Positions 1-48,105 of a stretch of 48,105 nucleotides of DNA are shown one piece after another. Under the pieces are notes generated by a model, which did no database searches, was not told the DNA's origin, and was given only the letters and a program-made list of their open reading frames with translations. The stretch's first letter is position 1. The number at the start of each line of letters is the position of its first letter. The stretch is from an uncultured bacterium. Lineage in GTDB: Bacteria; Desulfobacterota; BSN033; UBA1163. The stretch covers positions 1 to 48,105 of the forward strand of contig CALIBK010000042.1 in assembly GCA_938045955.1 (NCBI GenBank). Reading direction: 5' to 3'. A program made the translations under genes and the position numbers.

Positions 1-1
1 G

Positions 2-1192
2 GAAAAGGGACAGGCTATTTCGAGAGCGACAGCCCTTAAATTTGTCATCTTTTTGGGTTTTGTGAGTCTATTTGCAGATATGACTTATGAAGGGGCTCGA
101 AGCATTACCGGGCCCTTCCTTGCACTCCTCGGAGCAAGTGGTACGGTGGTGGGGATTGTGGCGGGCTTTGGAGAATTGGTTGGATATGGCCTGCGCCTTG
201 TGTCCGGGTATATCAGTGATAGGACGGGAAAGTACTGGGCGATCACACTCATTGGGTATTTTGTGAATCTACTGGCTGTACCCCTTCTTGCGTTAGCAGG
301 ACGCTGGGAGATTGCTGGCTTTCTCATGATTATGGAGCGAATGGGAAAAGCAATTCGTAACCCATCCCGTGACGCCATGCTTTCCCATGCCACCCAGAGG
401 ATTGGCCGTGGCTGGGGCTTCGGATTGCACGAGGCCCTGGATCAGATCGGGGCAATCCTCGGTCCGCTCATCGTTGCCGGAGTCCTCTATGTCCATGGAG
501 GTTATCGAACAAGCTTTACCATTCTTTTCATACCCGCTCTCTTGGCATTGATCGTACTTCTTGTGGCACGGGCGCTCTATCCGCATCCCCGTGACTTGGA
601 GATAGCCTCTTCCGAATTTAAAACAAAGGGATTCCCACACGTCTTTTGGCTCTATCTCGCTGCTGTAGCCTTGATTGCAGCAGGCTATGTAGATTTTCCT
701 CTGATCTCTTTCCATTTTGAGAAACTATCCATAGTTCCTAAAGTCTGGATTCCTGTTTTGTATGCGGTTGCCATGGGGGTTGATGCCCTTTCAGCCCTAT
801 TCTTCGGTCATCTATATGATCGGGTAGGACTCTCAATCTTGATCGGGGTTACGCTGATTTCTTCGTTTTTTGCCCCATTAGTCTTCCTGGGTGGCTTTCA
901 CTTAGCTCTTTTAGGGATGGCTCTTTGGGGCATAGGGATGGGTGCGCAGGAATCGATCATGCGGGCTGCCATTGCAGAGATGATCCCTATGGAGAGGCGG
1001 GGTATGGCCTATGGGATTTTCAATGCAGGTTTTGGATTCTTTTGGTTTTTGGGCAGTGCGATAATGGGTATCCTATACGATCTATCCATTTCATTCCTAA
1101 TCATTTTCTCGATAACCATGCAACTTGTTTCCATCCCGATCTTCATTTCGATCAGGAAAAAGCTCGAGAAAATTTCCAGGGTGGGAAGATGA
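2..1192 (+). CDS. MFS transporter, 5' end cut off by the window edge
   Basis: Polytopic inner-membrane protein of the major facilitator superfamily; the substrate cannot be told from sequence. The frame is open from base 2 with no stop. A TTG at 53 exists, but residues of the first membrane helix (KFVIFLGFVSLFADMTYEGA) are already encoded upstream of it, so the true start lies outside the window and the gene is partial. Hydrophobic helices alternate with short basic loops; loop motifs such as SDRTGKYW (after helix 2) and GHLYDRVG (second half) are the typical MFS cytoplasmic-loop signature, and GMGAQESIMRAA falls in the second half. It ends at TGA 1190-1192, convergent with tRNA-Gln 14 nt further on, with no clear terminator between them. 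The family call is firm, the function open. Confidence 0.85.
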   Translation, partial: EKGQAISRATALKFVIFLGFVSLFADMTYEGARSITGPFLALLGASGTVVGIVAGFGELVGYGLRLVSGYISDRTGKYWAITLIGYFVNLLAVPLLALAGRWEIAGFLMIMERMGKAIRNPSRDAMLSHATQRIGRGWGFGLHEALDQIGAILGPLIVAGVLYVHGGYRTSFTILFIPALLALIVLLVARALYPHPRDLEIASSEFKTKGFPHVFWLYLAAVALIAAGYVDFPLISFHFEKLSIVPKVWIPVLYAVAMGVDALSALFFGHLYDRVGLSILIGVTLISSFFAPLVFLGGFHLALLGMALWGIGMGAQESIMRAAIAEMIPMERRGMAYGIFNAGFGFFWFLGSAIMGILYDLSISFLIIFSITMQLVSIPIFISIRKKLEKISRVGR

Positions 1193-1206
1193 ATCAAAAA
1201 AGGTTT

Positions 1207-1281
1207 TGGCTGGGGTGGGAGGATTCGAACCTCCGAATGCAGGTTCCAAAGACCTGTGTCTTACCGCTTGACGACACCCCA
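1207..1281 (-). tRNA. tRNA-Gln (anticodon TTG)
   Basis: On the minus strand the 7-bp acceptor stem is TGGGGTG/CACCCCA. The anticodon arm is CAGGT-CTTTGGA-ACCTG, giving anticodon TTG, and the T arm carries GGTTCGAATCC. Discriminator base G and an encoded CCA end at 1207-1209. It lies 45 nt downstream of ispE on the same strand. The ispE/tRNA-Gln neighbourhood occurs in many proteobacteria, where prs often follows; here an unrelated convergent MFS gene follows instead. Confidence 0.96.
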
Positions 1282-1326
1282 ACCGAAATATATTTTAATA
1301 CAAGAAGAATAAAAAATCATCCCCTT

Positions 1327-2181
1327 TCAAGCGAGACTATGAGCTCGAAAAACTTTCCAGCCTCTCGGTTTTACCCTCACTTCTATTTTCTTTTTTGCTT
1401 TTTGTGAGGCCTCATCGTTGAGGAAAATACCAAAGACGGTTGGCCCACTTCCGCTCATCAGGCAACCTAAGGCACCCGCTGAAAGAAGCATTTCCTTCAT
1501 TATCGCGATCTCTCGGTATCTCCTGGAAACCACCTCTTCCAGGTCGTTCCAGAGAAGGGATGAAATCTCTTCGGGATTTATTTGTAACTTATTAAAATCA
1601 ACATATTCTTTTTCTGTCAATATGAAATTTTGGTAGGCCCATCGGCTTGAAACCTCAAAATTGGGATAGATTAAAACATAAAAAAGCCTGGGAAGTTTCA
1701 CCGGTTCTAATCTTTCGCCAATCCCTGAACCTATTGCTGAACCTCCTTCATATAAGAAAAAAGAAACGTCTGCCCCGATTTTTGCTCCTATCTCCATTAA
1801 TGACCCTTGAGATAACCCCAGCCCAAGCATATAATTCAAACCTTGAAGAGTTGATGCAGCATTGCTACTCCCACCCCCAAGCCCAGCTCCAACAGGAATC
1901 CTTTTTTTAATCTGAATCAAAACCCCTCCTTTATACGCTGACCTTTTTAATAACCATAGGGCAGCCCTATATACTATATTACTCTTCCCGGTGGGAAGGT
2001 CAGGGTGATCCGTCCGAATCTGAATCCCTTTCTCTTCGGTTAGATTGAAAAAAAGGGTATCGTGAAGGTTAATTTTCTGAAAAAGAGTCCTTATTTCATG
2101 ATACCCATCCTCTCTTTTCTTGAGGATCTCCAGTCGAAGATTCACTTTTGCTGGGGAGATCAAAGAAAGCTTTTTTATCAT
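1327..2181 (-). CDS. ispE: 4-diphosphocytidyl-2-C-methyl-D-erythritol kinase (IspE)
   Basis: Cytosolic GHMP-family kinase of the MEP isoprenoid pathway; it phosphorylates the 2-hydroxyl of CDP-methylerythritol with ATP. The N-terminus LISPAKVNLRLEIL matches the family start (SPAK-N-L). The ATP-binding glycine-rich motif PVGAGLGGGSSNAAS is at about residues 96-110 and the C-terminal GSGPTVFG motif is present. The length of 284 aa is normal. I chose ATG 2181 rather than an upstream in-frame TTG at 2214 because the ATG gives the family N-terminus and the TTG is itself part of a TTGACA -35 box. The ATG lies almost directly behind a promoter (2186-2214), so the mRNA may be leaderless. IspG of the same pathway is at 12754-13827. 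Confidence 0.95.
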   Translation of the reverse strand: MIKKLSLISPAKVNLRLEILKKREDGYHEIRTLFQKINLHDTLFFNLTEEKGIQIRTDHPDLPTGKSNIVYRAALWLLKRSAYKGGVLIQIKKRIPVGAGLGGGSSNAASTLQGLNYMLGLGLSQGSLMEIGAKIGADVSFFLYEGGSAIGSGIGERLEPVKLPRLFYVLIYPNFEVSSRWAYQNFILTEKEYVDFNKLQINPEEISSLLWNDLEEVVSRRYREIAIMKEMLLSAGALGCLMSGSGPTVFGIFLNDEASQKAKKKIEVRVKPRGWKVFRAHSLA

Positions 2182-2185
2182 TTTA

Positions 2186-2214
2186 TTGATATATGGTCCC
2201 TCTCTACTTGTCAA
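2186..2214 (-). promoter_or_regulatory. Predicted sigma-70 promoter of ispE
   Basis: Minus strand: perfect -35 TTGACA (2209-2214), then either TATCAA (2186-2191, 17-nt spacer) or TATATC (2188-2193, 15-nt spacer) as -10. The ispE ATG begins at 2181, so a start site 6-7 nt after the -10 falls on or next to the start codon. Predicted by eye only. Confidence 0.5.
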
Positions 2215-2327
2215 TCATAAGATTGAAATCTGTCCTATCATAAGAAAGGAAATCTCGGTTTTCAAGATAAGATAAATGATGAAATTAGAAAACCCTCTTA
2301 ATTGGAAATCGGGGATAATCAAAAGGG

Positions 2328-4061
2328 TTAACAGACTTGGTGGGTTCCGCAAACCAGGACCTGCTTCTCTTTGCTTCCACTACGATAGATGGTAAGCCCT
2401 TTGCATCTTTCCCGGTAAGCCATCAAAAAAGCCTCTCGGACCTCCTCTTTGGTGGCTGTTCTGGGAAAATTGATCGTTTTTGAGACCGCATTATCCGTAT
2501 ATTCCTGGAAGGCAGCCTGCATTTTGATATGCCAGTAAGGAGAGATCTCGAAGGAGGTCACAAAAAGTTTTCTTACCTCTTCTGGAATGGATAGGATCTC
2601 TGAGAGACTTTTCCCTTCGGAGAGGTCCCTTATTAAATTATCATTTAAAAATTCCATCTTTTTCCCTATTTCGAGAAAAATAGGATCGATGATGTGAAGC
2701 TCCATTTCTTCCAGTACCCGACGGGTATAGGAGATTGAGAAAAGGGGTTCAATTCCACTTGAACAATTGGCAATAAGGCTCAGGGTGCCTGTGGGAGCAA
2801 TAGTGGTCAAAGTAGCATTCCTTAATTTCAATCCTCCAGGACGGTCATAAATGGAACCTTTAAAATTTGGAAAGGTTCCCCTCTGTTCTGCCAATTGAGC
2901 CGAGGCATCCCGGGCTTCATACTGGATAAAACTCATCAACCCTCTTGCCACCTCTAATGCTTTCTGGGATGAATAAATGATTCCCATTCGAATAAATAGA
3001 TGCGCCAGCCCCATCACTCCCAAACCCACTTTTCGATTTCCCAAGGACATCTCTCTGATCTGGGGTAACGGATATTGATTCATATCCACAACATTATCTA
3101 AAAAATGGACAGCCTCCCGGATTGTCCTCTTCAGTTTTTCAAAGTCTATCTCAACTTTTTCATTTTTCTCTTTAACCATATGTAAAAGATTGATAGAGCC
3201 AAGAACACAGGCTTCATATGGAAGAAGTGGAACTTCACCGCATGGATTCGTACTTTCTCTCTCGCCTAATGCAGGGGTTGGATTGGCCTCATTGATTCTA
3301 TCCAAGAATAAAACCCCTGGATCTCCACATTCCCAAGCAGACCTCACAATCTCGTCCAGCACCTGTCTTGCTCTAAGTCTCCGTACTTCTTTCTTTGTCC
3401 TTGGATTGATGAGAGGATAATCTTCATCCTTTTCCACAGCCTCCATAAAGGCCCTGGTGATCCCTACCGAGAGATTAAAATTCTCCATCTCTCTTGAATC
3501 CTTTTTAATCCCGATAAATTCCAAAATATCCGGATGATCTACTCGAAGGACTCCCATGTTGGCTCCCCGCCTTGTTCCTCCCTGTTTGATAACCTCCGTA
3601 GCCATATTAAAAACCCTCATAAAGGAGACAGGTCCGCTGGCCACACCTCCGGTGGAGGCAACAGGATCATCTTTAGGTCTTAATCGGCTGAATGAGAAAC
3701 CCGTTCCTCCCCCACTCTGGTGAATAAGGGCTGTGTGTTTCACTGTTTCGAAGATTGAATCAAGAGAATCCTCGATAGGAAGAACAAAGCAGGCAGCCAG
3801 TTGCTGGAGTTCTCTTCCTGCGTTCATGAGACAGGGAGAGTTTGGCAAGAAATCCAATGAAGCCATCAATTTAAAGAAGGCCTCGGAGACTTCTTCCAAC
3901 GATGAAGAGGAACTGTAAAAGCGATCTGCCTCTGCTACATTTCGGGCAACCCGCCAAAACATCTCTTCGGGAGACTCTATCACCTTCCCTTGAGCATCTC
4001 TTTTAAGATACCTTTTTTCGAGTATCTTAAGAGCCGCCGGGGTTAGAGACAGTTCTTTCAT
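2328..4061 (-). CDS. nrdJ: Adenosylcobalamin-dependent (class II) ribonucleotide reductase
   Basis: Reduces ribonucleotides to deoxyribonucleotides using a thiyl radical generated from coenzyme B12, without oxygen. Visible residues: C91 in QLAACFVLP and C285 in EACVLGSINL form the expected redox pair; C274 in NPCGE is the expected radical cysteine; the 11-residue spacing C274-C285 fits the family. GGGTGFSFSRLRP (about 117-129) and the GIEPLFSISYTRRV motif are also present. At 577 aa it is a compact version: the N-terminus has no ATP-cone domain, and the chain stops at a C-terminal CGTHQVC, which probably provides the swinging thiols. It starts 9 nt after nfu with a purine-rich SD (GGGAAGAGGA), so the two are probably cotranscribed. 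The coding sequence is unbroken. Confidence 0.94.
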   Translation of the reverse strand: MKELSLTPAALKILEKRYLKRDAQGKVIESPEEMFWRVARNVAEADRFYSSSSSLEEVSEAFFKLMASLDFLPNSPCLMNAGRELQQLAACFVLPIEDSLDSIFETVKHTALIHQSGGGTGFSFSRLRPKDDPVASTGGVASGPVSFMRVFNMATEVIKQGGTRRGANMGVLRVDHPDILEFIGIKKDSREMENFNLSVGITRAFMEAVEKDEDYPLINPRTKKEVRRLRARQVLDEIVRSAWECGDPGVLFLDRINEANPTPALGERESTNPCGEVPLLPYEACVLGSINLLHMVKEKNEKVEIDFEKLKRTIREAVHFLDNVVDMNQYPLPQIREMSLGNRKVGLGVMGLAHLFIRMGIIYSSQKALEVARGLMSFIQYEARDASAQLAEQRGTFPNFKGSIYDRPGGLKLRNATLTTIAPTGTLSLIANCSSGIEPLFSISYTRRVLEEMELHIIDPIFLEIGKKMEFLNDNLIRDLSEGKSLSEILSIPEEVRKLFVTSFEISPYWHIKMQAAFQEYTDNAVSKTINFPRTATKEEVREAFLMAYRERCKGLTIYRSGSKEKQVLVCGTHQVC

Positions 4062-4070
4062 TCCTCTTCC

Positions 4071-4289
4071 CTAAACGGTTTCAACACTTTTAATCTCAGG
4101 CACCTGTTGTTTAAGAATTCTTTCTACCCCCATCTTTAAAGTCATCTGGGACATGGGGCATCCTCCGCAGGCCCCTGTTAACCTGACTTTAACAACACCA
4201 TCGACGATGTCGATTAATTCAACATCTCCACCATCGGCTTGAAGGGCAGGTCGAATCTTCTCCAAAGCCTTGAGTATACTCTCTCTCAT
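4071..4289 (-). CDS. NifU-like C-terminal-domain iron-sulfur scaffold protein
   Basis: 72-aa protein made only of the NifU C-terminal (Nfu) domain, which carries or transfers iron-sulfur clusters. The key motif is CGGCPMS (CxxC) near residue 41, preceded by LQADGGDVELIDI, the usual Nfu signature. The start ATG 4289 has an exceptionally good Shine-Dalgarno, GGAGGTGATC, matching the 16S anti-SD over about ten bases. It directly precedes nrdJ (9 nt); pairing with NrdJ may be only operonic. Fe-S clients in this window include IspG, RlmN and IlvD. The family is certain, the specific partner unknown. Confidence 0.92.
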   Translation of the reverse strand: MRESILKALEKIRPALQADGGDVELIDIVDGVVKVRLTGACGGCPMSQMTLKMGVERILKQQVPEIKSVETV

Positions 4290-4362
4290 CTTCGATCACC
4301 TCCTCTCTGATTTTAACCTCCTTATGTTTAAATCATAACATAAAAATCTAAAATCCAAAACA

Positions 4363-4393
4363 AAAAAGGCCTTCCCCTCAAGAAGGCCTTTTT
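4363..4393 (-). terminator. Strong bidirectional intrinsic terminator
   Basis: Perfect 12-bp hairpin: AAAAAGGCCTTC (4363-4374) pairs with GAAGGCCTTTTT (4382-4393) around a 7-nt loop. The A run and T run flank both sides, so it can work in either direction. It lies 31 nt past the stop of the minus-strand cysteine-rich gene (4424) and about 75 nt before nfu, so its likely job is to separate those two units. Confidence 0.9.
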
Positions 4394-4423
4394 AGGTTTA
4401 ACACCCTTCTATTGCCTTATGAA

Positions 4424-4609
4424 TTAAGTGGATTGATTTTCATCTTTTTTGGACCGGAGATATTTATTCAGGGCGTCCTTCTTTTCGCAAAATTCCATAT
4501 CCCCCTCACAGGTCGTACTTCCACCATCCATGTCGCAATAGCCCAGGCCTTTACCCATTCCCAATCCCTCCGGTCTTCTAAAAAGTTGACATACTTTTTG
4601 TTCTTCCAT
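4424..4609 (-). CDS. Small cysteine-rich protein under riboswitch control
   Basis: 61-aa protein of unknown function with four cysteines (C7, C25, C34, C41; spacing C-x17-C-x8-C-x6-C), Gly-rich in the middle (PEGLGMGKGLGYC) and charged at the end. There is no signal peptide or membrane segment. The cysteine pattern suggests a metal or Fe-S site or a small zinc fold, but I do not recognise the family with certainty. ATG 4609 was chosen because it follows GGAGA by 8 nt; longer in-frame starts would lie inside the leader terminator and upstream RNA structure. The leader contains a GEMM-I riboswitch aptamer (4742-4827) and an intrinsic terminator (4633-4657), and a strong terminator follows the gene, so it is a single-gene unit regulated by a cyclic dinucleotide. 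Confidence 0.8.
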   Translation of the reverse strand: MEEQKVCQLFRRPEGLGMGKGLGYCDMDGGSTTCEGDMEFCEKKDALNKYLRSKKDENQST

Positions 4610-4625
4610 TTTGTTGTTCTCCAAA

Positions 4626-4657
4626 TAAAAAAACCCGTGATAACTTTTACCACGGGT
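4626..4657 (-). terminator. Leader terminator, riboswitch expression platform
   Basis: Minus strand: ACCCGTGGTAA (4647-4657) and TTATCACGGGT (4633-4643) form an 11-bp stem with a single G-T wobble and a 3-nt loop, followed by TTTTTTAT-type sequence (4626-4632). It ends 17 nt before the start codon of the cysteine-rich protein and about 85 nt after the aptamer, the position expected of a transcription-attenuation platform. The sense of control (on or off with ligand) cannot be read from sequence alone. Confidence 0.88.
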
Positions 4658-4741
4658 CCAGCACACCTCTGGTGATAGTTGGGTCGTTCCCAAAAAGTGA
4701 AATCTTTTGGTTACACCACTCCTACCTTCCCTCAGAAGTTC

Positions 4742-4827
4742 TGCTTCGGCAACCTGGCGATCCTGCAGAAGGCAGGACCCATGGCTTTCCGTCCCAGGAT
4801 TACTCCTGGTTTGGCTTTATCGGCAAA
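4742..4827 (-). ncRNA. GEMM-I (c-di-GMP-I class) riboswitch aptamer
   Basis: On the minus strand the conserved pieces appear in order: AAAGCCAAACC; a hairpin CAGGA-GTAA-TCCTG capped by a GNRA tetraloop; GGGACGGAAAGCC (family consensus GGGACGCAAAGCC); a second hairpin TCCTGC-CTTCT-GCAGGA; and CGCCAGGTTGCCG (consensus GCCGGGTTGCCG). This is the two-hairpin GEMM-I architecture. Aligned by hand on the AAACC block, the position equivalent to Vc2 G20 is G, which favours c-di-GMP over the cGAMP-binding subclass (A at that place). That subclass call is tentative, especially since GGAAAGCC is also seen in Geobacter cGAMP aptamers. The exact boundaries are approximate. Confidence 0.9.
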
Positions 4828-4838
4828 TATTTTAGCTA

Positions 4839-4866
4839 ATCTTATTTTATGCATTTTAAATGCCAA
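4839..4866 (-). promoter_or_regulatory. Promoter of the riboswitch transcript (sigma-70-like, with an overlapping sigma-54-like site)
   Basis: Minus strand: -35 TTGGCA (4861-4866), 16-nt spacer, -10 TAAGAT (4839-4844), placing the start near 4832, just before the aptamer. The same bases also read TGGCAT-TTAAA-ATGCA (4850-4865), a sigma-54-type -24/-12 element with GG and GC correctly 12 nt apart; that would start transcription near 4839. The spacer is a near-palindrome (GCATTTTAAATGC), so an operator is also possible. Either promoter fits the aptamer position. Confidence 0.5.
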
Positions 4867-5000
4867 ATCGGATTATAAAACTTATCACTTTGATCTTACT
4901 AAATAATTTAAAAAACCAGAATAGTGGGTTTATGGAAAAAATGCCTCTTTTCGGTAAGATGAATCGAAAAATTGTTATAAAAGCAAAATCCAATTTTTAT

Positions 5001-5018
5001 TCAAGCCCAAGGCCTTGA
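5001..5018 (-). terminator. Weak hairpin after trxB, possible terminator
   Basis: Minus strand: CTCAAGGCCTTGGGCTTGA followed by ATAAAAATT, 29 nt past the trxB stop. TCAAG and CTTGA can pair around an 8-nt loop. The stem is short and the T tract poor, so this is a weak candidate. The rest of 4867-5046 shows no gene or clear structure. Confidence 0.25.
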
Positions 5019-5046
5019 GTAACAAAACTGCTCAGATGGAAAGAAC

Positions 5047-5982
5047 TCAATGGCTTTCTTCTAAATACCTTTCTGCGGCGAAGGCGGCAGTGGCTCCATC
5101 TCCAACAGATGTGGAAATCTGCCTGAGAAGTTTCTTTCTGCAATCTCCCGCCGCAAAGATTCCTCTCACCGACGTTTCACAATTTTCATTCGTAAGGATA
5201 TACCCGTTTTCATCCAGAGAAACCAATCCTTTCAAAAACTGAGTCCTTGGGGCAAGACCGATGAAAAGAAAGACTCCATCTGCTTGTACCTCGCGGCTCT
5301 CGCCAGTTTTTACATTTTTTATCGTAACCGAACGAACAGTCGAGTCCCCATTGATGGATTGGACCACTGAGTTCCAGATGAATTTGATTTTAGGATTGGC
5401 TTCGGCCCTTTCCTGATAGATTTTGGTAGCCCTCAGGGCATCTCGACGGTGAACGAGATAGAGTTCTTTAACAAACTTTGTCAAAAAGAGCGATTCCGTA
5501 AGGGCTGAATCCCCGCCTCCAACCACAATCACTCTGCCATCCTGGAAAAAGGCTCCATCGCAGGTAGCACAATAAGAGACTCCCCTTCCTCTAAATTCCT
5601 CTTCTCCAGGAACGCCCAATTTTTTATACTCTGTGCCCGTGCAGACAATTAAGGCCCGACTGGAGTAGGATCCTTCATGGGTGAGAATCTTCTTTAGGTT
5701 TCCCTCCACCCCTATCTCTATCACCTCATCCTGAATGGCCTCCAGTCCAAACCGTTTTGCCTGTTCCTCCATCAAACGTCCAAGTTCTGACCCGCTGATG
5801 CCATCAGGAAAACCAGGATAATTCTCGACCAGATCGGTCAGCACCATCTGTCCTCCGAAAACCCCGCTCTCGATCAAAAGACTCTTCAGCCTTGCCCTGG
5901 AGGTATAAAGCCCGGCTGTTAACCCTGCCGGTCCACCACCAATAATGATCACATCGTAATGTTTAGTTCCCTCGTGCTTCAT
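5047..5982 (-). CDS. trxB: Thioredoxin reductase (NADPH, FAD)
   Basis: Flavoenzyme of the cytosol that passes electrons from NADPH to thioredoxin, which in turn serves many reductases. The FAD dinucleotide fold IIIGGGPAGLTAGLY is at about residues 12-26, the redox-active pair is CATC (C138, C141) in SYCATCDGAFF, the NADPH fold is VVGGGDSALTESLFL, and the FAD-binding GIFAAGDCR is near the C-terminus. At 311 aa it is a normal low-molecular-weight TrxB. ATG 5982 has AAGGAG 8 nt upstream and its own promoter at 6013-6042, divergent from ndk. No thioredoxin gene is present in the window. The NrdJ dithiols are a plausible downstream client. Confidence 0.95.
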   Translation of the reverse strand: MKHEGTKHYDVIIIGGGPAGLTAGLYTSRARLKSLLIESGVFGGQMVLTDLVENYPGFPDGISGSELGRLMEEQAKRFGLEAIQDEVIEIGVEGNLKKILTHEGSYSSRALIVCTGTEYKKLGVPGEEEFRGRGVSYCATCDGAFFQDGRVIVVGGGDSALTESLFLTKFVKELYLVHRRDALRATKIYQERAEANPKIKFIWNSVVQSINGDSTVRSVTIKNVKTGESREVQADGVFLFIGLAPRTQFLKGLVSLDENGYILTNENCETSVRGIFAAGDCRKKLLRQISTSVGDGATAAFAAERYLEESH

Positions 5983-6012
5983 TTTATCTTCTCCTTATCA
6001 GGATTCTTAAAT

Positions 6013-6042
6013 TTTATAGTCGATGACCCCTTTTTCTGTCAA
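6013..6042 (-). promoter_or_regulatory. Predicted sigma-70 promoter of trxB
   Basis: Minus strand: perfect -35 TTGACA (6037-6042), 18-nt spacer, -10 TATAAA (6013-6018), about 30 nt before the trxB start codon. It is divergent from the ndk promoter in the same 189-nt gap. Confidence 0.65.
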
Positions 6043-6105
6043 CTCGTTAAACCGATAGATTCCTGGCGAATTAAAACCATCCTTTATTGACCATCGAAGG
6101 GCAAC

Positions 6106-6135
6106 TTGACAACAAAGAGTTGGGAAAGATAGATT
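6106..6135 (+). promoter_or_regulatory. Predicted sigma-70 promoter of the ndk operon
   Basis: -35 TTGACA (6106-6111) is perfect; the best -10 at an 18-nt spacer is TAGATT (6130-6135), four of six matches. The start would be near 6142, about 30 nt before the ndk ATG. Confidence 0.45.
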
Positions 6136-6171
6136 TAGAACGGATTGTACATTGTCGCGGAGGAGGATCCA

Positions 6172-6591
6172 ATGGAAAGGACACTTTCGATTGTAAAACC
6201 GGACGGAGTGAAGAAGAGTTTGATTGGCGAGGTGGTCCGTCGATTCGAACGCAATGGGCTAAAAGTGGTCGGGATGAAGATGATCCACATGGACAAGAAG
6301 GAAGCAGAAGGGTTTTATGCAGTTCATCGAGGAAAACCTTTTTTTGAAAGTCTAACCGATTTTATGTCCTCAGGTCCATGCGTGGTGATGGTTCTTGAAG
6401 GGGAGAATGCCATCCAGAAAACAAGGGAACTAATGGGGGCAACAGATCCAGCCCAAGCGAAGGAAGGAACTCTGAGACGTCAGTTTGCGACCAATGTAGA
6501 AAGAAACGTGGTCCATGGGTCGGATGGACCTGACACAGCTGCCTTTGAGATTAGTTATTTCTTTAATGCCTTAGAGATCTTTGAATATTAG
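6172..6591 (+). CDS. ndk: Nucleoside diphosphate kinase
   Basis: Transfers the gamma-phosphate of a nucleoside triphosphate to any NDP through a phosphohistidine. The catalytic histidine is H115 in NVVHGSDGP and the N-terminus MERTLSIVKPDGV is typical. The 139-aa length is normal. I chose ATG 6172 because it has GGAGGAGGA just upstream and gives the family start; an in-frame TTG at 6145 would add nine unconserved residues. It is the first gene of a tight plus-strand unit ndk-rlmN-mtnP-Mut7-C-rsmD-coaD. Confidence 0.96.
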   Translation: MERTLSIVKPDGVKKSLIGEVVRRFERNGLKVVGMKMIHMDKKEAEGFYAVHRGKPFFESLTDFMSSGPCVVMVLEGENAIQKTRELMGATDPAQAKEGTLRRQFATNVERNVVHGSDGPDTAAFEISYFFNALEIFEY

Positions 6592-6599
6592 AAAGAACC

Positions 6600-7664
6600 T
6601 TGGAAAAAATTGATCTAAAAAATCTAAGCCTCCATGAATTAGAAAACCTTCTCTTCTCTTTCGGGAAGGAACGATATCGCACTCTACAGATTCTAAGATG
6701 GCTCTATCAGAAGGGTATCCAGAACATCGACCAGATGACCAACCTCTCCAAGAATCTCCGGGAGGAGTTAAGTCGAAGGGCGTTCATTTCTCGTCTTTCC
6801 TTACTTCAATCTGAAGAGAGCAAGGACGGCACTAAGAAATTTCTTTTTCAACTTCAGGACGGAGGTCGAATCGAGAGTGTTCTCATTCCAGACAAAAAGA
6901 GGCTCACTTTATGTATTTCAACCCAGGTCGGATGTGCTATGGGCTGTCGATTCTGTTTGACCGGGAAAATGGGCTTTAAACGCGATCTTACCCTCTCGGA
7001 AATTCTTAACCAGATCCTTGGAGTCAAAGAGACCTTATCCTCAGAAGAATCGATCACGAACATTGTTCTCATGGGGATGGGGGAACCCTTAGCGAATTAT
7101 CAGAATACCATTAAGGCGATCGAATTGATGACTCATCCTGAAGCCCTTAATTTTTCCTACCGACGGGTGACTCTATCCACTGTGGGTCTTCTTCCAGAAC
7201 TGGAAAAGTTGGCCAAAGAAAAGATTCGATTCCGCCTCGCCATCTCTCTCAATGCATCGGACGAGAAGACAAGGGATCACCTGATGCCCATCAATCGCCG
7301 GTACCCTTTAAGGGAGATCTTAAGGGTCTGTCGAAATTTTCCTCTCCACCGGAGGGATCGGATTACCTTCGAATATGTTCTGATCGAGGGAGAGAATGAT
7401 TCGGTGAGAGAAGCAAAAAAACTCGTGAAACTATTGAAAGGAATTCCTTCGAAGGTCAATTTGATTCCACTCAATGAGGCCCCTGAAATTCCTTACAAAA
7501 GACCTTCTGAAGAAAAGGTGAGGAGATTTCAGGAGATTCTAATGGAGGGAGGCCTTACGGCGATTGTCCGAAAAAGTAAGGGGGCCGATATTTCTGCTGC
7601 CTGTGGCCAGCTTCAGGGGAAAGAGAGAGGAGAGCGGTTTGACAGGATTTTGGAAATCCTTTAA
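6600..7664 (+). CDS. rlmN: Dual-specificity 23S rRNA A2503 / tRNA A37 methyltransferase RlmN
   Basis: Radical-SAM enzyme that methylates C2 of adenosine in 23S rRNA (A2503) and some tRNAs (A37). The 4Fe-4S motif is C112-AMG-C116-RF-C119, followed by LTGKMGF; the second methyl-carrying cysteine pair expected of the family includes C335 in SAACGQL. The 354-aa length is normal. The start is TTG 6600, eight bases after the ndk stop; no in-frame ATG gives the family N-terminus (LSLHELENLLFSFGKERYRT). The SD is weak, so translation may be coupled to ndk. Confidence 0.95.
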   Translation: MEKIDLKNLSLHELENLLFSFGKERYRTLQILRWLYQKGIQNIDQMTNLSKNLREELSRRAFISRLSLLQSEESKDGTKKFLFQLQDGGRIESVLIPDKKRLTLCISTQVGCAMGCRFCLTGKMGFKRDLTLSEILNQILGVKETLSSEESITNIVLMGMGEPLANYQNTIKAIELMTHPEALNFSYRRVTLSTVGLLPELEKLAKEKIRFRLAISLNASDEKTRDHLMPINRRYPLREILRVCRNFPLHRRDRITFEYVLIEGENDSVREAKKLVKLLKGIPSKVNLIPLNEAPEIPYKRPSEEKVRRFQEILMEGGLTAIVRKSKGADISAACGQLQGKERGERFDRILEIL

Positions 7665-7691
7665 CATGTTGGGTAAAAATGGAGGTGAAAG

Positions 7692-8555
7692 ATGGCTGAA
7701 AAGATTGTCGGGGTGATCGGGGGTTCCGGTCTTTATGAGATGGAGGGACTCGAAGATATAGAAACCCTCTCTTTAACCACACCGTTTGGAGATCCCTCAG
7801 ATTCATTCGTGATAGGAAGACTGGAAGGGGTAAAGGTCGTTTTTCTCCCCCGCCATGGGAGAGGTCATCGAATTCAACCTTCCTCCCTTAATTTTAGAGC
7901 CAATATTTATGCCATGAAGAAACTTGGAGTGCAATGGATCATCGGGGTGAGCGCCGTAGGCTCCATGAAGGAATCGATTCATCCGGGGGATATGGTCATC
8001 CCAAACCAGTTTATTGATCGAACCGTCGGAAGAATCAATACTTTTTTTAGTGATGGGATTGTTTGCCACATCAGCTTTGCCGATCCTGTATGCCCTATTC
8101 TCCATCAGATACTGGTCAAGGCGGGTCAGGAGGCTGGAGCTATCGTTCATCCAGAGGGGACTTATCTCTGTATAGAGGGTCCCCAGTTCTCAACCCGTGC
8201 AGAGTCAAGACTCTATCGAACCTGGGAAGTCGATGTCATCGGAATGACCAATCTCCCGGAAGCGAAACTGGCTCGGGAGGCTGAAATCTGTTATGCCACG
8301 ATTGCCTTTGCAACGGATTATGACTGCTGGCACCCGGAGGCGGGCGACGTTTCCATAGGAGAAGTCCTGAGGATTCTTGCGAAGAGTACAAAAACTGCCA
8401 AAGAGGCAATCCGAATTGCGTTAAGGCATCTTCCTGAAAAGAGAGAGTGCATCTGTGCAAATGCCCTTCAATATGCTTTAATCACTAATAAAAAATTGAT
8501 CCCGGAGAAAACCAAAAAAGACCTTGCCCCAATTATAGGAAAGTATATTCGATGA
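7692..8555 (+). CDS. mtnP: 5'-methylthioadenosine phosphorylase
   Basis: Phosphorolyses methylthioadenosine (left after polyamine or radical chemistry) to adenine and methylthioribose 1-phosphate, the first step of methionine salvage. It belongs to the PNP/MTAP family: N-terminal VIGGSGLYEMEGL, phosphate-binding PRHGRGH (about residues 54-60), EGPQFSTRAESRLYR, and MTNLPEAKLAREA in the base-binding part. The 287-aa length is normal. Start ATG 7692 follows GGAGGTG. A specificity shift toward methylthioinosine cannot be excluded from sequence. MetK and AhcY elsewhere in the window belong to the same sulfur-methyl cycle. Confidence 0.92.
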   Translation: MAEKIVGVIGGSGLYEMEGLEDIETLSLTTPFGDPSDSFVIGRLEGVKVVFLPRHGRGHRIQPSSLNFRANIYAMKKLGVQWIIGVSAVGSMKESIHPGDMVIPNQFIDRTVGRINTFFSDGIVCHISFADPVCPILHQILVKAGQEAGAIVHPEGTYLCIEGPQFSTRAESRLYRTWEVDVIGMTNLPEAKLAREAEICYATIAFATDYDCWHPEAGDVSIGEVLRILAKSTKTAKEAIRIALRHLPEKRECICANALQYALITNKKLIPEKTKKDLAPIIGKYIR

Positions 8556-8556
8556 G

Positions 8557-9018
8557 ATGAAGTTTCTGGTGGATCGGACGCTGGGAAGATTAGCAAAAGG
8601 ATTAAGAATGTTAGGGTACGATACGCTCTATTATCGAGGCAGTGACCCCTATCAACTCTTTCGTTTGGCCCGTGAAGAGGAAAGGGTCATTCTCACTCGT
8701 AGCTCAAAATTGACACCCAAAAGGCCTGAGGATCAGGTGGTAAGGATTCAAGAGGATCGTCCCTGGGCTCAACTCAAAGAACTGATCGAAAAAGGACTTG
8801 TCTCACTCCATGAAGAAGAACTCCTTTCCCGATGTCTCCTCTGTAACAGTCTTCTTGAAGAGGCTTCCCGGGAAGAAGTAGAGGGTTCTGTGCCAGAGTT
8901 CATCTATTATCAATATGAGATTTTTTTTCGATGTCCACAGTGTCAGAAGGTCTACTGGCCTGGCTCTCACCAAGAGCGGATGAACCAAAGAATTAAGGAG
9001 CTATTCGCCAAAGGATAA
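8557..9018 (+). CDS. Mut7-C RNase-domain (PIN-like) zinc-ribbon protein
   Basis: 153-aa protein of the Mut7-C family, a predicted PIN-like ribonuclease with a C-terminal zinc ribbon. The N-terminal MKFLVDRTLGRLAKGLRMLGYDTLYY carries the conserved first acidic residue, RVILTRSSKL the middle motif, and CLLC and CPQC near residues 105 and 136 the four zinc ligands. The biochemical activity of bacterial members is not settled. It begins one base after the mtnP stop (TGAGATG), so it is translationally coupled; linkage of Mut7-C with an MTAP gene suggests shared expression rather than a known pathway link. Confidence 0.88.
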   Translation: MKFLVDRTLGRLAKGLRMLGYDTLYYRGSDPYQLFRLAREEERVILTRSSKLTPKRPEDQVVRIQEDRPWAQLKELIEKGLVSLHEEELLSRCLLCNSLLEEASREEVEGSVPEFIYYQYEIFFRCPQCQKVYWPGSHQERMNQRIKELFAKG

Positions 9019-9025
9019 CGAAGGA

Positions 9026-9574
9026 ATGCGAATTATAGGTGGGATTTCAAAAGGAAGGAGACTCTCCTCCCCCAGGGGCTCATCCATTCGCCCCACCTCC
9101 GATCGAGTGAAAGAGACCATATTTAACATTTTAGGGAAAGAGATTGAGGGAAAGAGGGTCTTGGATCTTTTTGCAGGAACAGGGGGTTTGGGAATAGAAG
9201 CCTTAAGCCGGGGAGCTTTAAAGACTACCTTTGTCGAGAAGGCCAGAGAGGCCCTTCGGATCATTCAAAAGAACCTTCTTCAATGTGGGTATACCGTTCG
9301 ATCGGAAGTCATCCCAAAGGATGTCAATCGGGCTATTCCTTTTCTTGCGAATCGGGGGGAATCCTTTGACCTCATCTTTATGGATCCTCCTTATGAGAAA
9401 GGATGGGTTCAAAAAATTCTGAACAAACTACGAGATCATCCTATCTATCATCGGGATACGATATTAGTGATTGAACATGGTCGGAGGGAGCCTCTGCCCA
9501 AGAACCTACCCGGGTGGGAGATCGTGAGGCAGCGAATGATTGGTGATACGGTCCTCTCTTTCTTAAAGGCCTAA
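9026..9574 (+). CDS. rsmD: 16S rRNA (guanine966-N2)-methyltransferase RsmD
   Basis: SAM-dependent methyltransferase modifying G966 of 16S rRNA. The N-terminus MRIIGGISKGRRLSSP and RPTSDRVKETIFNIL are diagnostic; SAM motif I is VLDLFAGTGGLGIEALSRGA (about 45-64) and the catalytic tetrad is DPPY (near 120). The 182-aa length is normal. It lies 7 nt after the Mut7-C gene and is followed by coaD, the usual rsmD-coaD order in bacteria. Confidence 0.95.
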   Translation: MRIIGGISKGRRLSSPRGSSIRPTSDRVKETIFNILGKEIEGKRVLDLFAGTGGLGIEALSRGALKTTFVEKAREALRIIQKNLLQCGYTVRSEVIPKDVNRAIPFLANRGESFDLIFMDPPYEKGWVQKILNKLRDHPIYHRDTILVIEHGRREPLPKNLPGWEIVRQRMIGDTVLSFLKA

Positions 9575-9666
9575 TGGGTCCCCAATAGAATGAAATTTTT
9601 GGGCCGAATGGAATATTTCAAAGGAGCCTGAAGATGACCCCGAAGAAGAAAGGAGAAAGAAGCGAA

Positions 9667-10185
9667 ATGGGAAAAGTGGCGATCTATCCAGGCTCTTTCG
9701 ATCCCCTCACTTACGGACATATCGACATCATCGAGAGGGCGCTGGAGATCTTCGATAAAGTGATTTTGGCCATTGCCCACGACGCAGAAAAGAAACCTCT
9801 TTTTACCGTGGAGGAACGGGTGGAGATGGCCAAAGCCATCTTTAAAGATAACCCCAATGTCATTGTGGATAGCTTCAAAGGATTATTGGTCAATTATGTG
9901 GAAAAGACCAATGCCAAGGTGATCCTCCGTGGACTACGAGCAACCTCTGATTTTGAATACGAATTTCATATGGCCTCGATGAATCGAAGTCTAAGCACCC
10001 ATCTGGATACCCTCTTTATGATGACCAGCAAAGACTATTTCTTTGTTTCATCCAGAACCATCAAGGAGGTTGCAAGACTTGGTGGCGTGGTGGAAGGGTT
10101 AGTTCCCGATCTGGTGGCAAGAAAATTAAAGGAAAAATTTAAGCTCCCGGTTTCGAAAAAAAGATTGATTGGCTGGGAGGATTAA
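9667..10185 (+). CDS. coaD: Phosphopantetheine adenylyltransferase
   Basis: Adenylates 4'-phosphopantetheine to dephospho-CoA, the penultimate step of CoA synthesis. It has the nucleotidyltransferase HxGH-type motif in YPGSFDPLTYGH (GH at 17-18), substrate loop LRGLRATSDFEYEF, and the C-terminal SSRTIKE signature. From ATG 9667 the protein is 172 aa and starts like the family (MGKVAIYPGSFDP). An in-frame ATG at 9634 has an even better spaced AAGGAG and would add 11 basic residues, so the start is not certain. It is the last gene of the ndk unit, convergent with the PAC2 gene only 10 nt away. Confidence 0.94.
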   Translation: MGKVAIYPGSFDPLTYGHIDIIERALEIFDKVILAIAHDAEKKPLFTVEERVEMAKAIFKDNPNVIVDSFKGLLVNYVEKTNAKVILRGLRATSDFEYEFHMASMNRSLSTHLDTLFMMTSKDYFFVSSRTIKEVARLGGVVEGLVPDLVARKLKEKFKLPVSKKRLIGWED

Positions 10186-10195
10186 GAAAAAAGGG

Positions 10196-11083
10196 TTAAT
10201 GGTCTGATGGTTCATCCTCCTGTCGTTTGAGGTAGGCCTGAATATAGATGACCTTCTCCTCTTTTGGCTCCTCTTCTTTCATTCCGGAAGCAATCTCTCG
10301 TTCGGATCGGCGATAAGCCTCTTCTAATTTGCTAATGACTTCTTGAAGTTTGGGATCCTCCTTCACGAGTTCATCGACCTGTCGATCAAAATAATGACTT
10401 GCCTTCTCCAGATGAATGAGGTCGATCTCAACCCCACTAAGATGTGCAAGCTTTTTCAAAACATGGTAGGCCACTTTCACATTTCTTGTCTGAAGATACT
10501 GGGGTGCATGACCCCAGAGGCTAATGGCTGAAAGACCTTTCTCCCTTGCTTTACTCAAGAGGAAGGTATGAATGCTGATGGGACCCGTATATTCAGTGAG
10601 ATGGAGTCCGGCTTGAATCACTTCATCCCTTAACTCTTCATGATTGAACAGAGCGCTGACCATGACTGGAAAGGTGTGAGGGATATAATCATAAGTCCCT
10701 CCAAGAGTAAACAACTTCGAGACCTTAAATTCCTCAATCAATTTAAAAACGAGGTCGCAAAAGAGATTCCATTGAGAGTGGGGTTCGACCCCATAAAAGA
10801 AGATAAAGTCCTTCCCCGAGAGATCGGTCCTGTAATAGAAATGATTCCCTGAAAATTTTAATTCTAATATCCTCCCTTCACGGATGACTCCTGCGGGGCG
10901 AAGGGAAGTCATCTGATAAAAAGGCTCAAGAGGAATCGAAGCAAATCGTTTGGCTCTCAGGTGCTCGATAAGAAACTGAAGGGAAAAGGAGGAGACTTCC
11001 GCTGCATTGGGCCAGCCTTCAAATCCTAAAACCAAATAAGGGTTCTTCAGAATAGGTTTTTCTTCGTAAAGAATTTGAACCAT
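10196..11083 (-). CDS. PAC2 (proteasome-assembly-chaperone-like) family protein
   Basis: 295-aa soluble protein of the PAC2 family, found in archaea, actinobacteria and other bacteria and related in fold to eukaryotic proteasome assembly chaperones; the role in bacteria without proteasomes is unknown. Recognisable stretches are LVLGFEGWPNAAEVSS near the N-terminus, LGGTYDYIPHT (near 127), and SLWGHAPQYLQ (near 190). The C-terminal about 60 residues are charged and helical (KLEEAYRRSEREIASGMK), a probable coiled coil. It has its own promoter (11103-11132) and sits downstream of purC. The family is reasonably sure, the function is not. Confidence 0.85.
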   Translation of the reverse strand: MVQILYEEKPILKNPYLVLGFEGWPNAAEVSSFSLQFLIEHLRAKRFASIPLEPFYQMTSLRPAGVIREGRILELKFSGNHFYYRTDLSGKDFIFFYGVEPHSQWNLFCDLVFKLIEEFKVSKLFTLGGTYDYIPHTFPVMVSALFNHEELRDEVIQAGLHLTEYTGPISIHTFLLSKAREKGLSAISLWGHAPQYLQTRNVKVAYHVLKKLAHLSGVEIDLIHLEKASHYFDRQVDELVKEDPKLQEVISKLEEAYRRSEREIASGMKEEEPKEEKVIYIQAYLKRQEDEPSDH

Positions 11084-11102
11084 CTCTCGATCCTCACAAT
11101 GT

Positions 11103-11132
11103 ATTTTACATTTTAATGCTTTGGAGTGTCAA
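11103..11132 (-). promoter_or_regulatory. Predicted sigma-70 promoter of the PAC2 gene
   Basis: Minus strand: -35 TTGACA (11127-11132), 18-nt spacer, -10 TAAAAT (11103-11108), about 20 nt before the start codon at 11083. It lies in the 56-nt gap after the purC stop, so the PAC2 gene can be expressed separately from purC. Confidence 0.6.
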
Positions 11133-11139
11133 CAATTCC

Positions 11140-12045
11140 TTACCAATCCATTTCAAAGGGTTTACCGACGATTCGTTGGTAAGCCTCGAGGTACTTCTCC
11201 CTTGTTTTCTGGATAATCTCCTCAGGCAGGGGAGGTGCGGGGGGAGTTTTGTTCCATTTGATGGATAGGAGGTAGTCCCTTAAAAACTGTTTATCAAAAC
11301 TCTTTTGAGAAGAACCAGGTCGATACTCCTCTTTAGGCCAAAACCTCGAAGAATCCGGGGTAAGGAGTTCATCGACCAGGATCAGCTTTCCATCTCTTAA
11401 TCCAAACTCCATTTTGGTATCCGCGATGAGGATCCCTCGGGCTTCTGCATAGGTTCTGGCCCTTTGATAAATGGAAATGGAGATAGACCTTATTCGGTGT
11501 GCAAGGTCTTTCCCGATTTCTCTTTCCATCCTTTCAAAAGGGATGTTCTCATCGTGTTGACCTGCCTCAGCTTTTGTAGCAGGAGTAAAGAGAGGTTCCT
11601 CTAATCTCGAAGATTCCAATAAACCCTTTGGAAGAGGAATTCCACAGACCTCCCCGGTGGTTCGATACTCTTCCCATCCCGATCCGGCCAAATACCCTCT
11701 CACGACACACTCAACAGGAAGAACTTCCGCTTTGAGAACGATCATCGTCCTTCCACGGAGGATGTCTTTATAAGGAGCACACTCTTCAGGAAAATCCTCA
11801 ACCTCCGTGGAAAGGAGATGATTCGGGATGATCTCTTGAGTCATATTGAACCAGAATTTAGAAAGTTGGGTCAGGATCCTTCCCTTATCTGGAATGGGAT
11901 TCGGCATCACCACATCAAAAGCAGAGATTCGATCCGTAGCCACGATTAGGAGCCGGTCGCCTAAATCGTAGATGTCTCTTACCTTCCCCCTTCCCTTCAA
12001 TTTGAGACCCTTCAATTCAGTTTGGGAAATCACCAGAGAGGTCAT
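11140..12045 (-). CDS. purC: Phosphoribosylaminoimidazole-succinocarboxamide synthase (SAICAR synthetase)
   Basis: ATP-dependent ligation of aspartate to CAIR in purine synthesis. Motifs: [17 protein letters not shown] (about 16-32), [19 protein letters not shown] (about 37-55), [14 protein letters not shown] and DTKMEFGL near the C-terminal half, with [15 protein letters not shown]. The 301-aa length is that of the longer class common in many bacteria. The start ATG 12045 follows GAAGGAGAAAGG. It stands apart from other pur genes; the GMP synthase at 41134 is the only other purine gene in the window. Confidence 0.96.
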
Positions 12046-12063
12046 TTAATCCTTTCTCCTTCG

Positions 12064-12091
12064 TTGACTTTTTTCTAAAAAATGTTATTTT
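12064..12091 (+). promoter_or_regulatory. Possible sigma-70 promoter for the CDP-alcohol phosphatidyltransferase
   Basis: -35 TTGACT (12064-12069), 16-nt spacer, -10 TATTTT (12086-12091). It would start transcription near 12098, downstream of ATG 12082, and therefore supports the later start codon at 12160. The region is T-rich, so chance matches are easy. Confidence 0.35.
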
Positions 12092-12159
12092 TTCTTTCAA
12101 TTCTCTTTCGTTTCGGTAATCCACCAAAGAGATGGAAGACACAGGGTAATGGCCATTTC

Positions 12160-12753
12160 ATGATTGGGAATCGAATAGGACATCGTTTAGATCCTTATCT
12201 GTTCTCTTTTCTTAAAACGTTTTTAGGCAAGCACAGTAATCCAAATTTATTCACCTGGATGGGCTTTTTCGTAACCCTCATTGCTTCCTTCTTCATTCTC
12301 AAAGAACGATGGTTTCTTGGTGGTTTATTCACCATCCTTTCCGGGCTCTTTGACCTTTTTGACGGGGTGATTGCACGGAAACTCAATAAGGTGACCTCCT
12401 ATGGGAGTTTTTTAGATTCCGTCTTAGATCGATATTCTGATCTTATCCTTCTTTTAGCCATTCTCCTCTATTATCTCAGAAATGAAAATCTAATAGGTGT
12501 CACTCTCACCGGTATTGTCAGCATGGGAACCGCTTTAATTCCTTATATCAGGGCAAAAGCAGAATCCCTCGGGATCGAATGTAGCATTGGATTGATGGAG
12601 AGAGCTGAACGAATCATCCTCCTTACCATCGGCCTTCTTTTCCACGGATTAATTCCTATCCTCTGGATCCTTGCCCTCCTTACCCATTTTACTGTCTTTC
12701 AACGGATCTATTATGTCCGTAAAAGACTTCGCTCCAAAGAAAACCAATCCTAA
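12160..12753 (+). CDS. CDP-alcohol phosphatidyltransferase family protein
   Basis: Integral membrane enzyme that transfers a phosphatidyl group from CDP-diacylglycerol to an alcohol. The full active-site motif D-x2-D-G-x2-A-R-x8-G-x3-D-x3-D is present: D65, D68, G69, A72, R73, G82, D86, D90 counted from ATG 12160. About six hydrophobic helices follow. The head-group acceptor (glycerol phosphate, inositol phosphate or other) cannot be read. The frame is open from ATG 12082, but that start overlaps a candidate promoter and adds 26 unconserved residues; 12160 gives 197 aa, typical for the family, although its SD is weak. The stop abuts the ispG stop on the other strand with zero bases between. 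Confidence 0.88.
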   Translation: MIGNRIGHRLDPYLFSFLKTFLGKHSNPNLFTWMGFFVTLIASFFILKERWFLGGLFTILSGLFDLFDGVIARKLNKVTSYGSFLDSVLDRYSDLILLLAILLYYLRNENLIGVTLTGIVSMGTALIPYIRAKAESLGIECSIGLMERAERIILLTIGLLFHGLIPILWILALLTHFTVFQRIYYVRKRLRSKENQS

Positions 12754-13827
12754 TTATGTGTTTTCCGCCTGATCTACCATTCTTCTGACTTCACTCACCA
12801 GGACTTTTAAAAAGTCTTCCTCTTTTATTTTCCTCACAATCTTTCCTTTTCGAAAAAGAACCCCCACCCCTTTGCCTCCGGCGATGCCAATATCTGCCTC
12901 CCTTGCTTCTCCCGGGCCATTGACCACGCATCCCATGATGGCAATCATCAGAGGGGTAGAGATCGACTCGATCTCCTTTCTAACACACTTGACCAAAGGA
13001 AGCAAGTCGATCTCACATCGACCACAAGTAGGGCAGGAGATAATCTCTATTCCTCTATGGCGAATCTTGAGGGTTCTCAGGATTTCATAACCGACCCTCA
13101 CTTCCTCTACGGGGTCTGCCGTCAGGGAGACTCGAAGGGTGTCCCCTATCCCTTCTTCGAGAAGGAGTCCAATCCCGATAGCTGATTTCACAATGGCAGA
13201 AGAACCGATTCCTGTTTCTGTGATTCCGAGATGAAGGGGGTAATCGGATTGCCGGGAAAAGAGACGATACGCCTCGATCGTTCTGGGAACATCCGAGGCC
13301 TTTAAAGAGACCTTGATATGCTGGAAACCGAGATCTTCCATAAATTCTATGGTACGAAGGGCACTGGCCACCATGGCCTCTGCCGTAGCTCCTCCAAATC
13401 TTTTTAATACGTCCTTTTCAAGGGATCCAGCATTGACTCCAATTCGAATGGGAATGGAACGGTGTTTTGCCTCCAACACAACGTCTTTTAACCGTTCCTT
13501 CCCTCCAATATTGCCTGGATTGATGCGGATTGCATCTGCACCACATTCCATCGCCTTCAATGCAAGCTTGGAATGGAAATGAATATCTGCAATAAGGGGG
13601 ATGTGAATTCTTTTTTTGATTTCTCTAATTGCTTGAGCAGCCTCCCCATCGGGAATGGCTACTCGAACGATCTCGCAACCTGCAGCCTCAAGATGCCGGA
13701 TCTGTTTTATCGTCTTTTGAATATCTCTCGTATCGGTCTTGGTCATGGATTGTACGGAGATAGGGGCATCTCCACCCACTTTCACAGAACCGATTGAAAT
13801 CTGTCGTGTTTTTCGGCGATGGATCAT
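12754..13827 (-). CDS. ispG: 4-hydroxy-3-methylbut-2-en-1-yl diphosphate synthase (IspG/GcpE)
   Basis: 4Fe-4S enzyme of the MEP pathway that converts MEcPP to HMBPP. A TIM-barrel part (RQISIGSVKVGGDAPISVQS at the start; ADIHFHSKLAL; RINPGNIG) is followed by the cluster domain with CPTCGRCEIDL and GCVVNGPGEAREADIG. I chose ATG 13827 (MIHRRKTRQISIG, 357 aa) because it gives the conserved start; an in-frame GTG at 13857 adds ten residues with no better SD. The gene is convergent with the phosphatidyltransferase, stop codon against stop codon. Upstream, 13858-14007 holds no gene I can support. Confidence 0.95.
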   Translation of the reverse strand: MIHRRKTRQISIGSVKVGGDAPISVQSMTKTDTRDIQKTIKQIRHLEAAGCEIVRVAIPDGEAAQAIREIKKRIHIPLIADIHFHSKLALKAMECGADAIRINPGNIGGKERLKDVVLEAKHRSIPIRIGVNAGSLEKDVLKRFGGATAEAMVASALRTIEFMEDLGFQHIKVSLKASDVPRTIEAYRLFSRQSDYPLHLGITETGIGSSAIVKSAIGIGLLLEEGIGDTLRVSLTADPVEEVRVGYEILRTLKIRHRGIEIISCPTCGRCEIDLLPLVKCVRKEIESISTPLMIAIMGCVVNGPGEAREADIGIAGGKGVGVLFRKGKIVRKIKEEDFLKVLVSEVRRMVDQAENT

Positions 13828-14007
13828 GAACGGGAGGTTTTTCTCGAAGCTTTCCACTTTTCCAAAATATCTTAACGAGTCGGATTAAAGACCAGCATAG
13901 GGAACATCGGCACAAGCCATTCTCCAATCACCGCTCGTTTTAGATCCCCTGAGACCTTTGGAAATACGTTAACCTGCATGAGAGGGGGAACTATCTTTTA
14001 AATTAGA

Positions 14008-16510
<2,503 letters not shown>

Positions 16511-16604
16511 GGCTCTTCTCCTCTTCTTTTTTTTCGCCCCTCCTTTCCTCTTTCTGATGATTAAAAGATAAATCCTTTCAGAGAGGAGGTGAGGATAAAC
16601 GGTT

Positions 16605-18401
16605 CTATGTCCTTAACTCTTCAGGGAAGAAGGTTTTCAGTTCATCCGGAAATCGTTCTTTTACCCATCCCCGAAGATATCGCTTAATTTCCATTGCCGT
16701 TGGGAATTCAAATAATTTTTCAACTAAATCTTTTATCTCTTCATATCTCACCATCCGTAAAATCTTCTTTACCTTCGGGATGGAAACCGGATTCATACTG
16801 AATTCCTCTAACCCCATCCCTAATAATATTAAAACATGGAGGGGATCGGCTGCCATCTCCCCACAGATGGCAATCGGTATCCCCGCCTGACGAGCCGACT
16901 GAACCACCATGCGAATAATTCTTAAAATGGCAGGGTGAAGGGGTTCATAGAGGTAGGAGACATGTTCATTGATCCGATCCACAGCCAAGGCATATTGGAT
17001 GAGATCGTTTGTCCCGATGCTGAAGAAATCGACCTCCCGGGCTAAAAGGTCTGAGGTGACCGAGGCAGAAGGAATCTCGATCATCGCACCAACCGGGATC
17101 TCCCGATCGAAAGGGATCTTTGCTTTGGCCAATCCCCTTTTGACCTCTTCAAGGATCATCTTCGCTTTTCGAATCTCCTCAATCCCAGAAATCATAGGGA
17201 AAAGGATCCGGATTTTTCCATAAGGACTTGCCCGAAGGATCCCTCTTAATTGGGTCTTAAAGATCTCGGTCTCCTTAATGCTGAATCGGATCGCCCTTAG
17301 TCCCATGGCAGGGTTAGCCTCATTTCCTTTAGAATAGTCAGGTAGAAATTTATCTCCCCCAATATCCAGGGTGCGAATGGTTGCCGTGGCGGGGTAGATG
17401 CTTTCAGCCAATTTCCGATAGATCTGATAATGGTCTTCTTCCGTGGGAAGGTCTTTTCGATTCAAATAGAGAACCTCTGTCCGAAAAAGACCAATCCCCT
17501 CTGCCCCATGACTTTTGGCTCCCTGGACTTCTTCTAACATTTCGATATTGGCCTGCAGGCATACTCGAACTCCATCCCTTGTCTCTGCAGGTAACGGGGC
17601 ATATTTTAAAGATTCCCGCTCCAGGAACCGGATCCTTTTTTTCCTCTCTACAAAGGAACGATAGACTTCCTCGGTAGGATTAATGACCACATCTCCACTT
17701 TCTCCATCGATAATGAGGAGGTCTCCCCCATGGATGAGGGAGGTCGCCACTTCAAGACCCACCACAGCCGGAATTCCCAAGGAACGTGAGAGGATGGCCG
17801 TATGAGAAACCCTTCCTCCAATGTCCGTCACAAACCCAGCGACATGGTTGAGGTTCATTTGAAGGGTATCGGCTGGCGAGAGATCATGAGCCACAATGAT
17901 GACCTTCCCTCTGATCTTTGTAATGTCATCGTGTTTCTTTCCCATTAAATTTCTAAAAATCCTTGCAGCCACATAGTGGAGATCGCTCCGTCTCTCCCGG
18001 AGATACTCGTCTTCAATCGTCTTAAAAGCAGAATCGAGTCTTTCAAGGGTAAGATCCAAAGCCCATTCTGAATTTACCTTTCGCTTTCGAATATGATCAA
18101 TGGTATTCTGGATGAGCATCTGATCCTCTAAGATCATCAGGTGGACATCAAGGATAAAGGCGTGCTCCCTCACCTCCGGAGAAAGAATCCTCTCTTTAAT
18201 TTCTCGAAGTTGTCTTTTGGATTCTTCTATAGCCCTTAGGAACCGCTGAACCTCTTCTTCAACCTGCCAGGGATTGATCCGCTTCTGAGGAAGACGAACC
18301 TTATATCGCTCCAACATATACGCTCTTCCAGAAACGATTCCAGAGGAGGCTCCAATTCCTCGAATGAACTTATTGACCTGTTCCTGGGCGAATGTCTTCA
18401 T
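16605..18401 (-). CDS. ptsI: PTS enzyme I (phosphoenolpyruvate-protein phosphotransferase)
   Basis: Takes phosphate from PEP and passes it to HPr. The phosphorylated histidine is H200 in [17 protein letters not shown]; the HPr-binding helical part lies before it; the PEP-binding TIM barrel has [29 protein letters not shown] and the catalytic cysteine in [10 protein letters not shown]. The 598-aa length is slightly longer than the usual 570-580, with extra residues at both ends. Its ATG overlaps the HPr stop by 4 nt. No EIIB or EIIC gene is nearby, so its partners here are HPr and the regulatory EIIA proteins. Confidence 0.96.
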
Positions 18402-18664
18402 TCTTCTCCAAATTTGCTTTCGATCAATTTCCCTAAGGATTGAATCGCTTCAGCGGCGTCCTTCCCTTCCGCCTTGAGAGTAATCTTGGTTCCCTTGGCT
18501 GCAGCGAGCATGAGGATTCCCATAATCGACTTCCCGTTCACTTCGATCCCATCTTTCTCAATAATGATTTCAGAAGAAAATCGATTCGCTGTCTTGACCA
18601 AGAGGGCAGCTGCCCTTGCATGAAGACCTAATCGATTCTTAATCGTGAATGTCTGAACTTCCAT
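18398..18664 (-). CDS. ptsH: Phosphocarrier protein HPr
   Basis: 88-aa phosphocarrier. H15 in LGLHARAA takes phosphate from enzyme I; S46 in NGKSIMGILMLAA is the regulatory serine phosphorylated by HPr kinase, and both sites are intact. The gene for HPr kinase is three genes upstream in the same run, so the serine switch is probably in use. The stop overlaps the ptsI start (ATGA). Confidence 0.96.
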   Translation of the reverse strand: MEVQTFTIKNRLGLHARAAALLVKTANRFSSEIIIEKDGIEVNGKSIMGILMLAAAKGTKITLKAEGKDAAEAIQSLGKLIESKFGEE

Positions 18665-18713
18665 CCCCTCTTCAGAAAAGATCTTTCTGGACGATCCCCA
18701 GAAGACTCAGACT

Positions 18714-19136
18714 TCATTCTTTTTTCTTATCCACCCTTTTTTTAAGGACCTCACTCGCTAAATTGATATTCTTCTGACCATAGTCGGTGATAAAAGCAGC
18801 TAACGATCCAAGGTCCATATCATCCTGATAGGTAGCTAATTTCAGTAACATGGGAAGATTGACCCCTGTGATGACCTCAATCTTTTTCTCTTCCAAAAAG
18901 GAGAGACTGATATTGGAAGGGGTGCCTCCATACATATCCGTTAGGATCAACACTCCCTCCCCACTCTCTACCTTTCGAATAGCGGCAATAATCTTTTCTC
19001 TGATCTCCTCGGTCCCTTCCTTGGGATCAATAGAGACCGACTGAAAATTTTTTAACTCCTCCCCAACCACCAGTTGGGCCGCTGCGATGAGCTCTTCTCC
19101 TAATCGACAGTGCGTCACCACTACTACTCCTACCAT
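18714..19136 (-). CDS. PTS EIIA component, mannose family
   Basis: 140-aa EIIA(Man)-type domain. H9 in VVVTHCRLGEEL is the phosphorylation site; LTDMYGGTPSN (about 66-76) is the second family motif. It is a stand-alone domain without IIB, IIC or IID nearby, which points to signalling rather than sugar import. It sits 6 nt after rapZ and 49 nt before HPr in the same run, a common Desulfobacterota arrangement. Confidence 0.92.
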   Translation of the reverse strand: MVGVVVVTHCRLGEELIAAAQLVVGEELKNFQSVSIDPKEGTEEIREKIIAAIRKVESGEGVLILTDMYGGTPSNISLSFLEEKKIEVITGVNLPMLLKLATYQDDMDLGSLAAFITDYGQKNINLASEVLKKRVDKKKE

Positions 19137-19142
19137 ATTCTT

Positions 19143-20090
19143 TCACTCCTTCTCCGCATCGCGGTGTCGCACCAAGAGAGAGATACCTCTTCCGGCCCAC
19201 TCCTTTCGAAGGATCTCTGCGAGCTGTTGGATGATCACCATGGATCGGTGCCTCCCACCCGTGCAACCAATGGCAATCGTTAAATGAGTCTTTCCTTCCT
19301 TTAAATAGAGGGGAAGAAGAAATCGAACCAACTCATAGATCCGGCGGATGAATTCTTGACTTTCCTCCCATTGAAGCACATATTGGACGACTCTCGGATC
19401 ACTCCCTTTTAATCGTTTGAGTTCTTCCACGAAATAGGGGTTGGGTAAACATCGGGCATCAAGGATCAGGTCAGCCTCAAAAGGAATTCCATAGCTATAC
19501 CCAAAAGAGAGAAGCGTCAGGATCATCTGGTTTGAAACCCATTCCCTCTGGGCGTAAGATTGAATCCTCTCTTTTAGTTGATGGACATTGAAAGAGGATG
19601 TATCGATGACCTCATTCGCCATATCCCGAATTCCTTGAAGCTTCTCCCGTTCCAACCGAATCCCCTCCAGGATTGGTCCCCCGAAGGCTAAAGGGTGTTG
19701 TCGACGGGTCTCACTGAAACGTCTGGTCAGAATGGGATCGGAGGCCTCTAAAAAGAGAATCTCGATTGGATATCCTTCCTCCCTCAATCGTTGGATAATC
19801 TTTCTCGAATCCTCAAAGAAATTTTCCAACTCTCCTACCTGAGGGCTCTCTTTTGAAAAACTGGAGGAAGAGGGAAACAGGGGAAAGGATGAAGCGCTTC
19901 GGATATCCTCTACGACTGCCACTCTTGAAATTCTTCCACCGGATTCCTCACAAAGTTCAAGAAATTTAGGTAAAAGGAGGATGGGAAGATTATCGACACA
20001 ATAGAAACCGATATCCTCTAATGCTTTGATAGCCGTCGTCTTTCCAGACCCAGAGAGACCACTGATCAGAATGATCCGACGAAGTTTCAC
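19143..20090 (-). CDS. rapZ: RapZ/YvcJ-family nucleotide-binding protein
   Basis: P-loop protein of the RapZ family; in E. coli it is the adaptor that delivers the sRNA GlmZ to RNase E, and elsewhere it binds NTPs and signalling nucleotides. Walker A is GLSGSGKTT (about 10-18), Walker-B-like FYCVDNLP, and the C-terminal domain has GCTGGRHRSM. The 315-aa length is about 25 residues over E. coli RapZ; the extra stretch is a serine-rich insert, SSFPLFPSSSSFSKESPQ, near residues 67-84. The GTG start at 20090 overlaps the hprK stop (GTGA). Its function here is inferred from family and from the rpoN/ptsN neighbourhood. Confidence 0.93.
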   Translation of the reverse strand: MKLRRIILISGLSGSGKTTAIKALEDIGFYCVDNLPILLLPKFLELCEESGGRISRVAVVEDIRSASSFPLFPSSSSFSKESPQVGELENFFEDSRKIIQRLREEGYPIEILFLEASDPILTRRFSETRRQHPLAFGGPILEGIRLEREKLQGIRDMANEVIDTSSFNVHQLKERIQSYAQREWVSNQMILTLLSFGYSYGIPFEADLILDARCLPNPYFVEELKRLKGSDPRVVQYVLQWEESQEFIRRIYELVRFLLPLYLKEGKTHLTIAIGCTGGRHRSMVIIQQLAEILRKEWAGRGISLLVRHRDAEKE

Positions 20091-21055
20091 TCCACCTCAC
20101 CTTCGAGCTCCCTTTTCTTTCCCCTTCGCTCCTCCATCGCTTGAAAGAGTTTTTTTTCAAATTCTAAGGCAGAATGGTATCCCATTTTTTTAAGGAGATG
20201 ATTCCTTGCCGCCACTTCAATGATGGTGGTTAAATTTCGTGCGGGGGTTACCGGGATCCGTAACATGGGAAGGCTCACTCCTAAGATGGTATATTTTTCC
20301 TCTTCAAATCCCAAACGATCATGTTCCTGATCATTCTCCCAATCGATTAATTCTAATACCAAATCGATCCTCTTTCTCTCTCGGATCGCTTCCACGCCAA
20401 AAAGACTTCGAATATTAATAATTCCTAATCCTCGAATCTCCATGTGATGCTGGATGACCTCAAAGCCACTCCCGATGAGTGTGGTTGGAGACTTCTTTTG
20501 AATAAAGACCATATCATCAGCCACCAGACGGTGACCTCGAAGGATGAGATCTAAGGCACATTCACTCTTCCCGATCCCACTCCGGCCTAAGAGGAGAAGT
20601 CCTACTCCAAAAACATCCATCAGGACCCCGTGGAGGCTTGTGGTAGGGGAGAGTTTCTCTTCCAGAAATTTGGTGACCCGGTCAATAAATTCCGTGGAGT
20701 TCAGGTTGGTTCGAAAAAGGGGAATCTCTTTCTCTTCTGCTTCATGGAGGAGGTCTTCAGGAATCTCGATATTTCGAGTCACCACCACACAAGAGAGGTT
20801 AAGGTTAAAGATTTGATGGATGACCTTTTGCCGCAATTCCTGGGAAAGGGAAGAAAGATAGGTCATTTCTGTCTTTCCCAGCACCTGAAGCCGGGCAGGA
20901 TTGATATACTGGGTAAAACCAGTTAAGGCCAATCCCATTTTTTGAACCTGGGAATGAGTAATCTTCTTCCTCAGCCCTTTCCGTCCTGCCATCAGGGTGA
21001 GTCCCAGGTTAAAATCTTTATCCTCTTCTAACTCTTGAACGAAAATTTCACCCAT
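20087..21055 (-). CDS. hprK: HPr kinase/phosphorylase
   Basis: Phosphorylates and dephosphorylates S46 of HPr. The N-terminal DRTGG-like domain (about residues 1-130) is followed by the kinase domain with Walker A LLLGRSGIGKSECALDL and the family signature IRGLGIINI, and a C-terminal ARNHLLKKMGY. I chose ATG 21055, which shares one base with the ptsN stop (TGATG); an in-frame TTG lies one codon earlier. The product is 322 aa. Presence of HprK with intact HPr S46 but no catabolite transport genes suggests control of other functions, for example the linked EIIA(Ntr), RapZ and RpoN. Confidence 0.95.
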   Translation of the reverse strand: MGEIFVQELEEDKDFNLGLTLMAGRKGLRKKITHSQVQKMGLALTGFTQYINPARLQVLGKTEMTYLSSLSQELRQKVIHQIFNLNLSCVVVTRNIEIPEDLLHEAEEKEIPLFRTNLNSTEFIDRVTKFLEEKLSPTTSLHGVLMDVFGVGLLLLGRSGIGKSECALDLILRGHRLVADDMVFIQKKSPTTLIGSGFEVIQHHMEIRGLGIINIRSLFGVEAIRERKRIDLVLELIDWENDQEHDRLGFEEEKYTILGVSLPMLRIPVTPARNLTTIIEVAARNHLLKKMGYHSALEFEKKLFQAMEERRGKKRELEGEVE

Positions 21056-21516
21056 CAATACTTTTGATCTTCCTCCGAGATGATCTCATAGAGCTCTCTC
21101 TGAGTTTTGGCCTCCATCAATCGTTTCTTGAAGGAGGCATCTTTTAATAAATTGGCGATCCTGGCCAGGAGATGAAGATTATCTGAAGCAGAATTCTCCG
21201 GGGCCATCACTAAAAAAAAGAGTTGGCAGGGCCGGTGATCGATAGCATCAAAATCCACTCCCTGAACAGAACGTCCAAAGGAGATAATAAATTGTCTTAA
21301 CTTTCTGAGCCGTCCGTGAGGGATGGCTACTCCTTCCCCGATCCCTGTGGAACCCAATTTCTCTCTCTCCTGAAGAATGGTAAGGAGTTCTTCCGATGAG
21401 GAGACTCCACAGGGCTGAACCAGAACCTCGGAGAGCTCTCTCAAAATAGAAGTCTTATCCTTTCCCTTTAACTCTGGAATAATCCACGACTCTTTCAGAT
21501 AGTCTAAGATCTTCAT
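21055..21516 (-). CDS. ptsN: Nitrogen-regulatory PTS protein EIIA(Ntr)
   Basis: 153-aa EIIA(Ntr)/fructose-type domain; phospho-acceptor H67 lies in GVAIPHGRLRKL. The fold is complete, with GSTGIGEG before the histidine and FFLVMAPE after it. It lies between hpf and hprK, with 4-nt and 1-nt overlaps. The rpoN-hpf-ptsN-rapZ neighbourhood is classic in proteobacteria. Likely regulatory targets are potassium transport and sigma-54 functions, by analogy only. Confidence 0.95.
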   Translation of the reverse strand: MKILDYLKESWIIPELKGKDKTSILRELSEVLVQPCGVSSSEELLTILQEREKLGSTGIGEGVAIPHGRLRKLRQFIISFGRSVQGVDFDAIDHRPCQLFFLVMAPENSASDNLHLLARIANLLKDASFKKRLMEAKTQRELYEIISEEDQKY

Positions 21517-21839
21517 CTCATGTCCTTCGACTTTCTTCTCCTTTGGGAAAGATTCATTTTTTTCCCTTTCCCCCTTTTCTCCCGGATCTGACGATCCATC
21601 CTTTCGACCATCTGATCAATGGCAGTATAGAGGTCCCTGTCCTTTCCTTCACTTATATAGGTCATCCCATCTCCAACCATGGTCATCTCTGCAGAATGAA
21701 GAAACTTCTCCACAGAAAGGACTACATGGCCCTCTTTTGGATTCATCATGTATTTTTCCAATTTCTTTACCTTCTCCTGAATATACTCCTTGACGGCAGG
21801 GTCCGTCTCTACATGTCGAAATGTTACTGAAAGTTTCAT
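21513..21839 (-). CDS. hpf: Ribosome hibernation promoting factor (short HPF/YfiA type)
   Basis: 108-aa ribosome-associated protein that promotes ribosome dimerisation or inactivation in slow growth. It has the N-terminal S30AE fold (LSVTFRHVETDPAVKEYIQEK; DLYTAIDQMVERMDRQI) and a short basic tail (RGKGKKMNLSQRRRKSK) but no long C-terminal dimerisation domain. ATG 21839 follows AAGGAG by 7 nt, one of the better SDs in this run. It sits between rpoN and ptsN as in many proteobacteria. Confidence 0.94.
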   Translation of the reverse strand: MKLSVTFRHVETDPAVKEYIQEKVKKLEKYMMNPKEGHVVLSVEKFLHSAEMTMVGDGMTYISEGKDRDLYTAIDQMVERMDRQIREKRGKGKKMNLSQRRRKSKDMR

Positions 21840-21869
21840 CGATCCGCTCCTTTTCTATCCTCAAGGTCT

Positions 21870-23315
21870 TTAGATAATTTTCCTCCGTTCATTGGAGGGA
21901 AGAATCTTTAGCATCTCCCGATACTTCGAAACCGTTCTTCGAGCGATATGAATATTCATCCCCTTTAAGATTTGAACCAGTTTCTCATCACTGTATGGCT
22001 TTCGAGGATCTTCCTTAGCAATGATCTCCCGAAGAAGGTTTTTGATGGTCTCCGAAGCAATGGCCTCTCCCTGGGCTGATGGAATTCCTGTGTTGAAGAA
22101 AAATTTCAATTCATAAATCCCCTGAGGGGTATGCATATATTTATTATGGGTAACCCGGCTGATCGTAGACTCATGCATCTGGATATCCTCTGCCACATCC
22201 CTGAGGACGAGGGGTTTGAGAAACTGAATCCCGTGATCCAGAAAGTCCTTTTGAAATTTCACAATACTTTTCGCCACCTTATAAATAGTTCGCTGACGCT
22301 GATCAATGCTTCGAATCAACCATAGAGCGGATCGCATTTTTTCCTGAATATATTTTCGTTCCTCCTGAAGGCTACGACGGCTTTCAGAAAGGAGACGGCG
22401 ATAATAAGGATTAATCCTCAATTTGGGGATCCCCTCATCATTCAAAGAGATCACATACTCTCCTTCAACTTTATAGACATAGACATCCGGGATGATCTCT
22501 TGAATGATCTCCCCTCCGAACGCCTTTCCTGGTTTTGGATCTAATTTAAAGATGAGGGAGGCTGCTCGTGTCACTCGCTCCAGGGAGAGTCCGAGCTTTT
22601 TTGCAATCGCAGGGTAATTTCGATTCTTCAACAGGGAAAGGTGGTCCGAAATGATCTTCTCGGCTATAGGATCTCTTATCGAAAGCTGTTCCAATTGAAT
22701 CAACAGGCATTCCCGGAGATCTCTTGCTCCTACCCCCACTGGATCGAATTGTTGAATCTTTCGAAGGGCGCTTTCCACGGAAGAGACCGGGACTCCTGTT
22801 TCCGCACTGACTTCCTCCAGAGGAATCTTTAAATAGCCATCCTCATCGAGGTTCCCAATGATCCAGAGACCCGCCCTCTCTTCCTCTTCGGTGAGTTGAG
22901 AGAGCTGGAGCTGCCAGTAGAGATGGTCGAAAAGGGTGGTCCGCTTCGTGAGAAGATTCTCTATCGGAGGTCGATCTTCACCGTCCTGGTCCCTTGGTTT
23001 AACGGAAGGAGTCAAGTTATAGTTTTCTAAATAGCTCTCCCAATCAAACTCATCTGAACCTTCCCCTTCCCCCTTGACTTCGATAGTATGTTCAGAATTC
23101 AGGGAAGACCCTTCTTCCTCTCTCAAAGGTTCCTCATGCCCATCCCCTTCCTCAAACTCCACCTCTTCGAGCAACGGATTCTCTCTCATTTCCTGATTGA
23201 TCAGTTCAACCAGTTCCAAACGAGTCAATTGGAGAAGACGGATTGCCTGCTGAAGTTGGGGGGTAATCACCAACTGTTGGGTCAGTTTAGGAGCTTGCTT
23301 CAGTTCCAAAGCCAT
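21870..23315 (-). CDS. rpoN: RNA polymerase sigma-54 factor
   Basis: Sigma factor for -24/-12 promoters that need an activator ATPase. Glutamine- and leucine-rich region I (LTQQLVITPQLQQAIRLLQL, about residues 11-30), acidic region II, core-binding and helix-turn-helix parts, and the RpoN box ARRTVSKYREMLKI near the C-terminus are all present. The 481-aa length is normal. It is 27 nt downstream of lptB. Two candidate sigma-54 promoters occur in the window (upstream of apgM and of the riboswitch gene), which makes its presence more than positional. Confidence 0.96.
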   Translation of the reverse strand: MALELKQAPKLTQQLVITPQLQQAIRLLQLTRLELVELINQEMRENPLLEEVEFEEGDGHEEPLREEEGSSLNSEHTIEVKGEGEGSDEFDWESYLENYNLTPSVKPRDQDGEDRPPIENLLTKRTTLFDHLYWQLQLSQLTEEEERAGLWIIGNLDEDGYLKIPLEEVSAETGVPVSSVESALRKIQQFDPVGVGARDLRECLLIQLEQLSIRDPIAEKIISDHLSLLKNRNYPAIAKKLGLSLERVTRAASLIFKLDPKPGKAFGGEIIQEIIPDVYVYKVEGEYVISLNDEGIPKLRINPYYRRLLSESRRSLQEERKYIQEKMRSALWLIRSIDQRQRTIYKVAKSIVKFQKDFLDHGIQFLKPLVLRDVAEDIQMHESTISRVTHNKYMHTPQGIYELKFFFNTGIPSAQGEAIASETIKNLLREIIAKEDPRKPYSDEKLVQILKGMNIHIARRTVSKYREMLKILPSNERRKII

Positions 23316-23342
23316 TCGACTCTAACACACCCTTTTTATCAT

Positions 23343-24092
23343 TTATTCTTTTGAAGGAAGATCGATGGAATCCAATTTAAATCTCTCTCCCAGATAGATC
23401 TTTTTTGCTTTTGGACTCTGAGCGATCTCTTCAGGACGTCCGGACTCCAGGAGACGACCTTCATTAATAATATAGGCCCGATCGCAAACCCCTAAGGTTT
23501 CTCGGACGTTATGGTCTGTAATTATAATTCCAATCCCCATGGATTTCAATTGACGGATGATTCCCTGAATGTCTGCTACCGCAATAGGATCAATTCCTGC
23601 AAAAGGTTCGTCTAATAAGATAAACATGGGGGAAAGAACAAGGGCCCGAGTAATCTCCACTCTTCTTCTCTCTCCTCCAGAGAGGCTAAAGGCTTTCTGT
23701 CTTCGAAGGCCAGAGAGCCCTAATTCATTTAAGAGTTTTTCTAATCGTCCCTTTCGGTCTTCCTTTGAAAGGGATAGGGTTTCCAAAATGGCCATGAGGT
23801 TTTCCTCTACCGTTAATTTTCTGAACACCGAGGGCTCCTGAGGGAGATACCCGATCCCTTTTCTGGCTCTCACGTACATAGGAAGCTCTGTTAATTCTTC
23901 TCCATTGAGAAAAATCTTACCTTCATTGGGTCGATAGAGTCCTACAATCATATAAAAAATTGTTGTCTTCCCGGCACCATTTGGTCCAAGGAGCCCTACG
24001 ACCTCTCCTCCCCAGGCCTCCAGAGTGACTCCATCGACCACCTTTCTCCGATGAAAGGTCTTTGTTAGATCTTCACACTTAAGATAGGAAAT
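23343..24092 (-). CDS. lptB: LPS export ABC transporter ATPase LptB, with non-standard start
   Basis: Cytoplasmic ATPase that powers LPS extraction by LptFG. Walker A GLLGPNGAGKTT, Q-loop YLPQEPSVF, signature LSGGERRRVEI, Walker B FILLDEPFAGIDP and switch histidine TDHNVRE are all intact. The first ordinary start is GTG 24041, but it would delete the first strand and the adenine-stacking aromatic. The frame stays open upstream, and ISYLKCEDLTKTFHRRKVVD aligns residue for residue with E. coli MATLTAKNLAKAYKGRRVVE, putting an ATT codon (24090-24092) exactly where the AUG should be. I therefore give 24092 as the probable start (249 aa); GTG 24041 (232 aa) is the conservative alternative. The LptA stop is 8 nt upstream, so coupling is likely. 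Confidence 0.9.
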   Translation of the reverse strand: MSYLKCEDLTKTFHRRKVVDGVTLEAWGGEVVGLLGPNGAGKTTIFYMIVGLYRPNEGKIFLNGEELTELPMYVRARKGIGYLPQEPSVFRKLTVEENLMAILETLSLSKEDRKGRLEKLLNELGLSGLRRQKAFSLSGGERRRVEITRALVLSPMFILLDEPFAGIDPIAVADIQGIIRQLKSMGIGIIITDHNVRETLGVCDRAYIINEGRLLESGRPEEIAQSPKAKKIYLGERFKLDSIDLPSKE

Positions 24093-24100
24093 CCTTCGTT

Positions 24101-24649
24101 CTATTTTTTTTTCTCCTCCTTGGGTGGGGGGATAATCGTGGTCATCACTCTCCCATCTTTCCCTCCCTCTACAAAACTTCTTTCTTCCTCGATGAGATAG
24201 ACCACTTTCCCCCCCCGGATCACATTCTCCCCTTCCCGAATCACCACGTCTCCCTCTAAAACTACCTTATTCTCATTCTGATAAAAGGTTGCCTTTTGGC
24301 TGGTTGCCCTTCGATCCCCCTGGGTGACCTTCACACTCCCCATGGCTACGATCTCCCGGATTCTCCTTGTTTCAGGATCATAATAAAAGGTCAATTGGTT
24401 GGCATAAAGGGTCGCTTCTTCCTGTTTGGCCACCACATTTCCTTTAAATATTACGAGATTCCTTTTTTGATCCCCTTCAACGGTATCAGAGGTAATATCA
24501 ATGGGTGCGCGGGAAGTTGTAAATCCAAATCCTTGAACGGCTCGCTTTGGGGTCTTTTTATCAGAATCTATCTTCTCTTGAGCCCCAACAAAGGGATATA
24601 AGAAGAGATATGAAAAGAGAAAGATTCCTACCCCGATCCTCCTTTTCAT
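24101..24649 (-). CDS. lptA: LPS transport periplasmic protein LptA
   Basis: Periplasmic beta-jellyroll protein that bridges inner and outer membranes for LPS passage (OstA/LptA domain). A basic N-terminus and hydrophobic stretch (RRIGVGIFLFSYLFLYPFVG, ending AQ) form a signal peptide. The jellyroll repeats IDITSDTVEGD, LVIFKGNVVA, NKVVLEGDVVI follow. ATG 24649 overlaps the lptC stop by 4 nt; an in-frame GTG at 24667 is less likely. The tail is proline- then lysine-rich, ending in AAG GAG GAG and nine A bases before TAG, unusual for the end of a gene (see findings). Confidence 0.93.
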   Translation of the reverse strand: MKRRIGVGIFLFSYLFLYPFVGAQEKIDSDKKTPKRAVQGFGFTTSRAPIDITSDTVEGDQKRNLVIFKGNVVAKQEEATLYANQLTFYYDPETRRIREIVAMGSVKVTQGDRRATSQKATFYQNENKVVLEGDVVIREGENVIRGGKVVYLIEEERSFVEGGKDGRVMTTIIPPPKEEKKK

Positions 24650-25233
24650 CCTTTTTCCCCTTTCCACCGGGTTTTGACTTGATGAAGCACTTTAAAGATT
24701 TTATCTTCGAGAGAGATGGAGATCCCCTGACCTTCCAATCGAATCTCCCTTCCTTCTAACTCAACAGGATCCGAGGAGGTCACTTTTTTCTTTAAATGGT
24801 CATAAAAGAGAGAATTGGTCTTCAATTGATAATGATCACTGGTGGTGAGAACGACCTTTCCCATAAGCTCCACATTTTTTGAATCTTGATAAACTTTTCC
24901 TCGATCTCCAGAAAGGGTAATCATCCTTCCATCGGCTGAATAGTAGATAAGTTTCACCTCTTCTAAGAGTAATATATTTTCTTTCTGATATTGATGAATC
25001 GTGTTCGCTTCCAGTTCCCAATGGATCTTTCCCTTCTTCTCTTCCACAAATCGAATCTTCTCCAATTTCTGTTCGATGTTTTCTCCTAATTTGGGAGTCT
25101 CTGCAGGATCCCCTTTCTTCATCTGATCCCGCAGATTCACCCAGAGAAGACCCCCTACCCCGACTATACTCAGTCCGATGAAGACCAGCAGGATCCATTT
25201 TACTCTACGAATCCTCCCTCCCCCTCCTCTCAT
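24646..25233 (-). CDS. lptC: LPS export ABC transporter periplasmic protein LptC
   Basis: Bitopic inner-membrane protein that passes LPS from LptBFG to LptA. A single N-terminal membrane helix (WILLVFIGLSIVGVGGLLWV, about 13-32) is followed by a periplasmic beta-rich domain with repeats such as LEEVKLIYYSADGRMITLSG and VELMGKVVLTT. The 195-aa length is normal. Its ATG shares one base with the kdsD stop (TGATG), and its stop overlaps lptA. LptF and LptG are not in the window. Confidence 0.9.
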   Translation of the reverse strand: MRGGGGRIRRVKWILLVFIGLSIVGVGGLLWVNLRDQMKKGDPAETPKLGENIEQKLEKIRFVEEKKGKIHWELEANTIHQYQKENILLLEEVKLIYYSADGRMITLSGDRGKVYQDSKNVELMGKVVLTTSDHYQLKTNSLFYDHLKKKVTSSDPVELEGREIRLEGQGISISLEDKIFKVLHQVKTRWKGEKG

Positions 25234-26237
25234 CAGACCACCCCAGCCTTTAAAAGATCATGCAGGTGAATCACCCCTACAGGAACCTTTTCCCCTGGTT
25301 GATTGAAAACAAAGAGCGAGGTGATGGAGAATTCCTCCATCCTCTGGATGGCTTTCGCAGCCAGTGCGTCTTTTTCAATCCATTTTGGATTTCGGGTCAT
25401 GACCTCCGAAGCCGTACGGTTGAGGAGATCGTTGAATTTCTCCAGCGCTCTCCGAAGATCCCCATCCGTAATGACCCCGACCAGATGTCCCTCCTCATTT
25501 AAAACTGCTGTGACGCCCAATCGTTTTGAGGTGATCTCAAAAATGACGTCCTTCATTAAGGTTTTTTCAGAAACCTTCGGAAAGGCATCTCCCACATGCA
25601 TTAAGTCTTTCACTGTAAGAAGAAGTCTCTTCCCCAATGTTCCCCCGGGATGGAGAAGAGCAAAATCTTCCTCTTTAAATCCCTTCTTGACCATCAACGT
25701 CACAGCCAAGGCATCTCCGAGGGCGAGGGTGGCTGTCGTGCTGGCTGTCGGGGCTAACCCCAAGGGACAGGCTTCTGTTTTGACATGAATATTTAGGCAC
25801 ACATCTGCGGCCCTGGCTAAAGTAGATTTGAGATTTCCTGTTAAGGCAATTAATCTGTTCCCGTAACGTTTAATGAGAGGGAGGACCTCCAGAAGTTCTC
25901 GGGTCTCACCACTATTCGAGATGGCCATGACAAGATCTTCGCGAGCTAACATCCCGAAATCGCCATTGAGACCCTCCGCAGGATGAATAAAGAAAGAAGG
26001 GGTTCCCGTGCTTGCAAAGGTGGAAGCGATCTTTCGACCGACCAATCCAGATTTGCCCATCCCCATTAAAACGACTCTCCCTTTGCATCCATAAAGAAGG
26101 TCTATTGCTTTGGAAAAATTCTCATCGATTCGCTCAATGAGATCCAAGATGGACTGGGCTTCAATTCTTAACACCCTTTTGGCTTCTTCAATGACATTGA
26201 ATTTGTTCATTTCGTCTATAACCTCAATGGAGCCCAT
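25233..26237 (-). CDS. kdsD: D-arabinose-5-phosphate isomerase
   Basis: Interconverts ribulose 5-phosphate and arabinose 5-phosphate, the first step toward Kdo of the LPS core. An SIS domain (about residues 45-190; VVLMGMGKSGLVGRKIAST, ISNSGETRELLEVL, the HPGGTLGKRL motif) is followed by two CBS domains (about 205-330). The 334-aa length is normal. SD AGAGAGGA precedes ATG 26237. It lies between pyrG (which makes the CTP needed to activate Kdo) and lptC, a coherent LPS context. Confidence 0.95.
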   Translation of the reverse strand: MGSIEVIDEMNKFNVIEEAKRVLRIEAQSILDLIERIDENFSKAIDLLYGCKGRVVLMGMGKSGLVGRKIASTFASTGTPSFFIHPAEGLNGDFGMLAREDLVMAISNSGETRELLEVLPLIKRYGNRLIALTGNLKSTLARAADVCLNIHVKTEACPLGLAPTASTTATLALGDALAVTLMVKKGFKEEDFALLHPGGTLGKRLLLTVKDLMHVGDAFPKVSEKTLMKDVIFEITSKRLGVTAVLNEEGHLVGVITDGDLRRALEKFNDLLNRTASEVMTRNPKWIEKDALAAKAIQRMEEFSITSLFVFNQPGEKVPVGVIHLHDLLKAGVV

Positions 26238-26239
26238 TT

Positions 26240-29186
<2,947 letters not shown>

Positions 29187-29200
29187 TTCTATAAAACCTA

Positions 29201-29227
29201 AATATACCAAAAAGGTAGAAATGTCAA
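29201..29227 (-). promoter_or_regulatory. Possible sigma-70 promoter of apgM
   Basis: Minus strand: -35 TTGACA (29222-29227), 15-nt spacer, -10 TATATT (29201-29206). The start would be near 29194, leaving a leader of about 8 nt before ATG 29186. The short spacer lowers confidence. Confidence 0.4.
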
Positions 29228-29245
29228 ATTAAATCGTATTTTGAA

Positions 29246-29261
29246 AGCAAAAGTTATGCCA
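29246..29261 (-). promoter_or_regulatory. Candidate sigma-54 promoter upstream of apgM
   Basis: Minus strand: TGGCAT-AACTT-TTGCT, with GG and GC 12 nt apart as required; only one mismatch from TGGCAC-N5-TTGCW. It is embedded in the perfect dyad AAAAGTT-GGCAT-AACTTTT. Transcription would start near 29235, about 50 nt before the apgM ATG. The rest of the 120-nt gap holds no gene. Confidence 0.45.
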
Positions 29262-29306
29262 ACTTTTAAGGATAGAGTGTAGATAAATCGGCAGGGGATT
29301 TATGAT

Positions 29307-30446
29307 CTATAAAGTTAAATTCTTTTTGATTTTTGAAATCACCTTTTCATGGAGATATTGCACCACTTTTTCTACTTCTCTTCGATTCTCTCTCTCATCA
29401 GAAAAAAAATGGATTCGATCTCCTCTCAATCTTCTTTCTTTGAATCCATAATTCTCAGCCCATTTCAAAAAACTTTCAGGAATCTCTTCTTTCAATTCAA
29501 TTCCATTCATGATGGCCCACGCCAAGGTCCAGGCCCTAGCCACATTCGAAATCTGATAACCTCCACCTCCTAAAGCAACCCACCGCGGAGCCAAATCCTT
29601 TATTCTTTTAACGACCTTTTCAAATCCGTAAATGGAAAGTCTAAGATTGGTAAGGGGATCATCATAGAATGTATCCACTCCCATCTGGGTAACCACCACA
29701 TCTGGATTGAATAGATGGATTAATTCGGGAACGACTTCCTCAAAGGCCCATAGATAGGTCTCATCTTCAGTGTATGGAGGGAAAGGAAGATTGACCGAGA
29801 AGCCTTCTCCTTTTCCTTCTCCAATTTCATATTCAAAACCAGTCCCGGGAAATAGGGTATAACCAGATTCGTGGAGGGAGATCGTCAATACCTGGTCTGT
29901 GGCATAAAAGGCTTTCTGAACTCCGTCTCCATGATGAGCGTCAATATCAATATAGACCACCCGCAACCCACGATCTATTAGTCTCAAGATCCCTATCACA
30001 GGATCATTGATATAACAGAACCCTGAGGCCCTCTTTCTCATGGCGTGATGAAGTCCTCCAGCGATATTGAAGGCGATCTTTCCCTTTTCGCTTGCAACAT
30101 ATTCTACGGCTTGAAGGGTTGCCCCTGTGACCAAGAGAGACCAGTCAAAAAGGCCTGGGAAAATAGGATTATCTCCAGGCCCAAGTCCATAGGTATAGAA
30201 CTCCCCTTTGATCATCCCTTGATTTGCCTTTTTTAAAACGGCCAAATAATCCTCGCTATGGAAACGAGAGAGATCTTCTTCTTTCGCCTTCTCGGTTTCG
30301 ATCACCTCCACTCCTGGAAGATTCAAAAGTCCATAGGCTTTCATCAATTCGTAGGTCAATTTAAGCCTTATAATTCGAAGGGGATGGGTAGGGCCATAAT
30401 CATAATGAAGATAATCCTCGGTATAAATGAAGGCATTCTTTCCCAT
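29307..30446 (-). CDS. Histone-deacetylase-family protein (AcuC-like)
   Basis: Zinc-dependent deacetylase fold of the HDAC/AcuC/Aph superfamily; bacterial members act on acetylated proteins or small amides such as acetylpolyamines. Visible motifs: THPLRIIRLKLTYELM near the N-terminus, GGLHHAMRKRASGFCYINDP with the catalytic HH, the zinc site in YIDIDAHHGDGVQKAF (D-x-H), and the final zinc Asp and Gly-rich loop in LGGGGYQ. The 379-aa length matches AcuC. No acetyl-CoA synthetase is adjacent, so the substrate is open. It lies between apgM and a response regulator, 15 nt from the latter. Confidence 0.9.
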   Translation of the reverse strand: MGKNAFIYTEDYLHYDYGPTHPLRIIRLKLTYELMKAYGLLNLPGVEVIETEKAKEEDLSRFHSEDYLAVLKKANQGMIKGEFYTYGLGPGDNPIFPGLFDWSLLVTGATLQAVEYVASEKGKIAFNIAGGLHHAMRKRASGFCYINDPVIGILRLIDRGLRVVYIDIDAHHGDGVQKAFYATDQVLTISLHESGYTLFPGTGFEYEIGEGKGEGFSVNLPFPPYTEDETYLWAFEEVVPELIHLFNPDVVVTQMGVDTFYDDPLTNLRLSIYGFEKVVKRIKDLAPRWVALGGGGYQISNVARAWTLAWAIMNGIELKEEIPESFLKWAENYGFKERRLRGDRIHFFSDERENRREVEKVVQYLHEKVISKIKKNLTL

Positions 30447-30461
30447 AAGGAGGGGATTCCT

Positions 30462-30968
30462 TTACCATTTAGCTGAGGTGATCTTTTCAAAATCCTGCCA
30501 GAAGTTCGCTTCTGCCTTCTGCCAGTACTCTCCCCATCGATTTTTAAAGAAACCTTCCAACCTTTTCATCAATCGCTTCCAACCCGGTAGGTAGTCGTAG
30601 GTTAATACATCTTCAAGGAAAGGCACAATCTCTCCCAGTTTCTCTTTGGGAAGGTAGGCATGGGCCTTTTTTTCAAAAGATCGTTTAAGGGCCTCAGGAC
30701 TCAGGGCATGGGCCGTTAGCATGGCCACTCGAAGGTTCTTCTTGACCGCAAGGTCCAACAGATCGAAGCCCCGAACCCCCATGATATCCAGAATCACCAC
30801 ATCATAGCTCTGCGATTCCAGCTTTTTAATTGCCTCTTCATAGGTGGTCGCTTTTTCAAAAATGGATTGAGGAGCAGCCTGAAGAATCTCCTCTTCCAGG
30901 GCGGATAACACATCTGGCTCATCATCCACTGCGAGAATCCTTTTGCCATTGAGGATGGATTCTGGCAT
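30462..30968 (-). CDS. Response regulator receiver-domain protein with an uncharacterised C-terminal part
   Basis: The N-terminal REC domain has all catalytic residues: acidic pair D15-D16, phospho-acceptor D61 in VVILDIMG, T85 in MLTAHA and K108 in YLPKEK. Residues from about 115 to 168 form a basic, tryptophan-rich helical tail (GWKRLMKRLEGFFKNRWGEY) that is not a known DNA-binding output domain. No histidine kinase gene is nearby. ATG 30968 has GAGGAGG upstream. It lies between thrC and the deacetylase-like gene. Likely a signalling relay or an anchoring protein; the partner is unknown. Confidence 0.85.
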   Translation of the reverse strand: MPESILNGKRILAVDDEPDVLSALEEEILQAAPQSIFEKATTYEEAIKKLESQSYDVVILDIMGVRGFDLLDLAVKKNLRVAMLTAHALSPEALKRSFEKKAHAYLPKEKLGEIVPFLEDVLTYDYLPGWKRLMKRLEGFFKNRWGEYWQKAEANFWQDFEKITSAKW

Positions 30969-31031
30969 CGAAAGTCCTCCTCGTCTTTCTTCAGTGAGGG
31001 TGTTTACGGAGCGTGTGAAGGGAAAGTCTTT

Positions 31032-32087
31032 TCATTTTAAACGAAGACATTTCAATACCGCATCTTTTTTGGAAGGGAGAGTGATCGGCTTTTCACAGAT
31101 CCGAATGGCCGTATCCGGATCTTTTAATCCATGGCCTGTAAGGGTGAGCACCACCGTCTCTCCCTTTTTGAAAAATCCCTTTCGGTAAAGCTTGATCACC
31201 CCCGCCAGGGAAGCGGCTGAGGCAGGTTCACAGAAGATCCCCTCAAGACTTGCGATCATTCGGTAGGCCTCCAGGATCTCCTCATCGCTCACCATATCGA
31301 TGAGCCCTCCTGATTCATCTCTTGCAGCCACAGCCTGTTTCCAGCTTGCTGGGTTTCCAATCCGAATCGCCGTGGCTATCGTTTCCGGTTTTTCAATCAC
31401 TCTTCCTCGCACGATGGGGGCTGCCCCTTCAGCCTGGAATCCTAACATTTTTGGAAGCCGATCTGCCCTTCCCTTCTCCCAATATTCTTTATATCCTTTC
31501 CAGTATGCCGTGATATTTCCCGCATTCCCCACAGGAAGACAGTGGTACACAGGAACAAATCCTAAACGATCGACGATTTCAAAGGCAGCTGTCTTCTGAC
31601 CTTCAATCCGATAGGGGTTAAGGGAATTGACCAATGTAATCGGTTCGGTCTCAGAGATCTCCCTCACGATTCGAAGGGCCTCATCAAAATTCCCTTCGAT
31701 TTGAATTACCTGGGCCCCATGGGCGATGGCTTGGGAGAGTTTTCCAAGAGCAATCTTTCCTTCTGGAATGAGAACATAAGCTTTCATTCCAGCCCGTGCT
31801 GCATAGGCAGCAGCAGAAGCAGAGGTATTTCCTGTAGAGGCACAGATGACCGCCTTGGAGCCCATCTCCTTGGCCATCGAGACCGCCACGGTCATTCCCC
31901 TATCTTTAAAAGAACCCGTGGGATTAAGGCCCTCATATTTGTAAAACAGCTCGATCCCTTGAAGGACTTCCTTCTGGATCCGGGTGGAGGGAATCAGAGG
32001 GGTATTCCCCTCAAGTAATGTGACCACATTCCTTTCGTCTTTTAAGGGTAAAAAATCCCAATATTCGCGAATCACTCCCCGCCACAT
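31032..32087 (-). CDS. thrC: Threonine synthase
   Basis: PLP enzyme converting O-phosphohomoserine to threonine. The Schiff-base lysine is in [11 protein letters not shown] (near residue 61), [17 protein letters not shown] follows, and the phosphate-binding [15 protein letters not shown] lies in the middle. The 351-aa length is that of the short class. It is 18 nt downstream of hom, and the SD is poor, so expression is probably coupled through the operon. Confidence 0.95.
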
Positions 32088-32105
32088 TGTTTTTTTTCGC
32101 TCTAT

Positions 32106-33419
32106 TTACTCTAATTCGTTCTCCACCCGGATATACATCGTCTTTCCGAGGATCACTCCCAATCGATCAATCTCCTTAAGGGCTCTATGAACACTGCTCT
32201 CCTTAGCCTCATGAGTCATCATCACCACCGGAACTGCTCCGTTAATTTGCCTTCCCTTTTGGATCACTGCAGAAATACTGATACCATTCTTTCCCAAGAT
32301 TCCAGAGATCTTGGAAAGAACGCCCGGGCGATCGAGGGCTGAAAATCTCATATAAAAGGGCATGATAAGATCATCCATTCTCTTCAAAGGGACCCTTTCA
32401 ATCGAAGATTCTTGGTAAGCAAGAAGAGGAACCCGCCGTCCAGAGGCCTTGACTAAAATATTTCTTCCCAATTCAACCAGATCACTGATCACCGCACTCC
32501 CGGTGGGCATCTGTCCGGCTCCCTGACCATAAAAAAGGGTTGGACCGACGGCATCCCCCTTGATATAGATAGCGTTAAACACCCCTCCTACCGTGGAAAG
32601 AAGATGGGTCTCTGGGATCATCGTAGGATGGACACGAGCTTCTAATTTCCCTTCCTCCATTTTGGCGATAGCGAGTAATTTAATTCGATAACCAAATTCC
32701 CGGCTGAATTGGATATCCAGAGGGGTGATCTCTGAGATTCCCTCAATGAAAATATTCTCAAACCGAAAGGGGGTCCCGAAGGCGAGACGAATCAGAATGG
32801 CAAGCTTATGAGCCGCATCTATTCCCTCAATATCCAAAGTTGGATCTGCTTCTGCATATCCCATCTCCTGGGCTTCTTTGAGGACCTGCTTGAAACTGCT
32901 CCCCTCTTCGGTCATTTTGGTAAGAATGTAATTGGAAGTTCCGTTAAGAATGCCGAAAATCGATTGAATTCGATTGGCCACCAAGCCTTCCTTGATGGAA
33001 CGGATCAAAGGAATTCCTCCACCCACCGAGGCCTCAAAATTGACATCCACTCCAAATCGGTGGGCCGCTTTAAAGATTTCATCTCCATGAAGAGCCAGGA
33101 GAGCCTTATTGGCTGTAACAATATGTTTGCGATGATGGATCGCCCTGAGGATGTAAGTTTTGGCCGGTTCGATTCCCCCTATCAACTCCATCACGATGTC
33201 AATCTCTGGATCCCTGATGATTTCGTCGGCTTCCTTCGTTAATACCCCTCTCTTCAATCTTACCCCTCGGTCACTTTTTAGATCAATATCCGCAACTTTT
33301 TTCAGGAGGATCTTGGCCCCCATCCGTTTTTCAATGACCCGCGAATTCCGTTGAAGGATTTTGACCACTCCTGCTCCTACCGTACCGAATCCGATCAGTC
33401 CTACTTTGATCTCTCTCAT
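32106..33419 (-). CDS. hom: Homoserine dehydrogenase
   Basis: Reduces aspartate semialdehyde to homoserine. NAD(P) fold VGLIGFGTVGAGVVKIL at the N-terminus, the catalytic domain with ILNGTSNYILTKM and GYAEADPTLDIEGIDAAHKL, and a C-terminal ACT regulatory domain (about residues 350-437; RFSALDRPGVLSKISGILG), which suggests feedback by threonine. The 437-aa length is normal. SD GAGG before ATG 33419. It lies between the aminotransferase and thrC. Confidence 0.96.
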   Translation of the reverse strand: MREIKVGLIGFGTVGAGVVKILQRNSRVIEKRMGAKILLKKVADIDLKSDRGVRLKRGVLTKEADEIIRDPEIDIVMELIGGIEPAKTYILRAIHHRKHIVTANKALLALHGDEIFKAAHRFGVDVNFEASVGGGIPLIRSIKEGLVANRIQSIFGILNGTSNYILTKMTEEGSSFKQVLKEAQEMGYAEADPTLDIEGIDAAHKLAILIRLAFGTPFRFENIFIEGISEITPLDIQFSREFGYRIKLLAIAKMEEGKLEARVHPTMIPETHLLSTVGGVFNAIYIKGDAVGPTLFYGQGAGQMPTGSAVISDLVELGRNILVKASGRRVPLLAYQESSIERVPLKRMDDLIMPFYMRFSALDRPGVLSKISGILGKNGISISAVIQKGRQINGAVPVVMMTHEAKESSVHRALKEIDRLGVILGKTMYIRVENELE

Positions 33420-33437
33420 GCCGACCTCTTTCCTCTT

Positions 33438-34619
33438 TTATCTAAAGGCCTTTCGAATTCCCTGAATCGCCTGTTTGATTCTGGCCTCATTCTCAACCAA
33501 TGCAAATCTTACATAACCCTCTCCATACTCGCCAAAGCCCACACCCGGAGATACAGCCACCTTTGCTTCCCTTAGTAGAAATTTGGCGAAATCGATCGAA
33601 CCCATCTTTTGGAAGGGTTTCGGAATCTCAGCCCACACAAACATTGTCCCTTTGGGTTTCTCCACCTCCCAACCGATCCGCTTCAGCCCTTGAATCAACG
33701 TATCCCTTCTTCGTCTGTATACCTCAACGGTCTCTCGAACACATTCTTGATCCTCATTCAGTGCAATAATGGAAGCAATCTGGATGGGCTGAAAAATCCC
33801 ATAATCCATATAACTTTTTAATCTCGCCAGGGCCGCAAGCATTTGAGGATTGCCCGAAGCGAATCCGACCCGCCATCCAGCCATATTGTAACTCTTAGAG
33901 AGAGAAAAGAATTCTACTCCCACCTCCTTTGCTCCTTTCACCTGGAGGAGACTGGGGGCCCGATAATCATCAAACACAATATCCGCATAAGCCAAATCGT
34001 GAACAATCATCAGATGATGTTCTTTGGCAAAACCAACGACCTCTTCAAAAAAATGAAGATCTACGACCCGGGTGGTTGGATTATGGGGAAAACTGAGAAT
34101 GACCATCTTTGGATGGGGCCACGATTCTTTGGTAGCCGTTAATAATCGTTGGAAGAAATCCTCCTCTTTAAGAAGAGGAACTGAACGGACATCCCCACCC
34201 GCAATGACCACAGAATAGGCATGAATGGGATAAGTGGGATTGGGAACAAGGACGACATCCCCGGGAGACAAAGTGGCTAACGTTAAATGACCAATCCCTT
34301 CTTTGACTCCGATCGTCACGACCACTTCTGTCTCCGGATCGAGGTCCACGTCAAAACGCTTTCGATACCATTCACTTATCGCCAGTCGAAGTTTATAGAT
34401 TCCTTTTGAAGAGGAGTATCGATGGTTTCTTGGGTTCTTGGCTGCTTCGATAAGTTTTTGGACAATATGTTTGGGAGTGGGGAGATCTGGATTTCCCATC
34501 CCAAGATCGATAATATCTTCCCCTCTCCTCCGTGCTTCTATCTTCAGTTGATCTACGATTCCAAAAAGATAAGGAGGAAGTCTCTCCATGCGATAAAAAT
34601 GGAATCCTTGAATTCCCAT
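33438..34619 (-). CDS. alaC: Pyridoxal-phosphate aminotransferase, AlaC type
   Basis: Fold-type I class I/II aminotransferase, closest by motif to alanine/glutamate-pyruvate aminotransferases that travel with hom and thr[17 protein letters not shown] (about 38-53) and [12 protein letters not shown] are present; the PLP lysine is in [15 protein letters not shown]. The 393-aa length is normal. ATG 34619 is preceded by a long purine-rich SD (GGAGAGGGAGAG). The position directly upstream of hom-thrC fits a role in amino-acid synthesis; the exact amino donor pair is inferred. Confidence 0.9.
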
Positions 34620-34676
34620 CTCTCCCTCTCCACCTCAAGAATGGTTAACATACTTCTATACCCATTTCAATCCATC

Positions 34677-36812
34677 TTAGCCAATGGTTGCTAAATCCAA
34701 CCTTCCCCTCCATCGTTCCATCAAAACCGCTCGAAGTAAGCGATGAGAAGGGTTTTGAAGTTCAGGGTCCTTTTCTACTAATCGGAAGGCCTCTTTTCTT
34801 GCTTCGATCAGGATGGAAGCATCGCGAAGGAGTCGACCCACCCGAAAATCTGGAAGTCCGGATTGACGAACTCCAAAGAATTCTCCAGGACCTCTCAGCT
34901 CCAAATCTTGTTCCGCAATTTTGAATCCATCCGTGGTGTTCTCCATCGCCTGAAGTCGAATTTTCGCCTCCCCGGAGATCCGATAAGGCGCCATGAGAAT
35001 ACACTTGGAAGGATAATCTCCTCTCCCGATCCTTCCTCTCAACTGATGAAGCTGGGAAAGACCGAATCGCTCCGCATGTTCTACCACCATCACAGAAGCA
35101 TTAGGAATATCGATCCCCACCTCAATGACGGTGGTGGCCACCAGGAGATGGATTTTCCCCTCTTTAAACTCTTTCATAATCGCCTCTTTCTCCTCGCCTT
35201 TCATTCGACCGTGAAGAAGTCCTACTTTAAAATCTGGAAAGAGATCCCTTTGCAAATGTTCAGCCATTCGGGTGGCGTCCCTTAGATCTAACTTCTCTGA
35301 TTCTTCCACCAAAGGATAAACGATGAAGGCCTGTCTCCCTTTTTGGAGCTCTTCCCTGAGAATTCGATAAACCCGACCTCGCAAGGCTTCTGAAAACACT
35401 CTGGTCTCTATCGGCATTCTTCCAGGAGGCATCTCGTCAATGATGGAGAGATCAAGGTCTCCATAGACGGTCATGGCCAGGGTCCTTGGAATGGGAGTGG
35501 CGGTCATCACCAGGACATCTGGATTCATTCCTTTCTTCCTCAGGAGCCCTCGCTGGACGACTCCAAATTTATGTTGTTCATCTATGATTGCAAGACCCAG
35601 ACGGTTAAATTCCACCTCCTCTTGGATGATGGCATGGGTGCCTATAATCATCTGAATCTCTCCCCTTTGAACCTCCCCATAGATTTTCTCTCTTTCTAAT
35701 CCTTTTACATTGCTGGTCAGAAGGGCAATTCGAATTCCTAAAGGGGAAATCCAGCGACAGGCTGTGGAGTAATGTTGTTCAGCCAGGACCTCTGTAGGAG
35801 CCATGATAGCCACCTGGTAACCACTCTCTAAGACGGGAAGAGATGCCAAGAGAGCCACAATGGTCTTTCCACTTCCCACATCCCCTTGAATCAATCGATT
35901 CATTGGATGGGGTTTTCCCAAATCCTCAAGGATCTCCCCCAAAACCCTTTCCTGAGCAGAAGTTAAAGAGAAAGGAAGTTGAGAAAGGCCCTTTTTAAGA
36001 AGTATTCCATCCGGTTTAAAGGAGATCCCTTTCTCCAGAATGACTTGCCTCTTCTTGAGGGCAAGACCCAATTCTAAGAAGAAAAATTCATCAAAAATAA
36101 TTCTTCGATGGCCCTCTGACTGAAAGAGATTCAACCTCTCCAAAGATTCTTCGTTTGGGGGGAAGTGAACCCTTCGAAAGGCCTCCTGGAATTCCATGAG
36201 TCCTTGACGCTCCAAAATCTCTATGGGAATAGGACTATGGAGATACTGGGCATATTCTTCTAAGATTCTCTTCATTACTCTCCTTAATGTCCTCGGATAG
36301 ACACCTTCGATTTCAGAGTAAATTGGAACAATCCTTTTAAAGTTTAACGAATCTTTCTCAATCTCCCCATCTATGATTTCTACCTCAGGATGATGAATCT
36401 CCTTTCGACCACGAAACCATCGGACCTCACCGGAAAAGATAATTCTCCGCCCCTTTTTGAAACGGTCTCTAAGATATCGTTCGTTCCCGTGAAACCACTT
36501 CAAAAGGATACTTCCGCTTTCGTCCCCCACGGTTACTTCAAAGACCTTCTTCCTCTGGTTTTGATAGAAGGCGATTCCGGAAAAGAGAACCACTCCCATA
36601 CCGGTCTCTTTTTGCCCAGCTCTCAATTTGGAAATCGTTTCAAGATTTCGTCGATCTTCATAGGCTCTTGGAAGGAAATAGAGGGCATCCCCTATGGTAT
36701 AGATTCCCTTCTTTCCAAAAAGAGTGGCCAATTTGGGTCCCACTCCCTTTACAAATCGAATCGGGGTAAGGAGGGAGTTCTCGAACTGGGGTTTCTTGGA
36801 TGAAGTGATCAT
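34677..36812 (-). CDS. recG: ATP-dependent DNA helicase RecG
   Basis: Branch-migration helicase for stalled forks and Holliday junctions. The N-terminal wedge domain (about 1-240; VKGVGPKLATLFGKKGI) is followed by the superfamily-2 motor: Walker A LIQGDVGSGKT, DEQHKFGVVQRG (motif II region), TATPIPRTL, and the C-terminal GRIGRGDYPS and the conserved GPGEFFGVRQSG. The 711-aa length is typical of the shorter form without a long N-terminal extension. Its start overlaps the upstream zinc-ribbon stop by 4 nt. Confidence 0.96.
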   Translation of the reverse strand: MITSSKKPQFENSLLTPIRFVKGVGPKLATLFGKKGIYTIGDALYFLPRAYEDRRNLETISKLRAGQKETGMGVVLFSGIAFYQNQRKKVFEVTVGDESGSILLKWFHGNERYLRDRFKKGRRIIFSGEVRWFRGRKEIHHPEVEIIDGEIEKDSLNFKRIVPIYSEIEGVYPRTLRRVMKRILEEYAQYLHSPIPIEILERQGLMEFQEAFRRVHFPPNEESLERLNLFQSEGHRRIIFDEFFFLELGLALKKRQVILEKGISFKPDGILLKKGLSQLPFSLTSAQERVLGEILEDLGKPHPMNRLIQGDVGSGKTIVALLASLPVLESGYQVAIMAPTEVLAEQHYSTACRWISPLGIRIALLTSNVKGLEREKIYGEVQRGEIQMIIGTHAIIQEEVEFNRLGLAIIDEQHKFGVVQRGLLRKKGMNPDVLVMTATPIPRTLAMTVYGDLDLSIIDEMPPGRMPIETRVFSEALRGRVYRILREELQKGRQAFIVYPLVEESEKLDLRDATRMAEHLQRDLFPDFKVGLLHGRMKGEEKEAIMKEFKEGKIHLLVATTVIEVGIDIPNASVMVVEHAERFGLSQLHQLRGRIGRGDYPSKCILMAPYRISGEAKIRLQAMENTTDGFKIAEQDLELRGPGEFFGVRQSGLPDFRVGRLLRDASILIEARKEAFRLVEKDPELQNPSHRLLRAVLMERWRGRLDLATIG

Positions 36813-37027
36813 TGAGGGTTATTTTTTCTTTTTGGGGCGATTCTTTTTATTTTCTTCAACGAGATTTCTTTAAAAATCACTTTGATAAACTTCTTTTTAC
36901 AAAAAGGGCATACAATCTCATTCTCTCCCACCTTTAATGAATAGGACTCATAAGAAAGGGGTTGATCACAATAAGGACATCGATAAGGAAACCTTTGGAC
37001 CACCATTTCACGAAGCTGCTTTTTCAT
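36809..37027 (-). CDS. Small zinc-ribbon protein
   Basis: 72-aa protein with two CxxC knuckles (C17-PY-C20 and C40-PF-C43), a probable zinc ribbon, and a lysine-rich tail. The function is unknown. ATG 37027 follows GAGGA; an earlier ATG 24 nt upstream would add eight residues and lacks an SD. It has its own promoter (37061-37089), divergent from mlaE, and overlaps recG by 4 nt, so it leads the long minus-strand run. Confidence 0.8.
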   Translation of the reverse strand: MKKQLREMVVQRFPYRCPYCDQPLSYESYSLKVGENEIVCPFCKKKFIKVIFKEISLKKIKRIAPKRKNNPQ

Positions 37028-37060
37028 ATTCCTCTTTCCCCTTATGTTCAACCTGAATGA

Positions 37061-37089
37061 ACTATACTAAAACTTATCTTAAGAATCAA
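37061..37089 (-). promoter_or_regulatory. Predicted sigma-70 promoter of the zinc-ribbon-recG run
   Basis: Minus strand: -35 TTGATT (37084-37089), 17-nt spacer, -10 TATAGT (37061-37066), about 34 nt before the start codon. A direct repeat AAGAATCAAA occurs twice in tandem (37081-37100) and overlaps the -35, a possible regulator site. Confidence 0.65.
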
Positions 37090-37117
37090 AAAGAATCAAA
37101 TGGAGTTATTGATTTTT

Positions 37118-37146
37118 TTGACATCCATTATGAAATTTGCCATAAT
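37118..37146 (+). promoter_or_regulatory. Predicted sigma-70 promoter of the mla operon, leaderless position
   Basis: -35 TTGACA (37118-37123), 17-nt spacer, -10 CATAAT (37141-37146), then eight T bases and the mlaE ATG at 37155. The expected start site (6-8 nt after the -10) coincides with the ATG. Confidence 0.7.
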
Positions 37147-37154
37147 TTTTTTTT

Positions 37155-37922
37155 ATGAATTGGATCAGTCAAATTGGAGTCATCACCCTCTTTTCTATTG
37201 AGCGAATCGGAAGGATGGGTCTCTTTCTCGTTAGGGCCTTCCTCTGTGCTATCACCCCTCCTTTTAAATCCTCTTGGATGTTGAAGCAGGTCTGGTTCAT
37301 CGGTTCTCAATCCACCCTTGTCATCTTCCTCACCGGGGCGTTCTCTGGAATGGTCCTCGGACTTCAGGGATTTTATACCCTTAATCGATTTGGTTCGGTG
37401 GCTCTCTTGGGACCTATGGTGGCCCTTTCCTTGATCAAAGAACTTGGCCCCGTTCTCTCGGCACTGATGGTGACCGGAAGAGCCGGTTCAGCCATCACTG
37501 CGGAGATTGGAATTATGAGGACAACCGAACAGATCGATGCGATTGAATTAATGGGACTTAATCCGTTTCGGTATCTCATTGTTCCTAAATTGATTGCTGG
37601 GATCATCGCCCTACCTCTGCTGACAGCCATTTTCGATGTCGTTGGGATCTTTGGAGGTTATCTCATCGGTGGAAAACTCCTCGGGGTGGGGGAAGGAACC
37701 TATTTTGGCGAGATGGCGGCCTATGTAAGAATTCAGGATATATTGGAGGGAATCTATAAGTCCCTTAGTTTTGGGATTCTAATGACCTGGGTGTGTTGCT
37801 ATAAAGGTTATTATGCAGGTTTCGGAGCGGAAGGGGTGAGCAAGGCGACCACCCAGGCCGTCGTTCTTTCGTCGGTACTCATTCTTTTCTGGGATTATAT
37901 CATGACTTCCCTTCTCTTTTAG
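37155..37922 (+). CDS. mlaE: Mla phospholipid-transport ABC permease MlaE
   Basis: Inner-membrane permease of the Mla system, which moves phospholipid between inner and outer membrane to keep outer-membrane asymmetry. About five hydrophobic helices; the family block GMVLGLQGFYTLNRFG, ALSLIKELGPVLSALMVTGR AGSAITAEIG-type region and TEQIDAIELMG are diagnostic. The 255-aa length is normal. ATG 37155 aligns with the E. coli N-terminal helix, so the start is supported by homology even though no SD exists and the promoter ends 8 nt upstream. First of five mla genes. Confidence 0.94.
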   Translation: MNWISQIGVITLFSIERIGRMGLFLVRAFLCAITPPFKSSWMLKQVWFIGSQSTLVIFLTGAFSGMVLGLQGFYTLNRFGSVALLGPMVALSLIKELGPVLSALMVTGRAGSAITAEIGIMRTTEQIDAIELMGLNPFRYLIVPKLIAGIIALPLLTAIFDVVGIFGGYLIGGKLLGVGEGTYFGEMAAYVRIQDILEGIYKSLSFGILMTWVCCYKGYYAGFGAEGVSKATTQAVVLSSVLILFWDYIMTSLLF

Positions 37923-37939
37923 AGAAATTAGAGAAAAAA

Positions 37940-38686
37940 ATGATTCAGGTTGAAAGGATTTACAAATCTTTTAATGGTATCCCTGTTCTCAAAGGAATCA
38001 CCTTTCAGGTTCAAAAGAGCGAGATCTTGGCCCTGATCGGCGGAAGTGGACAGGGGAAAAGTGTTATCCTGAAACATATTGTCGGACTCATGAAACCGGA
38101 CGAGGGGCATGTCTTCATAGAGGGAAAGGACATCTGTCATCTTAAAGGGAATGCCCTTGAGGAGATCCGAGGTCGAATCGGTTTTCTATTTCAGAGCAAT
38201 GCCTTATTTACCTCGTTTACGGTTTATGAAAATGTGGCCTTTCCTTTAAGGGAGAAGACCCATTTGAGCGAAGAGGAGATTCGACAAAGGGTGATGGATC
38301 AGCTTGAGCAAGTAGGTCTCTCAGGGGCAGAGAATAAATATCCCGCGGAGCTCAGCGGTGGGATGATGAAACGCACGGCTTTTGCCCGGGCCCTGGTTCA
38401 GAATCCCGAAATTATGCTCTTTGATGAACCCACGACGGGACTCGATCCGATTATTGCTCGAACCATCCTTGATCTTATCCATTCCCTCCACGCTCGGCTC
38501 GGGTTCACAGCAATCATTGTGAGTCATGAGCTCTCAAGAATCTTCCAGATTGCCCATCGAGTCGCAATGATTCATCAGGGAACTCTTCGAATGATTGGCA
38601 CACCCGAAGAAATTCTGACCTCCGGGGATCCGGTGGTCAGACAGTTTGTGAGCGGGGCTTCTGAAGGACCTATCACCTTTTATTGA
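37940..38686 (+). CDS. mlaF: Mla ABC transporter ATP-binding protein MlaF
   Basis: Cytoplasmic ATPase of the MlaFEDB complex. Walker A GGSGQGKS (about 34-41), Q-loop FLFQSNALF, signature LSGGMMKRTAFARAL, Walker B IMLFDEPTTGLDP, switch histidine IIVSHELS. The 248-aa length is normal. It follows mlaE by 17 nt. The STAS protein MlaB that binds MlaF in E. coli is not encoded in this operon. Confidence 0.95.
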   Translation: MIQVERIYKSFNGIPVLKGITFQVQKSEILALIGGSGQGKSVILKHIVGLMKPDEGHVFIEGKDICHLKGNALEEIRGRIGFLFQSNALFTSFTVYENVAFPLREKTHLSEEEIRQRVMDQLEQVGLSGAENKYPAELSGGMMKRTAFARALVQNPEIMLFDEPTTGLDPIIARTILDLIHSLHARLGFTAIIVSHELSRIFQIAHRVAMIHQGTLRMIGTPEEILTSGDPVVRQFVSGASEGPITFY

Positions 38687-38695
38687 GAGGGAGAG

Positions 38696-39136
38696 ATGAA
38701 GAGATTGAATACTGAATTTGCTGTAGGGCTTTTCGTCTTGGCGGGGATTCTCTGTCTGGGGTACCTTTCGATTAAATTAGGCAGAATGGAGATCCTCGGA
38801 GGAAAGGGATACGAAGTTTACGCCATCTTCTCCAATACGGGCGGAATTAAAACAGGATCTGCGGTGGTCCTTGCCGGAGTAGAGATAGGAAGAGTAAAGA
38901 GTGTTTCTCTCGAAAACTATCAAGCCAAGATCACCCTCACTCTTCAACCCGAGGTTAAAATTCAGGAGGATGCGGTGGCGACCATCAAGACCAGAGGTTT
39001 GGTGGGAGAGAAATATATCGAAATCATCCCCGGAGGTTCGAATGAATATGTCCCGCCCGGGGGAAGAATACGGGAAACCCAACCCCCTGTGGATCTCGAA
39101 GACCTCATCTCCAAAATTCTATTTGAAAAGATTTAA
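38696..39136 (+). CDS. mlaD: Mla MCE-domain protein MlaD
   Basis: Inner-membrane-anchored MCE-domain protein that forms a hexameric ring carrying lipid between MlaE and MlaC. One N-terminal helix (FAVGLFVLAGILCLGYLSI, about 8-26) and one MCE domain (YEVYAIFSNTGGIKTGSAVV; GRVKSVSLENY; GLVGEKYIEIIPGG). The 146-aa length is slightly shorter than E. coli MlaD (183 aa), missing part of the C-terminal tail. SD GAGAGGGAGAG. Confidence 0.93.
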   Translation: MKRLNTEFAVGLFVLAGILCLGYLSIKLGRMEILGGKGYEVYAIFSNTGGIKTGSAVVLAGVEIGRVKSVSLENYQAKITLTLQPEVKIQEDAVATIKTRGLVGEKYIEIIPGGSNEYVPPGGRIRETQPPVDLEDLISKILFEKI

Positions 39137-39156
39137 AGGGTGAGAGGAAGGGAAGG

Positions 39157-39747
39157 TTGACCCTGATAAGACTCTTAATCGTTTTTTTATTATTTGGGAT
39201 CGAGACCCCTCTATTTTCAGGAGAACCTCAAGATCAACTTCAAAAAACGACAGATAGAGTTCTGGCCATCCTCTCGGACCCGACTCTAAAATCCTCTGAA
39301 AAGGCCAAAGAGAGAAGAGAATTGATTCTTAAGGCCATTGATGAACGATTTGACTGGGAGGAGATGGCTCGACGCTCCTTGGCAAGGCATTGGAGTCAGA
39401 GGACGCCAGAGGAAAAAAAGGAATTTGTCATTCTCTTTAAAGAGCTCCTTATGCAGGTCTATATGGACAAGGTTGAAGGGTATTCCTGGAATAAGATTCA
39501 ATACGAGGGAGAGACGATCGAGGGAAGCTATGGAACGGTAAAAGTCCGAATTTTTACTCCAAAAGAACAACCCATTCGAGTGGAGTACCGGCTCACCAAA
39601 AAGGGGTCTACCTGGCTGGTTTACGATTTTTTAATCGAAGGGGTGAGTCTGGTCAACAACTATCGAACCCAATTCAATGAGATTATTGTTAAATCTTCTT
39701 ATGAAGAATTGATCAAAAGACTCAAGACTAAAATTTCTCGACCTTAA
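39157..39747 (+). CDS. mlaC: Mla periplasmic lipid-binding protein MlaC
   Basis: Periplasmic carrier that shuttles phospholipid between MlaA and MlaD (Ttg2D/MlaC family). The N-terminal hydrophobic stretch RLLIVFLLFGIETPLFSG is a signal peptide. Family motifs are FDWEEMARRSLARHWSQRT, EFVILFKELLMQVYMD and the C-terminal VNNYRTQFNEII. The 196-aa length is normal. The start appears to be TTG 39157 after a purine-rich stretch GAGAGGAAGGGAAGG; no ATG lies before the signal peptide. Confidence 0.92.
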   Translation: MTLIRLLIVFLLFGIETPLFSGEPQDQLQKTTDRVLAILSDPTLKSSEKAKERRELILKAIDERFDWEEMARRSLARHWSQRTPEEKKEFVILFKELLMQVYMDKVEGYSWNKIQYEGETIEGSYGTVKVRIFTPKEQPIRVEYRLTKKGSTWLVYDFLIEGVSLVNNYRTQFNEIIVKSSYEELIKRLKTKISRP

Positions 39748-39779
39748 ATGAAATGGTTCTTTCGAAAGGAAGCGGAGTG

Positions 39780-40616
39780 ATGAGAAGGTTCTCTTTTCTA
39801 TTCTATCTCATCCTTGGTCTGGGAATTATTTCTCTGATCCCTATCCAGGGCAATGCCGAACCTTCCTGGGTCTTGGATATAGAAGAATTCAGCCCTGTCC
39901 TCAAGGATGGACCCAAACCCGATCGGATGGCTCGTTTGGAGGTAGGAGTTGAAGAGATAGAGGAGTCCGAGTTGCCTGTTTTGGAAGAACAAGAAGGATT
40001 CGATGAAAGGATTCGGGATCCTTTTGAACCACTCAATCGAATCTTCTTTCATGTCAATGATAGGCTTTATTTCTGGGTTCTTAAGCCTGTGGCCACGGGA
40101 TACCAGAAGGTCCTTTCTGAAGAGGTTCGAAAGGGGGTCTCCAATTTTTTCTCCAACCTCGCAACCCCCATTCGTCTGGTCAACTGTATTCTCCAGGCCA
40201 ACTTTAAAGGGGCAGGGCTCGAGACCCTTCGATTCCTTATCAACACTCCCCTTGGTCTTTTTGGATTTCTTGATCCAGCCCAAAAAGAGTTCGGCATTGA
40301 AAAGAGAGAGGAGGATCTCGGTCAAACCCTTGGGGTTTGGGGATTGGGTCCCGCCTTCTATCTCGAATGGCCTATTTTAGGACCTTCTAATCTTAGGGAT
40401 ACCCTGGGGTTTGTGGGTGACCTTTTTCTGGACCCCATTACCTATATTCCATCGCCCCCCCTCCGTATTGGCTTAAAAACCTATGACAAGGTCAATGAAA
40501 CCTCTCTCCGAATCGGAGAGTATGAAGATTTTAAAAAGGTGGTCCTGGACCCTTACATCGCTAAAAGAGAGGCCTATCACCAAAATCGAAAATATAAAAT
40601 TAAAGAGAGAAAATAA
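39780..40616 (+). CDS. mlaA: Outer-membrane MlaA/VacJ-family protein
   Basis: Outer-membrane component that extracts misplaced phospholipid. Core motif FDERIRDPFEPLNRIFFHVND (first part) leads the domain; NLATPIRLVNCILQ, LRFLINTPLGLFGFLDPA and the C-terminal DPYIAKREAYHQNRK are diagnostic. A signal peptide is present (FLFYLILGLGIISLIP, then QGNAEP), but there is no lipobox cysteine, unlike E. coli MlaA, so the protein is not a classical lipoprotein. About 60 acidic residues separate the signal from the domain. ATG 39780 has GGAGTG close by; an in-frame ATG at 39753 is possible. The 278-aa form is given. Confidence 0.92.
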   Translation: MRRFSFLFYLILGLGIISLIPIQGNAEPSWVLDIEEFSPVLKDGPKPDRMARLEVGVEEIEESELPVLEEQEGFDERIRDPFEPLNRIFFHVNDRLYFWVLKPVATGYQKVLSEEVRKGVSNFFSNLATPIRLVNCILQANFKGAGLETLRFLINTPLGLFGFLDPAQKEFGIEKREEDLGQTLGVWGLGPAFYLEWPILGPSNLRDTLGFVGDLFLDPITYIPSPPLRIGLKTYDKVNETSLRIGEYEDFKKVVLDPYIAKREAYHQNRKYKIKERK

Positions 40617-40682
40617 TTGACTTTTCTTTTTTAAATAGATACCCTTGGGAAAATTTAAATGGATCTTTCCGCGGAGGTCTCC

Positions 40683-41102
40683 ATGAGTCCAGAAAAGAGA
40701 GTCTATTCATCCAAAAAGAAGAGCCTTCCAAAAAAGGGGATTCTGGCGATCGAGAGAAGAAAGTTTCCAAGATACTATATTGAACTCCCGTTGGATTATG
40801 AAAGAAAAGGTAAAAAATCGGATTTTGGAGGTTTCGTGAAGAATGCCAGTGAGGGAGGGATTTTAGTCTATCTCCCCGAGAGATTAGAGATCGGTGAACT
40901 TCTTAAGGTTGAAATCTATTTCCCGAAAGGATTAGAATTAAATACAATTCGGGGGGTAGCAAAAGTGGTATGGGCAGATCTTGCAGCTAAGGAAAGCTGG
41001 AGAGAACATCGATATGGTCTTGCTTTCCAATCCATGCGAAAAGGGGTGCTTCAAAAATTAAGAAATCTTTTAAAAGAAGTGGGCAAGACTTCAAAGTCAT
41101 GA
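40683..41102 (+). CDS. PilZ-domain protein (c-di-GMP receptor)
   Basis: 139-aa PilZ domain, likely binding c-di-GMP. The N-terminal RxxxR-type motif is ERRKFPRYYIELP (R25, R26, R30) and the second motif is N54-A-S56-E-G-G59, matching [D/N]xSxxG. A lysine-rich N-terminal tail of about 20 residues precedes it. ATG 40683 follows GGAGG with 5 nt between; an in-frame ATG at 40659 is less likely. A TTGACT box at 40618 suggests a separate promoter, but its -10 is poor. Together with the GEMM-I riboswitch this shows cyclic-dinucleotide signalling. The output is unknown; the neighbouring mla operon may be coincidental. Confidence 0.9.
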   Translation: MSPEKRVYSSKKKSLPKKGILAIERRKFPRYYIELPLDYERKGKKSDFGGFVKNASEGGILVYLPERLEIGELLKVEIYFPKGLELNTIRGVAKVVWADLAAKESWREHRYGLAFQSMRKGVLQKLRNLLKEVGKTSKS

Positions 41103-41133
41103 AGGAATATCATTTCCTAATGGAGAATTGGCG

Positions 41134-42066
41134 ATGGACTATAAACGTTTTGTAGAGGAACAAATCGATGAGATCAGGCGACTGGTAGGGAATGATCTTG
41201 CAATTAATGCCTTAAGTGGAGGGGTGGATAGTTCTGTCGTCACCGTGCTTGGACATCGCGCGCTCGGTGAAAAACTTAAGACCGTCTTTATCGACAATGG
41301 TCTGATGCGAGCGGGGGAGCCTGAGCGGGTGGTAACTCTTTTTGAGAGAATGGGAATTCCTGTCCGGCTCATCTCGGCCAAGAGGGAGTTTCTCGATGCT
41401 CTGAAGGGATTGACGGATCCAGAGGAGAAACGACAGGCCATCACAAAAACCTTTTACTCACAGGTCTTTGGAAGATTAGTCCGTGAATGGGGGGCAAAAT
41501 TTCTTCTCCACGGAACCATCCTTACGGATATTGAAGAAACGGTAGCCGGAATTAAACGCCAGCATAATATTCTTACTCAGATAGGAATCGATCCAGAAAA
41601 AGAGTTTGGCTACCTGATTATTGAACCTCTGAAAGCCCTAAGGAAGGATGGAGTGAGAGAAGTGGCAAAGGTACTGGGTCTCCCTCGTGATATTACGGAA
41701 AGGATCCCTTTCCCGGGTCCTGCCTTAGCCACCCGGATCGTCGGAGAAGTCACAGAGGAACGTCTGGCCACTGTCCGAGCGGCTACCGCCATTGTGGAGG
41801 AGGAGCTCAAAGGGACCGAGGCTTTCCAATACATGGCCGTTCTTCTCAATGACCGGGCAACAGGAATTCGTGAGGGGAAAAGAGAATTCGGTCAGATCAT
41901 TGTCGTTCGTTGTATTCAAAGTGAAGATGCAAGAACAGCCGTTCCGGTGGAGCTTCCCTGGGAAAAATTAAAACGCTTGTGTGAACGGATTACCTCTCTC
42001 CCTGGAGTCAATCGATGTCTATATGATCTTACGCCAAAACCTCCCGCGACGATTGAATATGTTTAA
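41134..42066 (+). CDS. guaA: GMP synthase ATP-pyrophosphatase subunit, without glutaminase domain
   Basis: Aminates XMP to GMP after adenylation. The PP-loop INALSGGVDSSVVTVLG (about 24-40) and the C-terminal dimerisation domain ending in TPKPPATIEYV are complete and match residues of about 207-525 of E. coli GuaA; the N-terminal class-I glutaminase is absent. At 310 aa it resembles the archaeal GuaA-B subunit. ATG 41134 follows GGAGA by 7 nt; an in-frame TTG 6 nt upstream is unlikely. No glutaminase partner is encoded in the window, so it must use a distant subunit or free ammonia; alternatively it is a paralogue beside a full-length GuaA. Confidence 0.9.
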   Translation: MDYKRFVEEQIDEIRRLVGNDLAINALSGGVDSSVVTVLGHRALGEKLKTVFIDNGLMRAGEPERVVTLFERMGIPVRLISAKREFLDALKGLTDPEEKRQAITKTFYSQVFGRLVREWGAKFLLHGTILTDIEETVAGIKRQHNILTQIGIDPEKEFGYLIIEPLKALRKDGVREVAKVLGLPRDITERIPFPGPALATRIVGEVTEERLATVRAATAIVEEELKGTEAFQYMAVLLNDRATGIREGKREFGQIIVVRCIQSEDARTAVPVELPWEKLKRLCERITSLPGVNRCLYDLTPKPPATIEYV

Positions 42067-42109
42067 AAAATCGAATTAAACAAGATCCAATAAAACGAGT
42101 AGAGGGCCG

Positions 42110-42307
42110 ATGGAGGATCAGAAAAGACTGGCTATTCTAATTCATCATTGGATCGAGCATAATGAAAGCCATCAAGAAGAATATCGAAAATGGGCGGAAA
42201 GAGCAGAAAAATTAGGACTCTCCGTGGTAAAGACAAAAATGGAAGAGGCCATCGAGGGGCTTCGTCAATGCAATCTTTCTCTTCAAGAAGCCCTAAAGTC
42301 CCTTTAG
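42110..42307 (+). CDS. Conserved-looking small helical protein
   Basis: 65-aa protein, almost entirely predicted helix, with a histidine-rich N-terminal stretch LIHHWIEHNESHQEEYRKWA and one cysteine at C54. I do not recognise a named family. ATG 42110 has GAGGG five bases upstream. It lies 43 nt after guaA and before the small-gene patch. The histidines could bind metal, but this is a guess. Confidence 0.7.
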   Translation: MEDQKRLAILIHHWIEHNESHQEEYRKWAERAEKLGLSVVKTKMEEAIEGLRQCNLSLQEALKSL

Positions 42308-42308
42308 T

Positions 42309-42422
42309 TTAACCTACCAATTTTTCCCCTAATTCATAGGCTTTCTGTTTGGCTTCTTTATTCTTATCCACCTTTCCCTTGACAAGATGTTCAATTTTTA
42401 ATACGTTTAATTTGAGACGCAT
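42309..42422 (-). CDS. Possible 37-aa minus-strand mini-protein
   Basis: Open frame of 37 codons ending KAYELGEKLVG, with sensible composition (HLVKGKVDKNKEAKQKAYEL) and lysine codons like its neighbours. There is no SD before ATG 42422, and the frame opens right after an in-frame TGA, so it may instead be the tail of a decayed gene. It is the only thing visible in the 141-nt gap 42308-42448. Confidence 0.3.
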   Translation of the reverse strand: MRLKLNVLKIEHLVKGKVDKNKEAKQKAYELGEKLVG

Positions 42423-42448
42423 TCATAGCATTCATCAAGGAGAGATTC

Positions 42449-42640
42449 ATGGAAACCCATCTTGAGCATAGAAAATCCAAAAGGGGAAGGCCCAAGAGCC
42501 CAAAAGTGGAACTCTTGGATTTAAAGGGTTTAAAGAAAAGGGTCAAACAGATCAAAAAGAGAAAGGCGGGGCTCTATCGAAAAAAAAACCAAAAGCGAAT
42601 CCGAACGTTAGGTCCCGAAATCACTCGGGATGAGGTTTAG
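42449..42640 (+). CDS. Small basic protein with an AT-hook-like motif
   Basis: 63-aa strongly basic protein. RKSKRGRPKSPKVELL near the N-terminus contains RGRP, the core of the AT-hook DNA-minor-groove motif; the middle (KKRVKQIKKRKAGLYRKKNQ) is a run of lysine and arginine. ATG 42449 follows AAGGAG by 7 nt, a strong SD that supports a real gene. The family is not recognised; DNA or RNA binding is plausible from composition only. It lies 3 nt before the next gene, so the two are probably coupled. Confidence 0.65.
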   Translation: METHLEHRKSKRGRPKSPKVELLDLKGLKKRVKQIKKRKAGLYRKKNQKRIRTLGPEITRDEV

Positions 42641-42643
42641 CCA

Positions 42644-43039
42644 TTGGATAAGGTCCTTCATCTCATGGAAAAGGTAATGAAAAAAGAAAAAAAGAAAGAA
42701 GATAAAACAAAGAAAAATGGCCTGAGCCCTCAAGGTCGGTGCCTCTTCTCCTGGGAGAAACTGGTTGAGATGAAGGAGATGAAAACCCAGTTTTTCGCAG
42801 GAGATGGGTTCAAACGGCTGAGAATCCTCGATGTGGACCATAAGACAAAGAATCTTCATATGATCTGTGAATTAGGGAAAAAAACTTGGCCTTTGAATTT
42901 CAAGAAGTTAGAGGAGATCCACCAAAAAGTTCATGAAGGAGAGGTTCATTTGATTCCCTATGAGATTGATCGGTTGATGCCGACGTGGGGAAACTTTATC
43001 ACTGGCCTACTCAAATATCTGGGCTGCGAGAAGGAATGA
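42644..43039 (+). CDS. Uncharacterised 131-aa protein
   Basis: Unrecognised protein. The first about 25 residues are lysine-rich (MKKEKKKEDKTKKNG); the rest looks like a compact domain (FFAGDGFKRLRILDVDHKTK, then LGKKTWPLNFKKLEEIHQKV, then LIPYEIDRLMPTWGNFITGL). The start is probably TTG 42644, 8 nt after GAGG; ATGs at 42665 and 42677 are alternatives. It sits 3 nt behind the AT-hook-like gene. It has no signal peptide and no membrane helix. Confidence 0.6.
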   Translation: MDKVLHLMEKVMKKEKKKEDKTKKNGLSPQGRCLFSWEKLVEMKEMKTQFFAGDGFKRLRILDVDHKTKNLHMICELGKKTWPLNFKKLEEIHQKVHEGEVHLIPYEIDRLMPTWGNFITGLLKYLGCEKE

Positions 43040-43051
43040 AATTTTTAAGAG

Positions 43052-43339
43052 TTAAGGATAAGTCGTTTTAAGGAGTTTCATGAGGCTGAACAGCTCTTCT
43101 TTGGTCCATGCCCCTTTTTCTTTGAGCCATTCAGAATCCCCAATAAAATTTGATTCTCTCGGGACTACAAAAAGATCTTTTCTATTCTTTGCCAGATGAC
43201 CAAATTTTAACTTCGCCCATTTGAGCCCGGATTCGACCTGAGTCATTCCCCTCAGGTCCTTCCTTCGCTCTATAAGCATCCCAATGAGCTCGCCTTTTTT
43301 AAGGTCATAATTTTTTAGATAAACTTTATAAAGGATCAT
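43052..43339 (-). CDS. Uncharacterised 95-aa protein
   Basis: Soluble protein with a clear domain look: MILYKVYLKNYDLKKGELIG, then MLIERRKDLRGMTQVESGLK, then WAKLKFGHLAKNRKDLFVVP. I do not recognise the family. I chose ATG 43339 with AGGA six bases upstream; a longer frame to 43378 would run into tRNA-Leu and is rejected. It lies 10 nt downstream of tRNA-Leu and is probably read from the same promoter. It is convergent with the 131-aa gene, 12 nt apart. Confidence 0.7.
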   Translation of the reverse strand: MILYKVYLKNYDLKKGELIGMLIERRKDLRGMTQVESGLKWAKLKFGHLAKNRKDLFVVPRESNFIGDSEWLKEKGAWTKEELFSLMKLLKTTYP

Positions 43340-43348
43340 TCGGAATCC

Positions 43349-43440
43349 TGGTGCCTGAGGCCGGAGTTGAACCGGCACGGTGGGGAACCACCGAGGGATT
43401 TTAAGTCCCTTGCGTCTACCTATTCCGCCACCCAGGCACC
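43349..43440 (-). tRNA. tRNA-Leu (anticodon TAA)
   Basis: On the minus strand: acceptor GGTGCCT/AGGCACC with discriminator A, anticodon arm AGGGA-CTTAAAA-TCCCT giving TAA, a long variable arm CGGTGG-TTCC-CCACCG typical of class-II tRNAs, and T arm GGTTCAACTCC. CCA is not encoded (GGATT follows), unlike the tRNA-Gln here. 92 nt long. Confidence 0.96.
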
Positions 43441-43464
43441 TTTAAAAATTTCTCTTTATCTTCA

Positions 43465-43491
43465 TTTATACCCTTTGGCGAATTTTGTCAA
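43465..43491 (-). promoter_or_regulatory. Predicted sigma-70 promoter of tRNA-Leu
   Basis: Minus strand: -35 TTGACA (43486-43491), 15-nt spacer, -10 TATAAA (43465-43470), about 25 nt before the tRNA 5' end. The boxes are good, the spacer short. Confidence 0.55.
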
Positions 43492-43507
43492 GATGTGTTA
43501 TGAAATT

Positions 43508-43536
43508 TTGAAAATTATTATTCGTGATTGTGAAAT
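43508..43536 (+). promoter_or_regulatory. Possible sigma-70 promoter of ilvD
   Basis: -35 TTGAAA (43508-43513), 17-nt spacer, -10 TGAAAT (43531-43536, four of six). It would give a leader of about 105 nt containing the hairpins described at 43539-43587. Confidence 0.35.
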
Positions 43537-43538
43537 AG

Positions 43539-43587
43539 GCCTGAACCCATCCAAGTTCCAAGGGGTTCTAAAATCCCCCTGTCAGGC
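43539..43587 (+). promoter_or_regulatory. Structured leader of ilvD with two competing hairpins
   Basis: GCCTGA (43539-43544) pairs perfectly with TCAGGC (43582-43587). Inside, AGGGG (43561-43565) can pair with CCCCT (43576-43580), while GAACCC (43543-43548) can pair with GGGTTC (43563-43568); these two are mutually exclusive. No T run follows, so it is not an ordinary terminator. The remaining bases of the 208-nt gap 43441-43648 hold the promoters and the ilvD SD. Confidence 0.35.
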
Positions 43588-43648
43588 AAAATGATTTTTA
43601 TCCTTCCCTGAGGAATTATGAATTGGTTAAATTAGAAAGGAGTTTCTT

Positions 43649-45307
43649 ATGAGATCGGATAGAATGAAAAGAGGGTTGGAGCGAGCTCCTCATCGTTCCC
43701 TATTTAAAGCCCTTGGTTTGACTGATCAAGAAATGGACCGACCCATGATCGGGATTGCCAATTCAGCGAATGAGGTCATTCCAGGCCATCTCCACCTACA
43801 CCAGATCGCCCGGGCTGTAAAGGATGGGATTCGAATGGCTGGAGGAACTCCTCTTGAATTCTTCACCATTGGAATCTGCGATGGGATCATTATGGGTCAC
43901 GAAGGGATGAAGTATTCTCTCGGCTCAAGGGAATTGATCGCAGACTCTATCGAGACAATGGCTATGGCTTATCCCTTTGATGGTCTGGTCCTCATTCCAA
44001 ATTGTGATAAAATCGTTCCGGGAATGATGATGGCTGCTGCTCGTCTGAACATTCCCTCCATCCTGATAAGCGGCGGGCCGATGTTGGCGGGTGAATTTCA
44101 TGGAAAGGAGATCGATCTCATCACCATCTTTGAATGGGTAGGAAAGGTGAAAACCGGAGAAATAAGTATAAAAGAATTAAGAGAGGCAGAGGGGTGTGCC
44201 TGTCCTGGAGTGGGCTCCTGTGCAGGAATGTTTACAGCCAACTCGATGAATTGCCTGGCTGAGGTTTTAGGCCTTGCCCTTCCATACAATGGAACCATTC
44301 CAGCTGTCTTTGCAGATCGAATTCGACTCGCAAAGGAGGCGGGCCAAAAGATCATGGAATTAGTAGAAAAAGGAATAAAACCATCTGATATTCTAACTTC
44401 AAAGGCCTTTGAAAATGCGATCACCGTGGATATGGCTTTTGGAGGTTCTACCAATACGACCCTCCATCTTCCAGCAATCGCAAGAGAGGTGGGGATTCCT
44501 CTTTCTCTTGAAGTCTTTAATAAAATCAGTGAAAAGACCCCTCATCTCTGTCACCTCTCCCCTGGAGGGCCTCACCATCTCCAGGACCTCCATCGGTCAG
44601 GAGGAATTCCAGCTCTCATGGCCGAATTGAACCGGGGAGGCCTTATTCATGGGAGTCCAATGACCGTGACCGGTAAAAAAGTAGGAGAAAATATAAAAGG
44701 AAAGAGGGTTTTTGATTCGGAGGTGATCAGACCCTTAGATCATCCTTATCATCCAAAGGGCGGACTGGTTGCCCTTTTTGGGAATCTGGCCCCAAAAGGA
44801 GCAGTGGTAAAGCGTTCTGCCGTAGATGAAACAATGCTCAAGCATAAAGGCCCTGCAAGGGTTTTTAACTCTGAAGAAGAAGCAATGAAAGTGATCATGA
44901 GCCGAAATCTTCGTAAAGGGGAGGTGGTGGTCATTCGATATGAAGGTCCTAAGGGGGGACCAGGAATGAGAGAAATGCTTGCCCCTACTTCTGCCATTGT
45001 CGGAATTGGAATGGATCGAGAAATAGCCCTCCTAACGGATGGTCGTTTCTCTGGAGGAAGCCGAGGCGCCGCTATTGGCCACATCTCTCCTGAAGCGGCA
45101 GAAGGAGGCCCCATCGCCATCGTTCAGGATGGAGACTTAATTGAGATTGATATTCCCGATAAGAGACTCGATCTTCTGGTCCCGGAAGAGGAGATAAAGA
45201 GAAGATTCTCCAGGTGGAGACCTCTTCAAAAGGCGGTAAAAGGGTATCTGAAAAGGTATTCCAAGCTTGTCCAATCCGCGTCTAATGGAGCGACGTTCGA
45301 AGAGTAG
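43649..45307 (+). CDS. ilvD: Dihydroxy-acid dehydratase
   Basis: Dehydrates dihydroxy acids to the 2-keto acids of valine and isoleucine. Fe-S ligands are C119 in PNCDKIVPG and C191 in [16 protein letters not shown]; the third position used in the [2Fe-2S] subclass is Gly here (EVIPGHLHL, as in E. coli VPGHVHL), so a [4Fe-4S]-type enzyme is expected. The 552-aa length is normal. SD AAAGGAG precedes ATG 43649. Its last 26 nt overlap the 3' end of larA on the other strand. No other ilv or leu gene is in the window. Confidence 0.96.
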
Positions 45308-46718
45308 GAACAGCATAAGGCCCTTCCCGGATAAAGGTCATCGTTGGTTCAATTCCCTTCTCCCTATACCGATAGACTGCAAACTGAATAGCTCTCTGAA
45401 CCATCTCACGGGCTTTTTCCAAAGAGGGTTTGATTCGCTTGGTATTTAAAAAATCGAGTCCGCAAATCCCTGGAAGCAAACAATAATTTTTTCGATCGAT
45501 TTCAAGAGAACAGTAGATTAATCCCTCTTCCCCAACTTTTCTTAACACTTTGCCCCAGACCTCAGGTTCCCACTGGTCTTTCGTAAACCTCCAATCGGGC
45601 ATTCTTAACATCTGGAGGTAACCATCGGGCCCTTGTAATTTCAGCAAATGGATGAGGGTTTTATACTCCGGAGAGCCAATCGGTTCTATAGGGTCCCGAT
45701 TATTAGCCACAATAATGATGGTTCCTCCTTCTTTTACGGCAGGAAGAGCCCCGACACCGGCCTTTGCAGTCTGATAGTGGTCCCTTCCGACATATCCACT
45801 GTGGGTTAAGACGATATCAAAAGGTTGATCCAGGGGAATTTCGGCATACCCCTTAATCAACTCGAAGGCTTTGAGATTCACTTCAATCATATCCCCGGCA
45901 AAAACCCGTACGAGTCGCAACTCTTTATCTAAATTTACATTGACCACAAAATCGACCCCGACCGTTTGGGCTATCTCCAGGGCCTCTTCATGACATGGAT
46001 TCCCTTCTAATACAAGGTTGGTGGCCCGAGGGTCTTCGAGATAATAAGGACCATGAAATTTCTGGATCGTCTTTACATCGACCAACCCTGGACAGATAGA
46101 TTTTCTTCCTCCTGAGATTCCTGTGAAGAAATGACTCTCGACCAATCCTGTGGCAATCTTTAGATCAGCAAAGTAAAAATCCCGATTCACATAGACATGG
46201 GTACCCCGTTTGGTCTCTCCGATACTCTCAAGGAGATCTGGATTTTCGCAATCATGATCGAGGATCAGGTATTGCTCTACGACTTCCTTGCCATACATCT
46301 CGATCTTCTCTTCGTACGTACTTGCCCGGTGCATTCCAGTGGCCACAATAATTTTGATTTTTTCCTTTTTGATTCCAGAGGATTCCAGCCTTTTCAAGAG
46401 AGGAAGGAGGATCCCCTGTTCCCCCTTATAAGGAACAGGTCTTGTGATATCCGATACCGCAATCGCCACAGTGAGCTCTTCTGGAGGTTTTCCTTTCTTT
46501 CGAATGATCTCTTCCAAGGGAGGGCTATAAATGGGATATTCAAGAGCTTCTTCAATGGCCCTTCGGGGCTCGGGGATAGGAGGAACATCTCTCATAGTAA
46601 GTTCCACGCACCCCGGAGGAACAAAAACCTCAAGAACCTCTTTCCCGAACTCCACTGAAATGGGTTTCCAACCTCTGGTCTCCACTTTCTTGAGTGCTCT
46701 CTTGATCTCTGGTCTCAT
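45282..46718 (-). CDS. larA: LarA-family nickel-pincer racemase
   Basis: Nickel-dependent 2-hydroxyacid racemase family, using the NPN pincer cofactor bound to a lysine. H196 and K206 lie in [18 protein letters not shown] and H222 in KFHGPYYL; their spacing (10 and 16) equals that of H174, K184 and H200 in Lactiplantibacillus LarA. H130 in ATGMHR matches H108, and SDITRPVP matches the phosphate-binding loop. So it should be catalytically able, but family members differ in substrate (lactate, malate and others), and this one cannot be assigned. Start ATG 46718 follows GGAGGGAGA. No larB, larC or larE is present here. The 478-aa protein ends inside ilvD. Confidence 0.9.
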
Positions 46719-46759
46719 TCTCCCTCCTGTATATGGGTAGATTTTAAAATCTGATATCC

Positions 46760-48073
46760 TCAGGGAATCAGATTCAAATCTCCAGTAAAGGCAGCTTCAA
46801 GGACGGGTTTCATCAACCGTTCCACATCTCCTTTTTCGGGGTCCATGGGAATAGGCATGTTCTGGAGTTTCATTTTGAGTTGAGGATTTTTGGCTGCAAC
46901 GAGCATACGTTCGATATGGCTCCGTGAGGCTCCAGCCTCCTGTAATGCGGTGGGGAAATTGAGATCCTTAGCAAATGCAATCATTCCTTTAGCCACCGTA
47001 AGCCCCAGAGGTCTCCCTTCTAATCGATCCAGATCTTCTTGAATATAACCTGCCTCTTTTAAAATAGCCCCGATGACCCTGAGTTGATCCTGGATAACCG
47101 AAGAAAAGAGGACAGTATAATAAGGATTGAGCAGGGCACAGGCCCTTCCGTGGGTCAATATATCAACCAATGAGAAACTCCCAAGATGAGGTCCACTCGT
47201 TCCCCCCAGCATAATAGCGTATCCTCCTAAATCTGTTCCCAATCCAAGGGCAATTCTCCCTTCTAAATCTCTTTTCTCCTTTTTTACCCGTTGAAGGCCA
47301 TAAATAATTAATTTGATGCATAGTTCAGCTACCTCTTTAATCTTCTCGTACTCCTGGCCTTTCGCTCCCATAAAGACTTCCCAGGCATGGGCAAATCCAT
47401 CCAATCCACCGTCCAAGGTAAGGCTCTGGGGGGAATCCAGAGTAATTTTATAATCGAACAACGATGCTGGAGGGATAATCGCCTCATCTACGATCAGTTT
47501 CTTCTGGCCTGTGAGGAGATCAGTAATATTGGAATATTTTGTTAAATGGGCCGCTGAACTTGAAGCGGTCTGAACAGCAATGACCGGCATCACCTTTTTT
47601 CCTGTTTTCTCCATGAGCTTGGTCACCAAACCGGTTCCAAAAAAAGGCTCAATGGAATCGGCCTCCTCTGATGAAACCTCTAAGATTTCAGAAACCTCTT
47701 GAGGAGTATAAGAATTAAGAATGGCTGCTGCTTTTGCCGCATCAATGGTACTCCCCCCTCCAAGGGCCACCATCGCATCTACTTTGAACCGAGCCGCTTG
47801 TAGGCCGATCCGATAGACATCTTCCCTGGGAGCATTTGGCCTTGCTCCTTTAATAAGGATGAAATTTAACCCGTGGTTCTTTAAACTTTCCTTGATTTGA
47901 TTAAGTGGACTTTCAACCCATGGATGGCCCAATCCTGTCACTATGAAGATGACCCTTCGGCCAAAGGGAGCCGTCATTTTCCCAACAAGATTTAAAACAT
48001 CCTCTCCAAATATATAGGAGTCTCCCTTCCAATCAAGCAGAATCTTTTTGGCTCTCTCCATTACTTCTTTCAT
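46760..48073 (-). CDS. Iron-containing alcohol dehydrogenase
   Basis: Group-III (Fe-ADH) oxidoreductase. NAD(P)-binding GGGSTIDAAK (about 105-114) and the metal-binding region DGGLDGFAHAWE plus GPHLGSFSLVDILTHGRACA, with the expected Asp and His ligands, are present. The 437-aa length is slightly longer than usual. The first ATG (48085) is part of the SD; ATG 48073 follows GGAGGGG and is the likely start. A TATAAA-like -10 lies within the last 30 bases of the window, so the promoter is only partly visible. It is 41 nt upstream of larA and probably in one operon with it, suggesting hydroxyacid or alcohol metabolism; the substrate is unknown. Confidence 0.92.
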   Translation of the reverse strand: MKEVMERAKKILLDWKGDSYIFGEDVLNLVGKMTAPFGRRVIFIVTGLGHPWVESPLNQIKESLKNHGLNFILIKGARPNAPREDVYRIGLQAARFKVDAMVALGGGSTIDAAKAAAILNSYTPQEVSEILEVSSEEADSIEPFFGTGLVTKLMEKTGKKVMPVIAVQTASSSAAHLTKYSNITDLLTGQKKLIVDEAIIPPASLFDYKITLDSPQSLTLDGGLDGFAHAWEVFMGAKGQEYEKIKEVAELCIKLIIYGLQRVKKEKRDLEGRIALGLGTDLGGYAIMLGGTSGPHLGSFSLVDILTHGRACALLNPYYTVLFSSVIQDQLRVIGAILKEAGYIQEDLDRLEGRPLGLTVAKGMIAFAKDLNFPTALQEAGASRSHIERMLVAAKNPQLKMKLQNMPIPMDPEKGDVERLMKPVLEAAFTGDLNLIP

Positions 48074-48105
48074 ATTCCCCTCCATTTTTTATAATAATCG
48101 ACTTT

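Follow-up and report, generated by a model that had tools for sequence, protein, structure and literature searches.

Targets of described c-di-GMP-I (GEMM-I) riboswitches are mostly larger effectors (motility, pili, cytochromes). The Vc2 aptamer contacts c-di-GMP through bases G20, A47 and C92 (PMC11218506), and in the cGAMP aptamer A14 immediately precedes the C15-G40 pair (PMC6274999). In Geobacter, riboswitches of the GEMM-Ib/cGAMP type mostly target cytochromes, pili and polysaccharide genes (PMC6456294). Bacillus Bc1 has two terminators, controls the chemoreceptor gene mcpE and also acts at the level of translation (PMC11218506).

We analysed a related unit in a 48,105-nucleotide stretch of DNA from an uncultured bacterium of the Desulfobacterota (contig CALIBK010000042.1), called the window in the following text. 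On its minus strand, a -24/-12 element, an aptamer, an 84-nt linker, a terminator, a GGAG ribosome-binding site, a 61-aa ORF and a closing terminator follow one another (Table 1). The unit resembles the c-di-GMP-I family (RF01051) in covariance score, GNRA tetraloop on P2, G/A/C contact bases and terminator-type platform. In contrast to this family, the target in the window is a microprotein family absent from protein libraries, the proposed antiterminator uses the P3 strand and a sigma-54-type promoter stands in front. With the Geobacter riboswitches it shares relatedness of host bacteria, several copies per genome and regulation apparently at the level of transcription. A long platform with an intrinsic terminator between aptamer and gene is common to the window and Bc1, which differs in the properties named above.

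Table 1. Features of the riboswitch-controlled unit, with positions in the window.
Feature	Position	Strand	Basis
Putative sigma-54 type promoter (GG-N10-GC), TTGGCATTTAAAATGCA, with -24/-12 element TTGGCATTTAAAATGC at 4851-4866	4850..4866	(-)	Pattern count and conservation
Expected transcription start site	near 4839	(-)	Promoter spacing
c-di-GMP-I (GEMM-I) aptamer	4744..4824	(-)	Rfam covariance models; GUAA tetraloop closes P2
P3 5' strand GCCAUGGGUCC, predicted to double as antiterminator strand	4775..4785	(-)	11/11 pairs with terminator 5' arm
Possible anti-P1 hairpin CAGA-ACU-UCUG, which would sequester the P1 3' strand	4733..4743	(-)	Sequence
Intrinsic terminator of expression platform	about 4627..4659	(-)	Ends 17 nt before ATG at 4609
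5' arm of expression-platform terminator GGACCCGUGGU	4649-4659	(-)	
Ribosome-binding site GGAG	4619..4622	(-)	Seen in sequence
61-aa four-cysteine microprotein, family type B (C7, C25, C34, C41)	4424..4609	(-)	ORF, homologues, alignment
Closing terminator, symmetric, serves opposite strand too	4363..4393	(-)	

The initial annotation had described a self-contained single-gene unit, composed of a complete GEMM-I aptamer, a terminator 17 nt before the start codon, a 61-aa product with four cysteines and a terminator after the gene. All these elements were found in place. Infernal comparison of the aptamer with Rfam gave scores above threshold for two families (see below), and homologues of the 61-aa protein keep the aptamer upstream of their genes. 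Moreover, synteny is conserved: relatives retain the order trxB, unit, terminator and NifU-domain gene, with the terminator likewise located between the microprotein gene and the NifU-domain gene. Hairpins similar to the possible anti-P1 hairpin are also seen in relatives. The fold of the leader is better than that of all 200 shuffled sequences (200/200, z = -4.5). Since type-B homologues share 53-74% identity, in frame and without stops, the 61-aa ORF is, judged by its conservation, a real gene.

A promoter immediately before the aptamer had been proposed as well, with its type left open. Its presence is supported, and it is best read as sigma-54 type. The element (TTGGCAT-N5-ATGC) has the GG-N10-GC layout, and the pattern TGGCAY-N5-WTGC occurs twice in the whole window versus 0.15 occurrences expected. 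Upstream of related aptamers the -24/-12 element is found in 21 of 22 distinct cases and, when the pattern is relaxed slightly, in all 33 of 33, at a distance of 25-41 nt. The -12 element of the window, ATGC instead of TTGC, counts against this reading. The window itself contains rpoN (21870-23315), and sigma-54 is probably used in vivo. A sigma-70 promoter was considered and rejected: its three matches in the region versus 1.7 expected are at chance level, and the conserved element is that of sigma-54.

Further, we searched 395 genomes for a composite pattern of sigma-54 element and aptamer start. It was found 30 times in the GTDB family of the host and once in each of eight other genomes, versus two matches in all for the reversed control. 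Four of the eight matches outside the family are aptamers according to Rfam. At one of these four (L150, genome G177), sigma-54 element and c-di-GMP-I aptamer precede a type IV pilin-like gene, and the pairing of promoter and riboswitch is thus wider than this lineage. In the host genome (G000), other -24/-12 motifs precede genes whose products, judged by eye, are a pilus-like secreted protein and an ATPase of PilB/GspE type (L130 and L131, contigs C104 and C130), hinting at a sigma-54 regulon for surface structures.

In the expression platform, the terminator 5' arm is complementary to the P3 5' strand of the aptamer; in the window the match covers 11 of 11 pairs. No other segment of the leader suits the arm better than this P3 strand in 18 of 22 leaders. 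The 7-bp core (GCCACGG with CCGUGGC) pairs perfectly in 26 of the 33 leaders, compared with 6.9% in shuffled sequences. An A as the first P3 base goes with U in the terminator in seven of seven well-paired leaders, and in leader L156 GCCGCGG in P3 faces UCGCGGC on the terminator side, a compensatory change from A-U to G-C. Some of the matching bases in L037, L051 and L156 are located in the terminator loop and are not needed by the terminator itself. Covariation between P3 and the terminator arm is limited and therefore supportive rather than conclusive, because several pairs do not change and the leaders have a common ancestry. The pairing fits less well in leaders whose P3 carries long insertions (L006, L142).

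Aptamers at six loci of close relatives (L006, L067, L068, L069, L074 and L075) carry insertions of 80-180 nt with internal repeats in or around P3, which lower their Rfam score below the cut-off.

When the transcript is halted behind the terminator 5' arm, both folds of the window leader have the same energy (-68.6 vs -68.5 kcal/mol), and the antiterminator is the optimal fold in about 14 of 22 leaders at this decision point. In the full window leader at equilibrium the terminator wins (-78.8 vs -70.4), and read-through would therefore depend on kinetics. Since a ligand that holds P3 in the aptamer would free the terminator 5' arm, an OFF switch is predicted, in which c-di-GMP turns the gene off. 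The same unit could operate in the opposite direction, with c-di-GMP disfavouring the terminator and inducing the protein as in Geobacter cGAMP riboswitches; terminators of Bacillus Bc1 are indeed unfolded by c-di-GMP (PMC11218506). We consider such an ON switch unlikely: the P3 5' strand, which the ligand would keep in the aptamer, takes part in the sole conserved pairing incompatible with the terminator, and the linker is without a conserved element that the ligand could release against the terminator.

The aptamer scores 72.6 bits with RF01051 (gathering cut-off 35) and 69.2 bits with RF03167, the c-di-GMP-I-GGC family (gathering cut-off 59); the latter ranks first by E-value in cmscan, whereas the former gives more bits. 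In the aptamer alignment, P2 is immediately preceded by G and immediately followed by A, the counterparts of G20 and A47. C of the GCCGAA motif near the 3' end of the aptamer is the counterpart of C92, and all three contact bases of Vc2 (G20, A47, C92) are thus matched. The A that GEMM-Ib has directly before P2 is replaced by G in the window. The J2/3 contact base after P2 is G in the RF03167 consensus and A in the window, which speaks against the GGC variant if the name refers to this base, as we read the consensus. All three full GGDEF domains encoded in the host genome contain the usual Asp (GHxxGD); two further matches are weak and partial. No Hypr GGDEF was found among these three domains (2.69-Mb genome, 92% complete), unlike in the Geobacter system, and five PilZ matches are present.

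The choice between c-di-GMP and cGAMP had been left open in the initial annotation. Because the discriminating positions are occupied by G and A and the three full GGDEF domains contain the usual Asp, the aptamer is most likely of the ordinary c-di-GMP type, and c-di-GMP rather than cGAMP is the predicted ligand. Binding of 3',3'-cGAMP or another dinucleotide (GEMM-Ib or c-di-GMP-I-GGC type) would agree with the top position of RF03167 by E-value and with relatedness of the host lineage to Geobacter, where cGAMP riboswitches were found. We regard it as quite improbable in view of the bases on both sides of P2, the higher bit score with RF01051 and the three GGDEF domains without Hypr change, although the latter come from a genome only 92% complete; cGAMP and GGC-variant ligands were rejected on the discriminating bases. 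Least probable of all is that the riboswitch no longer switches in the window, with a terminator forming regardless and a microprotein that is a remnant of the A-B operon seen in relatives: only one of its two genes is left and the antiterminator is less favoured than in close relatives, but complementarity remains 11/11, the aptamer score is high, the ORF is intact and conserved, and promoter and terminators are retained.

The protein encoded in the window has no match in Pfam, NCBIfam, PHROG or PDB sequences, and the PilZ domain (PF07238) is absent from it. An AlphaFold2 model made with 17 sequences is poor (pLDDT 61), and no PDB fold matching this model was found by Foldseek. Homologues are present in 15 of the 17 genomes from the order and 15 of the 23 from the class. 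Across the phylum (395 genomes sampled), types A and B have no homologue outside one GTDB family; for types C and D, one marginal match (E 1e-3) lies outside it. Named relatives belong to MAGs of uncultured "Deltaproteobacteria" or Thermodesulfobacteriota, and no viral relatives were detected in IMG/VR. The family alignment reveals invariant residues C7, R11, G23, C25, D26, C34 and C41. Most relatives possess paralogues A and B in tandem after the aptamer, while the window has only B. Two genomes (G001, G012) contain the riboswitches and are without the protein family, which counts against the model proposed below. We found no paper on this family or this combination in the literature searched, which was short of subscription journals. 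The riboswitch is of a known kind, and the undescribed part is the lineage-specific family of four-cysteine microproteins with its ties to c-di-GMP.

That the microprotein is a sole target, as initially annotated, holds for the window unit with its one gene and understates the situation in relatives, where cysteine microproteins are the commonest target. The same leader precedes at least 20 cysteine microprotein genes of two families. The second family (CKFYDHSRC...FCDLDC) has a profile that distantly resembles that of the window family (hhalign probability 94%). Riboswitches of this type are also located before short membrane peptides, a lipoprotein-like gene and others.

At four loci (L039, L045, L060 and L157), a leader with sigma-54 element and riboswitch precedes single-span membrane peptides of about 40 aa (MKLLLTAMISLTFVLGIGMVGL...), whose genes adjoin metal-sensing-repressor-like and TAT-signal oxidoreductase-like genes. 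The host genome encodes a microprotein of the second family as well (L113, contig C96, 32010-32102, minus strand); the sigma-54 element CTGGCATCGGGATTGCAA immediately precedes it, and a riboswitch is absent. Another host locus (L125, contig C18, about bases 1-53, minus strand) has a sigma-54 element and then CACCGATAAAG, where a second c-di-GMP-I aptamer begins and is cut by the contig end; the genome thus has at least one further sigma-54 element with aptamer start. Since several riboswitch loci of relatives lie near contig ends as well, copy numbers are underestimates.

In two genomes the four-cysteine domain is fused to a C-terminal PilZ domain (P0002; L024). The PilZ part of P0002 scores 35.9 bits with PF07238 (cut-off 22.5), and the RxxxR and NxSxxG motifs of the fusions look intact on visual inspection. 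Both fusion genes carry the same sigma-54 and riboswitch leader. Two relatives of the window protein thus share a C-terminal PilZ with PilZ c-di-GMP receptors, unlike the window protein itself, which consists of the N-terminal four-cysteine domain only. These fusions are the best clue to function and suggest that the four-cysteine domain belongs to c-di-GMP output. The window also encodes a stand-alone PilZ protein (40659-41102, plus strand; PF07238 51.5 bits), a candidate partner of the four-cysteine protein.

Taken together, we propose as the probable reading a unit in which expression of a small cysteine-rich protein is gated twice, by a sigma-54 promoter and by an OFF riboswitch responding to c-di-GMP. 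The model joins computed features (aptamer, terminators, conservation of the promoter motif, complementarity, family and fusions) with inferred ones (ligand, OFF direction, in vivo use of sigma-54 and role of the protein). Sigma-54 RNA polymerase would start at the -24/-12 element, and an activator (bEBP) would therefore have to switch the unit on. The leader RNA would then take one of two folds. With c-di-GMP bound, the aptamer including P3 would be held, leaving the terminator 5' arm free, so that the terminator can form and end transcription. In the ligand-free state, the P3 5' strand would pair with this arm as antiterminator, and read-through would yield the four-cysteine protein, which is therefore expected at low c-di-GMP.

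The role of the protein is a guess. Judging from the PilZ fusions and the recurrent use of one leader, the protein may serve as a small adaptor, probably dependent on metal or redox state, in behaviour controlled by c-di-GMP, e.g. attachment or motility. It is conceivable, albeit doubtful, that the four-cysteine domain represents an output module for c-di-GMP of a new class. Such an adaptor, dependent on metal or redox state, would be produced by one lineage as stand-alone microproteins only at low c-di-GMP with active sigma-54, and would also be used as N-terminal partner of PilZ receptors.

In one lineage, two distantly similar families of tiny cysteine proteins thus stand repeatedly behind a putative sigma-54 promoter and a c-di-GMP riboswitch. 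A nameless family becomes testable, as the sequence yields predictions of its signal, its likely state of expression and a probable partner. With its partly covarying terminator arm, the antiterminator built on P3 provides a concrete switching model that mutations can test. If the output module exists as proposed, RNA and protein receptors of one messenger would converge on one small domain.

Follow-up and report, generated by a model that had tools for sequence, protein, structure and literature searches.

In a review (PMC10526850), many archaea are described as having a two-subunit GMP synthase, and the bacterial enzymes are described as two-domain. The gene compared here with these enzymes flanks a patch of short open reading frames (ORFs) in an uncultured member of the Desulfobacterota and had been named guaA in an earlier, sequence-only reading of the locus. 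Its product of 311 amino acids (guaA2) has no GATase match and scores below the cut-offs of TIGR00884 (319.7 bits, cut-off 338.75) and NF000848 (285.5 bits, cut-off 400), so that it does not qualify as a full-length glutamine-hydrolysing GMP synthase. The best matches among PDB sequences were 2dpl (E 1.9e-81) and 6jp9 (E 1.2e-79), both of the 'subunit B' kind, followed by a 503-aa enzyme at E 4.9e-58. Judged from these matches, guaA2 is a GMP synthase ATPPase subunit that lacks the glutaminase; its nearest counterpart is the separate 'subunit B' type, likewise a stand-alone ATPPase and dimerisation unit. Unlike that type, it coexists with a full-length two-domain GuaA, whose frame lies on contig C160 of the same genome; besides this full-length protein, the glutaminase model TIGR00888 gave weaker matches, none of them over the cut-off. 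The name guaA thus holds in the sense of a guaA-like gene, and the gene is a GATase-less paralog. Among 59 genomes compared, including the window's own and 17 (G000-G016) of its own family, the short form was found in 25 at an identity of at least 57%, with one copy (G032) in a broken frame. In two genomes (G031 and G052), both outside the 30-genome glutaminase-domain search, the short form was the only match at E<=1e-20.

The window, that is, the whole stretch of 48,105 nucleotides analysed here, is contig C42 of a genome of 2,689,247 bases in 177 contigs. The interval from guaA2 to ilvD is filled by five short ORFs, named A to E, and a tRNA-Leu gene (Table 1), and the presence of short ORFs at this place had been correctly noted before. 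The sequence-only reading had seen in them four to five lysine-rich genes of no known function, some with strong Shine-Dalgarno sequences, forming an unusual concentration of unknowns amid core genes. None of the five ORFs reached a Pfam or NCBIfam cut-off, and in these two libraries the lack of an assigned function was borne out. The lysine share is high in B (24%), C (22%), D (18%) and E (16%), compared with a mean of 7.0% (SD 2.1, maximum 13.6) in 44 other ORFs of the window, but the description as lysine-rich does not fit A (9%). A strong Shine-Dalgarno sequence precedes C (AAGGAGA); the corresponding letters are AAGG for D and AGGA for E, A has a partial one only, and none is visible for B. 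Elsewhere in the window, at 4744-4824 on the minus strand, a c-di-GMP-I-GGC riboswitch was matched with 69.2 bits (gathering score 59).

Table 1. Features between guaA2 and ilvD, with their readings and the evidence for them.
Feature	Position	Strand	Reading	Basis
guaA2	41131..42066	+	predicted GMP synthase ATPPase/dimerisation unit without glutaminase domain	TIGR00884, PDB sequences
gene A, 65 aa	42110..42307	+	HWxxHNxxH family, putatively metal-binding	relatives, alignment, pN/pS
ORF B, 37 aa	42309..42422	-	probable 3' relic of a flavoprotein (FMN_red/Flavodoxin_2) gene	sequence match, synteny
gene C, 63 aa	42449..42640	+	very basic (pI 11.1), upstream of D	synteny, strong Shine-Dalgarno sequence
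gene D, ~124 aa	42665..43039 (preferred start; TTG start at 42644 as alternative)	+	family-restricted homologues	homologues, pN/pS, model
gene E, 95 aa	43052..43339	-	probable copy of a dispersed paralog family	pN/pS, model
tRNA-Leu (anticodon TAA)	43349..43437	-		ARAGORN, Rfam tRNA match
ilvD	43649-45307

A search for homologues of the small proteins, as had been proposed, returned relatives for A, C, D and E. In the 59 genomes, A was found in 33 at E<=0.1, including 16 of the 17 genomes of its own family, and D in 15 at E<=0.01, all of the own family. Matches to E occurred in 19 genomes at E<=0.1, of which 15 belong to the own family and the other four are weak (E 0.026-0.086), and C had matches in 12 at E<=0.1, with only five (own included) below 1e-5. 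For A, D and E, the window was compared with four relatives each, which gave pN values of 0.17-0.24 against pS values of 0.73-0.93 that are near saturation; one closer relative pair was therefore added per gene, with a dN of 0.05 against a dS of 0.47 for A, 0.31 for D and 0.27 for E. By these ratios, the three genes show purifying selection. Together with C, they appear to be genuine genes. A lack of both homologues and translation signals, named beforehand as the finding that would speak against the patch, does not apply to these four and applies to B as a gene of its own, so that the count of four to five genes comes to four.

The history of the patch was approached by comparing the window with 14 other contig stretches of the same family that carry A: nine from a sister genus (g2) and five from genus g4. 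In eight of the nine sister-genus contigs, the gene order is lepB, guaA2, A, a flavoprotein gene on the opposite strand, in some cases C, and then D; the ninth (G010) carries a rearranged version that lacks guaA2. Counted singly, lepB, the flavoprotein gene and D are found in 9/9 of these contigs, guaA2 in 8/9 and C before D in 3/9. After D follow tRNA-Leu and ilvD in three of the nine, which are all the contigs where the junction is visible, and in one of these three about 1.7 kb lie between D and the tRNA. The three contigs that show the site have no E between D and tRNA-Leu. In the five g4 contigs, A occurs without these neighbours, and the g4 copies of D are on other stretches. A lepB match was not found in the window near pilZ and guaA2, the only place searched for it. 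A Peptidase_S26 signal peptidase gene lies near 41102-41131 in the nine sister-genus contigs, between pilZ and guaA2 where both are visible, and is absent at the window's site.

At the place of ORF B, the flavoprotein gene is intact in all nine sister-genus contigs, and the intact protein of a relative matches Pfam FMN_red and Flavodoxin_2. The stretch 42318-42410 on the minus strand matches residues 156-186 of this 189-aa flavoprotein with 52% identity (E 0.0018), and as only these residues are left, B holds no complete flavodoxin-like FMN reductase domain. The only other flavoprotein match in the window's genome at E<=0.01 is a 38% paralog on contig C17. Judging from match and position, ORF B is a 3' scrap of the flavoprotein gene whose sister-genus copies are intact. 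A deletion would have removed most of this gene and brought A and C together, and E would have arrived beside the tRNA gene, in both cases one event deduced from a single genome. This deletion and the arrival of E are the best explanation of the tight packing, and it is likely that the patch consists of unrelated genes packed in this way. Since the ORFs lie on both strands, they do not form a single operon, and synteny likewise led to the rejection of one operon. Unknowns amid known genes do stand out in the libraries searched, but strand and synteny, the latter compared in the 14 A-bearing contigs of the same family, speak against a functional cluster. What lies here is a set of neighbouring but unrelated genes, neither a system nor a single gene cluster. 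A dense patch of small unknown genes can thus arise by deletion and insertion and not by shared function.

Gene E is, by its sequence relatives, a copy of a dispersed family of small-protein paralogs. M1, Y4, G20, L22, E24, R25, R26 and W41 are common to 24 aligned members. Two more distant copies are present in the own genome, and in one of them a stop falls within the match; at E<=0.001 the family was found in 14 of 198 genomes of the phylum, seven of them outside the window's family. The other copies have varied neighbours, and three (L110, L111 and L112) share a common site before a gene that appears by eye to encode a membrane hydrolase. The SD-like AGGA of E (43339-43350, minus strand) starts with the last base of the CCA end of tRNA-Leu; the two overlap, and therefore tRNA maturation would cut into the AGGA. 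The structural model of E is beta-beta-alpha-beta, with a mean pLDDT of 75 and with blocks of the first 60 residues scoring 79-90, and no PDB sequence matched E at E<=1. The nearest solved structures to the model are PaaB (3egr; Z 5.9, rmsd 3.9 over 58 residues, Foldseek E 0.42) and T7 Gp2 (2wnm; Z 4.5, rmsd 4.2 over 51 residues), both in the range below Z 8 that the tool itself calls commonplace. For PaaB there is no sequence match from E: the PF06243 profile matched none of the 24 E members at E<=0.1, for which reason PaaB was rejected as the family of E, and it was found in none of 148 genomes of the phylum, own included. A viral origin was also rejected: when viral_contigs were scanned with the E alignment, there were 52 pattern matches but no relative. 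Against PHROGs, A, C, D, E and one relative of E reached a best E of 0.012.

Genes C and D stand in tandem, with C directly before D in the window and in G004, G008 and G014, the four genomes with C at the locus. In D, C33 and C128 are conserved without exception among 16 sequences, and the model has a lysine-rich N-terminus of low confidence and a core with a pLDDT of about 90-98. No trustworthy fold match was obtained for D (best Foldseek E 0.7); the best comparison reached Z 4.0 with an rmsd of 3.7 over 70 residues (9f0x), small barrels and Hfq stayed at or below 3.5, and nothing among the PDB sequences matched at E<=1. The D alignment found two contigs in viral_contigs, with a 40-residue match of 55% at the contig start. 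No function is supported for C, D and E.

Gene A belongs to a family with a wider distribution. Thirty aligned members share an invariant H13, W14, H17, N18, H21 and W28, corresponding to a motif H-W-x2-H-N-x2-H...W found in anaerobic bacteria and archaea. The best named relatives are from deltaproteobacterial, Thermodesulfobacteriota and Syntrophaceae metagenome-assembled genomes (MAGs). In named genomes, 172 stretches encode a relative of A, and the best 80 of these 172 loci, which were kept, come from Deltaproteobacteria, Chloroflexi, Clostridium, Thermosediminibacter, Methanosarcinales, a Spirochaetales MAG and others. The window's A has no match to a Pfam or NCBIfam family at E<=1 in the copies searched, HypA and the known nickel chaperone families included, and its best E among PDB sequences is 0.24. 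None of 5.39 million papers searched contains the motif strings HWIEHN or HWVEHN or the name DUF8180. In three A-family ORFs of Chloroflexi-type MAGs (L147:2934-3356, L158:1003-1524 and L163:4578-5189), a Cys-rich, zinc-ribbon-like N-terminus was seen by eye, and the same three have His-rich stretches in the same frame.

A possible role in metal handling was suggested by the motif, the neighbours and the flanks. Neighbours were screened in the fetched flanks of the loci, using one to four tblastn queries for each gene. In 66 of the named loci (L144-L209), CbiM was found near A in eight and Fur in six, compared with none in 20 loci of E and 30 of guaA2, which served as controls from other lineages and with a smaller total than the A set; FmdE was near A in two loci and HypA in one. 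Of the controls, the E loci had FmdE in 1/20 and nothing else, and the guaA2 loci had none (0/30). In the window's relatives (14 loci, L130-L143), none of CbiM, HypA, FmdE and Fur was near A. When 20 proteins chosen by eye, of which 18 were neighbours of A, were checked against Pfam, CbiM was confirmed in eight loci, FUR in three, HypA and FmdE in two each and ZnuA in one; an ECF transporter component and a binding-protein-dependent transporter were each matched in one locus. His-rich flanks, defined as at least four His in 15 residues outside the core, are present in 17 of the 80 A members, against 29 of 650 neighbouring ORFs; the N-terminal stretch was read from the first in-frame Met and is thus an upper bound. 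The window's A has no such flank. In 24 of the 80 named loci, A has one common neighbour cluster, aconitase-like by eye and no metal transporter.

According to the proposed mechanism, A would be a short helical protein with three His at i, i+4 and i+8 on one helix face. These would hold a transition metal, most likely nickel or cobalt, and the protein would act as a metal buffer or chaperone. Metal binding as such, which motif, neighbours and His-rich flanks point to, has a chance somewhat short of even. The fuller reading is more tentative, with a probability of roughly 0.3: A may be a minimal form of an undescribed nickel/cobalt-handling domain with the motif given above, present in many anaerobic bacteria and archaea, also in versions joined to His- or Cys-rich parts, and kept in the window's family beside a second GMP synthase subunit that stands alone.

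Two other explanations compete for A. It might be a helical protein of other use, for instance kin of the exonuclease VII small subunit, with the nearby metal genes being incidental. The weak Exonuc_VII_S (PF02609) matches in four of 30 relatives (best E 7.1e-05) and the lack of a metal gene near most named loci are consistent with this, but it leaves the invariant histidines and the His-rich flanks unexplained, and the window's A itself has no Pfam match; such a use is therefore possible, though doubtful. Alternatively, the genes could be a functional unit around GMP synthesis, in which A would be an accessory of GuaA2 for ammonia delivery, subunit assembly or regulation. The position of A fits this idea, 46 nt behind guaA2 in the window and 24-28 nt behind its last codon in six of the eight sister-genus contigs with guaA2, whereas about 700 nt separate the two genes in the other two, the stretches fetched from G010 and from the five contigs of another genus have A but no guaA2, A stands beside other genes in many named genomes, and E and B are on the opposite strand. 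A GMP unit thus appears improbable, and metal handling by A remains the preferred reading.

For the patch as a whole, it was considered whether the short ORFs are open by chance, the DNA being AT-rich. The G+C content is 40% over 42070-43340 as compared with 45.5% in the whole window, and B is indeed no gene of its own; however, between A, D and E and their homologues amino-acid changes are far fewer than silent ones, and C recurs ahead of D in three relatives. The idea is refuted for A, D and E and hardly credible overall. E could also be a small mobile element that targets sites behind tRNA genes, given that it begins 9 nt behind the 3' end of tRNA-Leu, that two other copies have a same-strand tRNA 45 and 317 nt upstream, and that the paralogs are at scattered sites. 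A tRNA upstream was found in only three of 23 copies, the window's included, when up to 1500 nt were searched, and a repeated tRNA end was not found on the far side of E, only short imperfect repeats around E and the tRNA, which makes such an element very unlikely. Packing of unrelated genes by loss of the flavoprotein gene and arrival of E is still the favoured history.

The A family, with members in methanogens, clostridia, Chloroflexi and deltaproteobacterial MAGs, comes with a testable prediction of metal binding, and two described groups of proteins are close enough to be compared with it. Like the exonuclease VII small subunit (PF02609), A is small and probably helical, but the weak matches to that family come from relatives and not from the window's A. 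No sequence match links A to the known nickel and cobalt handling families, and the window's A lacks both a His-rich flank and neighbours of this kind. However, in several lineages, A-family genes have genes of this handling (CbiM transporters, HypA, FmdE and Fur) in their vicinity, and 17 of 80 members resemble His-rich metal proteins in their flanks.
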